A stretch of DNA of 64,000 nucleotides, from contig NZ_BIFS01000001.1 in assembly GCF_003967555.1 (NCBI RefSeq), positions 1,612,001 through 1,676,000 on the forward strand, in the 5' to 3' direction. The position numbers and the translations under genes are program-made. Under the pieces are notes generated by a model that searched no databases, was not told the origin of the DNA, and saw nothing but the letters and a program-made list of their open reading frames with translations. Shown here piece after piece: positions 1 to 64,000 of the stretch. The stretch is from Dictyobacter kobayashii (lineage in GTDB: Bacteria; Chloroflexota; Ktedonobacteria; Ktedonobacterales; Ktedonobacteraceae). Numbering within the stretch: position 1 is the first letter of the stretch; the number at the start of each line of letters is the position of its first letter.

Positions 1-123
1 AACCTGGTTTGACAATTAGACAGTGTACATGCTAGACTTTCTTGTACTGCCCATATTGTGCAGGTATATACGATGTAAAAAAACATCCCTGAATCCAGCT
101 TGATCTTCAGATAGGTAAGCTTC

Positions 124-882
124 ATGAAGTTAGAACAGCCACAATCGATCCGCACCGTATTTTTTGACGCAGGTTTCACCTTGCTCCAACCCCATCCTTC
201 AGTCTCTGAGATCTGTCACCAGGTCTGCCAACAACTCTCACTCCACATTCAGCTGGATCAGATTCAAGAACAAATTGAAACCGCTGAAGACTTTTATTTT
301 CGCCATGTGCGCTCCCATCCCCATACATGGGCCGATAATCAGGATATTGATAACTTTTGGATTGAATACTATACACATCTGCTACGACCATTTATAGAAG
401 AGCATGATGAGGAACGTATCCATCAACTTGCATCTACCATCAATACTGAATTTGAAAAGCATACCAGTTGGAAGCTCTACCCTGATGTCTATGAGACACT
501 GGAGACGCTCCATGCTCGCGGCTATAGTCTGGGAGTTATATCAGATTGGGGCATTTCACTGGGCCCTATTTTGCGCCAGTTGCAATTGACGCGCTACTTT
601 GATTGTGTCTTAATTTCGGCCGCGACACGCCATGCCAAACCTTCTCCAACACTGTACGATCTGGCGCTACAACGAGCTAACGCGATTCCTGATTACACTA
701 TCCACATCGGTGACTCTTATATAAATGATGTGCTGGGCGCACGGACGGTTGGCATTACGCCGGTATTGCTGGATCGTGCACACCGGGTAACAGAACAAAC
801 ACTCGATTGTCTACTAGTTCATTCACTCACAGAGCTACTTGATATATTGGAGGTTGAACGATTTGAAGGTGAGCACAAATAA
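124..882 (+). CDS. HAD-superfamily hydrolase
   Basis: Haloacid-dehalogenase-type phosphohydrolase of 252 residues, probably cytosolic, substrate unknown. All four HAD motifs are visible: motif I FFDAGFT near residue 13 (nucleophile Asp, but the usual second Asp is Gly), motif II ISDWG, motif III Lys in HAKPSP, and motif IV HIGDSYINDV. The cap region lies between motifs I and II, as in the REG-2/HDHD3-like subgroup. The DxG form of motif I is seen in some family members and may mean a phosphatase with altered acid/base chemistry or a non-phosphatase HAD; this is inference. The stop overlaps the next reading frame by about 20 bases, suggesting translational coupling. Confidence 0.85.
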   Translation: MKLEQPQSIRTVFFDAGFTLLQPHPSVSEICHQVCQQLSLHIQLDQIQEQIETAEDFYFRHVRSHPHTWADNQDIDNFWIEYYTHLLRPFIEEHDEERIHQLASTINTEFEKHTSWKLYPDVYETLETLHARGYSLGVISDWGISLGPILRQLQLTRYFDCVLISAATRHAKPSPTLYDLALQRANAIPDYTIHIGDSYINDVLGARTVGITPVLLDRAHRVTEQTLDCLLVHSLTELLDILEVERFEGEHK

Positions 883-1544
883 AGGGAGCTTACTCATTAT
901 ATCTGGCACCGTTGTCGGTGCCGTGGCTGGCACGACTTCATTGCTGGTTCGCTACGTTCGCCAGGAGATCCAGCGTCGTGGCTATCCTTCCTGGCAGGAG
1001 TGTCACTGCGATTTTAAGACGCAAAAGACTATTTTCCAGGTCTGGCATAGCCGTCATGAGCAGCGCGGTGAGACGATTATTGCGCAGGAATGGGGTACAT
1101 ATTTAGTACATCCACCAACGTGGATACGCTATCTTTTGCACCATAGTACACAGACCCTGGCAGTATTAAATCCACTTGGCCGCTATATCGAACGGGTCAC
1201 GCTTACCCTCAGCAATCATATCAATTTGCATCGATTCTGCATGCCAGTAACACCAATGAAGATCTACCTGAACCAACATTCCAGGAAGATTCATATGTGA
1301 TCTGGCGCCGCGAAGTATTACATTTTCCACGCTATCTCTTCGATGCCTGCCTGCGCCGTCTCTATCCCGTGAATGTCTCCTCTGAAAGATTAACACGTGA
1401 AGAAGGCCTGCCAGCGCTCTGGGATCCCACCAGCAATCTCCCCCTCCCAACGAGGGTCCTTTGCTAGAGACCCCGGTTGGGACGCGTATCGATTATATTG
1501 GCTGGACCCCGGCGCAAATTTCCTATTGCACAGCTCGCCGCTAG
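863..1544 (+). pseudogene. frame-broken hypothetical protein with N-terminal membrane segment
   Basis: Not recognised. A TTG start at 863 has a GGAGG ribosome site ten bases upstream, inside the end of the HAD gene. The reading frame begins with a short hydrophobic helix (LLIISGTVVGAVAG) and continues to about 1195, where the frame must move by one base (short G run) to keep a protein-like sequence up to about 1444, then again at a C run to reach the stop at 1544. Both breaks are explained by one missing base each, so this may be an intact gene with sequencing errors rather than a true pseudogene. A possible third break near 1515 would extend it to about 1603. It runs towards the nicotinamidase gene and overlaps its end. 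Confidence 0.55.
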
Positions 1545-2275
1545 TCTGCTTGTATACTTCGAACTACTTCGATGCCGTTTAGACTCATATGATACAGAGA
1601 CATAAGATTGAGCACGTCTCCATCATGGGGTAAAATTCTCAGTTGTTGGGCCGTGGCAACCGGCGTATCATAGGTCTGGACGGCGTTCGCAGGTACAATG
1701 ACGCGCAAAGGCAGGTTATGCGCGTTAGCATAGAGCTTCAGGTGCATAGCCATCTGGTAGATACAAAGGTCGGTACAATCTCCAACGATGATCGCTGCCT
1801 GCAAGTCTTTATGCTGCTCCAGCCAGCTACCCAGTTCGGTACCAAGGAAACCATTTAAAGAATTCTTTTGGACAATGGTGTAGAGATCCGCAAATGGGAG
1901 CCGGGCCAGTTCGGGGATATTATCGGCCTCGGCCGTTCCTTTCTGGCAATGGGGCGGAAAATTGGCGAATTCAACCGACTCGGGTGTGTGGCAGTCCTGG
2001 GCCAGGATAAATTGTCGTATCCCCGCCGCATATGCTCCCTGAAAGACCTCTACCACCGCCGGGATAATGCCTTCGACCCGTGGACTTGAGAGGGCTCCTT
2101 CATGGCAGAAGCCATTGATCATATCTACACTGAATAGCGCCGCACGCCCATGCTGGATCACCTCGGTCAGTTCTTGCCAGCTAGCACTTTTTAACTGCTG
2201 CTCCCAGTCAAGCAGGGCCTGCAAAAAGAGGTTGGCCTGCGCCAAAAATTGTTCTGCCTGGATCGGAGTTGCCAT
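1541..2275 (-). CDS. pncA: nicotinamidase / isochorismatase-family amidohydrolase
   Basis: Cysteine hydrolase of the isochorismatase fold, 244 residues from the chosen start. Nicotinamidases convert nicotinamide to nicotinate in the NAD salvage pathway. Visible catalytic features: Asp51 in SVDMINGF, a Lys in VQKNSLNG and the nucleophile Cys in CTDLC. The DxH...H metal-binding pattern typical of PncA is seen in QDCHTPESVEF followed by PPHC. The ATG at 2275 is preferred over an upstream one because AGGAG sits ten bases before it. It lies 33 bases downstream of the NrtR-type regulator on the same strand, which supports nicotinamidase over isochorismatase. The family assignment is firm; the exact substrate is inferred. 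Confidence 0.8.
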   Translation of the reverse strand: MATPIQAEQFLAQANLFLQALLDWEQQLKSASWQELTEVIQHGRAALFSVDMINGFCHEGALSSPRVEGIIPAVVEVFQGAYAAGIRQFILAQDCHTPESVEFANFPPHCQKGTAEADNIPELARLPFADLYTIVQKNSLNGFLGTELGSWLEQHKDLQAAIIVGDCTDLCIYQMAMHLKLYANAHNLPLRVIVPANAVQTYDTPVATAQQLRILPHDGDVLNLMSLYHMSLNGIEVVRSIQAD

Positions 2276-2308
2276 ATTATTTCTGCTCCTGTACACAATA
2301 ATAGCGAG

Positions 2309-3124
2309 TCAGTATCCATTGAATTCAGATCTTAAAAGGATTGCCTTATAGTTTATGTTCAGCGGCAGGATTGAAGCGATACAGGCGCGCGGGACGGTGG
2401 GTCCCTCCATTTTCTTGGCTCCTGTGTCCTCCAGGATGTTGGTGGATAGAATCTTTTTACGAAAGTTGCGTTTGTCCAGGCGCTTGTGAAGGATGATTTC
2501 ATAGACACGCTGTAACTCGCGCAGCGTAAATTGTTCTGGCAACAGATTAAAAGCAATAGTGGTATACTCAAGCTTGTTGCGCAGGCGGTTGAGCGCATAA
2601 TCCACAATTTCCTGATGGTCAAAGGCCAGTTGGGGCAACTCATAAACTGAGAACCAGCCCACATCGGCAGCATCGCTGGCGGCACGCACCTGGAGACGCT
2701 CAGAGTCCAGAAGAGCGAAATACACAACGGTAATTACACGCGTGCGTGGGTCGCGACCGGGATCACCAAACGTATAGAGTTGCTCCAGATAGACATCCTG
2801 TACGCCGGTTTCTTCCTGCAACTCACGTTTGGCGGCCGCCTCCAGGGACTCATTCATATTGATGAAACCACCAGGAATTGCCCACATGTCCTCATATGGC
2901 CATGAGCGCCGCTTGATAAGCAAAATTTGAAGATCGCGTTGCCGTAAACTCATCATCAACACATCAACAGTCACCGATGGACGCTCATATTTGTTCACAT
3001 CATACTGATGTGTTTCTGGCTCAGATGATGACCCCGCATTATGCTGCTGCCGCTCTTGTGTCATCTCTCGTAAACCTTGCAGACCATTGGTACCACTCCC
3101 CATTGCTTCGCTTTGCTCTTCCAT
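2309..3124 (-). CDS. nrtR: NrtR-type Nudix transcriptional regulator of NAD metabolism
   Basis: 271 residues: an N-terminal low-complexity tail of about 45 residues, a Nudix domain (roughly 48-170) and a C-terminal winged-helix region (roughly 180-250). NrtR proteins are known repressors of NAD synthesis and salvage genes that sense ADP-ribose through a Nudix fold. The Nudix box here is complete (GGFINMNESLE...RELQEETGV with all Glu residues), so hydrolase activity is possible, unlike many NrtRs that lost it. The downstream neighbour is a nicotinamidase, which fits the role. The alternative is a plain ADP-ribose pyrophosphatase, but the C-terminal extension with the TLRELQRVYEIIL helix favours NrtR. 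AAGAAGG lies about ten bases upstream of the ATG. Confidence 0.75.
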   Translation of the reverse strand: MEEQSEAMGSGTNGLQGLREMTQERQQHNAGSSSEPETHQYDVNKYERPSVTVDVLMMSLRQRDLQILLIKRRSWPYEDMWAIPGGFINMNESLEAAAKRELQEETGVQDVYLEQLYTFGDPGRDPRTRVITVVYFALLDSERLQVRAASDAADVGWFSVYELPQLAFDHQEIVDYALNRLRNKLEYTTIAFNLLPEQFTLRELQRVYEIILHKRLDKRNFRKKILSTNILEDTGAKKMEGPTVPRACIASILPLNINYKAILLRSEFNGY

Positions 3125-3251
3125 GTTTTTTTTGCCTTCTTTGTGTCACCACACAACTGCTGAAGTATTTCTTGTCCGTTACGTTTCACACATACCACCA
3201 CTCGACAAGTTCAGGTGCTAGAGGGTATATTATTCTTAATATAGAACGCAA

Positions 3252-3277
3252 TTTGTGATTTGTGATTTGTGATTTGT
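3252..3277. repeat. short tandem repeat, unit TTTGTGA
   Basis: About three and a half tandem copies of a 7-base unit in the spacer upstream of the Nudix regulator. No coding role is visible. Confidence 0.85.
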
Positions 3278-3363
3278 AAAATTGCCTTCTTTTCCCCCTC
3301 CTTTACTTAGTGTACATTATACACCATTTATACCCTACATCGCTACCCCTGTCAAGCTATTAA

Positions 3364-3526
3364 CAGGGCTGTTTAATTTTCCACTTTGGCACCTGCGGCG
3401 CCGGGTTGGGAGTGTGGAGTGTGTGGTGGGCAGTCGCGGCCACACACTCCACACCTGAAAGAATGGACATCGTATCGCTTGCTCGTGATCTCCCTGCGCT
3501 CTCTAGACGAACATAAAAAAGCCCTG
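3364..3526 (+). mobile_element. hairpin MITE-like element, copy A, with 9-bp target duplication
   Basis: A 163-base non-coding element bounded by inverted CAGGGCT (3364-3370) and AGCCCTG (3520-3526). It is flanked by a perfect 9-base direct repeat AGCTATTAA at 3355-3363 and 3527-3535, the mark of transposition. Inside are a conserved block ACCTGCGGCGCCGGGTT, a 15-bp stem (GTGTGGAGTGTGTGG paired with its complement), and a conserved right half starting GAAAGAATGGACATCGTATC. Related copies lie at 13261-13400 and, reversed, at 62167-62341. No transposase is present in the window, so it is non-autonomous. Confidence 0.82.
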
Positions 3527-3583
3527 AGCTATTAAAAATACGCCATAAAAGCATGCCGCAAAAGTCGGTGGAGTAGGAGTAGA

Positions 3584-3612
3584 TTGTCCCAGAACTATCC
3601 CTGTGCTATACT
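3584..3612 (+). promoter_or_regulatory. promoter of the pseudokinase-helicase gene
   Basis: TTGTCC, a 17-base spacer and TATACT. The predicted start of transcription is about 40 bases before the chosen ATG at 3661. Confidence 0.6.
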
Positions 3613-3660
3613 GCACCGTATAAACGAAACATGTGTTCAAGAATTTTGGAGAGGCAGAAC

Positions 3661-6600
3661 ATGGCAGAGGTAGAGCTTCAGCAGATCGGTACGTACCCCA
3701 TTACTGGACTGCTGCGCGAGAGTTCTACGAGCAATTTTTATCTTGGCAAATACCGCAAGAAAAATGTAATTATTCAAAGGCTCAATATTCCTTTCTCTGA
3801 TGCTGACGATAAAAAAGCCTTTTTAGCTCGCACGAAACAATTAAAGAAACTTAAAGATCGCGCTATTGTAGCGATCCTGGATGCGAATTTTGATGGCGAT
3901 AGTGCCTACCTGGTGTTGGAACAGCCAGCCGGGAAACCACTGAACCAGTTGCTGACGATGGGGGCTTGCCTGGCACCAGATGAGGTCCGCCAGTATGTCT
4001 CTCCTATCGCCAGTGCTTTACATTATGCCCATGTCAACCATGTTGTTCATGGCAATCTGCATCCCGGTGCTATCTTGATGAGCGAGCGCCATGAGATGCT
4101 CCTGACCAGTTTTGCGCTGACCCCTCCCGGCTTCACGCCCTCGCTAGATAATGATGAGGCGGCCCTGCCATATATGGCCCCTGAACAGTTGCAGGGGCAG
4201 ACGAGCGCCAGCAGTGATCAGTATGCTCTGGCCGCCATGACCTATGAGTGGCTGTGTGGTCGGCGCCCTTACCAGGCTAGCGAACGTGCCCAACTTTTAC
4301 AGCAGCAGCAGCACGAGACTTTCCCCAAACCATCAAGTCTGAACAAGAAGATTTCAAATGCGCTTGAACAGGTCTTGCTGCAGGCCCTATCGGTTGATCC
4401 CTCGCAACGTTTTCCCCATGCACAGGCCTTTGCAGATGCCTATTTAAGTGCCTTGATGGGGTTGCCAGTCAAAACGCCAGTGGTGCGGCAGATTGTCACA
4501 TCACCAGTGGTTCCCACTACACCAACACTTCAGAACACGCAGAAAGCTACGCTAGAGGCCACATCCACAGTTGCCACCCCTTCCCTGCATACCAGTATCC
4601 AGCGCACGCCAGCGCTTCCTGTAGAACCTGCTATCACTGAGGCGCAAACGGCGAATATTGTTACTGATGAGCGGCAGGAGGAGCTTTCAAGCTGGCTGGC
4701 ACAGCGTAAGCAGCAAACAGCGGCAACAATGCCCGAGCAGACGAATGGATCACGGCCCGCCGCTTTTTCGCCAGAGGATTTGCAGAGTTTGGAGACGTTG
4801 GACGAGGCCGAAGAGGCTACCCCTATACGTGATTCGCGCCTGGTTACGATGGTTTCAGAAGATCTACGCCAGGGTGGAGTGCTCTCACAACGTCTGCCCG
4901 GCTATGAGGAGCGGCCCGCTCAGATTGAGATGGCAACCCTGGTTTCACGGGCCATCAATCAAAATGTTCCGGCTATTATTGAGGCTGCTACGGGAACTGG
5001 TAAGTCTCTGGCTTACCTGGTCCCGGTAGTGCGTTCTGGCCAGGTAGCGATCATCAGTACCGCCAATAAAGCCTTGCAAGAACAGCTCTTCTACAAGGAT
5101 ATCCCTTTTGTACAGAAACATATCAAACATTTTGAGGCCGCCCTGGTTAAAGGTGTAAGCAACTATATCTGTCTGGACCGCGTGGAGAATGAGCGCGTCG
5201 GCATGCAGTTCTTTACCAAGAATCGTGATTTCCAGCGCCTCTACGATATGATCAACGATCCTGAGACTGGCTACCAGATGACGGGGGATTTTGAGACCCT
5301 GGGCTTTCAGCTGGCTGGCGATGTGCGTTCGCGTATCGCTACGGATAGCGATCAGTGCGCCTGGTCCAAGTGTAATTTCTTTGATGAGTGCTATGTGCGC
5401 CAGATGCGTGAACGCGCGGAGCGCGCCCAGGTGATTGTAGTTAATCATACCCTGCTCTTGCTGGACGCGGCCATCGGCGGCTTCTTGCTGCCTGAGCGCG
5501 ATGTGATTGTGCTGGATGAGGCCCATCATTTAGAAGAAGAGGCCACGCGCTCCTTTACAATTACAATCAATCCAGCCCAGATCCAGACCTTACTGGCCCA
5601 GCGCATGCTGAAAGACCATAGCCAGCTCACGCTGCAGGATGATGTGATGCGAGCCGCCCAGTTAATGTGGTTACGCCTGGAACAGGTAGCCAATCCTGGT
5701 TTTAAGGGTCGCACCAATCTGGAAACGCCACTGGAAGAAGGCCTGCGCCTGGCTACGACTATCTCTGATCTGGCCGATTCTCTGCGTAAGCAACGTCCCA
5801 AAGATCTGCCAGAGAAAGAGGGTCAGCTCTATGATAAGCTGCTAAAACGTACCCAGAACCTGGCTGAGAATGTCCGCACCGTTTTCTCGGTTGCCGATCA
5901 AAGTAAGTTTGTTTATTATGTTGAGCGCATGGAGGGCTCGGTCTCGCGGGGCTTTGTGCTTCAGGCCTCCGCCGCCCCATTAGATGTGACGGCCTGGCTA
6001 CAGGAGCGGCTCTTTAATAAATGCAACGTGATCAGCACTTCGGCTACCCTGGCTACGATTGGACCCAATCCCGCTAAACCAGAGCAAAAGGGACCTAATT
6101 TCTCTTATTTCCGACGCCGCATTGGCCTGGACCCTGTGGAGCGTACCGATGTCATAGAAAATGTGCTGCCTCTGACTTTTGATTATGAGAGTAATGCGCT
6201 GCTCTATCTACCACGCCATCTGCCTCCACCAACCTTTGGCGCCGGGGCCGATGACTATATGGTGGATATCGCCCGTGAGATGTACCGGCTGGTTAAGCTC
6301 TCGCGTGGACGCGCCTTTTTACTTTTTTCTAGCAAACGTATGCTGGATCGAGCTTACGAATTGATGGCCCCCCACCTACCCTATCCATTGCTCAGACAGG
6401 GTGACATGACCCGACTGGAACTGACCCGTCGCTTCCGCGAAGAGGAGGGCTCGGTCCTGTTTGGTCTCAAAAGCTTCTGGGAAGGGGTCGACATCGCCGG
6501 CGAGGCCCTCTCACTGGTCGTGATTGATAAACTCCCATTTGATCCTCCCGATGATCCGGTCCATGAGGCACGGGTTGCCCAGATGAAGGCGGCCGGTGAA

Positions 6601-6813
6601 AACTGGTTTGGGACCTATGTGCTTCCACAGGCTGTATTGCGCCTTAAACAAGGCATTGGACGTCTGCTACGCTCACGTGAGGATCGCGGCGTAATGGCCA
6701 TTCTGGATACCCGCCTGCATACCAAAGGCTACGGCAAACAGGTGCTTAATGCGATGCCACCCGCTCGCCGTACCTCTAGTATCCGCGACGTTGAGCGCTT
6801 CTTTGCACAATGA
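3661..6813 (+). CDS. pseudokinase fused to a DinG/XPD-like Fe-S DNA helicase
   Basis: 1050 residues. Residues about 10-275 have the order of a Ser/Thr protein kinase, but the catalytic signature is gone: the VAIK Lys is Gln39 (VIIQR), HRD is HGN (130-132), and DFG is SFA (150-152). The APE motif (YMAPEQL) and kinase C-lobe helices remain, so this is a pseudokinase. After a Pro/Thr-rich linker the helicase begins near 415: Walker A EAATGTGKS at 441-449, DEAH at 619-622, and four cysteines (504, 566, 571, 577) in the 4Fe-4S pattern of XPD/DinG. Motif VI is QGIGRLLR near residue 1000. DinG-type enzymes unwind DNA 5' to 3' and resolve R-loops and G-quadruplexes. The ATG at 3661 is preferred over 3631 because GGAGAGG lies seven bases before it. 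Confidence 0.88.
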   Translation: MAEVELQQIGTYPITGLLRESSTSNFYLGKYRKKNVIIQRLNIPFSDADDKKAFLARTKQLKKLKDRAIVAILDANFDGDSAYLVLEQPAGKPLNQLLTMGACLAPDEVRQYVSPIASALHYAHVNHVVHGNLHPGAILMSERHEMLLTSFALTPPGFTPSLDNDEAALPYMAPEQLQGQTSASSDQYALAAMTYEWLCGRRPYQASERAQLLQQQQHETFPKPSSLNKKISNALEQVLLQALSVDPSQRFPHAQAFADAYLSALMGLPVKTPVVRQIVTSPVVPTTPTLQNTQKATLEATSTVATPSLHTSIQRTPALPVEPAITEAQTANIVTDERQEELSSWLAQRKQQTAATMPEQTNGSRPAAFSPEDLQSLETLDEAEEATPIRDSRLVTMVSEDLRQGGVLSQRLPGYEERPAQIEMATLVSRAINQNVPAIIEAATGTGKSLAYLVPVVRSGQVAIISTANKALQEQLFYKDIPFVQKHIKHFEAALVKGVSNYICLDRVENERVGMQFFTKNRDFQRLYDMINDPETGYQMTGDFETLGFQLAGDVRSRIATDSDQCAWSKCNFFDECYVRQMRERAERAQVIVVNHTLLLLDAAIGGFLLPERDVIVLDEAHHLEEEATRSFTITINPAQIQTLLAQRMLKDHSQLTLQDDVMRAAQLMWLRLEQVANPGFKGRTNLETPLEEGLRLATTISDLADSLRKQRPKDLPEKEGQLYDKLLKRTQNLAENVRTVFSVADQSKFVYYVERMEGSVSRGFVLQASAAPLDVTAWLQERLFNKCNVISTSATLATIGPNPAKPEQKGPNFSYFRRRIGLDPVERTDVIENVLPLTFDYESNALLYLPRHLPPPTFGAGADDYMVDIAREMYRLVKLSRGRAFLLFSSKRMLDRAYELMAPHLPYPLLRQGDMTRLELTRRFREEEGSVLFGLKSFWEGVDIAGEALSLVVIDKLPFDPPDDPVHEARVAQMKAAGENWFGTYVLPQAVLRLKQGIGRLLRSREDRGVMAILDTRLHTKGYGKQVLNAMPPARRTSSIRDVERFFAQ

Positions 6814-6976
6814 GCTCCCCTGGCCAATAGATGAGTTTATAACGCGCTTTCTTCCATAGGTTAAGAAACTCGACAGATCTAGGGTAGACAGATCTAGCGA
6901 ATGAGAATAGAATAAGAAGTGCATTCCGACTCATAATAAAACATCAAAAATTTAATTGGTACAGGGGAGTTCGCGC

Positions 6977-8173
6977 ATGAGCAAAACTAAGATGCGTTGT
7001 AGCACCTGCGGCAAGTGGTTTCAGTCGGCTAATGCTAGAGAAGTAACTTGCCCTGATTGCACGCAAAAAGCTAGAAAAGAAAAGTTGGCGGCCAAAAATG
7101 CGCCGCCCGTGTCTAATAAAGCTGCAGGCTCTGGCGTTACAGCAGCGCCACGGCAGGTGGCTCCTCCGCCCAAGCCGAAACCGGCACAAAGCGGAACGAA
7201 CCAGTGGCTCGATAGCCTTTCAGATGTGAAGGTGGGTCAACCCGACCAACCACCACAACGCCCCAAGCTGCCATCCACTCCTGTACAACGAGACCGCTCC
7301 AGCGGACCAGGAGGTAATCGCCCTTCGTATTCATCTGGACCAACAACCGCCGCACCCCGCGACACCAATACTCAACGGAGCAATGGTCCAGGCCGTGGTC
7401 CCGCTGCATACCATGTGAGCAATGGCGCTACGTTGGCTCCTTCACCCGGGCAGCGTCCCTCCCAGCCGCACCGGCCCTCTGAAGGGGGCCCCAATCGCGG
7501 TGGTGGATCGGGTAAACCCTGGGCGAAAAATGCTGGCCCCGGCGGTCCCAGAGGAGCCAAGAAGCCTAAGGTACCAAGACCAGCTCCTGCTCCAAAGCCA
7601 AAACGCGAAAAGACACCACCACCTGAGCCATTTACGCCAACACCTGAGCAGATTCAACAGGTTGAGGAGCGCTATACAGTCCTGGCCCAACCCTCGGAAT
7701 TCGATGGCATCCGTACACAGATCGCCAAAGAATTTGATATCCCTAAAAAGGCGGTCAAAAAGATTATCAAGGATCTACGCGATCGTCAGCATATTCCTAG
7801 CTGGTGGGAGATTCAGACCTATAAAGGGAGCCAGGAGGAATTGGAGCGCATCAAGTCGGTCTATGAGCCATATCTGCCTGTACCTCCGGTAGGAGTACAT
7901 AAAAAGATCTCAGACGAACTGAACTTAAAACCAGGTACGGTCTATCAGGCAATTAAGGCGATTCGCGTCGAACTTAATCTGCCTCAGTATAACGATCCTA
8001 AATATCATGAGGAAGAATTAGCTGAGCATATTAAACGTGCCCAGGCTAAGAAAGCAGCGGCCGCTGAAAAAGCCGCTGAGGCACCTACAGCTATTGCGGC
8101 TGCGGAACCTGCTGAGACGCAGACAGCCGTTGTGCACGTAGAGCCCGAGGCCAGTTCGCCCGCGCAAGAATAA
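6977..8173 (+). CDS. zinc-ribbon protein with two C-terminal helix-turn-helix-like repeats
   Basis: 398 residues, not a family I can name. An N-terminal zinc ribbon (CSTCGKWF...CPDC, residues 8-28) is followed by about 190 residues rich in Pro, Gly, Ala and basic residues. Then come two similar segments: EERYTVLAQPSEFDGIRTQIAKEFDIPKK... and KSVYEPYLPVPPVGVHKKISDELNLKPG..., each followed by a V-x-x-x-I-K/R helix. The repeats look like tandem winged or simple helix-turn-helix units, so nucleic-acid binding is a reasonable inference. The C-terminus is Ala/Glu-rich. AGGGGAG lies seven bases before the ATG at 6977, which decides the start over 6956. Confidence 0.7.
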   Translation: MSKTKMRCSTCGKWFQSANAREVTCPDCTQKARKEKLAAKNAPPVSNKAAGSGVTAAPRQVAPPPKPKPAQSGTNQWLDSLSDVKVGQPDQPPQRPKLPSTPVQRDRSSGPGGNRPSYSSGPTTAAPRDTNTQRSNGPGRGPAAYHVSNGATLAPSPGQRPSQPHRPSEGGPNRGGGSGKPWAKNAGPGGPRGAKKPKVPRPAPAPKPKREKTPPPEPFTPTPEQIQQVEERYTVLAQPSEFDGIRTQIAKEFDIPKKAVKKIIKDLRDRQHIPSWWEIQTYKGSQEELERIKSVYEPYLPVPPVGVHKKISDELNLKPGTVYQAIKAIRVELNLPQYNDPKYHEEELAEHIKRAQAKKAAAAEKAAEAPTAIAAAEPAETQTAVVHVEPEASSPAQE

Positions 8174-8223
8174 GCCGGGCAACTACGGGACTTAAGTCAC
8201 CCTCTTGATACTCTGTCTAGTCA

Positions 8224-8256
8224 AACCAGATGAATTAGGCGATAATTCATCTGGTT
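8224..8256 (+). terminator. 14-bp hairpin between the zinc-ribbon gene and the HIT gene
   Basis: AACCAGATGAATTA pairs with TAATTCATCTGGTT across GGCGA. There is no T run, and the hairpin ends four bases before the GAGG ribosome site of the HIT gene, so it may be a processing or stability element rather than a terminator. Confidence 0.5.
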
Positions 8257-8269
8257 ATTGAGGTTTTCG

Positions 8270-8611
8270 ATGGACGATTGTATTTTCTGTAAAATTGCAG
8301 CCGGCCAGATCCCTAGCACGGTTGTCTATCAAGATGAGGATGTGTTTGCTTTCCGGGATTTGAATCCTCAGGCCCCTGAGCATATTCTGTTCATTCCAAG
8401 GCGTCATCTCGCTTCTATGGCAGAGCTGACTCCGGCGGATGGTCCTCTCCTGGCCAGTATTTTTACGGCTGCCAAAAATGTGGCACATCAACTGGGCCTG
8501 GAACAGGGCTACCGCTTTGTTACCAATGTCGGCCCTCACGCAGGTCAAAGCGTTTTCCATCTGCACTTTCACCTTCTGGGTGGCCGCGATATGACCTGGC
8601 CTCCAGGATAA
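8270..8611 (+). CDS. HIT-family nucleotide hydrolase (HinT-like)
   Basis: 113 residues, the usual length for a HinT-like purine nucleoside phosphoramidase acting on AMP-lysyl and related phosphoramidates. An N-terminal C-x-x-C pair is seen in DDCIFCKI, and the histidine-triad motif HLHFHLL near the C-terminus carries the catalytic His. The ATG at 8270 is chosen over 8258 because GAGG lies seven bases upstream. It is followed at 31 bases by the first glycosyltransferase gene, so it may share the transcript; no functional link is obvious. Confidence 0.9.
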   Translation: MDDCIFCKIAAGQIPSTVVYQDEDVFAFRDLNPQAPEHILFIPRRHLASMAELTPADGPLLASIFTAAKNVAHQLGLEQGYRFVTNVGPHAGQSVFHLHFHLLGGRDMTWPPG

Positions 8612-8642
8612 AAAGAGGCTCTACCAAGGCAAAGGTAATCTG

Positions 8643-9809
8643 ATGCGTATTGCGATTGACTATACTGCGGCGGTTCGACAGGGCGCAGGCATTGGGGTGT
8701 ATGTGCGAAACCTGGTGGCTGCGATGCTTGCACAGGATGAAGAGAACTTCTATACTTTGCTGACCAGTGGACGCGCCAGTTCGGGGCGTCCATTTCCTAT
8801 TGCCGAGAATGTGCGTGGGCGCAATCTTTGGCTCCCCGATCGCTATCTGAACATTCTCTGGTATCGTCTACGGGCCCCACTACCAGCCACCCTCTTTTCT
8901 GGTCCAGCCGATATTTATCATGGACCCGATTTTGTGTTGCCGCCATTGGGGAAACGGGTGCGCAAAGTGGTTACGATTCACGATCTGGCTTTTCTGGAAC
9001 ATCCTGAATACGCTGTGCCAGCGCTCGCGGAATATCTACGTAAGGTACCACAGGCTATCGCTAGCGCCGATGCAGTGGCGACGGTCTCTCATGAGGTCAG
9101 TCGTACCCTGATCGAACATTTCCAGACGCCGCGCGAAAAGCTGGTGGTAGTCCCCAATGGCGTTCAACCATATTTCCGTCGTATTACTGATCCAGTCATA
9201 CTGGGTGCGACACGCCATAAATTTCATCTGGAACAGCCCTTTGTGCTGGCCGTTGGCACGCAGGAGCCACGCAAAAACCATCAGGGCATCATTAAAGCCT
9301 TTTATCAGGCCCAACAAGAGAAGGATGGACCCGCGCTGCTCGTCATTGCCGGAGGCGCTGGCTGGCTGTATGAGGAGACTCAGCAGTTGGTGCGCGATCT
9401 GCATATCGAGAGTAAAGTTCGTTTCCTGGGTCGCGTCACAGAGCATGAGTTGATTACCCTGTATAGCATGGCCGAACTATTCGCCTTTCCTTCCTTCTTT
9501 GAAGGCTTTGGTATCCCTCCACTGGAGGCCATGGCCTGTGGGACACCGGTAATCACTTCGAATATATCATCACTACCCGAGGTGGTGGGCGATGCCGCTT
9601 TACAGGTTGATCCACATAATATAGATGAACTGTCGCACGCCATGCTGCGTCTGCTGCAAGACGAACAGCTGCGCACAGATCTACGCCAGAAAGGCTATCA
9701 ACGTGCACAGCTCTATACCTGGCAGCGATCCGCCCAGAAAATGCTACATGTCTATCAGCAATTGCATTCAGGGCAGAATAACTTTGCAAACGAGGCAAAA
9801 TCATCATGA
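8643..9809 (+). CDS. glycosyltransferase family 4
   Basis: 388 residues with a GT-B fold. The N-terminal acceptor half starts [20 protein letters not shown]. The C-terminal nucleotide-sugar-binding half starts near [13 protein letters not shown] and contains the E-x7-E donor-binding motif in [16 protein letters not shown]4 enzymes transfer sugars from activated donors with retention, mostly to lipid-linked or polysaccharide acceptors at the inner face of the membrane. It overlaps the next GT4 gene by four bases (ATGA) and is the first of three consecutive GT4 genes, which suggests a small exopolysaccharide or glycolipid operon. The acceptor cannot be deduced. Confidence 0.9.
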
Positions 9810-10961
9810 AAATCGGCGTCAATGCGCAATTCTTTCAGTTTCCGGCAACCGGTAGCGGCCAGTATTTATCTCATCTGCTTAATGCTCTGGCTGAAGTGGA
9901 TGATCATAATGAATATGTTCTCTTCGGACCACGCCCATTGGCAGAGTTACCAGTACAGGCCTACCCTTACCATGCCCATGCGGTCCCAGCATTGGCTGCC
10001 AGGAGCGAGAATATTGAGAAGGTGGTCTGGGAGCAGTTTACGGGCCCATTGGCCGCACGGCAGGAACATGTTGACCTTTTTCATGTACCTCATTTCGCGC
10101 CACCACTATTTCCGCCCGCACCCACGGTGGTAACCATCCATGATGTGATTGCCATGCGCTTACCTGCCTATCAGCCCAATAATAAGGTTAAGGCCTATAC
10201 CAAATTAATTGCCCGTTCGGCACACCGGGCCAGCATGGTGATTGCGCCGAGCCAGCATGCTCGACAGGATATCATCGATGTGCTGAAGTTGCCGGCTGAA
10301 CGTATTCGGGTCATCTACGAGGCTGCTGGCGACGAATATCAGCCAGTGACCGATCCCGCTACTCTGGCCCGCCGCACGCGCCCGTTATGGATTGGGTGAG
10401 CGCTATATCTTTTATCTGGGTGGCCTGGATCAGCGCAAAAATGTTCCTCAGTTGGTACGTGCCTTCGCTCGCCTGCATGCACAGATTGGCGATCCTGATC
10501 TACAATTACTGATCGCGGGCAATCCAGACAAAAATAAGGGCTCGCTCTTCCCCGATCCTCGTCCTGTGGCCGCTGACCTGGGTATGAGCGGCCAGATCAT
10601 CTATCGCTTTATCGAGGAAGAGGATAAACCTGCCCTCTATAGTGGGGCCGGTGTCTTTGTATTTCCTTCTCTCTATGAGGGATTCGGCCTCGACCCGCTA
10701 GAAGCGATGAGTTGTGGAGCACCGGTGGTCTGCTCAAATCGTACCTCGCTGCCTGAAGTGGTTGGTGATGCGGCCATTAGCGTTGACCCTGAGGATACAA
10801 AAGCCCTGGTGGATGCCATGTATCACGTCCTTACTGATGAGGAGCTGCGCTCCGATCTACGTGCGCGTTCGTTGCAACAGGCGAAACGCTTCCACTGGCA
10901 TAAAGCCGCGCAACAAACCCTCGCCGTCTATGAAGAGGTACTGGCACGTAAAAAAAAGTAA
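9806..10961 (+). CDS. glycosyltransferase family 4 (frame break near 10379)
   Basis: About 385 residues when two frames are joined. The first frame (9806-10399) covers the acceptor half ([18 protein letters not shown]). The second covers the donor half ([13 protein letters not shown], and [14 protein letters not shown] with the E-x7-E motif). The junction is near 10379, where removing one C from ACGCGCCCG gives a continuous [14 protein letters not shown]. This is the only break in the window that needs an extra rather than a missing base. It overlaps the upstream GT4 gene (ATGA) and is followed 12 bases later by another, so a working gene with an assembly error is more likely than a decayed one. 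Confidence 0.8.
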
Positions 10962-10973
10962 AGAGGATTAACG

Positions 10974-12095
10974 ATGCGTGTATTGATGATTTCCAAGGCC
11001 CTGGTCGCCGGGACCTCGCAACGCAAATTAGAAGAGATTGCTAAATGCCCCGATGTTGAGTTGACATTGGTGACTCCTCCTTACTGGCATCGCGATGATG
11101 GTGGTAAGCAGGTGCTTGAACGCCTCTATACAGAGGGCTATCGTATGATAGTGACTCCGATGGCGTTTAATGGTAAGTTTCACTGGCACTACTATCCCAA
11201 ACTGGGTCAGATTATGCGTGAGGTCCAACCCGATATCGTGCATATCGATGAGGAACCGTATAACCTGGCTACCTTGCAGGCAATGTACCTGGCCCGGAAA
11301 CAGCAGGCGCGTGCGCTCTTTTTCACCTGGCAGAACCTCTATCGCCAGTATCCGCCTCCTTTCCGCCAGATTGAGCTGTACAATTATAAGCACGCCTCCC
11401 TGGCCATCGCGGGTAACCGGGATGCCTCTGAAGTCTTGCGCCGCAAGGGCTACCAGGGACCCGTGCGCATTATTCCACAGTTTGGCTTTGATACAGATAT
11501 CTATAAACGCAGCGCCCCACGTCAGCCGCGCGCGGCCAATGCTCCCTTTACCCTGGGCTTCATTGGTCGCCTCAAAGAGGAGAAAGGTCTCCCGTTGATG
11601 CTTGAGGCCCTGACCCATCTGCCAGGATATTGCCAGGTCGTCTTTATCGGCCATGGTCCAATGAAGAGTCAACTCGAAGCACAGGCAGCACGGCTGGGTA
11701 TCAGTCAGCGCGTCATCTTCAAACCCGGTGTCCCTAGCGATCAGGTGCCCGCAGAAATGGAAAAACTGGATGTGTTCGTGCTCCCCTCGCTCTCACGACC
11801 CAACTGGATCGAACAATTTGGCCGCGTGCTCGCCGAATCTATGTCCTGCGAGACCCCTGTCATTGGCTCCAGCAGTGGTGAAATTCCTTATGTCATCGGG
11901 GACGCTGGCCTGATCTTCAAGGAGGGCGATGCCCTGGACTTAAGTGCCAATGTCCAGAAACTACTTGAGAGCCCCGAGCTTTATACTACCCTGGCGCAGC
12001 GCGGTCGCCAACGCGTCCTCGAAAACTACACCCAGGGTCAGATCGCTCGCCAGACCTATGAAGCCTACCTCACCATGCTGCAAAAGCAACCATAA
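10974..12095 (+). CDS. glycosyltransferase family 4
   Basis: 373 residues, third GT4 enzyme of the run. The acceptor half begins MRVLMISKALVAGTSQRKLEEIA. The donor half is marked by FTLGFIGRLKEEKGLPLMLEAL, and the equivalent of the E-x7-E region is FGRVLAESMSCETPVIG. It is less similar to the other two than they are to each other by eye, so it likely uses a different donor or acceptor. AGAGGA precedes the ATG. A stem with a T tail at 12105-12125 ends the unit. Confidence 0.88.
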   Translation: MRVLMISKALVAGTSQRKLEEIAKCPDVELTLVTPPYWHRDDGGKQVLERLYTEGYRMIVTPMAFNGKFHWHYYPKLGQIMREVQPDIVHIDEEPYNLATLQAMYLARKQQARALFFTWQNLYRQYPPPFRQIELYNYKHASLAIAGNRDASEVLRRKGYQGPVRIIPQFGFDTDIYKRSAPRQPRAANAPFTLGFIGRLKEEKGLPLMLEALTHLPGYCQVVFIGHGPMKSQLEAQAARLGISQRVIFKPGVPSDQVPAEMEKLDVFVLPSLSRPNWIEQFGRVLAESMSCETPVIGSSSGEIPYVIGDAGLIFKEGDALDLSANVQKLLESPELYTTLAQRGRQRVLENYTQGQIARQTYEAYLTMLQKQP

Positions 12096-12104
12096 CCTGT
12101 ACGT

Positions 12105-12125
12105 GCGGGGCTTGTCCCCGCTTTT
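12105..12125 (+). terminator. intrinsic terminator of the glycosyltransferase genes
   Basis: GCGGGG, CTTGT loop, CCCCGC, then TTTT, ten bases after the last glycosyltransferase stop. Confidence 0.7.
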
Positions 12126-12320
12126 AACCTTCCCGCCCGAAAATTCCTCAATGAATCGTTTTATATCTTCATAATCTCGGCACAACATGATTAATTTTGC
12201 TTTTTCAAGCATAGAGTTTACAAGAGAGAACAAACCCCACACGCACAGAAGCTGCTTTCGATGGTTTGTTTTGTTTCTGATTATCTCATAACAAATATAT
12301 AACAATTCATAACAAAACAC

Positions 12321-12349
12321 TTGCATTATGGTTGAGTTTGTAGTATGCT
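12321..12349 (+). promoter_or_regulatory. promoter of the DUF4352-like gene
   Basis: TTGCAT, 17-base spacer, TATGCT. The surrounding 12126-12404 spacer is AT-rich and otherwise empty. Confidence 0.5.
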
Positions 12350-12404
12350 ACCCAAACACTAATATCCTCTATATATTCAAATATTCAAAGGGGAACTTCC
12401 AAAC

Positions 12405-13250
12405 ATGCCAAATGATTCAAATCCGCAAAATCGCCCTGATCAATTTAATCAACCATTTCCACCCAATCAATATAATCAGCCCGGCCAGCCCTTTCCGCCC
12501 AATCAATATAATCAGCCCGGTCAACCCTTTCCGCCCAACCAATATAATCAGCCTGGCCAGCCAGGCCAATTTAATCAACAATATCCATATAATCAGCAGC
12601 CTCCCTATACTCCTGGCTTCCAGCCGCCTTATGGACAGCCACCCGTTCCACCAAAAAAGAGATCTAAAGTTGGTATCTTTGTTGGCATCATCATTGCCGT
12701 CGTTGTCTTATGTGGAGTTATCGGCGGCCTTGCCGTAATGATAGGGAACAACACAAAAAGCACTACTACCACCACTACGCCCAGCACAAGCACACAAACT
12801 GATGTCTCTGCCACACCACAAGCTACCACCGCTCAAACCAGTTCACAGCCCACATCAGGGGGAAATAATAAGGTGGGTGATGTGGTAAAGGTCAATGACA
12901 AATGGACCGCCCAGGTACTGGATGTAAAGACCTCCAATGGTAACGACATGCTTAAACCTAAAGCTGGCAATGTCTATCTGATCGTGCATGTAAGCCTGAA
13001 GAATACATCAACAGACACACTCCCCATCAGCAGTCTGCTCTGCTTTAAGCTCCAGGATAAAAATGGGCAGAACTATAACGAGACCATCTATCCCGATGCG
13101 GGCGCAACCCCAGACGGGAAGGTCCCGGCTAACTCTCCCCTGGCAGGCTTTATCGTCTATGAAGTACCAACAGCTCAGCACAACTTTACGCTACAGTTCA
13201 CGCCCGATTTCATCGGCACTGACCAGGCTCGCTGGGATCTCTCAGCCTGA
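12405..13250 (+). CDS. membrane-anchored DUF4352-like protein
   Basis: 281 residues. The cytosolic N-terminus holds three tandem copies of PFPPNQYNQPGQ, then a basic KKRSK stop-transfer signal and one membrane helix (VGIFVGIIIAVVVLCGVIGGLAVMIG, near 90-115). A Thr/Ser-rich stalk follows, then an outer domain of about 120 residues (KVGDVVKVNDKWTAQVLDVKT...) resembling DUF4352/telokin-like domains of surface proteins. The type II topology with a Pro/Gln/Asn-rich inner tail is shared with the zinc-ribbon proteins at 24-26 kb. Function unknown; an envelope role is inferred from topology. It has its own promoter, and its stop lies 10 bases before a dispersed hairpin element. Confidence 0.75.
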   Translation: MPNDSNPQNRPDQFNQPFPPNQYNQPGQPFPPNQYNQPGQPFPPNQYNQPGQPGQFNQQYPYNQQPPYTPGFQPPYGQPPVPPKKRSKVGIFVGIIIAVVVLCGVIGGLAVMIGNNTKSTTTTTTPSTSTQTDVSATPQATTAQTSSQPTSGGNNKVGDVVKVNDKWTAQVLDVKTSNGNDMLKPKAGNVYLIVHVSLKNTSTDTLPISSLLCFKLQDKNGQNYNETIYPDAGATPDGKVPANSPLAGFIVYEVPTAQHNFTLQFTPDFIGTDQARWDLSA

Positions 13251-13260
13251 TAGCATATTT

Positions 13261-13400
13261 GGCGCCTGCGGCGCCGGGTTGAAAGTGTGTAGTGGGCGGC
13301 TTGCGGCCGCCCACTACACACTTTCAACCCGAAAGAATGAACATCGTATCGCTTGCTCGTAATCTCCCTGCGCTCTCTGGACGAACAGTAAAAAGCCCTG
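13261..13400 (+). mobile_element. hairpin MITE-like element, copy B, left end missing
   Basis: The internal block GGCGCCTGCGGCGCCGGGTT, a perfect 25-bp stem (GGGTTGAAAGTGTGTAGTGG plus GCGGC, pairing at 13277-13326) and the right part (GAAAGAATGAACATCGTATC to AAAAAGCCCTG) match copy A. The left CAGGGCT end is absent and the element abuts the DUF4352-like gene. The stem sequence differs from copy A yet pairs perfectly. Confidence 0.75.
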
Positions 13401-13503
13401 ACACATTTGCCGCCAATCTCCATACAAAACAATCTCTCTCTATGAACGTGTCTCATCCCCATCTTCACCACACCCTTCGCGTATAAGCTTTCACTCCTGT
13501 AGT

Positions 13504-13606
13504 GCCCGAAGCTTTTTTCTTTCTGTGGTTCAAACAGTGCGCCGGGCGCACTGTTTGAACCACAGAAAGAAAAAAGCTTCGGGCGCGCCAGCGCACGTCC
13601 GCACAG
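13504..13606. repeat. 81-bp perfect palindrome with conserved tail, copy 1
   Basis: Arms of 40 bases (13504-13543 and 13545-13584) pair without mismatch around one base, with core GTGCGCC-G-GGCGCAC. A tail follows, GGGCGCGCCAGCGCACGTCC then GCA, which can itself fold as GCGC-GCCA-GCGC. Copies with different arms but the same core and tail occur at 29409-29515 and 58003-58092. Confidence 0.85.
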
Positions 13607-13622
13607 GAACAACACACTTCCC

Positions 13623-13657
13623 ATGTTGGCAGGGAGTACAACACTCCCTGCCAACAT
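13623..13657. repeat. 15-bp hairpin in the spacer before the S9 peptidase gene
   Basis: ATGTTGGCAGGGAGT pairs exactly with ACTCCCTGCCAACAT across ACAAC. There is no T run. It lies just after palindrome copy 1 in a gene-free stretch of 580 bases (13251-13829). Confidence 0.7.
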
Positions 13658-13829
13658 AATCTCAACTTTCCCCTCCAACCATACGTAGAAGTAACAGAAC
13701 GTAGCATGATATTCTTACTATAGGGCCCACAAAAAACGGCCCTCCCATATATACCCTTACAAGCCACCAAAAGTGTGAAACTTACGGGTATTTATTGCCT
13801 CGCTATGATAAGAAAAAGAGAGGAATTGA

Positions 13830-15677
13830 ATGACTGTTTCAAACAATACAGAACTGATTCCACGCCGTATATTGTTTGGCAATCCAGAGAAGGCCAGTCC
13901 TCGTATCTCACCGGATGGGACACGGATAGCGTACCTGGCCCCGGTGAACAATGTGCTCAATGTGTGGGTTGGCGATATTGGAAGTGATGAGTCGCATCCT
14001 GTTACTAACGATACGGAGCGCGGCATTCGTTTTTATTTCTGGGCCTTCGACAATAAACATATCCTGTATGTACAGGATGTCGGTGGCAATGAGAACTGGC
14101 GGCTCTATGCGACCAACCTGGAGACTCGGGAGACGCGCGATCTGACACCCTTTGAAGATGTCCAGGTGCAGCCCGTTGATCAAGATAAACATTTTCCGGA
14201 TGAAATGTTGATCGCGATGAATAAGGAGAATCCGCAGGTCCATGATGTGTATCACCTGCATCTTGCCAGTGGCGAGCTGACATTGGTCGCCAAAAATCCT
14301 GGCAATGTCGCAGGCTGGATCGTAGATACGCAATTTAAAGTACGTGGCGCGATGGCGGCTCGCCCCGATGGTGGTATGGATCTTCTAGTACGGGATTCAG
14401 AGCAGGCCGAGTGGCGACACATTCTGGGCTGGGACTCCGATGATGCGCTGACCAGCGGTGGCCTGTTCTTCAGCAAGGATGGCGAGTCGATCTATCTACA
14501 AGATTCGCGCGCCGCCAATGCGGGCCGCCTGGTCAAACTGAATCTGAACACCAATGAGCAAAGCGTTATTGCCGAAGATGCGCAGTATGATGTCGGCGAT
14601 GTAATGGTGCATCCCGATACCTATGAGATTCAAGCCGTGGCCTTCAATAAGGATCGCGTTGAGTGGCAAATTCTGGATGATTCCATTCAACTGGACTTCG
14701 ATCGCATTCGCGATATCCATGCCGGCGACTTCTCAATTATTAACCGCGATAACGCCGATGAAACCTGGATCGTCGCTTTTGTGCCCGATAATGGTCCGAT
14801 CCCTTATTATGCGTACCATCGCAAGAGCCAGAGCGCGGATTTTCTGTTTGTAAATCGACCAGACCTCAACGAGTATACACTGGCGCATATGCAGCCGATC
14901 ACCTATACGGCCCGCGATGGCCTGACGATCCATGGTTACCTGACACTGCCAGTCGGGGAGCAGCAGAGCAATCTCCCCATGGTTGTCAATGTTCATGGTG
15001 GACCCTGGGCACGCGATAGCTGGGGCTTGAATCCTGAGGCCCAGTGGCTGGCCAATCGCGGCTATGCCTGTCTGCAGATCAATTATCGTGGTTCGACAGG
15101 CTACGGTAAAGAGCATCTGAATGCCGGGGATAAAGAGTGGGGCCGCAAGATGCATTATGATCTGGTGGATGGTGTCGAGTGGGCTATCAAGCAAGGCTTC
15201 GCTGATCCTAAAAAAGTGGCGATCTACGGTGGCTCTTATGGCGGTTACGCGGCCCTGGTTGGAGCGACCTTCACACCTGATCTGTTTGCCTGTGCCGTCG
15301 ATATCGTTGGCCCGAGCAACTTGATCACCTTGATCAAGACCATTCCTCCTTACTGGTCAACCGCCCTGGCCTCATTCCAGAAGCGCGTTGGCAATGCCGA
15401 CACCGAGGAAGAATTCTTGAAGTCACGCTCACCACTGTTCGCAGTCGACAATATCAAAATTCCAATGTTGATCGCCCAGGGTGCCAATGATCCTCGTGTC
15501 AAGCAGGCCGAGTCTGAGCAGATCGTGGAAGCGATGAAGAACAAGGGTATTGACCATGAGTATATGCTCTTCCCCGATGAGGGACATGGTTTCGCCAAAC
15601 CCGAGAATCGCATAAAATTCTATGCGGCCGCGGAAAAATTCCTGGCCCATAATCTAGGTGGCCGCTACGAAGAGTAG
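13830..15677 (+). CDS. S9-family serine peptidase (acylaminoacyl-peptidase/DPP4-like)
   Basis: 615 residues: an N-terminal beta-propeller (about 1-350, with SPDGTRIAYLAP-type WD/TolB repeats) and a C-terminal alpha/beta hydrolase domain. Catalytic triad: Ser in GGSYGGY, Asp in QGANDPRV, His in DEGHGF. S9 enzymes cleave short peptides, the propeller excluding folded proteins. No signal peptide, so a cytosolic oligopeptidase is most likely; acyl-aminoacyl versus dipeptidyl specificity cannot be set by eye. GAGAGGA lies before the ATG. A 24-base palindrome follows the stop at 14 bases. Confidence 0.9.
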   Translation: MTVSNNTELIPRRILFGNPEKASPRISPDGTRIAYLAPVNNVLNVWVGDIGSDESHPVTNDTERGIRFYFWAFDNKHILYVQDVGGNENWRLYATNLETRETRDLTPFEDVQVQPVDQDKHFPDEMLIAMNKENPQVHDVYHLHLASGELTLVAKNPGNVAGWIVDTQFKVRGAMAARPDGGMDLLVRDSEQAEWRHILGWDSDDALTSGGLFFSKDGESIYLQDSRAANAGRLVKLNLNTNEQSVIAEDAQYDVGDVMVHPDTYEIQAVAFNKDRVEWQILDDSIQLDFDRIRDIHAGDFSIINRDNADETWIVAFVPDNGPIPYYAYHRKSQSADFLFVNRPDLNEYTLAHMQPITYTARDGLTIHGYLTLPVGEQQSNLPMVVNVHGGPWARDSWGLNPEAQWLANRGYACLQINYRGSTGYGKEHLNAGDKEWGRKMHYDLVDGVEWAIKQGFADPKKVAIYGGSYGGYAALVGATFTPDLFACAVDIVGPSNLITLIKTIPPYWSTALASFQKRVGNADTEEEFLKSRSPLFAVDNIKIPMLIAQGANDPRVKQAESEQIVEAMKNKGIDHEYMLFPDEGHGFAKPENRIKFYAAAEKFLAHNLGGRYEE

Positions 15678-15690
15678 TCATGACATAACA

Positions 15691-15714
15691 TGACACAGAG
15701 GTACCTCTGTGTCA
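15691..15714. promoter_or_regulatory. 24-base perfect palindrome between the peptidase and prs genes
   Basis: TGACACAGAGGT joined to its exact complement. It has no T run, so it could be an operator for prs or a weak hairpin terminator of the peptidase gene. Confidence 0.5.
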
Positions 15715-15801
15715 CCTACCTGAGAGCCCATCCGTTAGAGAATGTGGAACATCCGCATCTCGACGGATGTACTCTTACAGGTCCAAACAAGGGAATTAGT
15801 T

Positions 15802-16752
15802 ATGAACGATGACCCAATGTTGATCTTTGCGGGCAGTGGCAGCCCTCAACTGACGGCCCGCATTTGTGAATATTTACACCTTCCACAAGGCAAAAACGAA
15901 ACACTGCACTTTTCTGATGGCAATACCTTTGTACGCATTCAGGAGAATGTCCGTGGACGCCGTGTCTATGTCGTACAATCTACTATTTTTCCGACCAATG
16001 ATACGTTCATGGAATTGCTGTTTTGGATTGATGCCTTCAAAAGGGCCGGGGCCGAATCGGTTACGGTCATTATCCCCTATTTTAGTTATGGCAAGGGCGA
16101 CAAAAAAGATGAGCCGCGCGTCTCGATCCGTGGCCGCGTCTGTGCTGATGCGATTGAGGTCGCCGGGGCCGATCGCGTGGTTACAATGGATCTACATGCG
16201 CCACAGATTCAAGGCTTCTTCCATAGACCTGTGGATAATCTCTATGCCTTACCGGTGTTGTGCAATCGCATTAAGGCTATGAATCTCACCAATCCGATCA
16301 TTGTTTCGCCCGATGTGGGTTTCGCCAAACAGGCACGCCGCTATGCGCTCCACCTGGGAACGCCGATTGCGATCGCTTATAAAGAGCGCCTGGCCCACGA
16401 TGAAAAGGCGATCGTGATGGAAATTATCGGCGATGTGCGCGATAAAACCGCGATCGTGGTCGACGATTTCACCACGTCCGGTGGTACCCTGGTCAGTGTC
16501 TCCAAGCTCTTAATTGAACAGGGTGCTCGTGAGGTCTATGCCGCCGTCACCCACGGTGTCCTGACCGGACACGCTATTGAGCAGATTGAACATAGCCCCA
16601 TCAAGCGTCTCTTTATTACCGATACGGTCGAAAATCATCCGGTGGAGTTTACGGCCAAAATAGAGGTTGTCTCGGTGGCACCGCTCTTTGGTGAGGCCAT
16701 TAAACGTATCCATAATAGGGAGAGCATTAGCGAAATGTTTAAAGGCGTGTAA
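15802..16752 (+). CDS. prs: ribose-phosphate pyrophosphokinase
   Basis: 316 residues, standard PRPP-synthetase length. It makes PRPP from ribose 5-phosphate and ATP for purines, pyrimidines, NAD, histidine and tryptophan. Visible landmarks: the flexible-loop region YFSYGKGDKKDEPRVS, the TMDLHAPQIQGFF catalytic strand, and the PRPP-binding loop VVDDFTTSGGTL. The DLHAPQIQGFF and KGDKKDEP variants differ from the common DLHAGQIQGFF and RQDRK forms, suggesting a divergent branch. AAGGG lies nine bases before the ATG at 15802, which is preferred over 15742. The PRPP users hisG and apt are in the same window. Confidence 0.9.
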   Translation: MNDDPMLIFAGSGSPQLTARICEYLHLPQGKNETLHFSDGNTFVRIQENVRGRRVYVVQSTIFPTNDTFMELLFWIDAFKRAGAESVTVIIPYFSYGKGDKKDEPRVSIRGRVCADAIEVAGADRVVTMDLHAPQIQGFFHRPVDNLYALPVLCNRIKAMNLTNPIIVSPDVGFAKQARRYALHLGTPIAIAYKERLAHDEKAIVMEIIGDVRDKTAIVVDDFTTSGGTLVSVSKLLIEQGAREVYAAVTHGVLTGHAIEQIEHSPIKRLFITDTVENHPVEFTAKIEVVSVAPLFGEAIKRIHNRESISEMFKGV

Positions 16753-17029
16753 GATTGGATAAAGTTCATTAACCAACGAACACTAGCTGCAACGTTTACT
16801 GTAAAGAGTCATAAGAACTCTCGCGCTGGCAAACCGGACAGCGCATGTCCAATCAGCTCTGGGCGCGGCCAGCCTGTGATCATTTTACTAGTACACCATA
16901 GCCACTACAGTGAGGAGTTGCGGGTGCCTGCCGTTCTTCATTATAGAGAGAAGAGCACATCATGCGCTTTGTTTTGCCTGAACGCTGCAAATTATAAGCA
17001 AGCAACTGCTAAGCAGCACAGCGAGTATC

Positions 17030-17058
17030 ATGACACAAGCGAATGGATGGTGTATAAT
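17030..17058 (+). promoter_or_regulatory. promoter of the kinase-FHA gene
   Basis: ATGACA, exactly 17 bases, TATAAT with an upstream TGG. The kinase ATG lies 42 bases downstream. The rest of the 16753-17029 spacer shows only a weak hairpin (GCGCTG...CAGCGC near 16826). Confidence 0.75.
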
Positions 17059-17099
17059 GTAGCCGCTAACAGTAGCCTATTATTAGAGGAGTTCACGCC

Positions 17100-18308
17100 A
17101 TGAATGGTGACATGATAGGTCGTGTCATCAAAGGTCGCTATAAGCTGATCGATGAACGTGGGCGGGGCAGTTTTGCTACCGTCTATGTTGTACGCGACCT
17201 TGGAGACAATCGGATCTACGCGCTCAAGGTCATGCATCTAGAACTGTCCGGCGACGGCGAACTGCTAGCTCGTTTCCAGAGAGAGGCCCATATTCTCTTG
17301 AATCTTAGCGACTCACATGTTGTGAGGATCTTTGATTACGGGAACGATAATAACATGCACTATATAGTGATGGATTATATTGATGGGCAAAGCCTTAAGT
17401 ACTACATGATTAATCAGGGTCCAATGGAACCTCTGCGTGCCATTAACTATGCACGCCAGATTACAGAAGGACTGGATGCCGCGTATAAACAAGGTGTAGT
17501 GCATAGAGATATCAAGCCACAAAATATACTCATTAATAGTAAGGATATAGTTAAAATTACTGACTTTGGCCTGGCCCGTGGTCGGGACACTGTTACACTG
17601 ACGCAGTCGAATGTATTTATGGGCACTGCCTACTATATTTCGCCAGAGCAGGCTGAAAGTGGGCGTTCAGCGGATACCCGTTCTGATCTTTATTCGGTGG
17701 CTACGGTGTTGTTTGAGATGCTGACGGGTCGTCCACCCTATGAGGGTGATACGGCCGTTGACATTGTGATCAAACATATGAATGATAAGGTGCCGTCGAT
17801 CTGTCGTTTGCGACCCGATTTGCCATTGGAGATGGATGCATTTATGCAAAAGGCGCTGGCGAAATCACCGGCCGATCGCTTTGCGACCCCCCAGGATTTT
17901 AATGCCGCCCTTGAGCAGCTGACGCAGGTTCTGCCACCACCCACACCCCAGGCGGATGAGGGGAAGCGAGGAGCCAGTAGGACACCAGTCCCGCCGCCAG
18001 CGAAGGAGGCACGCATCATCGTAATCTCTAGTGGGCATATCATTCCTCTAAATGGTGATAAACTGGTCGTTGGTCGACAAGATCCAACCCTGGGTATCTA
18101 CCCTGAGATTAATCTGGCGGATAAAACGGTCGGACGACGGCATGCATACCTGCGCAATCAGCAAGGGACCTATACAGTCGAGGACCTGAATGCCCTGAAT
18201 AAGACTCGCTTAAACGGAGTGACCTTGACACCACACGAGGAACGTACCCTTAAAGATGGTGACATTCTACGCTTTGGGAGCGTCGAGGTACGTTTCGAAT
18301 TGCGTTAA
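17100..18308 (+). CDS. Ser/Thr protein kinase with C-terminal FHA domain
   Basis: 402 residues. An active Hanks-type kinase (about 10-275) carries the Gly loop GRGSFATVY, Lys in YALKVM, HRDIKPQN, DFG and SPEQ. A Pro-rich linker follows, then an FHA domain (about 305-402, with VVGRQDPTLG, GRRHAYL and LNALNKTRLNG). FHA domains bind phosphothreonine, so the protein can dock to its own or a partner's phosphorylated tail. No membrane segment is seen; it is a cytosolic kinase. It starts the signalling block 17.1-26.6 kb and has a strong promoter and a GAGGAG ribosome site. Confidence 0.92.
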   Translation: MNGDMIGRVIKGRYKLIDERGRGSFATVYVVRDLGDNRIYALKVMHLELSGDGELLARFQREAHILLNLSDSHVVRIFDYGNDNNMHYIVMDYIDGQSLKYYMINQGPMEPLRAINYARQITEGLDAAYKQGVVHRDIKPQNILINSKDIVKITDFGLARGRDTVTLTQSNVFMGTAYYISPEQAESGRSADTRSDLYSVATVLFEMLTGRPPYEGDTAVDIVIKHMNDKVPSICRLRPDLPLEMDAFMQKALAKSPADRFATPQDFNAALEQLTQVLPPPTPQADEGKRGASRTPVPPPAKEARIIVISSGHIIPLNGDKLVVGRQDPTLGIYPEINLADKTVGRRHAYLRNQQGTYTVEDLNALNKTRLNGVTLTPHEERTLKDGDILRFGSVEVRFELR

Positions 18309-18394
18309 TTCTAGGCCAGTGATTAGAATATTATACTCATACGCTAATACGCAACATTGCGCTCGCGTGGTGTGAATAGCACTGAGTCGCAGTT

Positions 18395-18509
18395 GTAGGG
18401 GTACCCACAGGGTGCCCGATCCAGATCGGGTGGCGCGCCTCACGTGTAGCCAGGCCAGGCTGAATATCTCAGCCGGACTACATGTGACGAAATTTCTCGC
18501 CGCCCCTAC
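18395..18509 (+). promoter_or_regulatory. multi-stem structured element just upstream of the FHA gene
   Basis: Outer pair GTAGGGG (18395-18401) with CCCCTAC (18503-18509). Inside are GGGTACCC-ACA-GGGTGCCC, CCCGATC-CA-GATCGGG, and CACGTGTAG with CTACATGTG enclosing GGCTGA/TCAGCC. It ends 20 bases before the next start codon. It may be a structured leader or a dispersed repeat. Confidence 0.55.
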
Positions 18510-18529
18510 GCTTAGAGGGGTGAACTGTT

Positions 18530-19779
18530 ATGAGAGAGCCATATTTGACAACTTTCGCTGCGTTGGGCAGCCTTATCTCAACGCCAGTTCTTGTTGGAGC
18601 GATCCTCGCTCTTGCCATCATTCTGCTTATTGGCGGCCTGTTCTTATGGCGCAGCGGAAAGAAAAAAGCGGTGAAACCACCGACCGCAGCCAATGGGAGC
18701 AGTGATTGGCAGCGCCAGGCACAGCCTGGAGCGGCAGGGGCCTGGAATCAACAAGGGTCCGCATCGAATTGGAATCAGCAACAGCCTGGACAGGGGGCCT
18801 GGAATGCTCCTGGTGCCGCGGGCCAGCAAAATAGCTGGGGCGCACCAGCTGCTCCCGCGCAGCAGCAACAGCAGCCGGGCGCCAATCCATGGGGTGCGCC
18901 TAATCCCTCCCAGGCCTCCTGGGGGGCAATCAACAGCCGCAACAGCAGCCAGGCGCTAATCCATGGGGAAATAGTCCTGCTCAGCCAGAACAAAATCCAT
19001 GGGGCGCTCCTAATACTGCTCAACCAGCGGCCAATCAACCCTGGGGTGCTTCAAACCCTTCCCAACCATCATGGGGAAATCAGGGAAATCAGACACCATG
19101 GGACGCCGCTCCGGCCGCTGCCCCTCCCGCCCAGGATGCCTGGAATCAGTCACAACCTGGTTCTGGCCAACAGTGGGGGGCTCCCGCCAATGCCGCACCA
19201 CAGCAGCAGGCACCAACCGCTTATGGCGCTGGCTCAAACGCCGGCTGGAATCAGCCGCAGCAGCCAGCTCAGCCAGCCGATCCCTGGGGTTCTGTCACTC
19301 CCAACCAGCCATCTTCCGCACCATTTGCTAACCCGGCTTCGGTTCCTCCCTGGCAAGCCAATCAAGGCGGCTTCGGTCAGGATGCCAATGCTATGTATGG
19401 CGGGGGCGTCGATAATGATAAAACCATGTTGCGCTCACAGGGACCACAGATGGGTGTTAATCCACAAATGGGTGGAGGCGTCGGCTTTGTACGCGTGGAA
19501 GAAGGCAAAGAGCCTGGTCGTGTCTATGAAATTCGTAAAGAGTCATTGAGCATGGGCCGTAGCCGCGAAAGCGATATCTTCCTGGAAGATCTGGCCGTTT
19601 CACGCCTGCATGCTTCACTTGTCAATATGGGCAATGGTAGCTATGCATTAAAGGATGAGGGCAGTGCTAACGGCACAAAGGTGAATGGACAGCTGGTGAA
19701 TAAATTCCAGACTTATCCATTGCAAGAAGGCGATCGCATCCAGCTTGGCCAGACCGTACTGGTGTTTGCTAAGAAGTAA
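18530..19779 (+). CDS. membrane-anchored FHA-domain protein (frame break near 18925)
   Basis: About 417 residues when joined. An N-terminal membrane helix (PVLVGAILALAIILLIGGLF, about 19-39) is followed by about 270 residues of Gln/Pro/Asn/Trp repeats (NPWG, SWG units) and a C-terminal FHA domain (EIRKESLSMGRSRESDIFLE, SRLHASL, DEGSANGTKVNG). The frame breaks in a run of six G near 18925; one more G restores SWGGNQQPQQQPGANPWG and the whole remaining repeat region. FHA binds phosphothreonine, so this is a likely membrane dock for the flanking kinases. GAGGGG precedes the ATG. Confidence 0.85.
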
Positions 19780-19862
19780 GCGGGCGCACTTCTGCACATA
19801 TTCGAATGTCCATACTATGCTCATACAATAACGCCATTTAGAGAGGGAAAGGGGCCACGCAG

Positions 19863-21089
19863 TTGTACTGCCCGGATGGAGCCAAGCAGCTACCTTCGGC
19901 GTGGCCCTATGACATGATGCAGCAAGACGATCTGATTGGAACAATGCTCGGCAATTATCGTATCCTGGAGACATTAGGACAGGGAGGAATGGCTCGGGTA
20001 TATAAAGCCCACCAGGAAAACCTGGGCCGCGATGTGGCGGTCAAAGTCCTACCACCCTGGTACGCTGCTGACCGCAATTTCGTTGAGCGCTTCAATCTGG
20101 AAGCCAGGTTGGTCGCATCGCTCACACACCCAAATATTGTGACCGTTCATGATGCGAACGAACAACATGGTCATCTGTATATTGTAATGCAACTTGTCGA
20201 TGGGGGGACCCTTAAACAACGCTTCGATAGGTTTCTACTGGAGAAGCGCGCAATCGATACCGCAGAATTGATCTCTATCTTTGTGCAATTAGCCGATGCT
20301 TTGACCTATGCCCACGGACAAGGGGTGATTCACCGCGATATTAAACCTGTCAATGTCTTGATGGATCGCTCGGGCCGCCCAATCCTTTCGGATTTCGGCA
20401 TCGCCAAGGTGCTGGCCAGCACGCAGACGAATCTCACTCGTCCGGGCGCAGGTGTGGGGACCCCAGAATATATGTCACCCGAACAATGCCAGGGAGGTCC
20501 TGTAGATGGCCGGGCCGATATTTATGCTCTGGGAGTTATGCTCTTCGAGGCTGAAACGGGGCGCACGCCCTTTGTAGAAGATAATTATCCAGCCCTGGCC
20601 CATAGTCATATTTACGAGCAACCGCCGCGTCCACGGGCCCTGAATCCACTCATTCCACCAGCTATCGAGCATATTATTTTAACTGCGCTATCCAAAAATC
20701 CAGCGCAACGCTATCAAACAGCCAGGGAAATGGGCGAGGCTTTGAATCAGGCGCTCTTACTGATCAATAATCCGTCTCAATCAGCAATCGGTGGCTTCTT
20801 CGGGCAACCGCAGATGGGTGGGGGAGCTTTTATGCCTCAACATCTACTGCCATCTCAGCCTCCACAACCACCAATAGCACAACCACCCGCCCCTCGTACA
20901 CCAACGATGGTCGATAATCGCCAGCAAAACGTGCTTTTCACATGCTTTAATTGTCAGCATCTAAATAAGCCTCAGATGCGCTATTGTACGCGCTGTGGAT
21001 ACCTGCTCAATCAATGCACCGTCTGTGGCGAACGGAACCCTGTTGGCAATCGCTTCTGCACCAGGTGTGGGCAACCACTGGCCATTTAA
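19863..21089 (+). CDS. Ser/Thr protein kinase with C-terminal double zinc ribbon
   Basis: 408 residues from the TTG at 19863 (GAAAGGGG nine bases upstream); ATGs at 19914 and 19917 lack a good ribosome site but fall just before the kinase fold. The kinase domain (about 30-300) is complete: GQGGMARVY, VAVKVL, HRDIKPVN, DFG, SPEQ. A Pro/Gln linker leads to two zinc ribbons (CFNC...CTRCG and CTVCGERN...CTRCGQP). Zinc ribbons of this type occur in the membrane proteins at 24-26 kb too, so they may be a shared interaction module. It lies 83 bases after the FHA gene on the same strand. Confidence 0.9.
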   Translation: MYCPDGAKQLPSAWPYDMMQQDDLIGTMLGNYRILETLGQGGMARVYKAHQENLGRDVAVKVLPPWYAADRNFVERFNLEARLVASLTHPNIVTVHDANEQHGHLYIVMQLVDGGTLKQRFDRFLLEKRAIDTAELISIFVQLADALTYAHGQGVIHRDIKPVNVLMDRSGRPILSDFGIAKVLASTQTNLTRPGAGVGTPEYMSPEQCQGGPVDGRADIYALGVMLFEAETGRTPFVEDNYPALAHSHIYEQPPRPRALNPLIPPAIEHIILTALSKNPAQRYQTAREMGEALNQALLLINNPSQSAIGGFFGQPQMGGGAFMPQHLLPSQPPQPPIAQPPAPRTPTMVDNRQQNVLFTCFNCQHLNKPQMRYCTRCGYLLNQCTVCGERNPVGNRFCTRCGQPLAI

Positions 21090-21106
21090 GCGCTATCAAA
21101 CAGGAT

Positions 21107-21589
21107 TTAATACACAAACTCATCGGGCTGCGTAGAGGTCAGACGATCCAGGGTTTTACGCTGTTCGTCGATGCGTTTGTGGTGCAACATATTCCTTTGT
21201 TCCGCATCCAGGGATAGCAAGGCTCGCACCCTCTCGACGATCACACTGGGTTGGGTTGGTTTGGTGAGATATTCTATCGCGCCTTCCTCAATGCCTTGCA
21301 GTTGCTCAGTGAGATGGACCAGCGCGCTCACCACCAGGACAGGGATACCAGGAATTAAGTGATTGGCGCGCAACCACTGCAGCACATCCCAGCCCGAACC
21401 AGGCTGCATAACCAGGTCAAGAATAATCAGGTGTGGCTGAAATTCGGGAATAATTCTCATTGCTTCCTGACCATTTGAAGCTGCCTCTACTTCAAAATCA
21501 TGGTGCCGTAAAAAGAAGCAGAGAACCTGTTGGATAGCCAGTTCATCTTCAACAACAAGGATCCTTCTTTTCTGTGGTGCATCATGCAT
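21107..21589 (-). CDS. single-domain response regulator
   Basis: 160 residues. The CheY-like receiver domain has the acidic pair in VVEDE, phospho-acceptor Asp in IILDLVM, Ser/Thr switch region VVSALV and Lys in LTKPTQ. There is no DNA-binding output domain, only about 35 C-terminal residues that look helical. It lies 141 bases downstream of the histidine kinase on the same strand and is the probable partner. It ends 17 bases from the convergent kinase gene at 21089, so any terminator must be very short or shared. Confidence 0.9.
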   Translation of the reverse strand: MHDAPQKRRILVVEDELAIQQVLCFFLRHHDFEVEAASNGQEAMRIIPEFQPHLIILDLVMQPGSGWDVLQWLRANHLIPGIPVLVVSALVHLTEQLQGIEEGAIEYLTKPTQPSVIVERVRALLSLDAEQRNMLHHKRIDEQRKTLDRLTSTQPDEFVY

Positions 21590-21730
21590 ATTATTTCACC
21601 TCTACTATCCCACCAGCCTGCTTACACAGGCTATCATCGATAAACATCGCTGTATACACCCCTCGTGGGCATGTTGTTTCCGTCTCTCCCCGCTGGACGT
21701 GCGTGCGCCCCGCGTGGGCGCGCCCTAAAG

Positions 21731-23881
21731 CTAGGAGGTACGGCTGCGTCTTACCAGGGGAAAACGTACTTCTGAGATGGTACGCTCAACGGGCTCATTA
21801 TCCTCTTGCGAGTTGCGGCTTGAGAGTGTTACCATGCCACGGCGCAGGGAGAATTTTCCTTCGAGATCGCCGATGAGATGCTTAATCAGGGAGAGACCCA
21901 GTCCCTCGGAGCTGCCCTCAGCCGTTTCATCGAATGAGAGCTCAAATGCTGGTCCCACTCCGTCGTCCAGCACTTGCACAGTTACCATGCCATCCTCTTC
22001 CAGACCACGAATGACGATGGAGCCTTCTGTCTTGTTAGCCATACCGTGCTTGATTGAGTTGGAGATCATCTCGTTGACGACCAGGGCCAATACTGTTACT
22101 GCCCGTGAAGGAATTACGATCGGGCTCGGCTCGACCTGGAAGGTAATGCGCTTCTCCGGTGGACACAGGTTTGAGTGCGCCACGCCAACAATCTTACGGG
22201 CAATTTCATCGACACGGGCCTCACTGACATCTTCATGGGCCAGCAAGTCGTGGGTCGAAGCCAGACCCTGTACGCGGTTGACGCTTTCAGCCAGGGTTGC
22301 GCGAATCTCAGGCGACTTGGTACGCCGCCGCTGTAGGGAAAGGATACCACCTACGGTGGCCAGGTTGTTCTTCACACGGTGGTGCAGTTCGCGTAGCAGT
22401 ACCGATTTTAATTCCAGTCCGCGCCGCGCCTCTTCGTACAGCCGGGCATTCTCGATCGCGATGGCCGCCTCATTGGCAAAGGTAATCACCAGCTGCATCT
22501 GCTCAGGACTCAACAGGTGCCGATGGTTGCTATAAATGCAGATACAACCCAATACTTTCTGCTTGACTTTTAAGGGCACGCAGAGCACCGAATGAATCTC
22601 TGAAGAAACAAAGGGATCATTATGCAGAAAACAGGTCTCGTCAGCTTGAAAACAATCTACCGCCATGCTTGGCCGACCAGTCTGGACTGAACGGCCCGCG
22701 CAACATTGGCCGACCCCGATCTGTATACTGGAAGCAAGGTTGGTGTTAAGTCCATAGTGGGCCAGGACATGAAGTTTCTGACGATCGTCGTCGAGCTCAA
22801 AGATACATGAGCGCTCGGCACCGGAAAGATGGACGGCCTGGGTGGTGATAATCTGCAGTACTTCGTCGAGATTTAATGTGGAAGCGATAATCGACGAGAC
22901 GCGGTGGATTGTCGCCAGTTCATGAACTTTGCGCCGTAGCTGCTCATCTGTCTGTTCGTAGAGGCGCCCGTTCTCGATATTGATTGCGACAATACCCGCC
23001 ACGACCTCAACAAAGCTGATCTCGTCACGGGTAAACTCACGTGGCTCAATCGATTGTACACTGATGACCCCGATCAAACGCTCGGCACTGCCAAAGAAGA
23101 TGATGGGGAGGGCCATCAAGCCACGCAAATCAGTATGGTAGGATCGCGCTTCCGAAGCGAAATTGTTATCGGACAAAGCATCGGGCATGAATAATGGACG
23201 ACCCTTATCAGCAACCCAACCACTATACCCCTCCCCTAAACGTTGGGTAAAATGCATCCCTCCCAACGGACGCGGACCATTGGTGGCACGCAGGGTCAGT
23301 ACACGCTGTAATTCATCGTAGAAAAAGATGGAACAAAGTTCGACGTGCAATTCGGCCGCTACTTCTTGAGCAGTAATCTCTAACGTCTGGTCCAGATCCA
23401 TAACAGAGTTGCTAACACCATTGATCCGCTGTAAGGCGGTCAGACGCTGCTCTAGCTGCTGTGTAGTGTGGATGCTTTCAACTTTGTATTGATCGGTTAC
23501 GCTCTGATATCCACGTGCCAGGGACATCACGCTAATGGACTGCAATTGGGACAACCGGGTGGTTGCCTCAGCCAGCATAATTGGCTGCTCTTGTAACACT
23601 TCCCTTAGTTCATTTAAGAGCGCGTCGATATACTGCTGCAAACCATTTAAACGTCCATCTAGCTTTCCGCCCTGTTCCGCCAACCAGTGGCCCGACTGCT
23701 CAAACTGGGCAGCCAGACTTTCATTGGTGACCCCTTCATTCCCTACCAGAGCATTGAGGAGAAGCCATGCATCACTTCCTTCCTCAGGCCCATGACTATC
23801 GCCTGAAACACGCTGCAGGCATGCTTGCAAACGAGTTATATGGGTATGTAATACTTGCTCTACGCCGTCGCCTAATATCAC
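21731..23881 (-). CDS. GAF-GAF sensor histidine kinase (HisKA_2 type)
   Basis: 716 residues, no clear membrane segment. A helical N-terminal region of about 130 residues is followed by GAF1 (about 150-300), GAF2 (about 325-480), a HisKA_2-type dimerisation/phosphoacceptor motif LRELHHRVKNNLATVGG, and a HATPase domain with NEMISNSIKHG (N box), DDGVGP and EGLGLSL. HisKA_2 kinases usually pair with short or non-DNA-binding regulators, as here. GAF2 contains many Cys (SCIFEL, QCCAGRS, ETCF, VLCVPL, GCICIY), which could allow redox or metal sensing; this is inference. A strong promoter lies upstream at 23962-23990. Confidence 0.92.
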   Translation of the reverse strand: MILGDGVEQVLHTHITRLQACLQRVSGDSHGPEEGSDAWLLLNALVGNEGVTNESLAAQFEQSGHWLAEQGGKLDGRLNGLQQYIDALLNELREVLQEQPIMLAEATTRLSQLQSISVMSLARGYQSVTDQYKVESIHTTQQLEQRLTALQRINGVSNSVMDLDQTLEITAQEVAAELHVELCSIFFYDELQRVLTLRATNGPRPLGGMHFTQRLGEGYSGWVADKGRPLFMPDALSDNNFASEARSYHTDLRGLMALPIIFFGSAERLIGVISVQSIEPREFTRDEISFVEVVAGIVAINIENGRLYEQTDEQLRRKVHELATIHRVSSIIASTLNLDEVLQIITTQAVHLSGAERSCIFELDDDRQKLHVLAHYGLNTNLASSIQIGVGQCCAGRSVQTGRPSMAVDCFQADETCFLHNDPFVSSEIHSVLCVPLKVKQKVLGCICIYSNHRHLLSPEQMQLVITFANEAAIAIENARLYEEARRGLELKSVLLRELHHRVKNNLATVGGILSLQRRRTKSPEIRATLAESVNRVQGLASTHDLLAHEDVSEARVDEIARKIVGVAHSNLCPPEKRITFQVEPSPIVIPSRAVTVLALVVNEMISNSIKHGMANKTEGSIVIRGLEEDGMVTVQVLDDGVGPAFELSFDETAEGSSEGLGLSLIKHLIGDLEGKFSLRRGMVTLSSRNSQEDNEPVERTISEVRFPLVRRSRTS

Positions 23882-23961
23882 GTTTCTTTTCCTAATCTGC
23901 TTCTTTCCACACTAAAATAACCCTTCCTCTACCATCCATCACACTTCGTCCATGTATCAGT

Positions 23962-23990
23962 ATTTTAGTTGTGCTATGGGACAGTGTCAA
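23962..23990 (-). promoter_or_regulatory. promoter of the histidine kinase gene
   Basis: On the minus strand: TTGACA (23985-23990), a 17-base spacer and TAAAAT (23962-23967). Confidence 0.7.
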
Positions 23991-24153
23991 GATACGAGTA
24001 TATGGTCACAAACTGATGATTGTATCACAATCAGGCTCATCCTATGACAAATTTCCTACTGACAATATTTTATTTACTGCCTGGCCTCTTCCTTCGTCAT
24101 ATAGATGAAGTCATCAGGCAGGGTAGTTGTTTGATAAAGAGGTTTACTAGAAT

Positions 24154-25242
24154 ATGAGATGCTCACAATGCGGCATGCCGCTATCTCCATCACGCACCAA
24201 TTGTCCACGCTGTGGAGCAATGGTTGGGAACGGGGGTGTACGCCCATCTGGAAAGATCAGGCTCACCCGAGATCCATCGTCGACTCCGTCCAATCCACTT
24301 CCAGCAGGGAATATTAACGCCAGCAATGGCGTTCAATCATCCTGGGGAGCGGTTGCGCCCGCGCATCCTCCATTGGAAACACAGCCCAGCCAGGGAACCT
24401 TTCCGGCTCAGGCTGGTCAATTTTCACCTGCATCCCAGGCTGGTCAATTTTCACCTGCATCCGGACCTTATGCATATCCGCCTCATGCTAACGCGCCAAT
24501 GCCGATGACTACTGGTGCTCAGAATAATATGTATATGCCATCAACGCCGATGCCTGCCGCGCCACCTCCAGCGATGACACCACATGCACCTCGTATGGCG
24601 ACACCATCATTTATACAACCCCAACCACAGCTAACTCCACGCCGGCAGCCAAAAACACGGTTGGGCTTTACGGTCGCTGGCATGTGCTTGATGGCCGGTG
24701 CCCTCATTATGGTCTTTGTTTTCATCATGGCGCAAAGTCTACAATTAGACCCGATGGCTCCCAATAAGGTACAGCTACCGGCTATCCAGCCAGCAAACAC
24801 GCCTATCGCAACACAGCAGCCAACCCGGTCTCATCCTACAATAACACCAACCGCATTACCCGCCACAGCCACAGCACCGGTCTCGGCCAGTCAGTATGTG
24901 GATAATACAAACCTGACCAGCGGCATTAATACGGTCACAGGACAACCGTTGCAGTCCACTCAGAAATTCCGCCTGGGCCAGCCTGTGTATGTGACAATGA
25001 CCATTCACCAGGTCGCTTATAATGGCGCGATCTGTCTCAACTGGTCCGTGAACAATCACACCTATCCCTATGCCAGTTCAGCATCGCCCGGGGCAGCCAC
25101 TTATGTGGCACAGACCAGCGCTTATTTCTATTACAAACCAGGGGCTATCGGGCCCGGCTTCGTCGATATCTATTGGGCCAGTTCAACCGCCTGTGCCGAC
25201 GAAGTATTGGTCACGCACCTCCCATTCACTGTAACAGCCTGA
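24154..25242 (+). CDS. zinc-ribbon, single-pass membrane protein with outer domain
   Basis: 362 residues, no family name recognised. A zinc ribbon (CSQCGMPLSPSRTNCPRCG) opens the protein. A Pro/Ala/Gln-rich inner region contains a direct repeat QAGQFSPAS. One membrane helix follows (GFTVAGMCLMAGALIMVFVFIMA, about 172-195), then a Thr-rich stalk and an outer domain of about 110 residues ending LPFTVTA. Zinc ribbon inside and beta-rich domain outside suggests a transmembrane sensor or scaffold. The next gene has the same plan, so they look like diverged duplicates; 29 bases separate them. Confidence 0.75.
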   Translation: MRCSQCGMPLSPSRTNCPRCGAMVGNGGVRPSGKIRLTRDPSSTPSNPLPAGNINASNGVQSSWGAVAPAHPPLETQPSQGTFPAQAGQFSPASQAGQFSPASGPYAYPPHANAPMPMTTGAQNNMYMPSTPMPAAPPPAMTPHAPRMATPSFIQPQPQLTPRRQPKTRLGFTVAGMCLMAGALIMVFVFIMAQSLQLDPMAPNKVQLPAIQPANTPIATQQPTRSHPTITPTALPATATAPVSASQYVDNTNLTSGINTVTGQPLQSTQKFRLGQPVYVTMTIHQVAYNGAICLNWSVNNHTYPYASSASPGAATYVAQTSAYFYYKPGAIGPGFVDIYWASSTACADEVLVTHLPFTVTA

Positions 25243-25271
25243 GTAATACATAAAACAGGAAGGAACCATTC

Positions 25272-26641
25272 ATGACGCACTGTCAGTCCTGTGGGGCTCC
25301 ATTGCAGCCTTCACTTCCATATTGTCAATCCTGTGGGGCTCCATCAGGAACGAACAATAGACAGAGTGGGCAAGGCTTTAATAACGCGCCACAGCACCCT
25401 CCTACCGTCATGCCAGGACCCGATATGCCTCAGGGTAATCAAGCTCCTATTCCACCACAGGCATCCCAGAGCAGGCCCCCTTCGGCACTGTTTAAAAAGC
25501 CGGGCATCTCGCTCTCTCAACAACCTCCATCCCCCCCGGCGGTAGGCTTCCTTCTCAGCAACCTTCACAATCAGGCCTGCGAAACTATATGCCCTCTACG
25601 CAGCAATCTCTCTCTGGCTTTCAGGGCAACACTGTTCCTCCACAACAGCCACAATCTCTCTCTGGCTTTCAGGGCAACACTGTTCCTCCACAACAACAAC
25701 CACCACCGCAGCCGCCACAATCATGGCCGGGAGTACAAAATAGCAATGTGCCTGGACAACCACAACAGCCACAATCATGGTCGGGTATTCAAAACAGCGG
25801 TTTTCCCGTCCAGCAACCGCCGCAGCCATCTTGGTCGGGCATTCAACAACCTCAACCACCACAGCCATCTTGGTCGGGCATTCAAAATAGTGGCTTTCCG
25901 GCGCAACCTCAGCCTCCACAGTCGTGGGGCGCTAATGGGGGAGGCGCGCCTGCGTTTCCTATGCAACCGCCAGCATCTACTCCAAATGTGCTGAACCCAC
26001 CCTATGCTATGCCTGGCGCACCTTTTACGCCGCTACCGATGACACCACAGCCACAGAACTCCTTCGCAGGGTTACAAACGGCCACGCCAGCGCAGCAGCC
26101 TGAGCCGATAGCGCAACCACAGGGACGACGCAAAGGCCGTGCCTTGCTCAGCGTATGGCTAACAATTTTTCTCCTCTGCGTGGTCGTAGTTGCTACCGTT
26201 GGTGTGGTAGCCTATCAAAAATATGCCAACAATCAGCCATCACAACAGGCATCTTCTTTTGTGCCGGTCCAGGGCCCATCAGGCGCCACCAGCGTGCAGA
26301 GAGCCGCGGCGACCATCTTGAACCCTCAAACCGCAAGCCATATCGATGTTAACTATAATCCTGTTTATCCTGGCAAGTCCTTCGGTGCCAGGCAAAAAAT
26401 ATACATCAGCTTCAATATACAAACCAGGACACAGAAGGGCTATATTGAGGTCAAATGGTATAGTGGCAAACAATTGAAGGATACAGATACCTTTTCACAC
26501 GATCCTGGCAATACCAGTGGCTACTTCAGCACAATATATGATAAGCCCACACAGGGAACCGCCGAACTCTACTGGTGTACCCAGGCCAGTTGTGGCGATG
26601 CCCAATTGGCCCAGGTGGTTACCTTTACCGTGACGCCCTAG
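25272..26641 (+). CDS. zinc-ribbon, single-pass membrane protein, paralogue (frame break near 25535)
   Basis: About 457 residues when joined. The N-terminal zinc ribbon has two CQSCGAP motifs. A long Pro/Gln/Ser/Trp repeat follows (SLSGFQGNTVPPQQ twice, several QPSWSGIQ units), then a membrane helix (ALLSVWLTIFLLCVVVVATVGVV) and an outer domain ending VTFTVTP like its neighbour. The frame breaks in a run of seven C near 25535; one added C gives PPSPPGGRLPSQQPSQSGLRN and joins the halves. AGGAAGGA precedes the ATG. Role unknown; same architecture as the upstream gene. Confidence 0.8.
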
Positions 26642-26664
26642 AACAGAGATCACCTGCGAAGAAT

Positions 26665-27603
26665 CTAACCTTCGTCTTCAGAAACTTCTCTGGCTTTAAG
26701 GGGAGTCAGCGTAGAAAGAAGCGCTTGCTGCTCATGTTGCGTCAGGGGCTGAAGTGGTAAGCGTGGGACACCACCATAGCCAACACAATGCTCTAACGCA
26801 GCTTTGAGTCCCGCCACACCATATTTAGAGGTCACCGCACTATTGGCGGGAATCAACTGTGCTTGTAGGATGCGGGCCTCCTCGATCTTCTCTTGCTCAA
26901 AGAGGGCCTGCAGCCTGCAGACGGTACGCGGGAAGACATTGGCCAGGGCGGCCACGGCGCCGATGGCGCCTCCAACCAGGGCTGGCAGGAGGATATCGGC
27001 ACTGCCCGCGAAGATACGGAAAGTGGGCTCGGCACGCGCGACCAGTTGCATCAGCTTGACGATATCGCTGGAACTGTCTTTGACGCCAACGATATTGGGA
27101 TGCTCCGCCAGTGCGCAGATAAGATCAACGCTCAGATTGATACCAGCGGCACTGGAGGGCATATTATAGATCAGGATTGGCAGCGGGCTGGCATCAGCCA
27201 CGGCCCAATAGTGGGCACGCAGGGCGACATCATCCATGCGGCGTGGATAATAAGAGGGTGGCAGGATCAAGGCAAAGCTAGCTCCATAATGGGCAGCCTG
27301 CTCGCAATAAGCGATGGTCTGGCGGGTAGACTGTGCCCCACAGCCAGCAATGAGAGGCAAGGGATTGTCAGCGCTTCTGACCGCAGTCTCATAGCTTGCC
27401 GCCAGCAAGCGCGCACGCTCCTCATTATCCAGGTGAACCGCCTCACCATTCGATCCCATCAACACATAGCCCGCCACACCACTGGTCTCCAAACGGCGCA
27501 AGTGACGCTGCAAAGTCAACAGGTCCAATTGCTGGTCAGGATCAAAAAAAGTAGGAACCGGGGGATAAATACCACCGGGTAAAATCGTCGCTTGGCCTGG
27601 CAT
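26665..27603 (-). CDS. DapA-family aldolase/lyase
   Basis: 312 residues, the size and fold of dihydrodipicolinate synthase / 4-hydroxy-2-oxoglutarate aldolase enzymes. Visible: GSNGEAVHL near the substrate pocket (the usual GTTGE Thr pair is SN), catalytic Tyr in LIYNMP, and Schiff-base Lys in VGVKDSSSD. The change of GTTGE to GSNGE argues against true DapA and for another aldolase of the family, for example a sugar-acid or hydroxy-oxoglutarate aldolase. The ATG at 27603 is preferred because AGGAGG sits six bases before it, inside the longer frame. No operon partner helps with substrate. Confidence 0.82.
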   Translation of the reverse strand: MPGQATILPGGIYPPVPTFFDPDQQLDLLTLQRHLRRLETSGVAGYVLMGSNGEAVHLDNEERARLLAASYETAVRSADNPLPLIAGCGAQSTRQTIAYCEQAAHYGASFALILPPSYYPRRMDDVALRAHYWAVADASPLPILIYNMPSSAAGINLSVDLICALAEHPNIVGVKDSSSDIVKLMQLVARAEPTFRIFAGSADILLPALVGGAIGAVAALANVFPRTVCRLQALFEQEKIEEARILQAQLIPANSAVTSKYGVAGLKAALEHCVGYGGVPRLPLQPLTQHEQQALLSTLTPLKAREVSEDEG

Positions 27604-27691
27604 AGACATCCTCCTGGTCATTTCTTAAAGGCAATGGTAAAAAGAAATAGTTTGGGCTCTGAGCGCATTATAGCATGGCTGTCTCTGCCCG

Positions 27692-28594
27692 CTAATGACC
27701 ACCCAGGGCCACCAGAGCGATCAGAATGATGATGCCCAGGAAGACACTTATCCAGAGCGCACGCATAAGCAGCGCCTTCTGAGAGGCCTTGTGTCTCAAT
27801 TCAGAGACACGCTGATCTTCTGCCGGCGACCAGCGGGCCGTGCCACAGTAGGGACAAAGAGGAAAGAGTTCATATGGTGGACAGAGGCCACCGAGTTCGG
27901 GATGTTTGCCTGGACCATAAGAATAAGAGCCAATTTCATAGCGGATCTGTTCGCTCTCAAAGACTGCGCGACAGTGCACACAGCGCAGTAGCAGGAATTC
28001 CGACCAATCCAGTGCCTGACAATTAGGACAATAGCGGGGCTGTGACTGACTTTGCCAGCGATGATGGCAACGATGGCAAAAATACTTTCCCTCTTGCGCT
28101 TTAGGGGCGATGCCGCGCAACAGGCCCTCCAATGCCAGGCTGCGAGCGTCGGCGGGCGCGAGTGTATAATCAATATCGACCAGATTTATTTTGGCCGCTT
28201 TGTCAACCGTCAAAGTTGGAAAGGCATAGTGCCGCTGACGATCACGTCTGGCATCTGGAGTCACATCAACATTAGCCGCTTTTCTGCCAGCGGTGCGTAC
28301 AGTCGTCTCTGGTCGGGGAACATCAGAGAATCGCGAAGAGGACACATGGCTGCGACCTCCCTGGCCATCCAGCAGATGCTCTGAACGCCGGGCATCATAC
28401 TGCTTACGCGTCACAGGATCATTCAACGTCTGGTATGCTTCCAGAATCTGACCCATGCGCTCATTGGCGTCCACACCATCATATACATCAGGATGATATT
28501 GGAGCGCCTTTTTCTTGAAAGCAGCTTTGATCGTACTCGGAGATGCATCTGATGCCACACCGAGCAACGCATAATAATCAGTAAAAGTATTCAT
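27692..28594 (-). CDS. DnaJ-domain membrane protein with two zinc ribbons
   Basis: 300 residues. An N-terminal J domain (about 5-70) has the HPD motif in QYHPDVYDG, so it can stimulate a DnaK ATPase. After a basic linker and a region of unknown fold come two Cys-pair zinc ribbons (CHRCHHRW...CPNCQ and CVHC...CPYCGTA) and one C-terminal membrane helix (LMRALWISVFLGIIILIALVALGG). It is not classical DnaJ, lacking the G/F and CxxCxGxG regions. The tail anchor suggests recruitment of DnaK to the inner membrane face. Role inferred from domains only. Confidence 0.85.
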   Translation of the reverse strand: MNTFTDYYALLGVASDASPSTIKAAFKKKALQYHPDVYDGVDANERMGQILEAYQTLNDPVTRKQYDARRSEHLLDGQGGRSHVSSSRFSDVPRPETTVRTAGRKAANVDVTPDARRDRQRHYAFPTLTVDKAAKINLVDIDYTLAPADARSLALEGLLRGIAPKAQEGKYFCHRCHHRWQSQSQPRYCPNCQALDWSEFLLLRCVHCRAVFESEQIRYEIGSYSYGPGKHPELGGLCPPYELFPLCPYCGTARWSPAEDQRVSELRHKASQKALLMRALWISVFLGIIILIALVALGGH

Positions 28595-28691
28595 TGACCA
28601 ATCGTGCTATGGGGTACTCAAGCTAGTAATTTTTTGTAAAACAAGGTATCTTCTAGTACATAGACGAATAACATATCAAAAGGTTGTACAC

Positions 28692-29380
28692 ATGGTAAAA
28701 ACACGAGAGTATCAAGCGTTGCTAAGCACCTGTAGCCAGGAAGGCTGTCTCATTTGTAATCTGGTCCATGAGAGCATCCGCCGCTACCTGGATGCCTGGA
28801 AATATGAACTTTTCACTGATGTGGATATTCGACAAGAACTACGCAATACGCAAGGCTTCTGTCATACGCATACCTGGCAACTGGCGCGCATGGGGCCACA
28901 CTACCCATTGCCCAGGCTTACCGCGATATTCTCTCTGATACCATTGATCAACTGCAACAGAACACCGCGCAAGCAGGCTCGGGCGGCCTCTTCCGCCGCC
29001 TCTTCGAAAACAAGAACGACTCCAATAATAAACCTAACTGTCCTGCCTGCAAACAAAAAAGCCAGGCCGAAGAGCGCTACATCCACAGCCTGCGCCAGGC
29101 CCTCCTTGATGATGAATTTCTGGCAGCCCTCTCGCAATCCACAGGACTCTGCCTGGACCACTTCAAGCTAGCCAGCGAACTGCGCACAACTGAAGTAGCA
29201 GGCAACTGGCCTCAACGCCTGCGCCAGGCCGAACTCACCTGTTTAAAACGCCTGGACGAAGAACTGGCCGAACTAATCCGCAAACACGACTACCGTTTCA
29301 AAGAAGAAGAACGTGGCAGCGAGATGCACGCATGGAAACGCGCCGCCGGCCTCGTCGCCGGAGAAGACATCATCTCCTAA
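28692..29380 (+). CDS. DUF6062-like Cys/His-rich protein (frame break near 28892)
   Basis: About 229 residues when joined. Two similar metal-site-like halves are seen: CLIC...FCHTH and CPAC...LCLDH. The arrangement recalls proteins catalogued as DUF6062 (from memory). The frame breaks at GGGG near 28892; one added G gives RMGATLPIAQAYRDILSDTID and continues to the TAA at 29378-29380. The duplicated CxxC...CxxxH layout suggests two bound metals or two disulphide-exchange sites; neither is shown. A 31-base direct repeat straddles its stop codon and leads into palindrome copy 2. Confidence 0.75.
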
Positions 29381-29515
29381 GTTTATTATTCTGAGATGAC
29401 ATCATCTCCCAAGTTTATTATTCTGAGCTGGCGTAAAAAGATGGTGCCGGGCACCATCTTTTTACGCCAGCTCAGAATAATAAACTTGGTGCGGGTGCGT
29501 CAGCACACGCACACC
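29366..29515. repeat. palindrome with conserved tail, copy 2, plus flanking direct repeat
   Basis: Arms of 40 bases (29409-29448 and 29450-29489) pair perfectly around one G. The tail GCGGGTGCGTCAGCACACGC follows. The 31 bases at 29366-29396 (end of the DUF6062-like gene and its stop) are repeated at 29398-29428 with few changes, so the outer arms are a copy of the host flank. The core and tail match copies 1 and 3. Confidence 0.8.
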
Positions 29516-29579
29516 ACCAAAAAAGGGAAAAGCAACATCGCTTTCCCCTTCCAAGATCACAAGCAGAATGTATTGAATA

Positions 29580-32500
29580 TTAGTGAGAAGCACTCACCAA
29601 CCCATCATAATCACCAGCACCGACAAAATCACGGGCCGTAGTAGTCGCACCCGCGGGTAAGATACGCCAGAACTTACTGCTAACCTGATCCCAGTTCTCC
29701 AGGATCTCTTCAGCATATTTACTGCGTGTCTTACGAGCATGCAACTCAACCATACTACGCAACGCCTCAAGTTCACCACTATCATCGATACGGTCAAGTC
29801 CAACCATCTCGGTATTGCAGCGGCGCACAAAGTGATCTTCACGGTCCAGTACATAAGCCACACCAGCCGACATACCAGCGCCAAAGTTCTGCCCGGTTTC
29901 ACCCAGGACAACTACCATACCGCCGGTCATATATTCACAGGCATGATCACCTACACCCTCGACAACGGCGACAGCGCCACTATTGCGTACCGCGAAGCGC
30001 TCGCCCGCGCGGCCAGCCGCAAAGAGGTAGCCAGCGGTAGCACCATACAGGGCTGTGTTACCGAGAATGATGTTCTCCTGTGAGGCAAAAGTGGACTCGG
30101 TCGGCGGCACAATAATAATCTGCCCCCCACCCATACTCTTGCCGACATAGTCGTTGGCATCACCGCTCAGGATCAAACGCATGCCGTTAAGATTGAAGGC
30201 GCCAAAGCTCTGGCCGGCGGAGCCAGTAAAGTTACAAGTAATACTGACGCCGGGCAGGCCTGCATTGCCATACCGTCGCGCCACTTCACCCGCCAGGCTA
30301 GCCCCAATCGAGCGATCATAGTTATTGATCTCATACTGGGTAATAATACTCCGCTCACCACTTAACGCTGGCTCGGCATCGATCAACAACTGCTCGGCCA
30401 CATGGGACTGAGGTACCGTCGTTTGTGCGGCAGGATCAGAGATGACCGGTAATGAAGTCAACAATGGGGCCACATCCAGGTCACAATCAACCTTACCTTC
30501 GAGCAGATCCGCCCGCCCGATAATATCCTCTAACCGTGTGAAGCCCAGTTCAGCCAGGAACTCACGGACCTCTTCAGCTACCTGGGTCAGGTAGTTGATC
30601 AAGAATTGTGGACGACCAGTAAATTTGGCTCGCAGATCTTCGCGCTGCGTAGCAATACCAGCCGGACAAGTATTTAAGTGACACTGGCGCGCCATATCAC
30701 AGCCCAGCGAGACCAGGGCTGCGGTACCAAAGCCAAATTCTTCAGCACCCAGTAAGGCGCCAATGATTACGTCACGGCCAGTCTTAAAACCACCATCCAC
30801 ACGGAGTTTTACCCGTTTGCGCAGGCCATTTTTCACCAGGACCTGCTGGGCCTCGGCCAGTCCACGCTCCCATGGCATACCAACATGCTTGATCGATTGA
30901 ATCGGGGAGGCACCGGTGCCGCCGTCGTGTCCACTGATCAACACATAATTAGCATGGCCCTTGGCAACGCCGGCTGCAATCGTGCCAACGCCAGCCGCTG
31001 AAACCAGCTTGACGCCCACACGCGCCGTTGGGTTGACCTGGTGCAGGTCATAGATTAACTGGGCAATATCTTCGATACTATAAATGTCGTGATGTGGTGG
31101 TGGCGAGATCAGTTGTACACCGGGAGCCGTATGACGCAGCTTGGCAATAAATGGCGTTACCTTGAATGGGGGTAACTGACCACCCTCGCCCGGCTTCGAG
31201 CCCTGAGCCATCTTAATCTCCAGCTCTTCAGCTCGCACCAGGTACTCAGGTGTCACGCCGAAACGCGCCGAAGCTACCTGCTTAATCTTACTGCTAACCG
31301 CATAGCCCTCAATGGTCTTATGGTACCACTCAGGGTCCTCACCACCTTCACCAGTATTGTTGCGGGCACCAATGCTATTCATCGCCGCCGCAATCGTCTG
31401 GTGGGTCTCAGGACTGAGCGCACCCACAGACATCGCGGAGATGACAAAGCGGGCACGAATAGATTCCATCGACTCCACCTGATCCAGTGGAATTGGATTG
31501 CGGGGTACGAAGCTCAACAGGTCACGCAACACGGTCGCCGGGCGATGATACACCATGGAGGTGAACTGCTTATAATCTTCCTTCGCGCCAGACTGGGCCG
31601 CCTTCTGTAAGGCACGCACAATCAGAGGATTGAAGGCATGATATTCAGCATCACGGCGGAAGCGATAGCGGCCCAGATCGGCCAGTTTACGCTTTTTAAG
31701 GTTGGCTGGACTGCTTGCATCAGGAGCTGCCTGTGCCTGCTGCAGTTCTTCAGCCTGCTTGATCAACTGCTCAGCGACCAGTTGATAGGTAATCTTACCG
31801 GTGTGGAAGGTCGAACCAGCAAAGCAGCGCTCAACGAATTCTCGGGTCAGACCCAGCACCTCGAATTGTCCTGCACCGATGATATTGCGCAGGGTTGAGA
31901 TGCCCATACGCGCCATAATCTTACACAGGCCCTCTTCGATAACATGGATATAGCGCTCAACCGCCAGTTCGCGGCTCACATGCTCCAGGCGGCGATCACC
32001 AGCCAGGGCACGCACACTCTCCAGAGCCAGAGTCGGTACGATAGCTTCAGCGCCATAACCCAGCACCAATGCGATCTGGTGTACATCACAGACCTTACCA
32101 GTCTCACAGATCAAGGAGGCGCTGGAACGCAAGCCTTTGTCAATCAAAGCCCGATGCACAGCACCAATGGCAATTACCATTGGTATAGGCAGACGGGTCA
32201 GGGATGCATCACTATCACTTAAGATGATCAATGTAACACCATCATGGATAGCGGCGATCGCCTCTTCTTCCAGACGATCCAGGGCTTTTTCTACGCCATC
32301 GTGGCCATCCGTGATATCAAAGGTCGTCAACAGGGTACGGGAGCGGAACTGCTTATCTTCCAGGCCACGCAGTGTCTCCAATTGTGCCTCGGTCAAAACT
32401 GGCGAAGACAAATGGATCAGGTGCGCATGCTCAGGTGTCTCTGTCAGAAGACTACCGCGTCGACCAATATAGGTATCCAGAGACATCACTACGCGCTCGC

Positions 32501-34124
32501 GCAACGGATCAATCGGAGGATTGGTTACCTGGGCAAAACGCTGACGGAAGTAGTCTGAGAAGGAGCGCTGCTGGTGGGAGAGCACCGCCAGAGGTGCATC
32601 ATCACCCATACTCCATGTCGGCTCTTTATTTTCCGACAGGATCGGGCGCAGGACCATCTCGACATCCTCATGTGTATACCCGAAGATCTGTTGACGTACG
32701 AACACATCACTAATTTCAGGTACTTCGACCGACTCTTCCACGCTAACCGGAGGTAACTGGGCCAGGGCCACACGATGGCTCTCCAGCCACTGCTGATAAG
32801 GCTGACGCTGGGCCAGAGCCTCTTTAATATCATGGTCGCGTAAGAAGACCTGGTGCTCTAAATCAACAGCGATCATTTCGCCGGGTCCCAGGCGACCCTT
32901 TTCTATAATGTCCTGTGGCTCAACTGAGACCACACCAACCTCAGAAGCAACGATCAGCAAGCCCTGGGCCGTCAACACATAGCGGGCAGGACGCAAACCA
33001 TTCCGATCCAGTGCAGCACCAACCGTGCGGCCATCGGTGAAGACCAGAGCAGCAGGACCATCCCATGGCTCAATCAGGCCAGCATGATACTCACACCAGG
33101 CACGCCGGGCAGCATCTAATTCTTCGTCATGCTCCCAGGCAGGTGGGACCAGCATCTGCATGCTCTGTAATAAATCGCGGCCAGAGGCGGCCAGAAACTC
33201 CAGCGCATTATCCAACTGAGCAGAATCGCTGCTCCCAGGCTGGACAACTGGCAGCAGATCTTGCATCTGCTCATTCCAATAAGGAGAGGTCATCGATCCT
33301 TCGCGCGCCTTCATCCAATTGCGATTACCCTGAATAGTATTGATCTCACCATTGTGGGCCAGTAAACGCATTGGTTGAGCCAGCGGCCAGGCCGGAAATG
33401 TATTGGTGCTATAGCGCTGATGGAAGACGGCCAGAGCGCTGGTAAAGCGAGGATCAGCCAGGTCTTGATAGAAGTTTGCCAGATCATCGGGTGCCAATAG
33501 CCCTTTGTGAACGAGAATGGTATGTGAAAGTGAGGCAATGTAGCAATCTGTAATCTCAGCCTCAGTAAGTTTGCTCTCGATCAAACGCCGGGCGTGGTAA
33601 AGGGTCTTCCCATATGTCTCAGAATTAACATGGGCCGGGCACGAGATCAGCACTTGCGCTATTTCAGGCGCAATCTCCCTGGCACGTGCACCAAGGATAT
33701 CATAATTTACTGGAGGGTTGCGCCAACCTAGAATGATCAGACCAGCCTCCTGGAGAACCTGTTCAATGATCTGGCGGCACTGCTGCGCATGGACACTGCC
33801 CTTTGGAGGTAGAAAAACCATGCCGACTCCCAGATCAGCAGGGTTGGCGACCGTGAGCTGCTGCTTCTCAAGTTCCTCAATAAGCAATGCTCTAGGAATT
33901 TGTGTTAGAATGCCAGCGCCATCATATACTTCTGCTTCTGCGTCCTGTGCACCGCGATGAGTCAGGCGCGCTAACGCTTCGAGGGCTTGTTGGACAAGAG
34001 TATGGTTAGCCTCACCGGAAACGTGCGCTAAAAAACCCGTGCCGCAGGCGTCGTGTTCCCAGCGGCTATCATAAAGCGGATACATTTGACACGCAGATTC
34101 GATGGCTTCATGCTTGTGCGTCAT
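29580..34124 (-). CDS. gltB: glutamate synthase large subunit
   Basis: 1514 residues, standard GltB length. It makes two glutamates from glutamine and 2-oxoglutarate. The N-terminal glutaminase starts at Cys27 after a 26-residue propeptide (HDACGTGFLA). The synthase domain has the FMN region (GEGGEDPEWY, SGHDGGTGASP) and the 3Fe-4S motif CDMARQCHLNTC (C-x5-C-x4-C). The C-terminal GXGXG beta-helix domain is present (GESAG-type repeats such as GGGQIIIVPP). The start is the ATG at 34124 with GGGAGAG upstream, not the TTG at 34139. No small subunit gene (gltD) is adjacent, so it is encoded elsewhere or the enzyme uses ferredoxin. Confidence 0.95.
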   Translation of the reverse strand: MTHKHEAIESACQMYPLYDSRWEHDACGTGFLAHVSGEANHTLVQQALEALARLTHRGAQDAEAEVYDGAGILTQIPRALLIEELEKQQLTVANPADLGVGMVFLPPKGSVHAQQCRQIIEQVLQEAGLIILGWRNPPVNYDILGARAREIAPEIAQVLISCPAHVNSETYGKTLYHARRLIESKLTEAEITDCYIASLSHTILVHKGLLAPDDLANFYQDLADPRFTSALAVFHQRYSTNTFPAWPLAQPMRLLAHNGEINTIQGNRNWMKAREGSMTSPYWNEQMQDLLPVVQPGSSDSAQLDNALEFLAASGRDLLQSMQMLVPPAWEHDEELDAARRAWCEYHAGLIEPWDGPAALVFTDGRTVGAALDRNGLRPARYVLTAQGLLIVASEVGVVSVEPQDIIEKGRLGPGEMIAVDLEHQVFLRDHDIKEALAQRQPYQQWLESHRVALAQLPPVSVEESVEVPEISDVFVRQQIFGYTHEDVEMVLRPILSENKEPTWSMGDDAPLAVLSHQQRSFSDYFRQRFAQVTNPPIDPLRERVVMSLDTYIGRRGSLLTETPEHAHLIHLSSPVLTEAQLETLRGLEDKQFRSRTLLTTFDITDGHDGVEKALDRLEEEAIAAIHDGVTLIILSDSDASLTRLPIPMVIAIGAVHRALIDKGLRSSASLICETGKVCDVHQIALVLGYGAEAIVPTLALESVRALAGDRRLEHVSRELAVERYIHVIEEGLCKIMARMGISTLRNIIGAGQFEVLGLTREFVERCFAGSTFHTGKITYQLVAEQLIKQAEELQQAQAAPDASSPANLKKRKLADLGRYRFRRDAEYHAFNPLIVRALQKAAQSGAKEDYKQFTSMVYHRPATVLRDLLSFVPRNPIPLDQVESMESIRARFVISAMSVGALSPETHQTIAAAMNSIGARNNTGEGGEDPEWYHKTIEGYAVSSKIKQVASARFGVTPEYLVRAEELEIKMAQGSKPGEGGQLPPFKVTPFIAKLRHTAPGVQLISPPPHHDIYSIEDIAQLIYDLHQVNPTARVGVKLVSAAGVGTIAAGVAKGHANYVLISGHDGGTGASPIQSIKHVGMPWERGLAEAQQVLVKNGLRKRVKLRVDGGFKTGRDVIIGALLGAEEFGFGTAALVSLGCDMARQCHLNTCPAGIATQREDLRAKFTGRPQFLINYLTQVAEEVREFLAELGFTRLEDIIGRADLLEGKVDCDLDVAPLLTSLPVISDPAAQTTVPQSHVAEQLLIDAEPALSGERSIITQYEINNYDRSIGASLAGEVARRYGNAGLPGVSITCNFTGSAGQSFGAFNLNGMRLILSGDANDYVGKSMGGGQIIIVPPTESTFASQENIILGNTALYGATAGYLFAAGRAGERFAVRNSGAVAVVEGVGDHACEYMTGGMVVVLGETGQNFGAGMSAGVAYVLDREDHFVRRCNTEMVGLDRIDDSGELEALRSMVELHARKTRSKYAEEILENWDQVSSKFWRILPAGATTTARDFVGAGDYDGLVSASH

Positions 34125-34203
34125 GCATTGCTCTCCCAATTAAAGACTATCTTGCTCAATGCTTAGAGGCACCTGCGCCGGAGCCGAAGAGTTCGACGAA
34201 CTG

Positions 34204-34317
34204 TCATTGGCCGCCGAAATCATTTTCACTGTTTCGGGTATTCGCAAGAGGGACATCGGTCATGAATTCAGGCATATGGAGCACGCCAGTCGCGACATTG
34301 AGATGGAAGAGCGTCAT
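34204..34317 (-). CDS. possible 37-aa ORF in the gltB leader
   Basis: ATG at 34317 to TGA at 34204 on the minus strand, inside the roughly 225-base leader between the gltB promoter and its start. The peptide begins MTLFHLNVATGVLHMPEF. The ribosome site is weak. It is not Gln- or Glu-rich, so a classical leader-peptide attenuator is not supported. Confidence 0.25.
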   Translation of the reverse strand: MTLFHLNVATGVLHMPEFMTDVPLANTRNSENDFGGQ

Positions 34318-34355
34318 AGCTCTTAGGGAAAAGGTAAATTATCACTTGTGGAGAG

Positions 34356-34385
34356 AGTATAGCATACAGATAAGCATCCAAACAA
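34356..34385 (-). promoter_or_regulatory. promoter of gltB
   Basis: Minus strand TTGTTT (34380-34385), 18-base spacer, TATACT (34356-34361). Confidence 0.55.
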
Positions 34386-34568
34386 GCTTTGTATATGTAG
34401 AAAGTGCCTATACTGTTCCTTGCAGGATAGTATATTTTCGACTCCTTTTTTTTAGATACGGGGGAAAGCAACACATAAAATTATATTTTAGCTGTGCCGT
34501 GCGGTAATAGTAGGCTGAGCAGTCTCCTCGGTCGAAAGAGCTTAAAAAAGAAATACCGCCCCATTTTC

Positions 34569-34613
34569 GGGACTGACGCTTCCTGTTTTTGGCAATTCCT
34601 AAGCGCCAGTCCC
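34569..34613. repeat. 13-bp imperfect hairpin between the kinase gene and gltB
   Basis: GGGACTGACGCTT pairs with AAGCGCCAGTCCC (one G-A or wobble position) across about 19 bases. The rest of the 34125-34695 spacer holds the gltB promoter and leader. Confidence 0.5.
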
Positions 34614-34695
34614 TGGTTTGAACGTAGCCGAGACTACCAATCAGGTCTGTATAGTTTCTACATAGAAGCATAGTTAGTTTTGTTGCATGTTTAAC

Positions 34696-35681
34696 TTAAT
34701 GAGGCGTGTTATGGACTAATTGCGCGGCCACGCCAATCGCTATTACGACCAGCGCCAGGGCGATAATGACCAGGGCCGCCATAATCACCTGTTGCCGCCA
34801 GGTACTTTGTTTTGGTGACTCAGGTTCATAAGGGATCGGCACCACTTCATTTAAATTCTGCAGGGCATGCCACATATCCTGCATCGATTTATAACGCTTA
34901 TCGGCATCGCGTCGAATAGCCTTCATAACGACTGTAGCCAGTTCAGGAGACAGGTCAGGCTGGGAATTGAGGATAGAGGGAGGATCTTGCGTCGCATGCT
35001 GATTCATGACAGCAAACACATTTTCACCCTCAAATGGAGGATGTCCACAGAGCATCTCATACAGGATGACGCCGACCGCGTAGACATCGGCACTGGCAGT
35101 ACCACGCTCACCACGAATCTGTTCAGGGGACATATAATCTGGCGTACCCACGGTTCCGGTCAGGCCACGCCAGGTGACGCGACGCGCCCCTTCCAGCAAG
35201 GCTACACCAAAATCAATCAATTTAATCGAGCCATCATTCTGAACCATAATATTTTCAGGTTTGATATCCCGATGAAACACACCATGCTCATGGCAATATA
35301 CCAGAGCATCACAGATCTGGAGCGTCAAACGCATCGCTTCGGCCGCTGGCAAGGGCTTGCCATCGCGTTCCTCTAAAACTTCACGCAGCGTGCGCCCCTC
35401 AATATACTCCATTACCAGGTATTCTTCGCTGCGCTTCTCGCCAGTATTGAGCATACGCTGCACATGGGGATGATTGATACGGTTACCAATTTCAGCTTCA
35501 CGCTTATAGCGCTCAAAGACCCCTACATTGCCAATCAAATCATCATTGGGGAACTTCAACACAACTGTCTGCTGATTATTGAGATCGCAGGCCAGATACA
35601 CGCGACTCATCCCCCATGACCCAGCATGCGGATTATCTCATAATGATCGACTCGCGCCCCTGGTGTATACGCTAATGGCAT
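34696..35681 (-). CDS. membrane-anchored Ser/Thr protein kinase (frame break near 35613)
   Basis: About 328 residues when joined. From the ATG at 35681 the frame reads ...RVDHYEIIRMLGHGG and breaks in a run of five G (35611-35615 on the plus strand); one more G gives the complete Gly loop LGHGGMSRVYLA. Without that correction the gene would start inside the loop. Other kinase landmarks: Lys in VVLKFP, HRDIKPEN, IDFG, SPEQ. A C-terminal membrane helix (VIMAALVIIALALVVIAIGVAA) is followed by only eight residues, so there is no outer sensor domain. Active kinase at the inner membrane face; substrate unknown. Confidence 0.85.
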
Positions 35682-35844
35682 AAGTTCTACACAATCTTCT
35701 TGGCTTTTCAGCTCATTTGTTTGAACGGCATGTCACAGTCAGACCAGTTGCCCCTTGCTGCCTCAAGTATAGCACAAGAGGCAAAGGAACACCAAGGACA
35801 TTCTCTCCACGTTTTTTGGCTTCAAGAGGTTATTATGCTGGAGA

Positions 35845-35895
35845 CAACAAGAGGCCCCTGTCAGGTACGCGAGTAACAGCAGGGGCCTCCTGGTT
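35845..35895. terminator. hairpin downstream of the APC permease gene
   Basis: CAACAAGAGGCCCCTG pairs with CAGGGGCCTCCTGGTTG with one bulge. The loop is long (about 19 bases) and no strong T run follows on the minus strand. Confidence 0.5.
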
Positions 35896-35940
35896 GAAGG
35901 AGAAAACGTTGGGCGATAGAGAGAACGGAAAAGGGATTTT

Positions 35941-37488
35941 TTATTCGCCCACAGCGCCCACCGGTAGATCAGTACTGGTATTGATGGCTTCCTTATAATC
36001 TTCGGGATGTAGGATCGGTATACCTTTCGTCAACTTCCGAATATAGAGGAAACCAAATCCAACTACCAGCCAGGCAATTGAGACAACACCAGCGATGATC
36101 ACGTTGCGCTGGGCATCTGAATTGCCCACGATGGCAAAGTAGATGACACCAATCAGCATAGCGATGTTCAACACAGCGCCACCGATAGGAGCGATCAAGG
36201 TACCAAAGATGCCACGTTTGGCAATACCGGCGAAGGCGATCAAACAAACGATACAGGTCAGACCGTAGAGGATAAATGTGCCGATGTTTGAGATGAGGGC
36301 CACCTGTACAAGGTTATTACTGCTGAGCACGCCATAGGAGCCAATTAGGGCTGAAATCACGGTCAGTACGATAACACCCACATGCGGGGTACGGAAGCGG
36401 CCATGCAAGAAGCCGAAGACGGCTGGCAGCTCGGTGTCTTTACCCATCGCATAAGTGACACGCACACCAGTGTTAAGACAGGAGAGCGCCGTTCCTACCA
36501 GGGCAATCACAACGGACACGGCCAGAATAGCCGCGAAGGCGGTTCCGTAGGCCGACCCACCAAAGATCTGAGCCAGATCACCAATTGGAGCAATCGAGCC
36601 AGCTGCGGCATCAAACCCAACTAGCTTACCAGATTTGTAGAAGTCGCCCATTACAAAGTTGGCGGCGAAGTATTCGAAGAAGTAGAAGACTACTGCTTGA
36701 ATGATCAGGGATAGCAAGACACCTCGTGGTACGTCACGCTGTGGATTTTTTGCCTCGGCCGCCAGTGCCGTCGCAGACTCAAAGCCAACTACGAGCAGGA
36801 TAGCAATGGTCGATTGATAGATAAAGCCATTGGCATCATGAGGGATAAGGACACTGCCAACGTTGGCATGGGTATAGTGCAGGGCTGGATGCTGCAGGCG
36901 GAAAACGATGGCGACAATCGAGAAGACTAATAGCGCCAGGATCTGAATAACGTTGATAACGATATTGGCAACGGTCGATCCAGTTACGCCAATATATGCG
37001 ATGGCGCCGACCACAATCGAGAACAGGACACAGATTGTGATCAACTGGACGGGTGTACCGAAGCCTGGCACAAAAAATCCAATGATATAGGCAATTACGC
37101 TACCCATGAAGGCAACCATGACGCCCGGGTAAACCCAATAATAAAGGTGTGAGGCCCAGCCTACCAGGAATTTACTAAGACGAGCAAACCTAAAATAGCG
37201 ATGTTCTTCTTTATGCAATACAGCTACTTCAGCGAAGTAATAAGAACTACCCGTTCCTGCTTCAGGATAGCGCCTGGCCAGGGCGGCATAGGCCATCGCG
37301 GTTAACAACGCAATAACAGTTGCCACAAATACGGCAGACCACATACTGGTCGCACCAGTACCAGCTTGAGATTGGAAAGTAGTCCAGAGAAAGGCGCCAG
37401 GAGCGATAAGCGCCATCGCATTGATAGTTACACCGGTGAGTCCTAAAGTAGGTTTCATTCCGGTGTCGGTTGCGGCTTGAGCTGCCAT
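35941..37488 (-). CDS. APC-superfamily amino acid permease
   Basis: 515 residues with about 12 membrane helices and the APC signature near TM1 (LTGVTINAMALIAPGAFLW) and the conserved region GFESATALAAEAKNPQRDVPRG after TM5. It imports or exchanges an amino acid or amine across the inner membrane; the substrate cannot be read from sequence. AAGGAG lies before the ATG. A TGCACAA-type inverted repeat about 300 bases upstream could be an operator for this gene or for ppc. Confidence 0.88.
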   Translation of the reverse strand: MAAQAATDTGMKPTLGLTGVTINAMALIAPGAFLWTTFQSQAGTGATSMWSAVFVATVIALLTAMAYAALARRYPEAGTGSSYYFAEVAVLHKEEHRYFRFARLSKFLVGWASHLYYWVYPGVMVAFMGSVIAYIIGFFVPGFGTPVQLITICVLFSIVVGAIAYIGVTGSTVANIVINVIQILALLVFSIVAIVFRLQHPALHYTHANVGSVLIPHDANGFIYQSTIAILLVVGFESATALAAEAKNPQRDVPRGVLLSLIIQAVVFYFFEYFAANFVMGDFYKSGKLVGFDAAAGSIAPIGDLAQIFGGSAYGTAFAAILAVSVVIALVGTALSCLNTGVRVTYAMGKDTELPAVFGFLHGRFRTPHVGVIVLTVISALIGSYGVLSSNNLVQVALISNIGTFILYGLTCIVCLIAFAGIAKRGIFGTLIAPIGGAVLNIAMLIGVIYFAIVGNSDAQRNVIIAGVVSIAWLVVGFGFLYIRKLTKGIPILHPEDYKEAINTSTDLPVGAVGE

Positions 37489-37790
37489 GTAGTTCTCCTT
37501 GTTCGGTGTTATCTCTCACTCAAGATCAGGCCTACCAATGTGTCAGTACAAGTAGTACACACAACTGGTTGGCAGCATGGCATCATTACCACATGACAGA
37601 GCCTGCATGGCTACGGTCAGAGAGAGGAGGGCAGCCGTTGCCCCGCTCACGATTCTCTCACCCTGAGTACAGATAAGCGTTTTGAAGACAGAGAGGTTGT
37701 CTTCATTTGCTTGAGCGATATGGTTAAAACTACTAATAAGAGAAGTATACGGAGTGCCGGGTTGATTGATAACAGGCAAAGTAGCAGAAG

Positions 37791-37835
37791 TGCACAACTT
37801 ATTTTTTGTGCAACATGCACAATGAAAAATATAGT
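37791..37835 (+). promoter_or_regulatory. candidate operator and promoter in the APC-ppc spacer
   Basis: Inverted repeat TTGTGCA-ACA-TGCACAA at 37806-37822, with a further TGCACAA half-site at 37791-37797. On the plus strand TTGTGC (37806), 18 bases and TATAGT (37830-37835) form a promoter that overlaps it. Nothing else was seen in 37489-38117. Confidence 0.45.
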
Positions 37836-38117
37836 ACCAGGAATTTTTGTCGCAAAAAGCAAAAATAATGCTCTGATCACAGCGATTAAAGCAGCTATGT
37901 CAGCAACTTTTATCCATATCAATTTGTTCAAAGTAACCATATCTTCCAATCTGGATGAATGTGCTAGAATGGAGTCAAGGTGCACAAGATCAAGCCAGCA
38001 AGTGGAGTCGCGCACGACCATACACCGATCCATTACACCCGTCTCTACACCGAGATTAACTGGCAACGACGTTGATCCTGTACCAATGAGATGTGCTGCT
38101 TACAGTAAGGACGAAAT

Positions 38118-41032
38118 ATGTCAGAACAAATGTCTCGCCGAGAAAAAGGCAACTCGCTCCGACAGGATATTCGTGTCCTGGCTAATACATTGGGGCAGTC
38201 TATTCAGCGACACGAAGGGCACAAAGTCTTTGATACAGTAGAAAAACTGCGCGGCCTTTGCATCCGCCTGCGCGACTACAGTGAGCGCCTGAGTCAGGTA
38301 GATGTCACCGAGAAGATCCATATCCAGCACGAAATTCGTAATATGGAACAAGAGATTGTGCAGATTGTAAGTGAGAGTGATCTGGATACAGCCATCGATG
38401 TGATCCGCGCCTTCACCATCTATTTTCACCTCGTCAATACGGCTGAACAATATCACCGCATTCGGCGGCGGCGCGCACATGAGATCGATCCTCAATCAAC
38501 ACCGCAGCGTGGTTCGCTGGAGGCCCTGGTCGAGTTCTTTAAACGCAACCAGCTGGATAGCGCGACCTTACAACAACTACTCAATCAGTTATCGATTGAC
38601 CTGGTGTTTACAGCCCACCCCACTGAAGCGACGCGGCGTAGCTTGATTACCAAATCGCGCCGCATTACCGAGCTCTTAAACAAGTCAGATAACGCCGATC
38701 TGATGACACAGCGTGAACGTGCACAATGGCAGCGCGATCTGGATGCCGTTATTGATCTACTCTGGCGCACGGATGCGGTACGCCAGGTGCGCCCACAGCC
38801 ATTGGATGAGATCAAGATGGGCATCTATTATCTGGATGAAATTATCTATGATGCCCTGCCAGATCTCTATGCCGAATTCGAGGATCTGCTCCACAAAGAG
38901 TATCCCGACCTGGTGATTCCACCTTTCTTGCGCGTTGGTTCCTGGATCGGTGGCGACCAGGATGGGAATCCGTTTATCCATGCCGACACTTTGCTGACAG
39001 CTTTGAATCAACAGCGCAACTATATCTTGATCCATTATCGACGCAATCTGTTTGAGCTGGCGCGCGAATGTTCGCAATCCATCGACCATTCAAGTATTAC
39101 GCCAGAGCTACAGGCCTCGCTGGATCACGATATGGAGACGATGCCCGAGTACGCTGAGGAGCTGGGACCCCAGACAGCGCTCGAACCTTACCGTGCCAAG
39201 CTTTCTTTTATGTGGAGACGACTGGGTGAGAACCGGGCCACGCCCCCCTTCCCCATCAGTTATCCTGGTCATCCCACAGCGTTGATCAACCAGAAGAGAC
39301 AGCTCGCGGTATCGCCTATAAAGACGCGGAAGAGCTACTCGCTGACCTGCGGCTGGTGCAGGATAGCTTGCTCGCGGATGGCGAGATGGCCATTGCACGC
39401 GGCCCCTTAAATACGCTGATCCGTCAGGTTGAGATCTTCGGCTTCTATTTTGCCGCCCTGGATGTACGCCAGCATAGTGAGCGCCATTCAGCCGCGCTCT
39501 CTGAGTTGCTGCAGGTAACCGGTCTACGCAAGGATGACTACAAGACCTTGCCAGAGGCAGAACGAATCCAGATTCTTGAGAACCTGCTGCAAGATCCACG
39601 CATCCTGACCAGGCCCGGACTGGAATTGAGCCCGGAGACCAGTCAGATTCTGACGAACTTCCAGACTATTCGCCAGGTGCGCGAAACTTTTGGTAAACGC
39701 GCCGTGACCTGCTATATCACCAGTATGTCGCATTCACTCAGCGATCTGCTGGAGGTTCAATTCTTCTGTAAAGAGATGGGGATCTATGATCTACCCATCG
39801 TGCCACTATTCGAGACTATCGATGATCTGCGCCACTGTACAGATATTCTGGAGACGGCCTTTAACCATCCCCTCTATCAGAGTTACCTGGAAAATTGTCA
39901 GCGCGAACAGCAGGTGATGCTTGGCTACTCAGATAGCAGTAAAGATGGCGGTATCCTGACCTCAAGCTGGGAGCTCTATCAGACCCAGAGCCGGCTGGCC
40001 GAGTTGAGCCAGCGCCATGGGGTTGGTATTACGATCTTCCATGGCCGTGGCGGCGCTATTGGGCGCGGGGGTGGCCCCATCTATGAGGCGATCCTGTCCC
40101 AACCACCCGGCTCTGTCAATGGTCACCTGCGCATTACCGAACAGGGCGAGATGCTCTCGTTTAAGTATGGCATCCATGACATTGCCATTCGTAACATGGA
40201 GCTGGTGGTCGCAGGCACTGTACAGTCCAGTATCCCCAACGAGCACATCATTGAGTCCCAGGTTCATCCTAAGCCCAAAGCTGATTGGATTGAGGCCATG
40301 AAACGGCTCTCGGCCAGTGCCCATGCCCGCTATCGCAAAATGATTTATGAAGATCCAGCCTTCCTGATCTTCTTTGAGCAGGCGACCCCGATCAAAGAGA
40401 TTGGCTGGCTGAATATTGGTTCCCGGCCCGCGCGACGTACCGTGGGGCGAGCGATTGAAGAGCTACGCGCCATCCCCTGGGTTTTCTCGTGGATGCAGAG
40501 CCGCTATGTACTCCCAAGCTGGTATGGAGTAGGTGGGGCCATTGAAGAATATCTGCAGGAAGATCCAGGTCGGCTGGCACTATTGCAGCAGATGTACAAA
40601 CAGTGGCCATTTTTGCAGGCCTTCCTGGATAATCTGCAGATGACGCTCTCTAAAGCTGATATGAGCATCGCCCATGAATACGCCGCGTTCCTGGTGGAAG
40701 ATCGAGCACTGGGTGAACGCATCGCCCATGAGATCCAGGCCGAATACGAGCGTACACGCCAGGCTGTGCTCGCCATTGTTGGCGGCAAGAGTCTGCTTGA
40801 TAATTCGCCTACCCTGCAGGAATCGATCCGGCGCCGCAATCCGTATGTCGATCCATTGAGCTATTTCCAGATCATCCTGCTAAAGCGTCTACGTGCCCTG
40901 GGTGGACCGCTGACATTAGATGCCGAGGCACAAAAGAATGCCTCAGCAGAAGAATTGGAGCGCGCACGCCTCACCTATGGAGTACTCCTGACGATCAACG
41001 GCATTGCCGCCGGCGTACGCAATACCGGCTAG
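38118..41032 (+). CDS. ppc: phosphoenolpyruvate carboxylase (frame break 39241-39290)
   Basis: About 970 residues when joined. It carboxylates PEP to oxaloacetate, an anaplerotic reaction that feeds aspartate and arginine synthesis. The first frame holds the N-terminal half with VFTAHPTEATRRS (catalytic His). The second holds MLGYSDSSKDGG, the FHGRGGAIGRGGGP loop and the C-terminal RNTG. The frame shifts by one missing base between the C6 run at 39243 and GTTGATCAACC near 39281; joined sequence reads ...DQPEETARGIAYKDAEELLADL. AAGGA precedes the ATG. A terminator follows at 41052. Confidence 0.9.
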
Positions 41033-41051
41033 TCGCTCCCTCTGTCAACAA

Positions 41052-41090
41052 CAAAAAACGAGGGTGCTGATCAACTGATCGGCACTCTCG
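41052..41090 (+). terminator. intrinsic terminator of ppc
   Basis: CGAGGGTGCTGATCA pairs with TGATCGGCACTCTCG (two wobble pairs), then TTTTT. Confidence 0.85.
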
Positions 41091-41114
41091 TTTTTATTTA
41101 GCGTACCTATCAAA

Positions 41115-41261
41115 TTAATGCTTAAATTCTCGTACTAATTTTGGAATAAGAATAGCATGAGACGACAGTGCCGCTACCCACAGTGCCACAGTAATAACAT
41201 TGCCATATTTTTTCGTGAAAGAACTATTTTTTACATTCGTATCGCTTGCATCTGTGACCAT
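41115..41261 (-). CDS. small single-pass membrane protein, 48 aa
   Basis: Hypothetical. The ATG at 41261 has AAGAGG six bases upstream. The peptide has a short polar N-terminus and one hydrophobic helix (VITVALWVAALSSHAILI) followed by basic residues (PKLVREFKH), giving an N-out/C-in orientation by the positive-inside rule. No family is recognised. It stands alone between the ppc terminator and the terminator of the next gene. Confidence 0.45.
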   Translation of the reverse strand: MVTDASDTNVKNSSFTKKYGNVITVALWVAALSSHAILIPKLVREFKH

Positions 41262-41362
41262 TACACATCCTCTTAACTTATCTGAGCCACTATTAAGTGT
41301 TAACAATACACTAATTATATTTGAATCATACCCAATAACAGGTTAAGTAATCAAGCAGAAGC

Positions 41363-41407
41363 ATTGTCCCGGCCGTCATCAGGCAAGCGGGACAATGCTT
41401 CTATGCT
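41363..41407 (-). terminator. terminator of the large membrane protein gene
   Basis: GAAGCATTGTCCCG pairs exactly with CGGGACAATGCTTC, about 20 bases after the minus-strand stop at 41421. Confidence 0.65.
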
Positions 41408-41420
41408 AGAGCTGCACAGA

Positions 41421-43301
41421 CTATTTCTTGGCACTGGGGGTTGGGGTAGCGGCAGGTGGCGCGCTCGCCCCCAGGTTGATACTGGTATCGTCAAAGGTTT
41501 TGAGGTTGACGACAGTTCCACTACCACCGTTATAGGTAATGGTAACGGTATCGCCACTCTGGACCAAAGGCAGCTTGGGTGAGAGCGATAGGTTGGCCGT
41601 AAAGATGAACGGTTGACCTGCGATTTGCAGGTAGTAAACGGTGCTGGTCCCCTGCTGTACCGAGGAGATGCGCAATACTTTTCCAGTGACCGTCAGGGGC
41701 TGGCCGTTCGTGCTGCCGCCCGCGTTACCATTACTGGCCTGTGAGGTCAACCACTGTTGATAATCACGCAGACCCGAGGCAAGATCCGGATCAAACTGGA
41801 CGTTGTTGCCGTTCAGTTCACGCGCGTCCACCAGGCCAACCGCCTGAAAGATGTCGCCGCTGGCTGTACTTTGTGTATAAATGGCGACCCAGGTAGGCGT
41901 GCTATAGATCTGATAGAGTTGCACCGAGGCCACATTATAGCCACGAATATTGGCACGGGTAGACTGAAATGTCTTGGTGACGTTATCGCCAATGCCCAGG
42001 CCCGCCGATTTACTGTAGAAATTGGCTTCGTTTTTATGGGTATCGAACAAAAACACACCGGTACTCGAATTGTCGTTCGAGGAGGCCGAAGACATTGGGA
42101 TCAACCAGACCGGTTGATCAGCATTGTTATAGAGCAACTCGGGTGCACTGGCGGGCGATTGCTGGCCCAGACCCGATGGGTTAAACCAGGGGGCGGCGTG
42201 GTAGAGTCCCCACCAACTGAGATACTGTGACACGGTCTCCGCAGGCATAACGCGATCGACCCAGGTTGGTACATTCTGTGGACTATATTCTTTGATGTCG
42301 CCGGTATGGGCATCCACCAGCAAAACTTTGCTCAGTACGTCACCTGTATAGCCGCGCGATGGCTGCATCAATGAGATGGTCCAATAGGGATGCAGGCTAT
42401 CATCCAGTTCGAGCGTTGGATCAACCAGCCGCCCATAGGTATAACCGCTGAGATAGACATGGCGCAATAGATCCTGATTTAATAGCGCTCCTGGCAGGTA
42501 GCGAATAGACGACTGTGGTTCGGTATGCAGTTGTGGTGCCTGCTGGGGATCCTCAGCGTCAACCATGACAAACCCGGGCGTAGTGGGGTTGGAGAGATTG
42601 ACAAACAGATTATTATAACTCAGCTCTGCAACGTAGTAGAGATGGTGATTGATCGATTGCAGGGTATAACTAGTAGGGTCCAGTTGATAGGCTGAACCTA
42701 GATTCTGACCCGTCGATCCTAAAACCTGCTGACCCTTGTATGAGGCGATACTCTGACTGACCAGCACGATATTTTTAGCATCAGTGGGAGGCAGATCCGG
42801 GGAAGGCTGATTGATAACATGGGGTATCGCTGCCAGGGCTTTAGCGTTACCATCAAACCAGGTGGTAAAGATGTTGATCAGCAAAGTGGCGGCAATACCA
42901 AAGACGGCAACGATCACCAGGCCAAAGATACCGGCGGCAATCGCGCGCCGCGAGCCTTTGGCGGCGTCGTCAGGCCGCGTATAGACCTGACCCTGGCTGG
43001 CGTTCAGCCCCATCTCCAACGCTCCGCGCGCCCCTCCAGCGATGGCGAACAGATTGATAATACTACTAATCAACAGTGGCCAGAGCACCCACTGCCAGCC
43101 CCAGAAGGGTCCGGTAAAAGCTGGTTCCGAAAAGTAGAGTATTAATAAACTAAACACATAATTGAAAATGGAGAAGCCCACAAACCAGCGCGTGAATGGA
43201 CGCGCCTCAAAGGGTTCTTTGCGCCCAAAAAACAAGCGCCCGCTGGTTAAACAGGCCATCACGATCAGGGTTCCAATCAAGGCCAGCAAGAGAATAATCA
43301 T
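41421..43301 (-). CDS. four-helix membrane protein with large outer domain
   Basis: 626 residues, no family recognised. Four N-terminal membrane helices (starting IILLLALIGTLIVMACL, FVGFSIFNYVFSLLILYF, VLWPLLISSIINLFAI, AAGIFGLVIVAVFGIAATLL) are followed by an outer region of about 440 residues. Within it, LLVDAHTGDIKEYSPQNVPTWVDRVMP looks like a PepSY-like strand-turn unit, and the C-terminal 90 residues (VTGKVLRISSV...YYLQIAGQPFIFTA...GDTVTITYNGG) look like an OB-type beta barrel. It has its own promoter overlapped by an inverted repeat. An envelope-associated role is all that can be inferred. Confidence 0.7.
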   Translation of the reverse strand: MIILLLALIGTLIVMACLTSGRLFFGRKEPFEARPFTRWFVGFSIFNYVFSLLILYFSEPAFTGPFWGWQWVLWPLLISSIINLFAIAGGARGALEMGLNASQGQVYTRPDDAAKGSRRAIAAGIFGLVIVAVFGIAATLLINIFTTWFDGNAKALAAIPHVINQPSPDLPPTDAKNIVLVSQSIASYKGQQVLGSTGQNLGSAYQLDPTSYTLQSINHHLYYVAELSYNNLFVNLSNPTTPGFVMVDAEDPQQAPQLHTEPQSSIRYLPGALLNQDLLRHVYLSGYTYGRLVDPTLELDDSLHPYWTISLMQPSRGYTGDVLSKVLLVDAHTGDIKEYSPQNVPTWVDRVMPAETVSQYLSWWGLYHAAPWFNPSGLGQQSPASAPELLYNNADQPVWLIPMSSASSNDNSSTGVFLFDTHKNEANFYSKSAGLGIGDNVTKTFQSTRANIRGYNVASVQLYQIYSTPTWVAIYTQSTASGDIFQAVGLVDARELNGNNVQFDPDLASGLRDYQQWLTSQASNGNAGGSTNGQPLTVTGKVLRISSVQQGTSTVYYLQIAGQPFIFTANLSLSPKLPLVQSGDTVTITYNGGSGTVVNLKTFDDTSINLGASAPPAATPTPSAKK

Positions 43302-43353
43302 CTAAACATAACCCTCTTTCTTAACGAATAGAGGTCCCCTTTTCTCGATCGAT

Positions 43354-43404
43354 AATAACATTTTGCTATTAAATTTATAGCATAATGTTATTTAACTTGT
43401 CAAG
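43354..43404 (-). promoter_or_regulatory. promoter with overlapping inverted repeat (candidate operator)
   Basis: Minus-strand TTGACA (43399-43404) and TATAAA (43374-43379), spacer 19. Inverted repeat AATAACATTTTGCTAT (43354-43369) with ATAGCATAATGTTATT (43377-43392), one mismatch, covers the -10 region. Confidence 0.45.
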
Positions 43405-43555
43405 ATTTTATGTAGTAAAGGTGTGTCACGACAAGAGACGAAAGTATAGCGCTCAGATGGGTAGAGAAACATGCAAAGAATTGCGCTGTAAGAGTTCCAC
43501 ATAAAGTACGTGTAAATAGTATGCATGACTCACATCCATTCAGAGCATTTATTCG

Positions 43556-43584
43556 TTGACATTTCACAACTCGGATGGTAAGCT
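43556..43584 (+). promoter_or_regulatory. promoter of the Arg T-box/DUF1611/carbamoyltransferase operon
   Basis: TTGACA, 17 bases, TAAGCT. Transcription should start just before the T-box stem I. Confidence 0.75.
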
Positions 43585-43606
43585 TTTTGAAAGACAAATA
43601 AATAAC

Positions 43607-43958
43607 AGGACCCGCGCTGATCGAAACTAGTATGAGAGAAGCACCTGACAGCGATCCGAAGTAGAGTGGAAGTTCGGAATAGGAAAGCTCTTTCAGAACG
43701 CATTCGTGAGCGGCTGACCGAAGAAAGCTGGCTGGCTCCAGGGCCGAAGGCAAGTAGGACGGGTGGGTGGTTCCCACGTCGCGCTTAACCAGGAAAAGTG
43801 GTCACTGTCAGTTTGACACGAGGACGTGAACAAGCTATGTTGCAGATAGTGACAATTGGGGTGGCACCACGGGCATAGCTCCACCGCGAAGTTTGATAAC
43901 TTCCAACGTGACTATTCTCGTCCCTTCAAAGAGAATGGAGGGGGCGAGGATTTTTTTT
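43607..43958 (+). promoter_or_regulatory. T-box leader, arginine-specific (first copy)
   Basis: Stem I carries AGTA (43629), the apical GCGATCCG...AAGTTCGG loops and the specifier GAA-CGC-A with CGC (Arg) at 43699-43701. The T-box core GGGGTGGCACCACGGGC is at 43858-43874. The terminator CTCGTCCCTTC/GAGGGGGCGAG with eight T ends at 43958. The base after TGG is C, which requires a G73 discriminator on the tRNA-Arg. It is highly similar to the leader at 54803. The rest of the 43302-44091 spacer shows nothing more. Confidence 0.88.
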
Positions 43959-44091
43959 ACCTCTTTGCACCTTCCATCCATAACATTCCAACTTTTTCTT
44001 TGTCCTCTCTTTATTATGTTGCTGGCCCAACACTAAGGCCAGTCACAGATCCCATGAGGGCAAAATAGTCAGGAAGAAGAGGTGCAGTAAC

Positions 44092-45153
44092 ATGCAGTTG
44101 CAACTAACAAAGATTCCATCAGCCGTTCGCAAGCTCAATATCCCTGCTACCGTTGAGATCAGTGAGCAGATTATCCCCGAGGAAGGGGCCGTTTTGATCG
44201 CTGAGGCACTGTCGGATGCGGGCAAGAACAATCTTCTGGAATTCACGAGCGGACGCATTGGTTTTCTGGTCGAGGGAGATGTGCTCCCGGTCGTCCTCGG
44301 TAAACGTCGTGCACTGCGCGAATATAGTGGCGATATCCCCAAACATGTCGCCGTTGGTGACCTGCTTTATTACCTCTGCGAAAGTGGAGTCGTTGGCGAG
44401 ATTCGCGGCCTCAATGAGCAGTGGGGAGCTCCTATGCAGGTCAAGATTCTGGGCAGCCTGGTGGAAAATGGTCGCCAGGTCAATATTAAAGATGTCGCCC
44501 TTCCCCACCATACCACGCTGGAACAGAGTGCCCCCATTATTGGTGTTGTTGGCACCTGCATGAATATAGGCAAGACCACCGCCATCTGTAAGATCATCAA
44601 ACACTTTAAGGCTCGGGGCTTACAAGTAGCCGGTGTAAAACTATCAGGTGTAGCCTCCACGCAGGATTTAGATAAGATCGAAGATGCCGGAGCATCCCCG
44701 GTGATCGGCTTTATGGATGCTGGACTCCCTTCGACCTGTGGCAATCCCCAGCAAGTGATCGAGGCCGCCATCAGTGTGCTGAACGAGGCCAATAAGTCCA
44801 ATCCCGACCTGATCATTGCGGAATTTGGCGATGGTATCCTGGGTGAATACAATGTGGGCCATATTCTCAAGTCAGCCGAGATTCAGCAGCATATCAGCTC
44901 CTTCATTGTCGGCGCGGGCGATCTGGTTGGCGCCTGGGGCGCGCAAGAAATCATGCATCAATATGGTGTCCCCGTCACCTTGATCACCGGCCCTGCTGTA
45001 AATAATGATACTGGCGTCCAATTTGTAGAGACCCACTTCGGGTACCCGCCGAAAGCAATCAGCATGCCATGCCAAAGGCACTGCATCTGATTGAAAAGAA
45101 TCTGGCGCTGGTAAAAGAGAAAGAGGCCCGGTTCATCGCGGTCCGATCCTAAG
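44092..45153 (+). CDS. DUF1611-family protein (frame break near 45046)
   Basis: About 354 residues when joined. Central P-loop-like motif VVGTCMNIGKTT, then KLSGVAS, GFMDAGLPST and AEFGDGILGEYNV typical of DUF1611. The frame breaks at CCC near 45046; one added C gives HFGYPAESNQHAMPKALHLIEKN to the TAA at 45151. One DUF1611 branch has been reported as D-glutamate N-acetyltransferase (DgcN; from memory). Here it is the first gene of an arginine operon under an Arg T-box, before a carbamoyltransferase and carAB, so a glutamate-acylating role in arginine synthesis is a testable inference. Confidence 0.8.
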
Positions 45154-45182
45154 CACGGTTCGTACGTACAGGAGGAAATCGT

Positions 45183-46235
45183 ATGCTTTTACAGAAAGCC
45201 AATGGCCTTTCACATCCCCATTTCCTGAATACGGCCGATCTGACTCAGGAAGAGATTCAGGCATTGATTGCGCTCGCCTTAGATTTAAAACAAGGAAAAG
45301 TTCAGAAGAGTCTGGCCGGTAAAACACTGGCCACCCTCTTCTTCAATCCTTCGGTCAGAACACGCGTGTCGTTCGCCACGGCGATGTTTAAATTAGGTGG
45401 CCAGGCGCTGGAGATCAGCAGCAACAATGTGTGGTCGTTTGAATATGAGGATGATGTGGTGATGGATGGCTCAACCATCGAGCATGTGAAAGAGGTCGCC
45501 CCCGTCCTCTCGCGCTACTGCGATGGCCTGGCCATTCGTTGTAGTGAGCTGGTAACCAGATCAGCGGAAAGCGCCAGCACTGGTAGCTGGGCAGAATCCA
45601 AACGCGATATCGTTCTCAATAGCTTCGCTAAATATGCCGGGGTGCCCGTCATCAATATGGAGTCCAATGTCTACCATCCCTGCCAGGGTCTGGGCGATGC
45701 CGTCACGATCAAAGAGCAGCTGGGTGAGACAAAGGGCAAGAAGTATGTCCATTCCTGGGCCTACCATCCCAAAGCCCTGCCTATGGCCACCACCAATTCA
45801 CAGCTGCTGGGCGCCTGCGATCTTGGTATGGACGTTGTTCTCGCTCACCCACAGGGATGGGAATTAGATCCTGAGATCCTTGCGCTGGCCCAGAAACGTG
45901 CTATAGAGAGTGGAGGCTCATTTTCGATCTCATATGATCAGCATGAAGCGGTTGAGGATGCGGATATTGTGTGCACGAAAAGCTGGGGTGCCCTGCCATA
46001 TTATGGGAACTGGGAAGCAGAGAAACAGGCACGAGCACAATTAAAAGATTGGATTATCGACGAAGAAAAAATGGCCCGAACCAGACACGGCAAATTTATG
46101 CATTGCCTGCCAGTGCGTAGAAATGTCGAGGTCACCCAAGGCGTACTGGATGGTACCAGTTCGATCGTCATTGACGAGGCCGAAAATAGAATGTGGGCCC
46201 AGATGGCCCTGCTGGCAACTTACTTAGGGGACTAA
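45183..46235 (+). CDS. ornithine / N-acylornithine carbamoyltransferase
   Basis: 350 residues of the aspartate/ornithine transcarbamylase fold. Carbamoyl-phosphate loop FFNPSVRTRVSF (SxRTR), NMESNVYHPCQGLGD (HPCQ) and FMHCLPVRRNVEVTQGVLD. The FFNPSxRTR, MESxxYHPCQ and HCLPVRRNVEVT forms, together with the MDGSTIEH segment, look more like the acetyl/succinylornithine enzymes (ArgF') than the classical ornithine enzyme, so I leave the symbol open. It uses carbamoyl phosphate made by the next two gene products to form citrulline or N-acylcitrulline. AGGAGG lies seven bases before the ATG. Confidence 0.85.
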   Translation: MLLQKANGLSHPHFLNTADLTQEEIQALIALALDLKQGKVQKSLAGKTLATLFFNPSVRTRVSFATAMFKLGGQALEISSNNVWSFEYEDDVVMDGSTIEHVKEVAPVLSRYCDGLAIRCSELVTRSAESASTGSWAESKRDIVLNSFAKYAGVPVINMESNVYHPCQGLGDAVTIKEQLGETKGKKYVHSWAYHPKALPMATTNSQLLGACDLGMDVVLAHPQGWELDPEILALAQKRAIESGGSFSISYDQHEAVEDADIVCTKSWGALPYYGNWEAEKQARAQLKDWIIDEEKMARTRHGKFMHCLPVRRNVEVTQGVLDGTSSIVIDEAENRMWAQMALLATYLGD

Positions 46236-46345
46236 AGCCAGTATGTGGCGCTTAACAGGCGCCTGATCCATTTCGGTTGACCAGTCATTATGTTCTGCTT
46301 AAACCCAACTGCAGGAGGCAGAATTGGCAGAAGAAAGGATGATCC

Positions 46346-47431
46346 ATGCACACACAAGTACTATCCAGGCCAGAACTGGCAAAGCGCCCTGTTCGCTACG
46401 GCAAACTAATCCTTGAGGATGGGACACAGTTTGAGGGCCTTTCCTTTGGCTATGAAGAGGGAAAATCCGGCGAGATCGTTTTTAGCACTGGTATGGTTGG
46501 CTATCCCGAAGCCCTTACCGATGCCTCGTTCGCGGGCCAACTCCTGGTGTTGACCTATCCCCTGGTTGGAAACTATGGCGTACCAGAGAAAAGCTATTGG
46601 GAAGATGATCATATTCATGTCACTGGCCTGATTGTCTCGAACTATATTAATACACCTTCTCATGTTCAGAGTACGATGAGCCTGAGCGATTGGCTGGTGC
46701 AAGAACAGATACCAGCCCTCGAAATTAAAGATACGCGCCTGCTGACACAGCATATTCGCAATCATGGTGCCATGCTAGGAAAAATTGTCTTTGATGAGGA
46801 TATCCCTTTTTATGATCCCAATCAGAGCAACCTGATCTCACAGGTCTCAACCAAACAGGTCACCACCTTTGGCAAAGGTTCAAAGACGATCGCGTTACTG
46901 GATTGTGGGGCCAAGAAAAATATCGTGCGCTGCCTGCTTAAGCGCGATGTAGAGGTCGTGATGGTACCCTGGGATTATGATCTGTTTGCGAGCGAGCAGC
47001 AATTTCATTTTGATGGCCTTCTGATCTCTAATGGACCCGGCAATCCAAAGACCGCGGCCCGGACAATCCAGACTATTCGTACGGCGCTGGAAAACAAGAT
47101 TCCGACCCTGGGCATCTGTATGGGCAACCATCTGCTGACGTTGGCCGCCGGCGGCGATACCAGCAAGATGAAGTTTGGCCATCGCAGCCAGAATCAGCCC
47201 TGCATTATGCAGGATAGCCCACGCTGCTACATCACGACCCAGAATCATGGTTTCGTGGTCAGTGAGGTCCCCGAGGGATTCAAGCCCTGGTTTACCAATG
47301 CCAATGATGGTAGCAATGAAGGCATTATGCATACCTCGCAGCCCTTTATGTCAGTTCAATTTCATCCCGAAGCTGCCCCCGGACCGGTGGATACAGAGTG
47401 GGTCTTTGATTACTTCCTGGAGAAGATTTGA
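46346..47431 (+). CDS. carA: carbamoyl-phosphate synthase small subunit
   Basis: 361 residues. Glutamine amidotransferase subunit that releases ammonia from glutamine for CarB. The N-terminal CarA domain (GxxFGYxxGxxGEIVFSTGMVGYPEALTD) is followed by a class I GATase domain with nucleophile Cys in LGICMGNHLL (an M and N replacing the usual L and H in GICLGHQ) and the His-Glu pair in QFHPEA. The stop overlaps the carB start (TGATG). It follows the carbamoyltransferase gene by 110 bases in the Arg T-box operon, so it is likely tuned to arginine. Confidence 0.93.
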   Translation: MHTQVLSRPELAKRPVRYGKLILEDGTQFEGLSFGYEEGKSGEIVFSTGMVGYPEALTDASFAGQLLVLTYPLVGNYGVPEKSYWEDDHIHVTGLIVSNYINTPSHVQSTMSLSDWLVQEQIPALEIKDTRLLTQHIRNHGAMLGKIVFDEDIPFYDPNQSNLISQVSTKQVTTFGKGSKTIALLDCGAKKNIVRCLLKRDVEVVMVPWDYDLFASEQQFHFDGLLISNGPGNPKTAARTIQTIRTALENKIPTLGICMGNHLLTLAAGGDTSKMKFGHRSQNQPCIMQDSPRCYITTQNHGFVVSEVPEGFKPWFTNANDGSNEGIMHTSQPFMSVQFHPEAAPGPVDTEWVFDYFLEKI

Positions 47432-50400
47432 TGGAACAAATACGCAAAGTACTGCTTTTGGGGTCCGGGGCATTAAAAATTGGTCAGGCGGGCGAATTCG
47501 ATTACTCCGGCTCGCAGGCCCTGAAAGCCTTGAAAGAGGAGGGAGTTCAGACCGTCCTGATCAATCCGAATATCGCAACGATTCAAACTTCGAAATTGCT
47601 GGCCGACCGGGTCTACTTTTTGCCCGTGACCCCCTACTTCGTGGAGAAGGTAATTCAACGCGAACAACCTGACGGCATCCTGTTGTCCTTTGGGGGTCAG
47701 ACCGCCCTCAACTGTGGTATCCAGCTCTACGAACAGGGGATACTGGCCAGGCATAACGTGCGCATCCTTGGCACCCCGATCTCGGCTATTATCCTGACCG
47801 AGGATCGCCAGAAGTTCGCTGAACATCTACATAGCATCCAGATTCCGACGCCTCAGAGCCAGAGCGCCACTACGCTGGCCGAGGCCCTGGAGCTGGGCGA
47901 AGAGATTGGCTTTCCGGTGATGGTGCGGGCCGGTTTCGCCCTCGGTGGACAGGGTTCTGGCATCGCCCATACCCGAACAGAGCTTGAGCATATCGTTGAA
48001 CATGCACTTTCGTTTGCCCCGCAGGTGCTGGTCGAACAATATCTCCACCATTATAAGGAAATAGAGTATGAAGTGGTCAGGGATCAACACGATAACTGTA
48101 TCACGATCTGTAATATGGAGAATATGGACCCGCTGGGCATCCATACCGGTGAGTCGATTGTGGTCGCGCCCAGTCAGACCCTGAGCAATGAAGAATATCA
48201 TCTGCTGCGTTCGGCTTCGATTCAGATCGTGCGCAGCCTGGGCATTGTCGGCGAATGCAATGTCCAGTTTGCCCTTGATCCATACAGCACCCAATATTAT
48301 GTCATCGAGGTCAATGCACGCCTCTCGCGTAGCTCGGCCCTGGCCAGTAAAGTCACCGGCTATCCACTGGCATATATTGCCAGCAAACTGGCGCTTGGTT
48401 ATGGTCTGACACAGATTGCCAATAAAGTTACAGGCGTCACCAAAGCCTGTTTTGAACCCAGCCTCGACTACCTGGTAGTCAAAATACCGCGCTGGGATAT
48501 CGCCAAATTTAAAGGGGTGGAGGAAACTATTGGGACGGGTATGAAATCGGTGGGTGAAGTGATGGGTATTGGTCGTACATTTGAAGAAGCCTATCAAAAA
48601 GCACTACGTATGCTGGAACAGAACTTCGAGGGTGCTGTGCCGCCTGCGGACTTCTTCTCCTCCCAGACAGAAATGCGACACTATCTCTCTATACCGACCC
48701 CTAAACGTCCATTCGCCATCGCGCAGGCGCTGCAAGAGGGGATAACACCTGAAGAGATCCATACGCTGACCGGCATTAATCCCTGGTTCCTTTCACGTAT
48801 CCAGAATATTATTGAACATGAACAGGCGGTGACACCAGCAAGCGAACTGGGCACGGCCGAAGTATGGAAATTAAAACAGCTGGGCATTTCTGATAAGCGT
48901 ATCGCTGAACTACATGGGAGTGATGAGCTGAGCATCAGGGCATTGCGCCAGCAACTGGGTGTGCTGCCCTCGGTACTCCAGATTGACACCCTGGGTGCTG
49001 AGTTCCCTTCTGAGACCAATTATCTCTACCTGACGTATAATGCGCAGCATCACGATGTCAACCGCTGCCCCGCTAACGGGGTAGTCGTCCTGGGATCTGG
49101 ACCATATCGCATTGGTTCCTCGGTTGAGTTCGACTGGACCAGTGTCAGCACGGTTGAGGCGCTTAAAAAATATGGGAAACAGGCCATCATCATCAATAGC
49201 AATCCAGAAACCGTCTCAACCGATTATGATGTCTCTGATCGGCTCTACTTTGAAGAGCTGACCTTTGAGCGTATCGCTGACATCTATGATTTTGAACAAC
49301 CAGAGGGTATGATCGTCTCGGTGGGAGGACAGACGCCTAATAATCGGGCCCGGGCCCTGGCGGCGCATGGCTGCCGTTTGTTGGGTACGCTGGCAAAAAA
49401 TATCGATCGCGCCGAGAACCGCAGTATCTTCTCACAATTGTTGGATACCCTGGGTGTGCAGCAGCCTGAATGGAATACGTTTACGACCCTGAGTGAACTG
49501 ACCGCCTTTGCCGAGCGCGTCAGCTATCCGGTCCTGATCCGTCCCTCCTATGTCCTTTCGGGTAGCGCCATGAAGGTCTGCGATACACCCGAAGAACTGG
49601 AGCTCTATACATGCCAGGCCGCGGCCCTCTCACCCGACCATCCGGTGACCGTTTCGAAGTTCTTTGAATATGCCCGCGAGCTAGAGTTTGACGCCGTAGC
49701 CCAGCAGGGGCAGGTCAAGGCCTTTGTCATTTCCGAACATATCGAGAATGCCGGCGTACACTCGGGTGATGCAACCATCGTATTGCCGCCGCAAACGCTG
49801 TCAGCGGATTTACAGCAAGAGATCCAGGCCATTGGCCGCAAGATCGTTCAGGCCCTGGATGTCACGGGTCCCGTCAACATTCAATTCTTGCTCAAAGATG
49901 GCCAACTCTATGTCATCGAGACCAATCTGCGCGCCTCGCGGACCTTCCCATTTATCAGCAAGGTTACCGGCATCAACTTCATGGACATCTTTGTGGACGC
50001 CATCTTCTCACAAGAAGAGATACTCGCCCTTGAGGTCCCTGAACCAGCCTTTGTGGCCTTAAAAGCCCCCAATTCTCCTTCTCGCGCTTGACCGGGGCCG
50101 ATCCCGTCTTGAGCGTGGAGATGTCCTCCACTGGCGAGGTTGCCTGCTTTGGTGAGGATCTAGAGGAGGCATATATGAAAGCCATGCTGGCCTCAGGCGG
50201 TACGCTGCCACGCAAAGGTATCTTCCTCAGCTTACGCGGCGAAGAGAAACATGCCGCCCTGCTGGCGAGCCTGCCTGACCTGCAGGTGTTGGATGTACCG
50301 CTCTACGCCACGGCGGAGACCTGGCAGTTTTTGCATGAGCAGCAGATCGCCGCCACCTTGCTGCATGAAGAGGATGGCGAAGTGGAAGATGCCTTTCGCC

Positions 50401-50663
50401 AGCAGCGGATCGACCTGGCAGTTGTCATCGTCGCTGGCCGCCTGCAGCGCGATTTCGACCAGAACTATGTGCTGCGCCGCCTGGCCATCGATTGCAACAT
50501 CCACCTGATCACCAAGATCAAACAGATGCGCATCTTCCTGCATGCACTGGCCAGCAAAGAACTGGCCGGCCTGCCCATCAAAGCCTGGGACGAATACCAG
50601 CACAACCAGCCCACCGAGGAGCTAATCATCTCCCCGGAAACGCTGCTAAGCACCCAGGTATAA
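47431..50663 (+). CDS. carB: carbamoyl-phosphate synthase large subunit (frame break near 50060)
   Basis: About 1078 residues when joined, the usual CarB length. Two homologous ATP-grasp halves are visible (SGALKIGQAGEFDYSGSQA and GSGPYRIGSSVEFDWTS at their starts, ENMDPLGIHTG and EHIENAGVHSGD at their metal sites), an oligomerisation region between, and a C-terminal MGS-like allosteric domain. The frame breaks in a run of five C near 50060; one added C gives ALKAPQFSFSRLTGADPVLS and joins the last 190 residues. The start is the ATG overlapping the carA stop. It catalyses carbamoyl phosphate synthesis from bicarbonate, ammonia and two ATP. Confidence 0.93.
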
Positions 50664-50700
50664 GTCACCTTGAGCATATAGAGGCGCTCACTCCCATTAC

Positions 50701-50758
50701 TTTTTATGGTTTTTGCAGCAGGTGTGTACATACACACCTGCTGCAAAAACCATAAAAA
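50701..50758. terminator. bidirectional terminator between carB and hisG
   Basis: 28-base arms (TTTTTATGGTTTTTGCAGCA and eight more bases) pair perfectly around CA, with T-rich ends on both strands, between convergent genes. Confidence 0.85.
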
Positions 50759-50763
50759 TTGTC

Positions 50764-51644
50764 TTAGACGAACATTTTCTCGATTGAGGAGACCAGGATA
50801 CCCTGGGCACCCAGGGTTTTGAGCTCTTCAATGACATCCCAGAACATGTCTTCACGAATAGCGGTATGGACGGCCATCCAGGCGGGATCGGCGGTCGGCA
50901 ACACGGTGGGAGATTTGAGTCCAGGCATGATGGTAGAGATATATTCCAGGGCGCTCGTCGGGACGTTCATCATGACGTATTTATATTCAGAGGCGGCAAT
51001 CACGCCACGGAAGCGCGTCAGCAGGCGCTCAACGATGGCGGCCTTTTGCTCGTGGGCCATGGAATCTCGATTGGCGATCACTACCGACTGGGAATCCAAC
51101 ACGTTATCGATAGCGACCAGGTCATTCAAACGTAAGCTACTACCAGTGCTCACCAGGTCTACGATAGCGGAAGCAACACCCAGGGCAGGCGTGATCTCAA
51201 CACTACCACTGATCGTGATCACATTGACATCTACATTGCGCTCCTTAAAGAAGCGACTGGTAGTAGCTGGATAGGAGGTTGCGACTTTACAGCCTGCCAA
51301 TTGCTCAATGCGTGAAATACCACTCTCGGCAGGAACGGCAACCTTCAAGCTACAATGACCATAGTTGAGCGGCATGATCTCTTCAACCGGCTTCTCGGAT
51401 TCTACTACCAGGTTGCGCCCACGATACCCAGGTCTACCACACCCTCAGCTACATACTCCGCAATATCATCATCGCGCACATAGAGAATATCCATCGGAAA
51501 GTTACGGCAGATACTAAAGAGGCGCTGCTTGTAAGACTCAAAGTGCAGCCCGACAGTACGCAACAGGTTGCGCGTATCTTCAGTCAACCGACCATCCTTC
51601 TGTATTGCCAATTTAATGTGATCATCACTCAATTTTGTTACCAT
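50764..51644 (-). CDS. hisG: ATP phosphoribosyltransferase, long form (frame break near 51427)
   Basis: About 293 residues when joined, the length of HisG with the C-terminal ACT-like regulatory domain. First step of histidine synthesis: ATP plus PRPP to phosphoribosyl-ATP. The N-terminal part reads LAIQKDGRLTEDTRNLL and VVDLGIVG; the frame then needs one more base in GGGCGC to read GIVGRNLVVESEKPVEEIMPL. The PRPP loop is SGSVEITPALGVASAIVDLVSTG. The ATG at 51644 is chosen: GAGGAG lies ten bases upstream and the longer frame runs into the T-box terminator. It is controlled by a His T-box. No other his genes are nearby. Confidence 0.92.
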
Positions 51645-51677
51645 TGCCAGTCTTCTCCTCTGGGTATTTTTACCCAT

Positions 51678-52080
51678 AAAAAAACCCTCATTCCTCGCCA
51701 TTCGAGGAACGAAGGTCAATCCGCGGTCCCATCCTCATTTCTGCCAAACTGACAGACACTCAGTCTCATAATCTTAACTCTTTCTTCGGGAAAGCATAAG
51801 ATTAAAAGTTGCTCATGATAACGGATGAGTCTATCCGGTGTGCTTCTGCGCTGCGCATTCTCGCACAAGGCTCTCTCGGTGTGTTCGGCCAGTAAGTATA
51901 CCTGGACTTGCACCAATTTCCAGGTCGCTGTATATACCACGCCCGCCTACTCTTCCTCGATCACTCGCCTCTACCCGATTACATTGTACTATCTATCTAT
52001 ATTCTTCGTTACTGCAACACGCAATAAAAAGCTTGCTCTATATCCTGTCGCAACTACGAACTCAATGGTTTATCCGACTT
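51678..52080 (-). promoter_or_regulatory. T-box leader, histidine-specific
   Basis: Minus strand. Stem I contains AGTA, the apical GCGACCTGG...AAGTCCAGG loops and the specifier GAA-CAC-A (CAC, His, at 51881-51883). The T-box core GAGGATGGGACCGCGG covers 51721-51736; the base after TGG is G, matching C73, the hallmark of tRNA-His. The terminator CCTTCGTTCCTCG/CGAGGAATGAGGG plus seven T ends at 51678, 34 bases before the hisG start. Confidence 0.88.
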
Positions 52081-52087
52081 TGTCTTT

Positions 52088-52116
52088 AGTATATAAATCG
52101 CTTAAACCCTTGTCAA
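52088..52116 (-). promoter_or_regulatory. promoter of the hisG T-box transcript
   Basis: Minus strand TTGACA (52111-52116), 17 bases, TATACT (52088-52093). Confidence 0.8.
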
Positions 52117-52226
52117 GGGAAACGCAGGCCTTAAAAAACATTTAACAGATGTATAAAATAGCCAGTAGACGAACCATGCTCCGAATAAATATACGCCAGC
52201 CACCAGGAATATTAGCGCGCGCAATA

Positions 52227-52750
52227 CTAATCCGCCGCCGTGGTGGTATTCTCGTCCGCTCGCGGCGGGGTCATAGGATCGGCCACCGGCTCAGCAACGG
52301 GAGCCACCATCTTTTCCCCTCTTGGACGATAAACATAGCGATCGGAGACCAGGTATTTATAGATAAAGGAGAAGCAGAGTCCAATTGGATTGGAGATATA
52401 TTCATTGACATGGAATAGATAGTGGAAGATCAACGCCACCGAAAGCGAGATCACTAAGGCCGATACGCTGGTAACCTCTGCTTTTAACAGTCGCTGTAGC
52501 CAGATAAATGTTCGATTGGGGCGGTGCTCAGGATAGGTAATCAACTGGTTCATCAGAAAATTGATACCATTGCTGATGGCGAAGGCAAAAACGTAGGCAA
52601 CTGGATAGAAGTTAACAAACAGCAAGAATCCGGCCAGGGCCAGATCATTGATCAGAATACCGATAGCGCCAATAATGGCGAAGCGAACAAATTTTTTCCT
52701 TAATAGCTTTGAGAGGGAGGAAAAAATAGGTTATCTCCTTTCACTAACAT
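52227..52750 (-). CDS. GtrA-like membrane protein (frame break near 52721)
   Basis: About 174 residues when joined. Four membrane helices of the GtrA fold (FVRFAIIGAIGILINDLALAG, YPVAYVFAFAISNGINFLMN, VTSVSALVISLSVALIFHYLF and NPIGLCFSFIYKYLVSDRYVY); GtrA-type proteins help flip or modify lipid-linked sugars. The ATG at 52750 has AGAGG six bases upstream; the frame then breaks in a run of six A (plus strand 52721) and one more base joins it to the conserved part. A Pro/Glu-rich cytosolic tail ends the protein. Which glycosyltransferase it serves is unknown. Confidence 0.75.
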
Positions 52751-52825
52751 ATGATGCCTCTGCTGCAAAGGGCGAGTCTGCCCTTTGCAATCCTGGTTTT
52801 ATTAACGTTCTGGGGATCGGGTTGG

Positions 52826-53479
52826 TTACCACTGGCCCCAGTGGAGGACGGTATCCAGGGGCTCACGAGGGGCTGGCTTAAAGTTGGTGCCCAGTGTATA
52901 GGCAACGGGGATGAGGGCGGCCTGGGTAACCTGCTCGTATGGAATGCCGATAATCTGGGCCACTTCTTTTTCGTAGTCAAGGTGCAGGGTAGTCCAGGCA
53001 GTACCCAGGCCACGCTCACGGGCGGCCAGCATAAAACTCCAGGCCGCGGGAATGATTGATCCCCAGGGGCTGGCCTGATCACCTGCCGGGGCACCATCAG
53101 GGCGTCCATAAAAACAAGGGATAAAGAGAACCGGGGCCTCATGCATATGCTCGGCCAGGTAATCAACTGAGGTCATCACCCTTTTCTGCACCTGGCTGCG
53201 ATCGGGCTGATCAGCAAAAAGCTTACCAGCGGCGGTAGGGCCATCGCGATATTCATAGTAGCCACGGCGATAGTAATCGGCGATCGCTTTACGCTTCTCT
53301 GGATCGGTAACAATAACAAATTGCCAGCGCTGACGATTACTACCAGAAGGTGCCTGAAGCGCGATCTCCAGGCACTCCCGGATCACTTCAGGCTCAATCG
53401 GACGTGAGAAGTCCAGGCGCTTGCGTACCGCACGTGTTGTTGTTAATACTTCATCAGCACTGAGATGTAAGTTCGTCAT
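52826..53479 (-). CDS. nitroreductase-family FMN enzyme
   Basis: 217 residues. The N-terminal signature TTRAVRKRLDFSRPIEPEVI and ALQAPSGSNRQRWQFVIV bind FMN phosphate; GLGTAWTTLHLDYEKEVAQIIGIP is the C-terminal FMN/NAD(P)H region. Such enzymes reduce nitroaromatics, quinones or unsaturated substrates using NAD(P)H; the physiological substrate is not evident. The ATG at 53479 is used because AAGGAGAG precedes it, dropping an 18-residue upstream extension. A second nitroreductase lies at 59870, but the two are not close in sequence. Confidence 0.85.
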   Translation of the reverse strand: MTNLHLSADEVLTTTRAVRKRLDFSRPIEPEVIRECLEIALQAPSGSNRQRWQFVIVTDPEKRKAIADYYRRGYYEYRDGPTAAGKLFADQPDRSQVQKRVMTSVDYLAEHMHEAPVLFIPCFYGRPDGAPAGDQASPWGSIIPAAWSFMLAARERGLGTAWTTLHLDYEKEVAQIIGIPYEQVTQAALIPVAYTLGTNFKPAPREPLDTVLHWGQW

Positions 53480-53642
53480 ATGTTCTCTCCTTAAAATACA
53501 ATCTCTCTTGCACCAGATTTGCTGCTGGCACAAGAGAGATAAGCAGAGTTCCTGATTGACTTATTCCAATCTGGACCATCAGGCTACTAAGTGCTGACTC
53601 ACGCTATAGCTATATGGGTACAGCAAGCCTGAAAGAACAACG

Positions 53643-54532
53643 CTACAATGTTTGATTGGCACGCCACTGCTCAGATTGTCCCTGGCCGGGAGTAGTTTGC
53701 GTGGGTCGTGTCTGGCCAGGAGCCATCTGTGCGGGATATTCCTGGCCCGGGCGCATAGGTTCATTGGTCATTTTGCCAGCCATCGGGGTGCTTGATTAAA
53801 TGGCTGGGACATGTCAATCTGTGACTGTCCACCAGGTGCCATTGCTGTACTCAAGCGATCCTCACTACGCTCAAGGAGCCGTTTGGCACTGTCGCGACCA
53901 CCCAGGCCAAAAGCCAGACCACAGGCCAGAGCAATACTTCCCACGACAGCGGTAAACAGCGTGGTGATCAAAGCCGGTGCGATCTGGAGTTGCTCCAGGG
54001 CCACCAGGATAGCGAAGCCCAGGATCGCATAGCGTGCAATGTTCGCTAGCAAGTTGGGATTGGCCATACGTGTACTGGCTGAGGCTCCACGCACCAGTTC
54101 AGAGGCAAAGCTAGCCAGCAGCATACCCAGAAACAGAACAACAATCGCCACAAAGACATTTGGAATATATGCAACAATTTGTCCGATCAAGGTGCTGACC
54201 GAATTTAACTCTAAAGCGTTACAGGCAGGCACCAGGAAGATTAAGAAGACAAACCAGAAGAGGATTTTCCCTAATAATGATGCTGGATCCATACGCAGAT
54301 TCATCTGCCGCTCAAAACGGGTAAAACCGATTCGATCGCTCAAACGATCAAAGCCAGCCCGACGCAACAACAATGTCAATCCTTTTGCGAGCAACGACGC
54401 TACAATCCAGCCTACCAGTAGAATTACTAAAAATCCAACCAGCTTTGGAATGAAAGCAAAAACCATGGCCAGGGCACTCGCCATAGATGAATAGATAGCA
54501 GCGCCCCAATTTGTGATAACGTTCATGAACAT
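53643..54532 (-). CDS. mechanosensitive-channel-like small membrane protein (frame break near 53785)
   Basis: About 296 residues when joined. The core resembles proteins with the conserved TM-helix repeat of the MscS-related group: about four to five membrane helices (VGFLVILLVGWIVASLLAKGL, LGKILFWFVFLIFLVPAC, IPNVFVAIVVLFLGMLLASF, VVGSIALACGLAFGLGGRDSA). The GLAFGLGGRDSAKRLLE ending matches that repeat. A run of four C near 53785 needs one more base to continue NQAPPMAGKMTNEPMRPGQE into a Pro/Gln tail ending at 53643; otherwise the protein stops at PRWLAK. There is no full MscS cytosolic domain, so channel activity is uncertain. Confidence 0.7.
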
Positions 54533-54756
54533 GCTCCTTTCGCAGATAAGGATTACTGACTGCTTGGATCAGCCCTATATAACACGAATGATAGATGAAA
54601 ACTGTTGCTAATTTTTATATTAAATATATATCCTCTACATCTATAAATCACAACCATAATTGAAAAAGCCATAAAAAGCAGGCATGCACCTCTACAGGTA
54701 AGCAGATATGTGAAACTTAACCTCACAAATACCTTTTTTTATGTGCAGTTAGGGGT

Positions 54757-54785
54757 TTGACATTTCAGGAGAGGACTGTTATCCT
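54757..54785 (+). promoter_or_regulatory. promoter of the argHG transcript
   Basis: TTGACA, 17 bases, TATCCT. The rest of 54533-54756 is AT-rich with no gene. Confidence 0.8.
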
Positions 54786-54802
54786 AACACACATACCAAT
54801 TA

Positions 54803-55137
54803 AGACCCGCGTTGAACGGAAATAGTACGAGAGTTACAGCCAACAGCGATCCGGAGAAGAGTGAAAGTTCGGAATGGTAGTGTCCTCTCAGAACGCATTC
54901 GTGAGCGGCTGGCCGAAGAAAGTTTTCTGTTCATCTGATACTTCAGGGCGCAAGAGACAAGTAGGGCAGGTGGCTGGTTCCCACGTCCAGATAGCAACCA
55001 GGAAAAGTGGTCTTTCTACTCCGCTTGAGGAGATTGGATGAAAGACAATTAGGGTGGCACCACGGGTGTGATAGGGCGAATAAAATATCCCTGCACTCTC
55101 GTCCCTTCAAGATTGACGGAAGGGGCGGGGGTTTTTT
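54803..55137 (+). promoter_or_regulatory. T-box leader, arginine-specific (second copy)
   Basis: AGTACGAGAG (stem I 5' side), apical GCGATCCGG...AAGTTCGG, specifier GAA-CGC-A with CGC at 54894-54896, T-box core AGGGTGGCACCACGGG at 55051-55066 and terminator CTCGTCCCTTC/GAAGGGGCGGGG plus six T at 55132-55137. The specifier domain (CAGAACGCATTCGTGAGCGG) is identical to the first copy. Confidence 0.9.
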
Positions 55138-55183
55138 ATTGCCTCGCAGCTCTTTCCTTAGCACAATCGAAGGAGATCACACA

Positions 55184-55321
55184 ATGGTAATAATTCAACA
55201 GGGCTGCCCGCCACTAAGCAGCAGCACCACATACACCATTCGTGCCCTCAAACAGCCAGCCTGCTACGTATGGCAGGCGCACACCACCGTTGCACACGGA
55301 GATCTGGTGGGCGCGCTATGA
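55184..55321 (+). CDS. 45-aa ORF translationally coupled to argH
   Basis: Hypothetical peptide starting MVIIQQGCPPLSSST and ending AHGDLVGAL. AAGGAG lies about eight bases before its ATG, a better site than argH has. Its stop overlaps the argH start (ATGA), the arrangement used for coupled translation. It has two Cys and no obvious helix or membrane segment. It contains one Arg codon, so an Arg-rich attenuator peptide is not supported. It may encode a small protein or serve only to deliver ribosomes to argH. Confidence 0.5.
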   Translation: MVIIQQGCPPLSSSTTYTIRALKQPACYVWQAHTTVAHGDLVGAL

Positions 55322-56727
55322 CAAAAATCTGGCAAAAAGGCTATAGCATCAATGAACAGGTTGAGCGCTATGCCGCCGCACAAAACAGCCTGCTCGATAA
55401 TCGCCTGATCCGGCATGATGTCTGGGGCTCATTGGCCCATGCCATCATGTTAAACCAGATTGGTATTCTCGAAGATGAAGAGCTCCAGTCACTTAAAAAA
55501 GGTCTGCGCGAGGTTTTAGAGCTAGAGAAGGCTGGCAAATTCGTCATCCAGCCCTCGGATGAGGATGTACACACCAGTATTGAAAACTATCTGACACAGA
55601 CGATTGGCACGGCAGGCAAGAATATTCATACTGCTCGTTCGCGCAATGACCAGGTACTGGTGGATATGCGCCTCTACAGTAAAGAACAACTCACACAGAC
55701 CAGCAAGAAGCTCTTCAGTTTATGTACCACACTGCTGAACTTTGCCGAGGAGCATATGCAAACGCCCATGCCCGGCTATACCCATATGCAGCGCGGTATG
55801 CTCTCCTCGGTTGGACTGTGGGCCGCCAGCTTCGCCGAGGCCCTGCTCGATGATGAGCGCCTGCTCTCAGCCACTTATGAGATCAATGATCAATCCCCCC
55901 TTGGCTCGGCAGCCGGCTACGGCGTGCCCTTGCCCATTGACCGCCAGCTGGTCTCTGATCTGCTAGGCTTTGCCCGCGTCCAGAATAATGTCATCTATGC
56001 CCAGAATGCACGCGGCAAGATCGAGGCGGCTATCGTACAGGCACTGACACAGATCATGCTTGATCTGAGCAAGATGGCCCAGGATCTGCTGCTCTTTACG
56101 ACCGCTGAATATGGTTTCTTCCAGGTGGCCCAGGAAGTATGCACGGGCAGCAGCATTATGCCCCAGAAGCGCAATCTGGATATTATGGAACTGGTGCGTG
56201 CCCGCGCCCAGACGATGCTGGCCCACCAGCAACATATCCTGGGCATTGTCTGTGGCCTGCCTTCCGGCTTTAACATGGATTACCAGGAAACCAAGCGCCC
56301 ACTGCTAGAGGCGCTAGACCTGGCACAGGAGAGCATCGATATCTGCTCCCTGGTCATCAGCAAGGTGACGGTCAATACCGGGCGCCTGCTGGCGGCCTGT
56401 ACTTTTGAGCTCTTCGCGACCGATCGTGCCTATGAAATGGTGACCCATGATCATATGCCTTTCCGCGATGCCTATCGCATTGTTGGTAAAGAGGTGACGG
56501 CCCAGCTAGACCAACTCCTGCCACTACCTACCGAGAGTCAGGAGCAATTAATCGAGCGCCTCAAGGCCCGCAAACATCTGGGTGCTCCTGGCAATCCGGG
56601 CTTAGAGCAGGCCAGACAACGCCTGGCGCAAGCACAAGAAAACTGGCAGCAGCACGCCACAACATTTACGACCGCTATTCAACAGCTTGTTGGAACGTCT
56701 CAGATAGCTATTCTGGAGGAGGAGTAG
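55318..56727 (+). CDS. argH: argininosuccinate lyase
   Basis: 469 residues. Last step of arginine synthesis: argininosuccinate to arginine and fumarate. The fumarase/aspartase-superfamily signature GSSIMPQKRN is present, as are TARSRNDQV and GYTHMQR near the substrate site. The start at 55318 (MTKIWQKGYSINEQ) overlaps the stop of the 45-aa ORF; the ATG-like start at 55270 would lack a ribosome site. The argG ATG follows the argH stop by two bases. Regulated by the Arg T-box upstream. Confidence 0.95.
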   Translation: MTKIWQKGYSINEQVERYAAAQNSLLDNRLIRHDVWGSLAHAIMLNQIGILEDEELQSLKKGLREVLELEKAGKFVIQPSDEDVHTSIENYLTQTIGTAGKNIHTARSRNDQVLVDMRLYSKEQLTQTSKKLFSLCTTLLNFAEEHMQTPMPGYTHMQRGMLSSVGLWAASFAEALLDDERLLSATYEINDQSPLGSAAGYGVPLPIDRQLVSDLLGFARVQNNVIYAQNARGKIEAAIVQALTQIMLDLSKMAQDLLLFTTAEYGFFQVAQEVCTGSSIMPQKRNLDIMELVRARAQTMLAHQQHILGIVCGLPSGFNMDYQETKRPLLEALDLAQESIDICSLVISKVTVNTGRLLAACTFELFATDRAYEMVTHDHMPFRDAYRIVGKEVTAQLDQLLPLPTESQEQLIERLKARKHLGAPGNPGLEQARQRLAQAQENWQQHATTFTTAIQQLVGTSQIAILEEE

Positions 56728-56729
56728 TC

Positions 56730-58001
56730 ATGGCAACAGTTGTACTCGCATATTCTGGTGGACTTGATACCTCAGTGGCCATTCGCTGGATCAAAGAGAA
56801 ATATGATCTGGATGTGATCGCCGTTACCATTGATGTTGGCAATGAGCGCAATATGCAGGAGATCGCTGACCGGGCCACCCAGATTGGCGCCGTCAAGTCG
56901 ATGATCGTTGATGGGCGAGAAGACTTTGTGCGCTACTTTGTCTGGCCCGCCTTACAGGCCGGTGCGATCTACGAAGGTCAATATCCCCTGGCCACTGCCC
57001 TGGCTCGTCCTTTGATCGCGCGCTTGCTGGTTGAAGTGGCTCGTCAGGAGGGTGCGGTGGCTGTGGCCCATGGCTGTACCGGCAAAGGCAATGACCAGGT
57101 GCGCTTCGATGTCTCGATCAATACGCTGGCCCCCGATCTCAAGATCATCGCCCCGGTGCGCGAATGGAGCATGACCCGCGACAATGAGATCGCCTATGCC
57201 GCCGAGCACAATATCCCGATTAAAGTCACCAATGCCAGCCCCTACTCGGTGGACCAGAATCTCTGGGGTCGCAGCATCGAATGCGGTATCCTGGAAGATC
57301 CCTGGGCCGAGCCGCCAGCCGATGTTTTTGCCTGGACCGACGATCCCGATACACTGGACCACCTGGAGCCCACATACTATGAGATTAGCTTCCAGAACGG
57401 TATCCCCGTCGCCTTAAACGGTGAGGAGATTCCTGGCTATGCCTTGATCGAGACCTTGAATAGCGAAGCGGGCAAGTATGGTATCGGGCGCATCGATCAT
57501 ATCGAGAATCGCCTGGTCGGCATTAAGTCACGTGAGATCTACGAAGCGCCTGCGGCAGTCGTGCTACACGCGGCCCATAGCGCCATCGAGAGCCTGACCT
57601 TGAGTCGTGAGCAGATTCGCTTTAAAGAGACGATCGCTTCTGAGTACGCGCGCCTGATCTATAATGGACAGTGGTATAGCGCCCTGCACCAGGACCTGGC
57701 TGCGTATGTCCAGAGCACCCAGCGCTTTGTCAGCGGCACCGTCCGCGTCAAGCTTTCGCGCGGTCGCTGCCAGATCGTTGGCCGCAAATCAGAGCACTCG
57801 CTCTACGATCACGGCCTGGCCACCTACGATAGTGGCGATCAGTTCGATCACAATGCCGCTCTGGGCTTTATCAAACTTTGGGCGCTGCCCCTGAGTACCC
57901 AGGCCCAGGCCCAACTGCTCCCCTCCATCGGCTTCGAAGGCAACCTGCTCAACAGCGGTGAAGGGAAAGTGCAGATCTCCAGCAAGCAAAAAAATGTTTA
58001 A
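56730..58001 (+). CDS. argG: argininosuccinate synthase
   Basis: 423 residues. It joins citrulline and aspartate using ATP to give argininosuccinate. N-terminal PP-loop VLAYSGGLDTSVA (SGGxDTS), CTGKGNDQVRF for citrulline/aspartate binding, NLWGRSIECGILEDP and the C-terminal GRCQIVGRKSEHSLYD are all present. It is transcribed with argH behind the Arg T-box; the gene order argH-argG is the reverse of the common argGH. Palindrome copy 3 starts two bases after its stop and may act as terminator. Confidence 0.95.
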   Translation: MATVVLAYSGGLDTSVAIRWIKEKYDLDVIAVTIDVGNERNMQEIADRATQIGAVKSMIVDGREDFVRYFVWPALQAGAIYEGQYPLATALARPLIARLLVEVARQEGAVAVAHGCTGKGNDQVRFDVSINTLAPDLKIIAPVREWSMTRDNEIAYAAEHNIPIKVTNASPYSVDQNLWGRSIECGILEDPWAEPPADVFAWTDDPDTLDHLEPTYYEISFQNGIPVALNGEEIPGYALIETLNSEAGKYGIGRIDHIENRLVGIKSREIYEAPAAVVLHAAHSAIESLTLSREQIRFKETIASEYARLIYNGQWYSALHQDLAAYVQSTQRFVSGTVRVKLSRGRCQIVGRKSEHSLYDHGLATYDSGDQFDHNAALGFIKLWALPLSTQAQAQLLPSIGFEGNLLNSGEGKVQISSKQKNV

Positions 58002-58002
58002 T

Positions 58003-58092
58003 TTTTACTTCTGTGCTACAACAAGTGCGCCAGGCGCACTTGTTGTAGCACAGAAGTAAAACAGTTCGGGCGCGTCAGCGCACGTCCGCAGG
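58003..58092. repeat. palindrome with conserved tail, copy 3
   Basis: Arms of 29 bases (58003-58031 and 58033-58061) pair perfectly around one A, with core GTGCGCC-A-GGCGCAC. The tail TTCGGGCGCGTCAGCGCACG then TCCGCA (to 58090) is shared with copy 1. The tail reaches into the 3' end of the convergent FemX-like gene and encodes its last codons and stop. It may also end argG transcription. Confidence 0.82.
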
Positions 58093-59196
58093 CTGCGGCT
58101 TGTCAGCAGCTTTGGGCTCCACGGTCTTCTCTGGCAGAGCTTCTTCTTTGGCGCTCTGGCGAGCGGCGCGCCAGTTCTTGAAATCTAGCATGCCCTTATA
58201 GGCCTGGTAGAAGAATGGATTATAAGGGAGATCATAGCCGGGCAATGAGATGCGCGAGAAGCCATTGAAACCACGCTTGAAGGTATAGACACCCCACAGC
58301 GGATCTTTCTGGGCGGCCGGCTCTTCCAGTGTATTCGGAATGCCCAGGAAGTTATAATATTCACAGCCACGAGCCTTGGCCCACTGCATACCCGTCCATT
58401 GCAGTAGATGGTTGGGCATCAAGTTGCGACCCTGCGATGAGGAGGCACCGTAACGATACCAGCACCATTTACCCATACGCATCAATACAATCGCGGCGAT
58501 CGGCTTACCTTCATGCTCGGCGATCAGCAGTGCATAGCGATCACCCTCAGAGTATAATTTCGCCAGCAACTCAAAGTGTTCCAGGCTATGAATGTAGAAT
58601 TTATCGCGCTCACTGGTCTCTTGCAGGATACGATAAAAGGCCTCCATATCCTCGCGACCATGGCCCTCGCGTACCGTGACGCCTTTACGTCCCGCCAGGC
58701 GAATGTTATAGCGCCATTTTTCTTTCATGTTGGCCAGAATATCTTTTTCCGCCGGGCGAATATCCAGGATCCATTCATTGCGAATGTGCAGGAACTGCGT
58801 CGACGGCTTAAAGCCACGGCGCATTAATGCCGAGGTCCATTGAGCATCCCCCACATCGGCACCAGGCTCAAGCTTGAGCATAAAAGCACCATGCTTGCGG
58901 GCCTCGCTCTTCACAAAGTTAAGCAACACATTCATGGCTGGAGAATTGGGATCATCGATAACTGGACCGCGTGGCGCATAAAAGAAACAGCTACGCAAGA
59001 GCGGCATCTTGATCACCAGAAGCAGCAAGGCGGCACAAAGGTTACCCTGCTCATCGAGCACGCCGATGCGAAAAGCCAGCGAACCCACATCCTTCGAGAG
59101 TTCACCCCACTCATATGACTGAGTGATATTTCCATATGGAGACTTCTCTACGAAGTCGTTCCACTGCTGTCGATCAGTAATGAAACGTGCTTCCAT
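58075..59196 (-). CDS. FemX/FemAB-like peptidoglycan bridge aminoacyltransferase
   Basis: 373 residues with the double GNAT fold of FemAB enzymes, which add amino acids from aminoacyl-tRNA to the peptidoglycan stem peptide at the inner membrane face. Landmarks: ITQSYEWGELSKDVG near the start, FYAPRGPVID, LEPGADVG, KEKWRYNIRLAGRKGV and YNFLGIPNTLEEP...LWGVYTFKRGFNG. The C-terminus is a charged tail, and its last codons and stop lie in the conserved tail of a dispersed palindrome, so the insertion has probably reset the C-terminus. GGAG lies eight to nine bases before the ATG. Confidence 0.85.
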   Translation of the reverse strand: MEARFITDRQQWNDFVEKSPYGNITQSYEWGELSKDVGSLAFRIGVLDEQGNLCAALLLLVIKMPLLRSCFFYAPRGPVIDDPNSPAMNVLLNFVKSEARKHGAFMLKLEPGADVGDAQWTSALMRRGFKPSTQFLHIRNEWILDIRPAEKDILANMKEKWRYNIRLAGRKGVTVREGHGREDMEAFYRILQETSERDKFYIHSLEHFELLAKLYSEGDRYALLIAEHEGKPIAAIVLMRMGKWCWYRYGASSSQGRNLMPNHLLQWTGMQWAKARGCEYYNFLGIPNTLEEPAAQKDPLWGVYTFKRGFNGFSRISLPGYDLPYNPFFYQAYKGMLDFKNWRAARQSAKEEALPEKTVEPKAADKPQPADVR

Positions 59197-59747
59197 TTGT
59201 TTTCTCCTCTATAGCAACCTGATCAGGCTGAGAGTCTTATCACAACTAGCACAGGCCAGGCACCTCTCAAACGAACAAGTAGAGGAGACACGCAACAGCC
59301 ATGCTAGAGCATTAGCTAGAATAGAAAAACCTGACAGAGCGCGCTCTTTTGTCAGGGATATATCGATCAAGATGGCACAAGCCATCCGGGTATTCCATAT
59401 CTGGACAGTGTGATTGATTTTCACTGGCTGACGCCACCAGTAACGCATCAGAAGGCTACACGAGAGCCATAATCTCATTGACATGACCATAGCAGGTCAA
59501 GACACAAGCCTGAGAGGAAAGTGGGCCAGCGTGACACCTACACCTCATCTTCGACCAATCGATAGCGGTAATGTAAGCACCTGACAAGTAGCGTTGCAGC
59601 ACTCCAGATGAAATTGCACCGCCTTCGCTCATCTGATTGAAAGGTGTGTTATCGCATCCAGTTTACCATGCAGATGGCTACAATCGCTACAAAATAAAAC
59701 TTATGTCGCATGCTTTTCTGCCACGGCCGCCCCCTTTCGGAAAAAGA
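59197..59747 (-). other. gene-free leader/spacer with an intrinsic-terminator-like hairpin
   Basis: On the minus strand CCTGACA-AAA-GAGCGCGCTC-TGTCAGG followed by TTTTT (59325-59356) lies about 130 bases before the FemX-like start, with no gene upstream on that strand. A leader attenuator is possible. No T-box core or riboswitch I recognise was found. The rest shows nothing clear. Confidence 0.4.
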
Positions 59748-59777
59748 TTGGAAAAGCGAGCTTGGAAAAGATATAAT
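59748..59777 (+). promoter_or_regulatory. promoter of the second nitroreductase gene
   Basis: TTGGAA, 18 bases, TATAAT. Confidence 0.6.
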
Positions 59778-59869
59778 AGGTCTCAACAGCTTAATAGCAA
59801 ACGCATAGGCAGTAAAGAGCATTCTCAGGCGGCAGAAAACTTGCCGACGAGAGAGAAAGTTTTGAGTAG

Positions 59870-60442
59870 ATGACAACAGTTTTTGAAACGATCAAGCGGC
59901 GGCGTAGTATTGGTAAAATGACTGACCAGGTACCGACACGAGAACAGATTGAGCAGATACTGGAAGCGGCCACCCACGCTCCCAATCATCATAAAACCGA
60001 GCCGTGGAAGTTTTTTGTGCTGGGCGATAAGGCACGGGTAGAACTGGGCGAGGTGATGGCTCAGGCCCTGGCCGAGCGCCACAAAGATAATCCACATCTC
60101 TGTAGTCAGGCCAGTCTTGATAAAGAACGCCACAAACCATTGCGTTCCCCTATCTTGATCGCGGTCGCCGCTGAAGCCCCTGAGCAAGACAGGGTACTGG
60201 CAACCGAAAATATTGAGGCAACGGCGGCAGCGGTACAAAATATGCTTCTGACCGCTGAAGAGCTGGGACTGGCAGCGGTCTGGCGTACTGGCGAGGCCTC
60301 TTATGATCCACAGGTCAAGCGCTGGTTCGGCTTAACACCTGATGAGCAGCTGATCGCCTTTCTCTATCTCGGCTATCCTGCCATCCAACCCACCGAACGC
60401 CAGCCTTTACCAGTAGAGAGCAAAACTACCTGGCTGTTTTAG
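59870..60442 (+). CDS. nitroreductase-family protein
   Basis: 190 residues. FMN-binding start FETIKRRRSIGKMTDQVPTREQI, AATHAPNHHKTEPWKFFV and the C-terminal VWRTGEASYDPQVKRWFGL region fit the YdjA-like short nitroreductases. Probably a cytosolic FMN-dependent NAD(P)H oxidoreductase; substrate unknown. It is a single-gene unit with its own promoter, and ends at a terminator shared with the convergent apt gene. Confidence 0.85.
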   Translation: MTTVFETIKRRRSIGKMTDQVPTREQIEQILEAATHAPNHHKTEPWKFFVLGDKARVELGEVMAQALAERHKDNPHLCSQASLDKERHKPLRSPILIAVAAEAPEQDRVLATENIEATAAAVQNMLLTAEELGLAAVWRTGEASYDPQVKRWFGLTPDEQLIAFLYLGYPAIQPTERQPLPVESKTTWLF

Positions 60443-60473
60443 TAGCCTCCCCGCAGACAGTATTACGAGACAG

Positions 60474-60525
60474 ACAAACAAGAGCACTCCCTTCTCAATG
60501 TCAGGAGTGCTCTTGTTTGTTTTTA
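60474..60525. terminator. bidirectional terminator between the nitroreductase and apt genes
   Basis: ACAAACAAGAGCACTCC pairs exactly with GGAGTGCTCTTGTTTGT across 13 bases, then TTTTT on the plus strand. Confidence 0.85.
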
Positions 60526-60540
60526 GTGGTATCAGACGAT

Positions 60541-61074
60541 TTAGTATTGGATCAAGGCAAAGACATCGTGCCCCTCGAGGCGATCACGACCTTTGAGGAA
60601 ACCCAGTTCTACCAGGAAGGCGATACCCGCGATGTGGCCGCCCATTTTCTCTACCAGCTCAATGGATGCAGAGACGGTGCCACCAGTGGCCAGCAGGTCA
60701 TCAACAATCAGGACACGCTGTCCCGGCTTGATCGCATCGGTATGCAACTCAACGACATTGGTGCCATACTCAAGTGCATATTCAACGCTTACTGTATTAG
60801 ATGGCAATTTACCGAATTTACGCACTGGCACAAAACCACAATTGAGTAGATATGCCAGTGGCGCCCCGAAAATAAAACCCCGAGACTCAACGCCAACTAC
60901 GGCTTCAATACCAGCCCCCGCATAATGCGCGGCTAAACGATCCAGGGCAATGTGAAATGCTTTAGGATCTTGCAGCAAAGGGGTAATGTCCTTAAAGAGG
61001 ACACCTTTCTGGGGAAAATCAGGAATATCGCGAACCCAATCTTCCAATCGTACAGGCTCGGATGTTGACGTCAT
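60541..61074 (-). CDS. apt: adenine phosphoribosyltransferase
   Basis: 177 residues, typical length. It salvages adenine to AMP using PRPP. The type I PRTase motif VLIVDDLLATGGTV binds PRPP; IPDFPQKGVLFKDITPLL and GVESRGFIFGAPLAY are family signatures. It is a single-gene unit. PRPP comes from prs at 15.8 kb. Confidence 0.95.
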   Translation of the reverse strand: MTSTSEPVRLEDWVRDIPDFPQKGVLFKDITPLLQDPKAFHIALDRLAAHYAGAGIEAVVGVESRGFIFGAPLAYLLNCGFVPVRKFGKLPSNTVSVEYALEYGTNVVELHTDAIKPGQRVLIVDDLLATGGTVSASIELVEKMGGHIAGIAFLVELGFLKGRDRLEGHDVFALIQY

Positions 61075-61284
61075 GAGTTATGTTCTCCTCTGTATGAAAT
61101 TGGCAATAACACAGGGGCTGGTCAAGCTATTTATGGTACTCCCTTGACTGCCCCTTGTCTTCACGGAACTCATCGATTGTATTCTTTAAGTCATGAATAG
61201 CAATCAATATTTTCTCCGTTAGCAGTATACGCTAGCCATTTCTCACATGCAAGAATCCCAGAGATCTCATCGAGGAGTTCCCTT

Positions 61285-61393
61285 TCTCTCATCTGCCGCC
61301 TGCGGCGGCGAGATGGAGGGCGAAGGGAGGGGCCGGGGACACCCCGAACCCCGGCAGTAGGACTGCCGTCCCCCTGCACCCCCTGCTCCTGCA
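61285..61393. repeat. GC-rich hairpin-forming intergenic element
   Basis: CATCT-GCCGCC-TGC-GGCGGC-GAGATG is followed by GGGGACACCCCG and GGCAGTAGGACTGCC hairpins and a C-rich end. Composition differs sharply from the surrounding spacer, and the layout suggests a dispersed repeat, but only one copy is in the window. Confidence 0.4.
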
Positions 61394-61425
61394 TCGGCTT
61401 GTGAAAACATCCACCATTACAGGTT

Positions 61426-61947
61426 TTAACGTGTTACTGCGGCCTGCTCAGGTGTCTGGTCGGCTGGTGGCAATTGGGCGGTGCAGTATGCACAGCGTGT
61501 AGCCTTTAAAGGTACAGAGCTCAAGCAGAATGGGCAATCGCGCGTGGTTGGAGCCTCTTCCTTCTTGGGGCGCAGACGGTCATAACGGTCATGCAAAGCA
61601 TTGATCGGCTTCACCACAAAAAAGTAAACCACAGCCGCTGTCAAGAGAAAGGTAATGACTACATTAATAAAATCACCATACGCAAAGACCTGCTTATTAT
61701 ATACTGTTGCTAGACTGGTCAGGTTATTCTGGTGAACAAAGAGACCGATCAATGGTGTAATCAGATCTTTAACCAGGCTTTGTACAACACCATTGAAAGC
61801 TGCGCCAATGATAACACCGACAGCCAGGTCAACAACGTTGCCACGCAACAGAAATTTTTGGAAACCACCCAGTGTATTCAATCCACCTTGTAACCCACGG
61901 CGTCCATAATCCATAATATTACCCCGATCAAATAAATCCCGAGCCAT
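61426..61947 (-). CDS. mscL: large-conductance mechanosensitive channel with C-terminal zinc ribbon
   Basis: 173 residues versus about 130-150 for usual MscL. The N-terminal part is MscL: FQKFLLRGNVVDLAVGVIIGAAFNGVVQSLVKDLITPLIG (TM1 region), FAYGDFINVVITFLLTAAVVYFFVVKPIN (TM2). After KKEEAPTTRD comes a short zinc ribbon CPFCLSSVPLKATRCAYCTAQLP. MscL opens as a pentamer to release solutes under hypo-osmotic shock. The added ribbon would sit at the cytosolic helical bundle, where it could stabilise or recruit partners; this is inference. A 25-residue N-terminal extension is also present. Confidence 0.92.
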   Translation of the reverse strand: MARDLFDRGNIMDYGRRGLQGGLNTLGGFQKFLLRGNVVDLAVGVIIGAAFNGVVQSLVKDLITPLIGLFVHQNNLTSLATVYNKQVFAYGDFINVVITFLLTAAVVYFFVVKPINALHDRYDRLRPKKEEAPTTRDCPFCLSSVPLKATRCAYCTAQLPPADQTPEQAAVTR

Positions 61948-62166
61948 GAATACTCCTTCTCTGTCAGAAAGCTATAATTCCACGATGTCATTAATATTTT
62001 GCGACATACGCATGTAATACGCATGTCATAAATAATCCGCTACATGATAGAGACATTTGTGGTAGTCAGCCGCGCTGTCCTGCGCTGCCAGCAAATGTAC
62101 ATGCAGATGTAGCCAGTTCTTAGAGTAGCATAAACCAGGACAGTATTCCAGTGAGTATTATATATA

Positions 62167-62341
62167 CAGGGCTTTTTCATGTTCGTCCAGAGATGACAGG
62201 GAGATCACGAGCAAGCGCTACGATGTCTATTCTTGCATGTGTGGAGTGTGTTTGGTGGGCGGCCGCGGCCACCCACCAAACACACTCCACACATGCCCAA
62301 CTCGGCGCTGCAGGCGCCAAAGAGGAAAAGTAAAAGCCCTG
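62167..62341 (-). mobile_element. hairpin MITE-like element, copy C (reverse)
   Basis: 175 bases bounded by CAGGGCTTTT and AAAAGCCCTG. On the minus strand it contains GGCGCCTGCAGCGCCGAGTT, a stem of about 29 bp (GCATGTGTGGAGTGTGTTTG and onward, one wobble) and the conserved end AGACATCGTAGCGCTTGCTC to AAAAAGCCCTG. Flanks ATTATATATA and ATTATACATA match at 9 of 10 positions, a probable target duplication. Confidence 0.8.
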
Positions 62342-62791
62342 ATTATACATATATCTAGCTTGATTTATCAGGGTATTTATGATACGCTGATAACATATCC
62401 GATCTAAAGGAGCGCCAGAAGCCATATGCGAATATCAAAGATATTTCATCCAGTTAAGGTTTTCGATCTCCCACTGGGAACCTATCTATAAGTGCGCCCT
62501 GAAATCGCCGCCTGCTTGTAGTGTCTGCTCTCGCTCTTCGCTATTTGATTAGAGCAAGCCTTCCACTTACTTAGACTGCATAACCACGGGTGCACGCTGA
62601 CCTGTGGCATTTTTATGCTCATTATTATGACTCATCAAAGCCATAGGTCTGCCGGTCTCCTGACCACCTCATGTTTGTTCACCTCGTGGTTCTGTACGCA
62701 GTAATTATGGCTGCCTACCGTTTGATTGACTACTATCAGCGGAAAGTTCACGAGGTTTCTGATAGCATCGCTTTGATGAAAGGATTCTCTC

Positions 62792-64000
62792 ATGGGCGCT
62801 ATGCTCAAGCATTCATTTACCTATCGGGAGTTATTGGCCCGCTACCTGCGACCACAATGGCAACGTGTCTGCTGGATGGGGCTGCTGCTGTTAGCTAGCA
62901 TTACGCTACAACTGGTCAACCCGCAGATTTTAAGACAGTTTATAGATAATGCGTTGCAAGGAAGCAATACTAACTCATTGATGCTGGCCGGGGCACTCTT
63001 TATCGGCCTCTCGCTGCTCAACCAATTGTTGGCGGTGATCAATACCTATGTTAGCGAAAATGTGGCCTGGACCGCCACCAATCAACTGCGAACCGATCTG
63101 GTCAGCCATTGTTTACAACTGGATATGGCATTCCATAAAGCTCGTACTGCGGGCGAGTTGATTGAGCGCATTGATGGCGATGTTAATACGCTGGCGAACT
63201 TCTTCTCTCAGGCCATCATCAAACTGCTCGGCAATGGTTTGTTGATTGTGGGTGTCTTACTCCTGCTGTTCACCGAGCAGTGGCAGGTCGGCATCGCAAT
63301 CAGCATCTTTGCGCTCGGTGGGCTGTTTATCTTGATTCGCCTGCGCAACATTGCCGTTCCATACTGGATGAAAACACGCGAGAAGGATGCTGAGTTCTTT
63401 GGCTTTCTGGGCGAACAATTGGCGGGTACCGCCGACGTGCGCGCCAACGGGGCCACTGGCTATGTGATGCGTCGCTTCTACCTGCTCTTACGCAGCTGGT
63501 TGCCCATTCATATGCGCGCCAACCTGGCCTCCTATGCGACCTGGAGCAGCACCTTGCTGCTCTTCGGATTTGGCAATGCGCTGGCACTGGGTATCTCTAC
63601 CTACCTCTGGAGCAGGCACGAAATTTCGCCCGGGACCGTCTACCTGATCTTCTACTATACAAACCTGCTCAGCGCGCCGATGGAGCAGATACGTACCCAG
63701 CTTCAACAATTGCAGGAGGCTAGCGCTGGCATTGAGCGTATCCGCCAGCTCTTGCAGGCTCAACCAACGATTCTGGATGGAGATGGAGCAGAGCTGCCAG
63801 CGGGAGCGCTGGCGCTGGAGATCAACGATATCACATTTGGCTACAATGCGGACGAACCCGTCTTGCAAAACCTCTCGCTACAACTGGCAGCCGGTCGCGT
63901 GCTGGGCATATTGGGGCGCACTGGCAGTGGCAAGACCACGCTGGCGCGCTTGCTACTACGCTTATATGATGTCCAGCAAGGCGAGATCTTGCTTGGGGGA
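62792..64000 (+). CDS. ABC exporter, fused membrane and ATPase domains (5' part)
   Basis: Open at the window edge; 403 codons are present of an expected 580-600. The membrane domain of about six helices runs from residue 20 to 310 (VCWMGLLLLASITLQLVNPQ, SLMLAGALFIGLSLLNQLLA, LLGNGLLIVGVLLLL, IAISIFALGGLFILI and two more), and the nucleotide-binding domain starts near 330 with Walker A GRTGSGKTT. Typical type IV ABC exporter half-transporter working as a dimer; drug, lipid or peptide export are all possible. The ATG at 62792 has AAAGGA seven bases upstream. The 61948-62791 spacer contains hairpin copy C and no other gene I can support. Confidence 0.88.
   Translation, partial: MGAMLKHSFTYRELLARYLRPQWQRVCWMGLLLLASITLQLVNPQILRQFIDNALQGSNTNSLMLAGALFIGLSLLNQLLAVINTYVSENVAWTATNQLRTDLVSHCLQLDMAFHKARTAGELIERIDGDVNTLANFFSQAIIKLLGNGLLIVGVLLLLFTEQWQVGIAISIFALGGLFILIRLRNIAVPYWMKTREKDAEFFGFLGEQLAGTADVRANGATGYVMRRFYLLLRSWLPIHMRANLASYATWSSTLLLFGFGNALALGISTYLWSRHEISPGTVYLIFYYTNLLSAPMEQIRTQLQQLQEASAGIERIRQLLQAQPTILDGDGAELPAGALALEINDITFGYNADEPVLQNLSLQLAAGRVLGILGRTGSGKTTLARLLLRLYDVQQGEILLGG

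Follow-up and report, generated by a model that had tools for sequence, protein, structure and literature searches.

Layout of the fusion gene and its helicase half

The stretch of Dictyobacter kobayashii DNA analysed here (64,000 nucleotides, hereafter the window) encodes a 1050-residue protein in which a kinase-like domain is joined by a long linker to a YoaA/DinG-type helicase (Table 1). A preliminary description had proposed a pseudokinase fused to a DinG/XPD-like helicase at this position, and domain matches, a structural model and the relatives of the protein all uphold that layout. The gene is likely to be transcribed from the promoter element listed in Table 1, whose TATACT hexamer and preceding TG are identical in all seven aligned upstream regions. 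In the predicted structure of the fusion protein the pLDDT falls below 50 at residues 274-391, and the corresponding linker spans 75-180 residues (median 112) among 103 relatives. The model has a pTM of 0.53 and is therefore silent on contacts between the pseudokinase and helicase halves.

Table 1. Features of the fusion gene and its upstream region, in window positions; counts out of 120 refer to the best 120 of the related proteins found
Feature	Position	Strand	Basis
Likely promoter: TTGTCC, 17-base spacer, extended -10 TGC-TATACT	3584..3612	+	Sequence
Pseudokinase-helicase fusion protein, 1050 residues	3661..6813	+	Open frame; Pfam and NCBIfam matches to both halves
Pseudokinase domain, residues 1-270	3661..4470	+	
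Gln39 at VAIK lysine position	3775..3777	+	Sequence; among 120: K 84, Q 33, R 1, gap 2
Arg57 at αC glutamate position	3829..3831	+	R 96, H 6, gap 1 of 103 relatives; E in 32/32 same-genome kinases
HGN replacing HRD, residues 130-132	4048..4056	+	Catalytic Asp to N in 119/120 proteins, K in 1
SFA replacing DFG, residues 150-152	4108..4116	+	Sequence and 120-protein counts
Linker, residues 271-391, low-confidence, probably disordered	4471..4833	+	pLDDT, length, dN/dS
YoaA/DinG-type helicase, residues 392-1050	4834..6810	+	NCBIfam YoaA 401-1049; Foldseek DinG 6fwr E 3.8e-32
Walker A AATGTGKSL, residues 442-450	4984..5010	+	Lys448 in 120/120
Fe-S region, Cys504, 566, 571, 577	5170..5391	+	Four Cys all present in 120/120
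DEAH box, residues 619-622	5515..5526	+	DEAHHLEE in 120/120
Motif VI QGIGRLLR, residues 997-1004	6649..6672	+	997, 998, 1000-1004 invariant in 120/120; 999 is I or L

Conservation was assessed in the best 120 of 3582 proteins found (8000 candidates scored), a set that favours fusions because it was ranked by similarity to the whole protein. The helicase half possesses the Walker A motif, DEAH box, four Fe-S cysteines and motif VI that typify XPD/DinG-like Fe-S helicases, in agreement with the earlier reading of this half as intact, and by analogy with its relatives it is probably a DNA-repair Fe-S helicase of 5'-3' polarity. The best NCBIfam model for it is that of YoaA, the Fe-S helicase of Escherichia coli, with 547.2 bits over residues 401-1049; however, this score lies below the equivalog cut-off of 680, and the protein further differs from YoaA in its N-terminal pseudokinase and in belonging to a genome in which χ (HolC) was not found. 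The TIGR01407 DnaQ/DinG model matches only from residue 414 (model positions 243-871), leaving the protein without the N-terminal 3'-5' exonuclease of ExoDinG. PMC11981726 (Cheng 2025) places the Ktedonobacterales protein nearer to its DinG subgroup. A second DinG-like helicase of the genome (G000:C1:4778830-4779474, in a frame of 806 residues) is probably the ExoDinG mentioned for the order in the same paper.

In 17 of the 120 relatives an insert occurs right after the Walker A lysine (GTGK), and 16 of these inserts contain a LAGLIDADG domain. The insert starts with Ala, not Cys, in 16 cases and with Asp in one; among the 16 relatives in which its end was read, its length is 321-438 residues and it closes with HN before the Ser. 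By these sequence features it is an intein splitting the Walker A motif. The stand-alone relative G034, from another family, has a large insertion roughly at this site.

Eight neighboring genes were compared across relatives, and Pfam searches with four of them recovered a HAD hydrolase, an isochorismatase and an NrtR-like NUDIX protein, with one unmatched. The isochorismatase-domain gene lies at window positions 1541-2296 and the NrtR-like NUDIX regulator, which has a winged helix, at 2309-3124, followed at 3307-3326 by a palindrome, TTAGTGTA-N5-TACACCA; such a palindrome is present upstream in four of six aligned relatives. The segment 1541-3326 is probably an NAD-salvage unit with its operator, including a putative nicotinamidase. 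Downstream of the fusion, at 6974-8173, a gene encodes a protein of 399 residues that opens with CxxC pairs, is rich in proline in its middle and gave no match in Pfam; a match to it sits downstream of the helicase in 13 of the 20 compared family loci, some of the others ending early. An anti-phage role was considered and rejected; among the hits listed by PADLOC, applied to the fusion protein only, those to the kinase half are kinase models (PD-T4-6 for the most part, with mad6 and MkoA as well) and those to the helicase half are type IV DinG models.

Residue replacements and selection in the kinase-like domain

The N-terminal region is predicted to adopt a kinase fold of the PknA/PknB type at about residues 5-270, with PknA and PknB as its closest kinase folds, and profile searches with residues 1-270 matched kinase families only; both checks had been proposed in the preliminary description. 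The kinase motif names and the P+1 loop used below follow the usual convention. The domain shares 22-24% identity with the Hanks-type kinases PknA and PknB, but its catalytic and nucleotide-site residues are replaced: along with Gln39, Arg57, Asn132 and Ser150, the window protein has no GxGxxG in the region of the Gly-rich loop and Ala137 in place of the catalytic-loop Asn. It thus falls outside the active Hanks-type Ser/Thr kinases and corresponds to a protein pseudokinase, in which a kinase fold, here a modelled one, is missing its catalytic residues.

The earlier claim that all three catalytic residues are replaced holds for the window protein, but across the family only the loss of the HRD Asp is nearly general. 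None of the 24 genomes of the window's family (Ktedonobacteraceae) with the domain has Asp at this residue (23 have Asn and G008 has Lys), whereas Lys39 persists in 84 of the 120 proteins and residue 150 is Glu in 69 and Asp in 22 (N 19, G 5, S 3, A 1, K 1). Residue 152 is Ser in 84 proteins, Ala in 35 and Thr in one. Positions 39 and 150 are lost together: Asp or Glu is found at position 150 in 83 of the 84 Lys39 proteins and in six of the 33 Gln39 proteins. By these catalytic-state counts over 120 proteins and 24 genomes, the genus of the window is among the most degenerate members of a family predicted to be dead throughout.

Given this joint loss, and the retention of Lys39, Asn137 and Asp/Glu150 together in 58 of the 120 proteins, nucleotide binding may persist in some relatives. 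ATP-level gating of the helicase had been suggested earlier; the domain would then be a nucleotide-sensing gate that binds ATP without hydrolysis, such that the ATP level sets helicase activity. The DLHK pseudokinases are proposed (PMC12599244) to bind ATP in an unusual mode. In the window protein such gating is unlikely because it retains neither the Gly loop nor the Lys, αC Glu, HRD Asp, catalytic-loop Asn or DFG Asp; moreover, the αC Glu has given way to Arg or His in 102 of 103 relatives. As an explanation of the domain the gate appears quite improbable.

When 103 intein-free relatives were compared with 32 unique kinases from the genome itself (38 of 39 loci), which were drawn from its best-scoring kinases and form a subset of its 112 Pkinase match pieces, a family-specific set of conserved replacements emerged: Arg for the αC Glu, Asn for the HRD Asp, Ser or Ala for the DFG Gly and Ala for the P+1 Thr, together with a basic αC helix. 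The Pro of the HPN motif, present in 28 of the 32 genome kinases, is replaced by Arg67 in 99 of the 103 relatives, and the P+1-loop Thr, present in 27 of the 32, by Ala in 98. Lysines are conserved at positions 34 (95 of 103), 62 (95) and 63 (101). The αC helix (residues 48-67) has a mean net charge of +4.6 in the relatives versus -0.3 in the genome kinases, while the C-lobe is the more acidic (-8.4 versus -2.9), so that the charge pattern of the domain is not one-sided. In a tree of 24 domains and the 32 genome kinases, all 24 fall into one clade with an SH-like support of 1.0 and a stem length of 0.90.

The basic αC face, with its Lys and Arg67 positions, and the RKK of the β2-β3 region might together form an extra grip on DNA or RNA, raising the affinity of the helicase or selecting its substrates. 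To our knowledge DNA binding by kinase folds is unusual, and the acidic C-lobe leaves the domain as a whole not basic. The same role is proposed in PMC11981726 for the inactive exonuclease domain of pExoDinG, which resembles the present case in being a degenerate enzyme domain N-terminal to a DinG-like helicase with a proposed regulatory or structural function, but differs in that the dead domain has an exonuclease rather than a kinase fold. On balance a nucleic acid grip is improbable.

The kinase-like domain is under purifying selection, less tight than that on the helicase. Across six close pairs, the kinase part has a dN/dS of 0.07-0.14, against 0.10-0.42 in the linker and 0.01-0.06 in the helicase, these ranges excluding five of the 11 pairs computed, in which dS is saturated and the values, where defined, are 0.095-0.173, 0.77-0.81 and 0.047-0.061, respectively; in the pair G000-G004 the dS of the linker is saturated too (2.2). 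A dN/dS of 0.07-0.14 implies that the domain, though predicted to be inactive, is not decaying. This value and the conserved replacements, which live kinases lack, argue against the inert remnant of a functionless accidental fusion that PMC11981726 suggests. Its faster evolution relative to the helicase and its absence in one family genome (G018) would accord with such a remnant, which nevertheless seems very unlikely indeed.

The window contains three further kinase domains, at 17145-17894 (+), 19956-20720 (+) and 34873-35622 (-), with Pkinase E-values of 6.3e-52, 7.5e-50 and 1.9e-52, respectively. Two other kinase-like proteins of the genome, L008 and L010, lack the HRD Asp (HCG and HLN); the genome therefore has more than one kind of likely pseudokinase.

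Distribution, origin and previously described proteins

A search of 47 genomes of the class, comprising 29 Ktedonobacteraceae and 18 others, recovered the helicase at an E-value of 1e-80 or better in 26 of the 29, with three lacking a match. The fusion occupies a single frame in 22 of these 26 (in G017 with an intein), which answers the earlier question of whether it recurs in other Ktedonobacteria and rules out a frameshift or assembly artefact as the source of the window fusion. In G002 and G007 the two halves are read in different frames, with the junction in the linker, for which a sequencing error could be responsible, and in G005 the gene is cut by the contig end. G018 has a stand-alone helicase without the kinase-like domain, adjoining a gene that by eye reads like an NAD-dependent DNA ligase (ligA-like). 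Thus, judging from the stand-alone and split cases, the link is dispensable or the halves can act apart.

Outside the family no kinase domain was found on the helicase in any of the 16 helicase-holding genomes among the 18, of which 11 were checked by frame and five judged by a match starting at query residue 364 or later. A search of 14 genomes of the same phylum with the helicase half alone gave two matches at 1e-60. In G030, from the sister family f3, the helicase comes after the same NUDIX and isochorismatase genes, and the locus gave no kinase match; the NUDIX gene is likewise upstream in 18 of the 20 compared Ktedonobacteraceae loci, the exceptions being G006 and G018. Given the stand-alone helicases elsewhere and the shared neighbors in G030, the family stem most likely acquired the domain at an existing helicase site.

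The best 120 of the 1518 proteins recovered with the kinase half alone comprise a first set of 52, in which the HRD Asp is Asn in 49 (His in two, Asp in one) and the αC Glu is Arg in 33 and His in 12, and another 68, of which 65 keep the Asp. Among the first 52, some lie on short contigs, stop in the linker or where the helicase begins and resemble fragments of fusions, while some on long contigs (P0121, from D. vulcani) may be split genes. P0161, a 408-residue kinase-like protein of 34% identity with HRN, an αC Gly and GFG, is possibly an intermediate between live kinases and the fusion pseudokinase.

The preliminary description knew of no protein with this layout, but two papers do describe such proteins. 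In Ktedonobacterales bacterium SCAWS-G2, PMC11981726 reports a kinase-like domain on a DinG-like protein, placing that domain at the C-terminus, likening it to PknA and regarding it as perhaps acquired incidentally; the word 'pseudokinase' is absent from the paper's text. The SCAWS-G2 fusion has HGK at the HRD position. We infer that this is the same gene as the fusion found here, which equally combines a DinG-like helicase with a PknA-like domain in Ktedonobacterales, its N-terminal placement departing from the wording of that paper. As described, the SCAWS-G2 domain is C-terminal, whereas that of the window family is N-terminal, lacks the catalytic Asp, occurs family-wide and is under selection. 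The DLHK pseudokinases, for which PMC12599244 describes links to DEAD-like helicase and DNA2 domains, similarly combine a bacterial pseudokinase domain and a helicase within one protein. However, they occur mainly in proteobacteria and keep the HRD Asp, which here is Asn in 119 of the 120 proteins and Lys in the other, in association with an XPD/DinG-type helicase in Ktedonobacteria. As far as our searches go, the N-terminal position, the absence of the catalytic Asp in every genome examined, the distinct conserved signature and the purifying selection are new.

Possible roles of the pseudokinase domain

Having lost its catalytic residues yet being kept by selection, the domain is likely to be a docking or control handle, not an enzyme. 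The drifting nucleotide site, stable fold and basic αC face fit a binding role, exerted from a flexible linker, better than catalysis or ATP sensing. The explanation that we tentatively prefer, with slightly less than even confidence, is a docking or regulatory handle that works without ATP and would bind an acidic partner via the conserved basic face of the αC helix. Under such a scheme a Hanks-type kinase domain, inactive already or later, would have joined the helicase gene in the family stem, and the linker of roughly 120 residues would let the domain reach its partner with the helicase on DNA. The partner could be another kinase or a protein of DNA repair or replication, with the SSB tail as a candidate.

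The domain might instead act in signalling, pairing with or being phosphorylated by a Hanks kinase of the genome and relaying its state to the helicase. The genome is kinase-rich, as had been noted earlier, in view of the 112 Pkinase match pieces, and of the two kinases closest in fold, PknA and PknB, the latter forms back-to-back dimers. Ser or Thr is found in the activation segment (residues 153-167) in 90 of the 103 relatives, at residue 154 in 73, so that the phospho-signal gating suggested earlier is conceivable despite the P+1 Thr to Ala replacement. Against this, residue 160, a Thr in 16 of the 32 genome kinases, is Ser or Thr in only three of the 103 relatives, and residues 163 and 164 are acidic in 96 and 94 of them. 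A signalling role of this kind seems rather unlikely.

The docking handle could also take a more specific form. According to PMC11981726, χ and SSB mediate the recruitment of E. coli YoaA, and the SSB tail is a binding site for DinG. A search for χ with PF04364, which among 14 control genomes finds E. coli and Caulobacter, gave no match in the genome (95% complete), whose single SSB match carries an acidic tail with LDDHPF at the end. These observations, taken with the recruitment of YoaA and DinG, would make a recruitment role reasonable by analogy. That the pseudokinase is an adaptor replacing the missing χ, its basic αC helix reading the acidic SSB C-terminus or a similar tail and loading the helicase at stalled forks, is in itself distinctly improbable; were it true, a dead kinase would have turned into a replication-fork docking domain.

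Bacterial pseudokinases are, according to PMC12599244, largely unexplored by experiment. The present family offers a natural series, in which sister families share a gene neighborhood that has the domain in one and lacks it in the other, and the helicase is of a type with known assays. This series lets one ask what a kinase fold gives a DNA-repair enzyme after catalysis has been lost.
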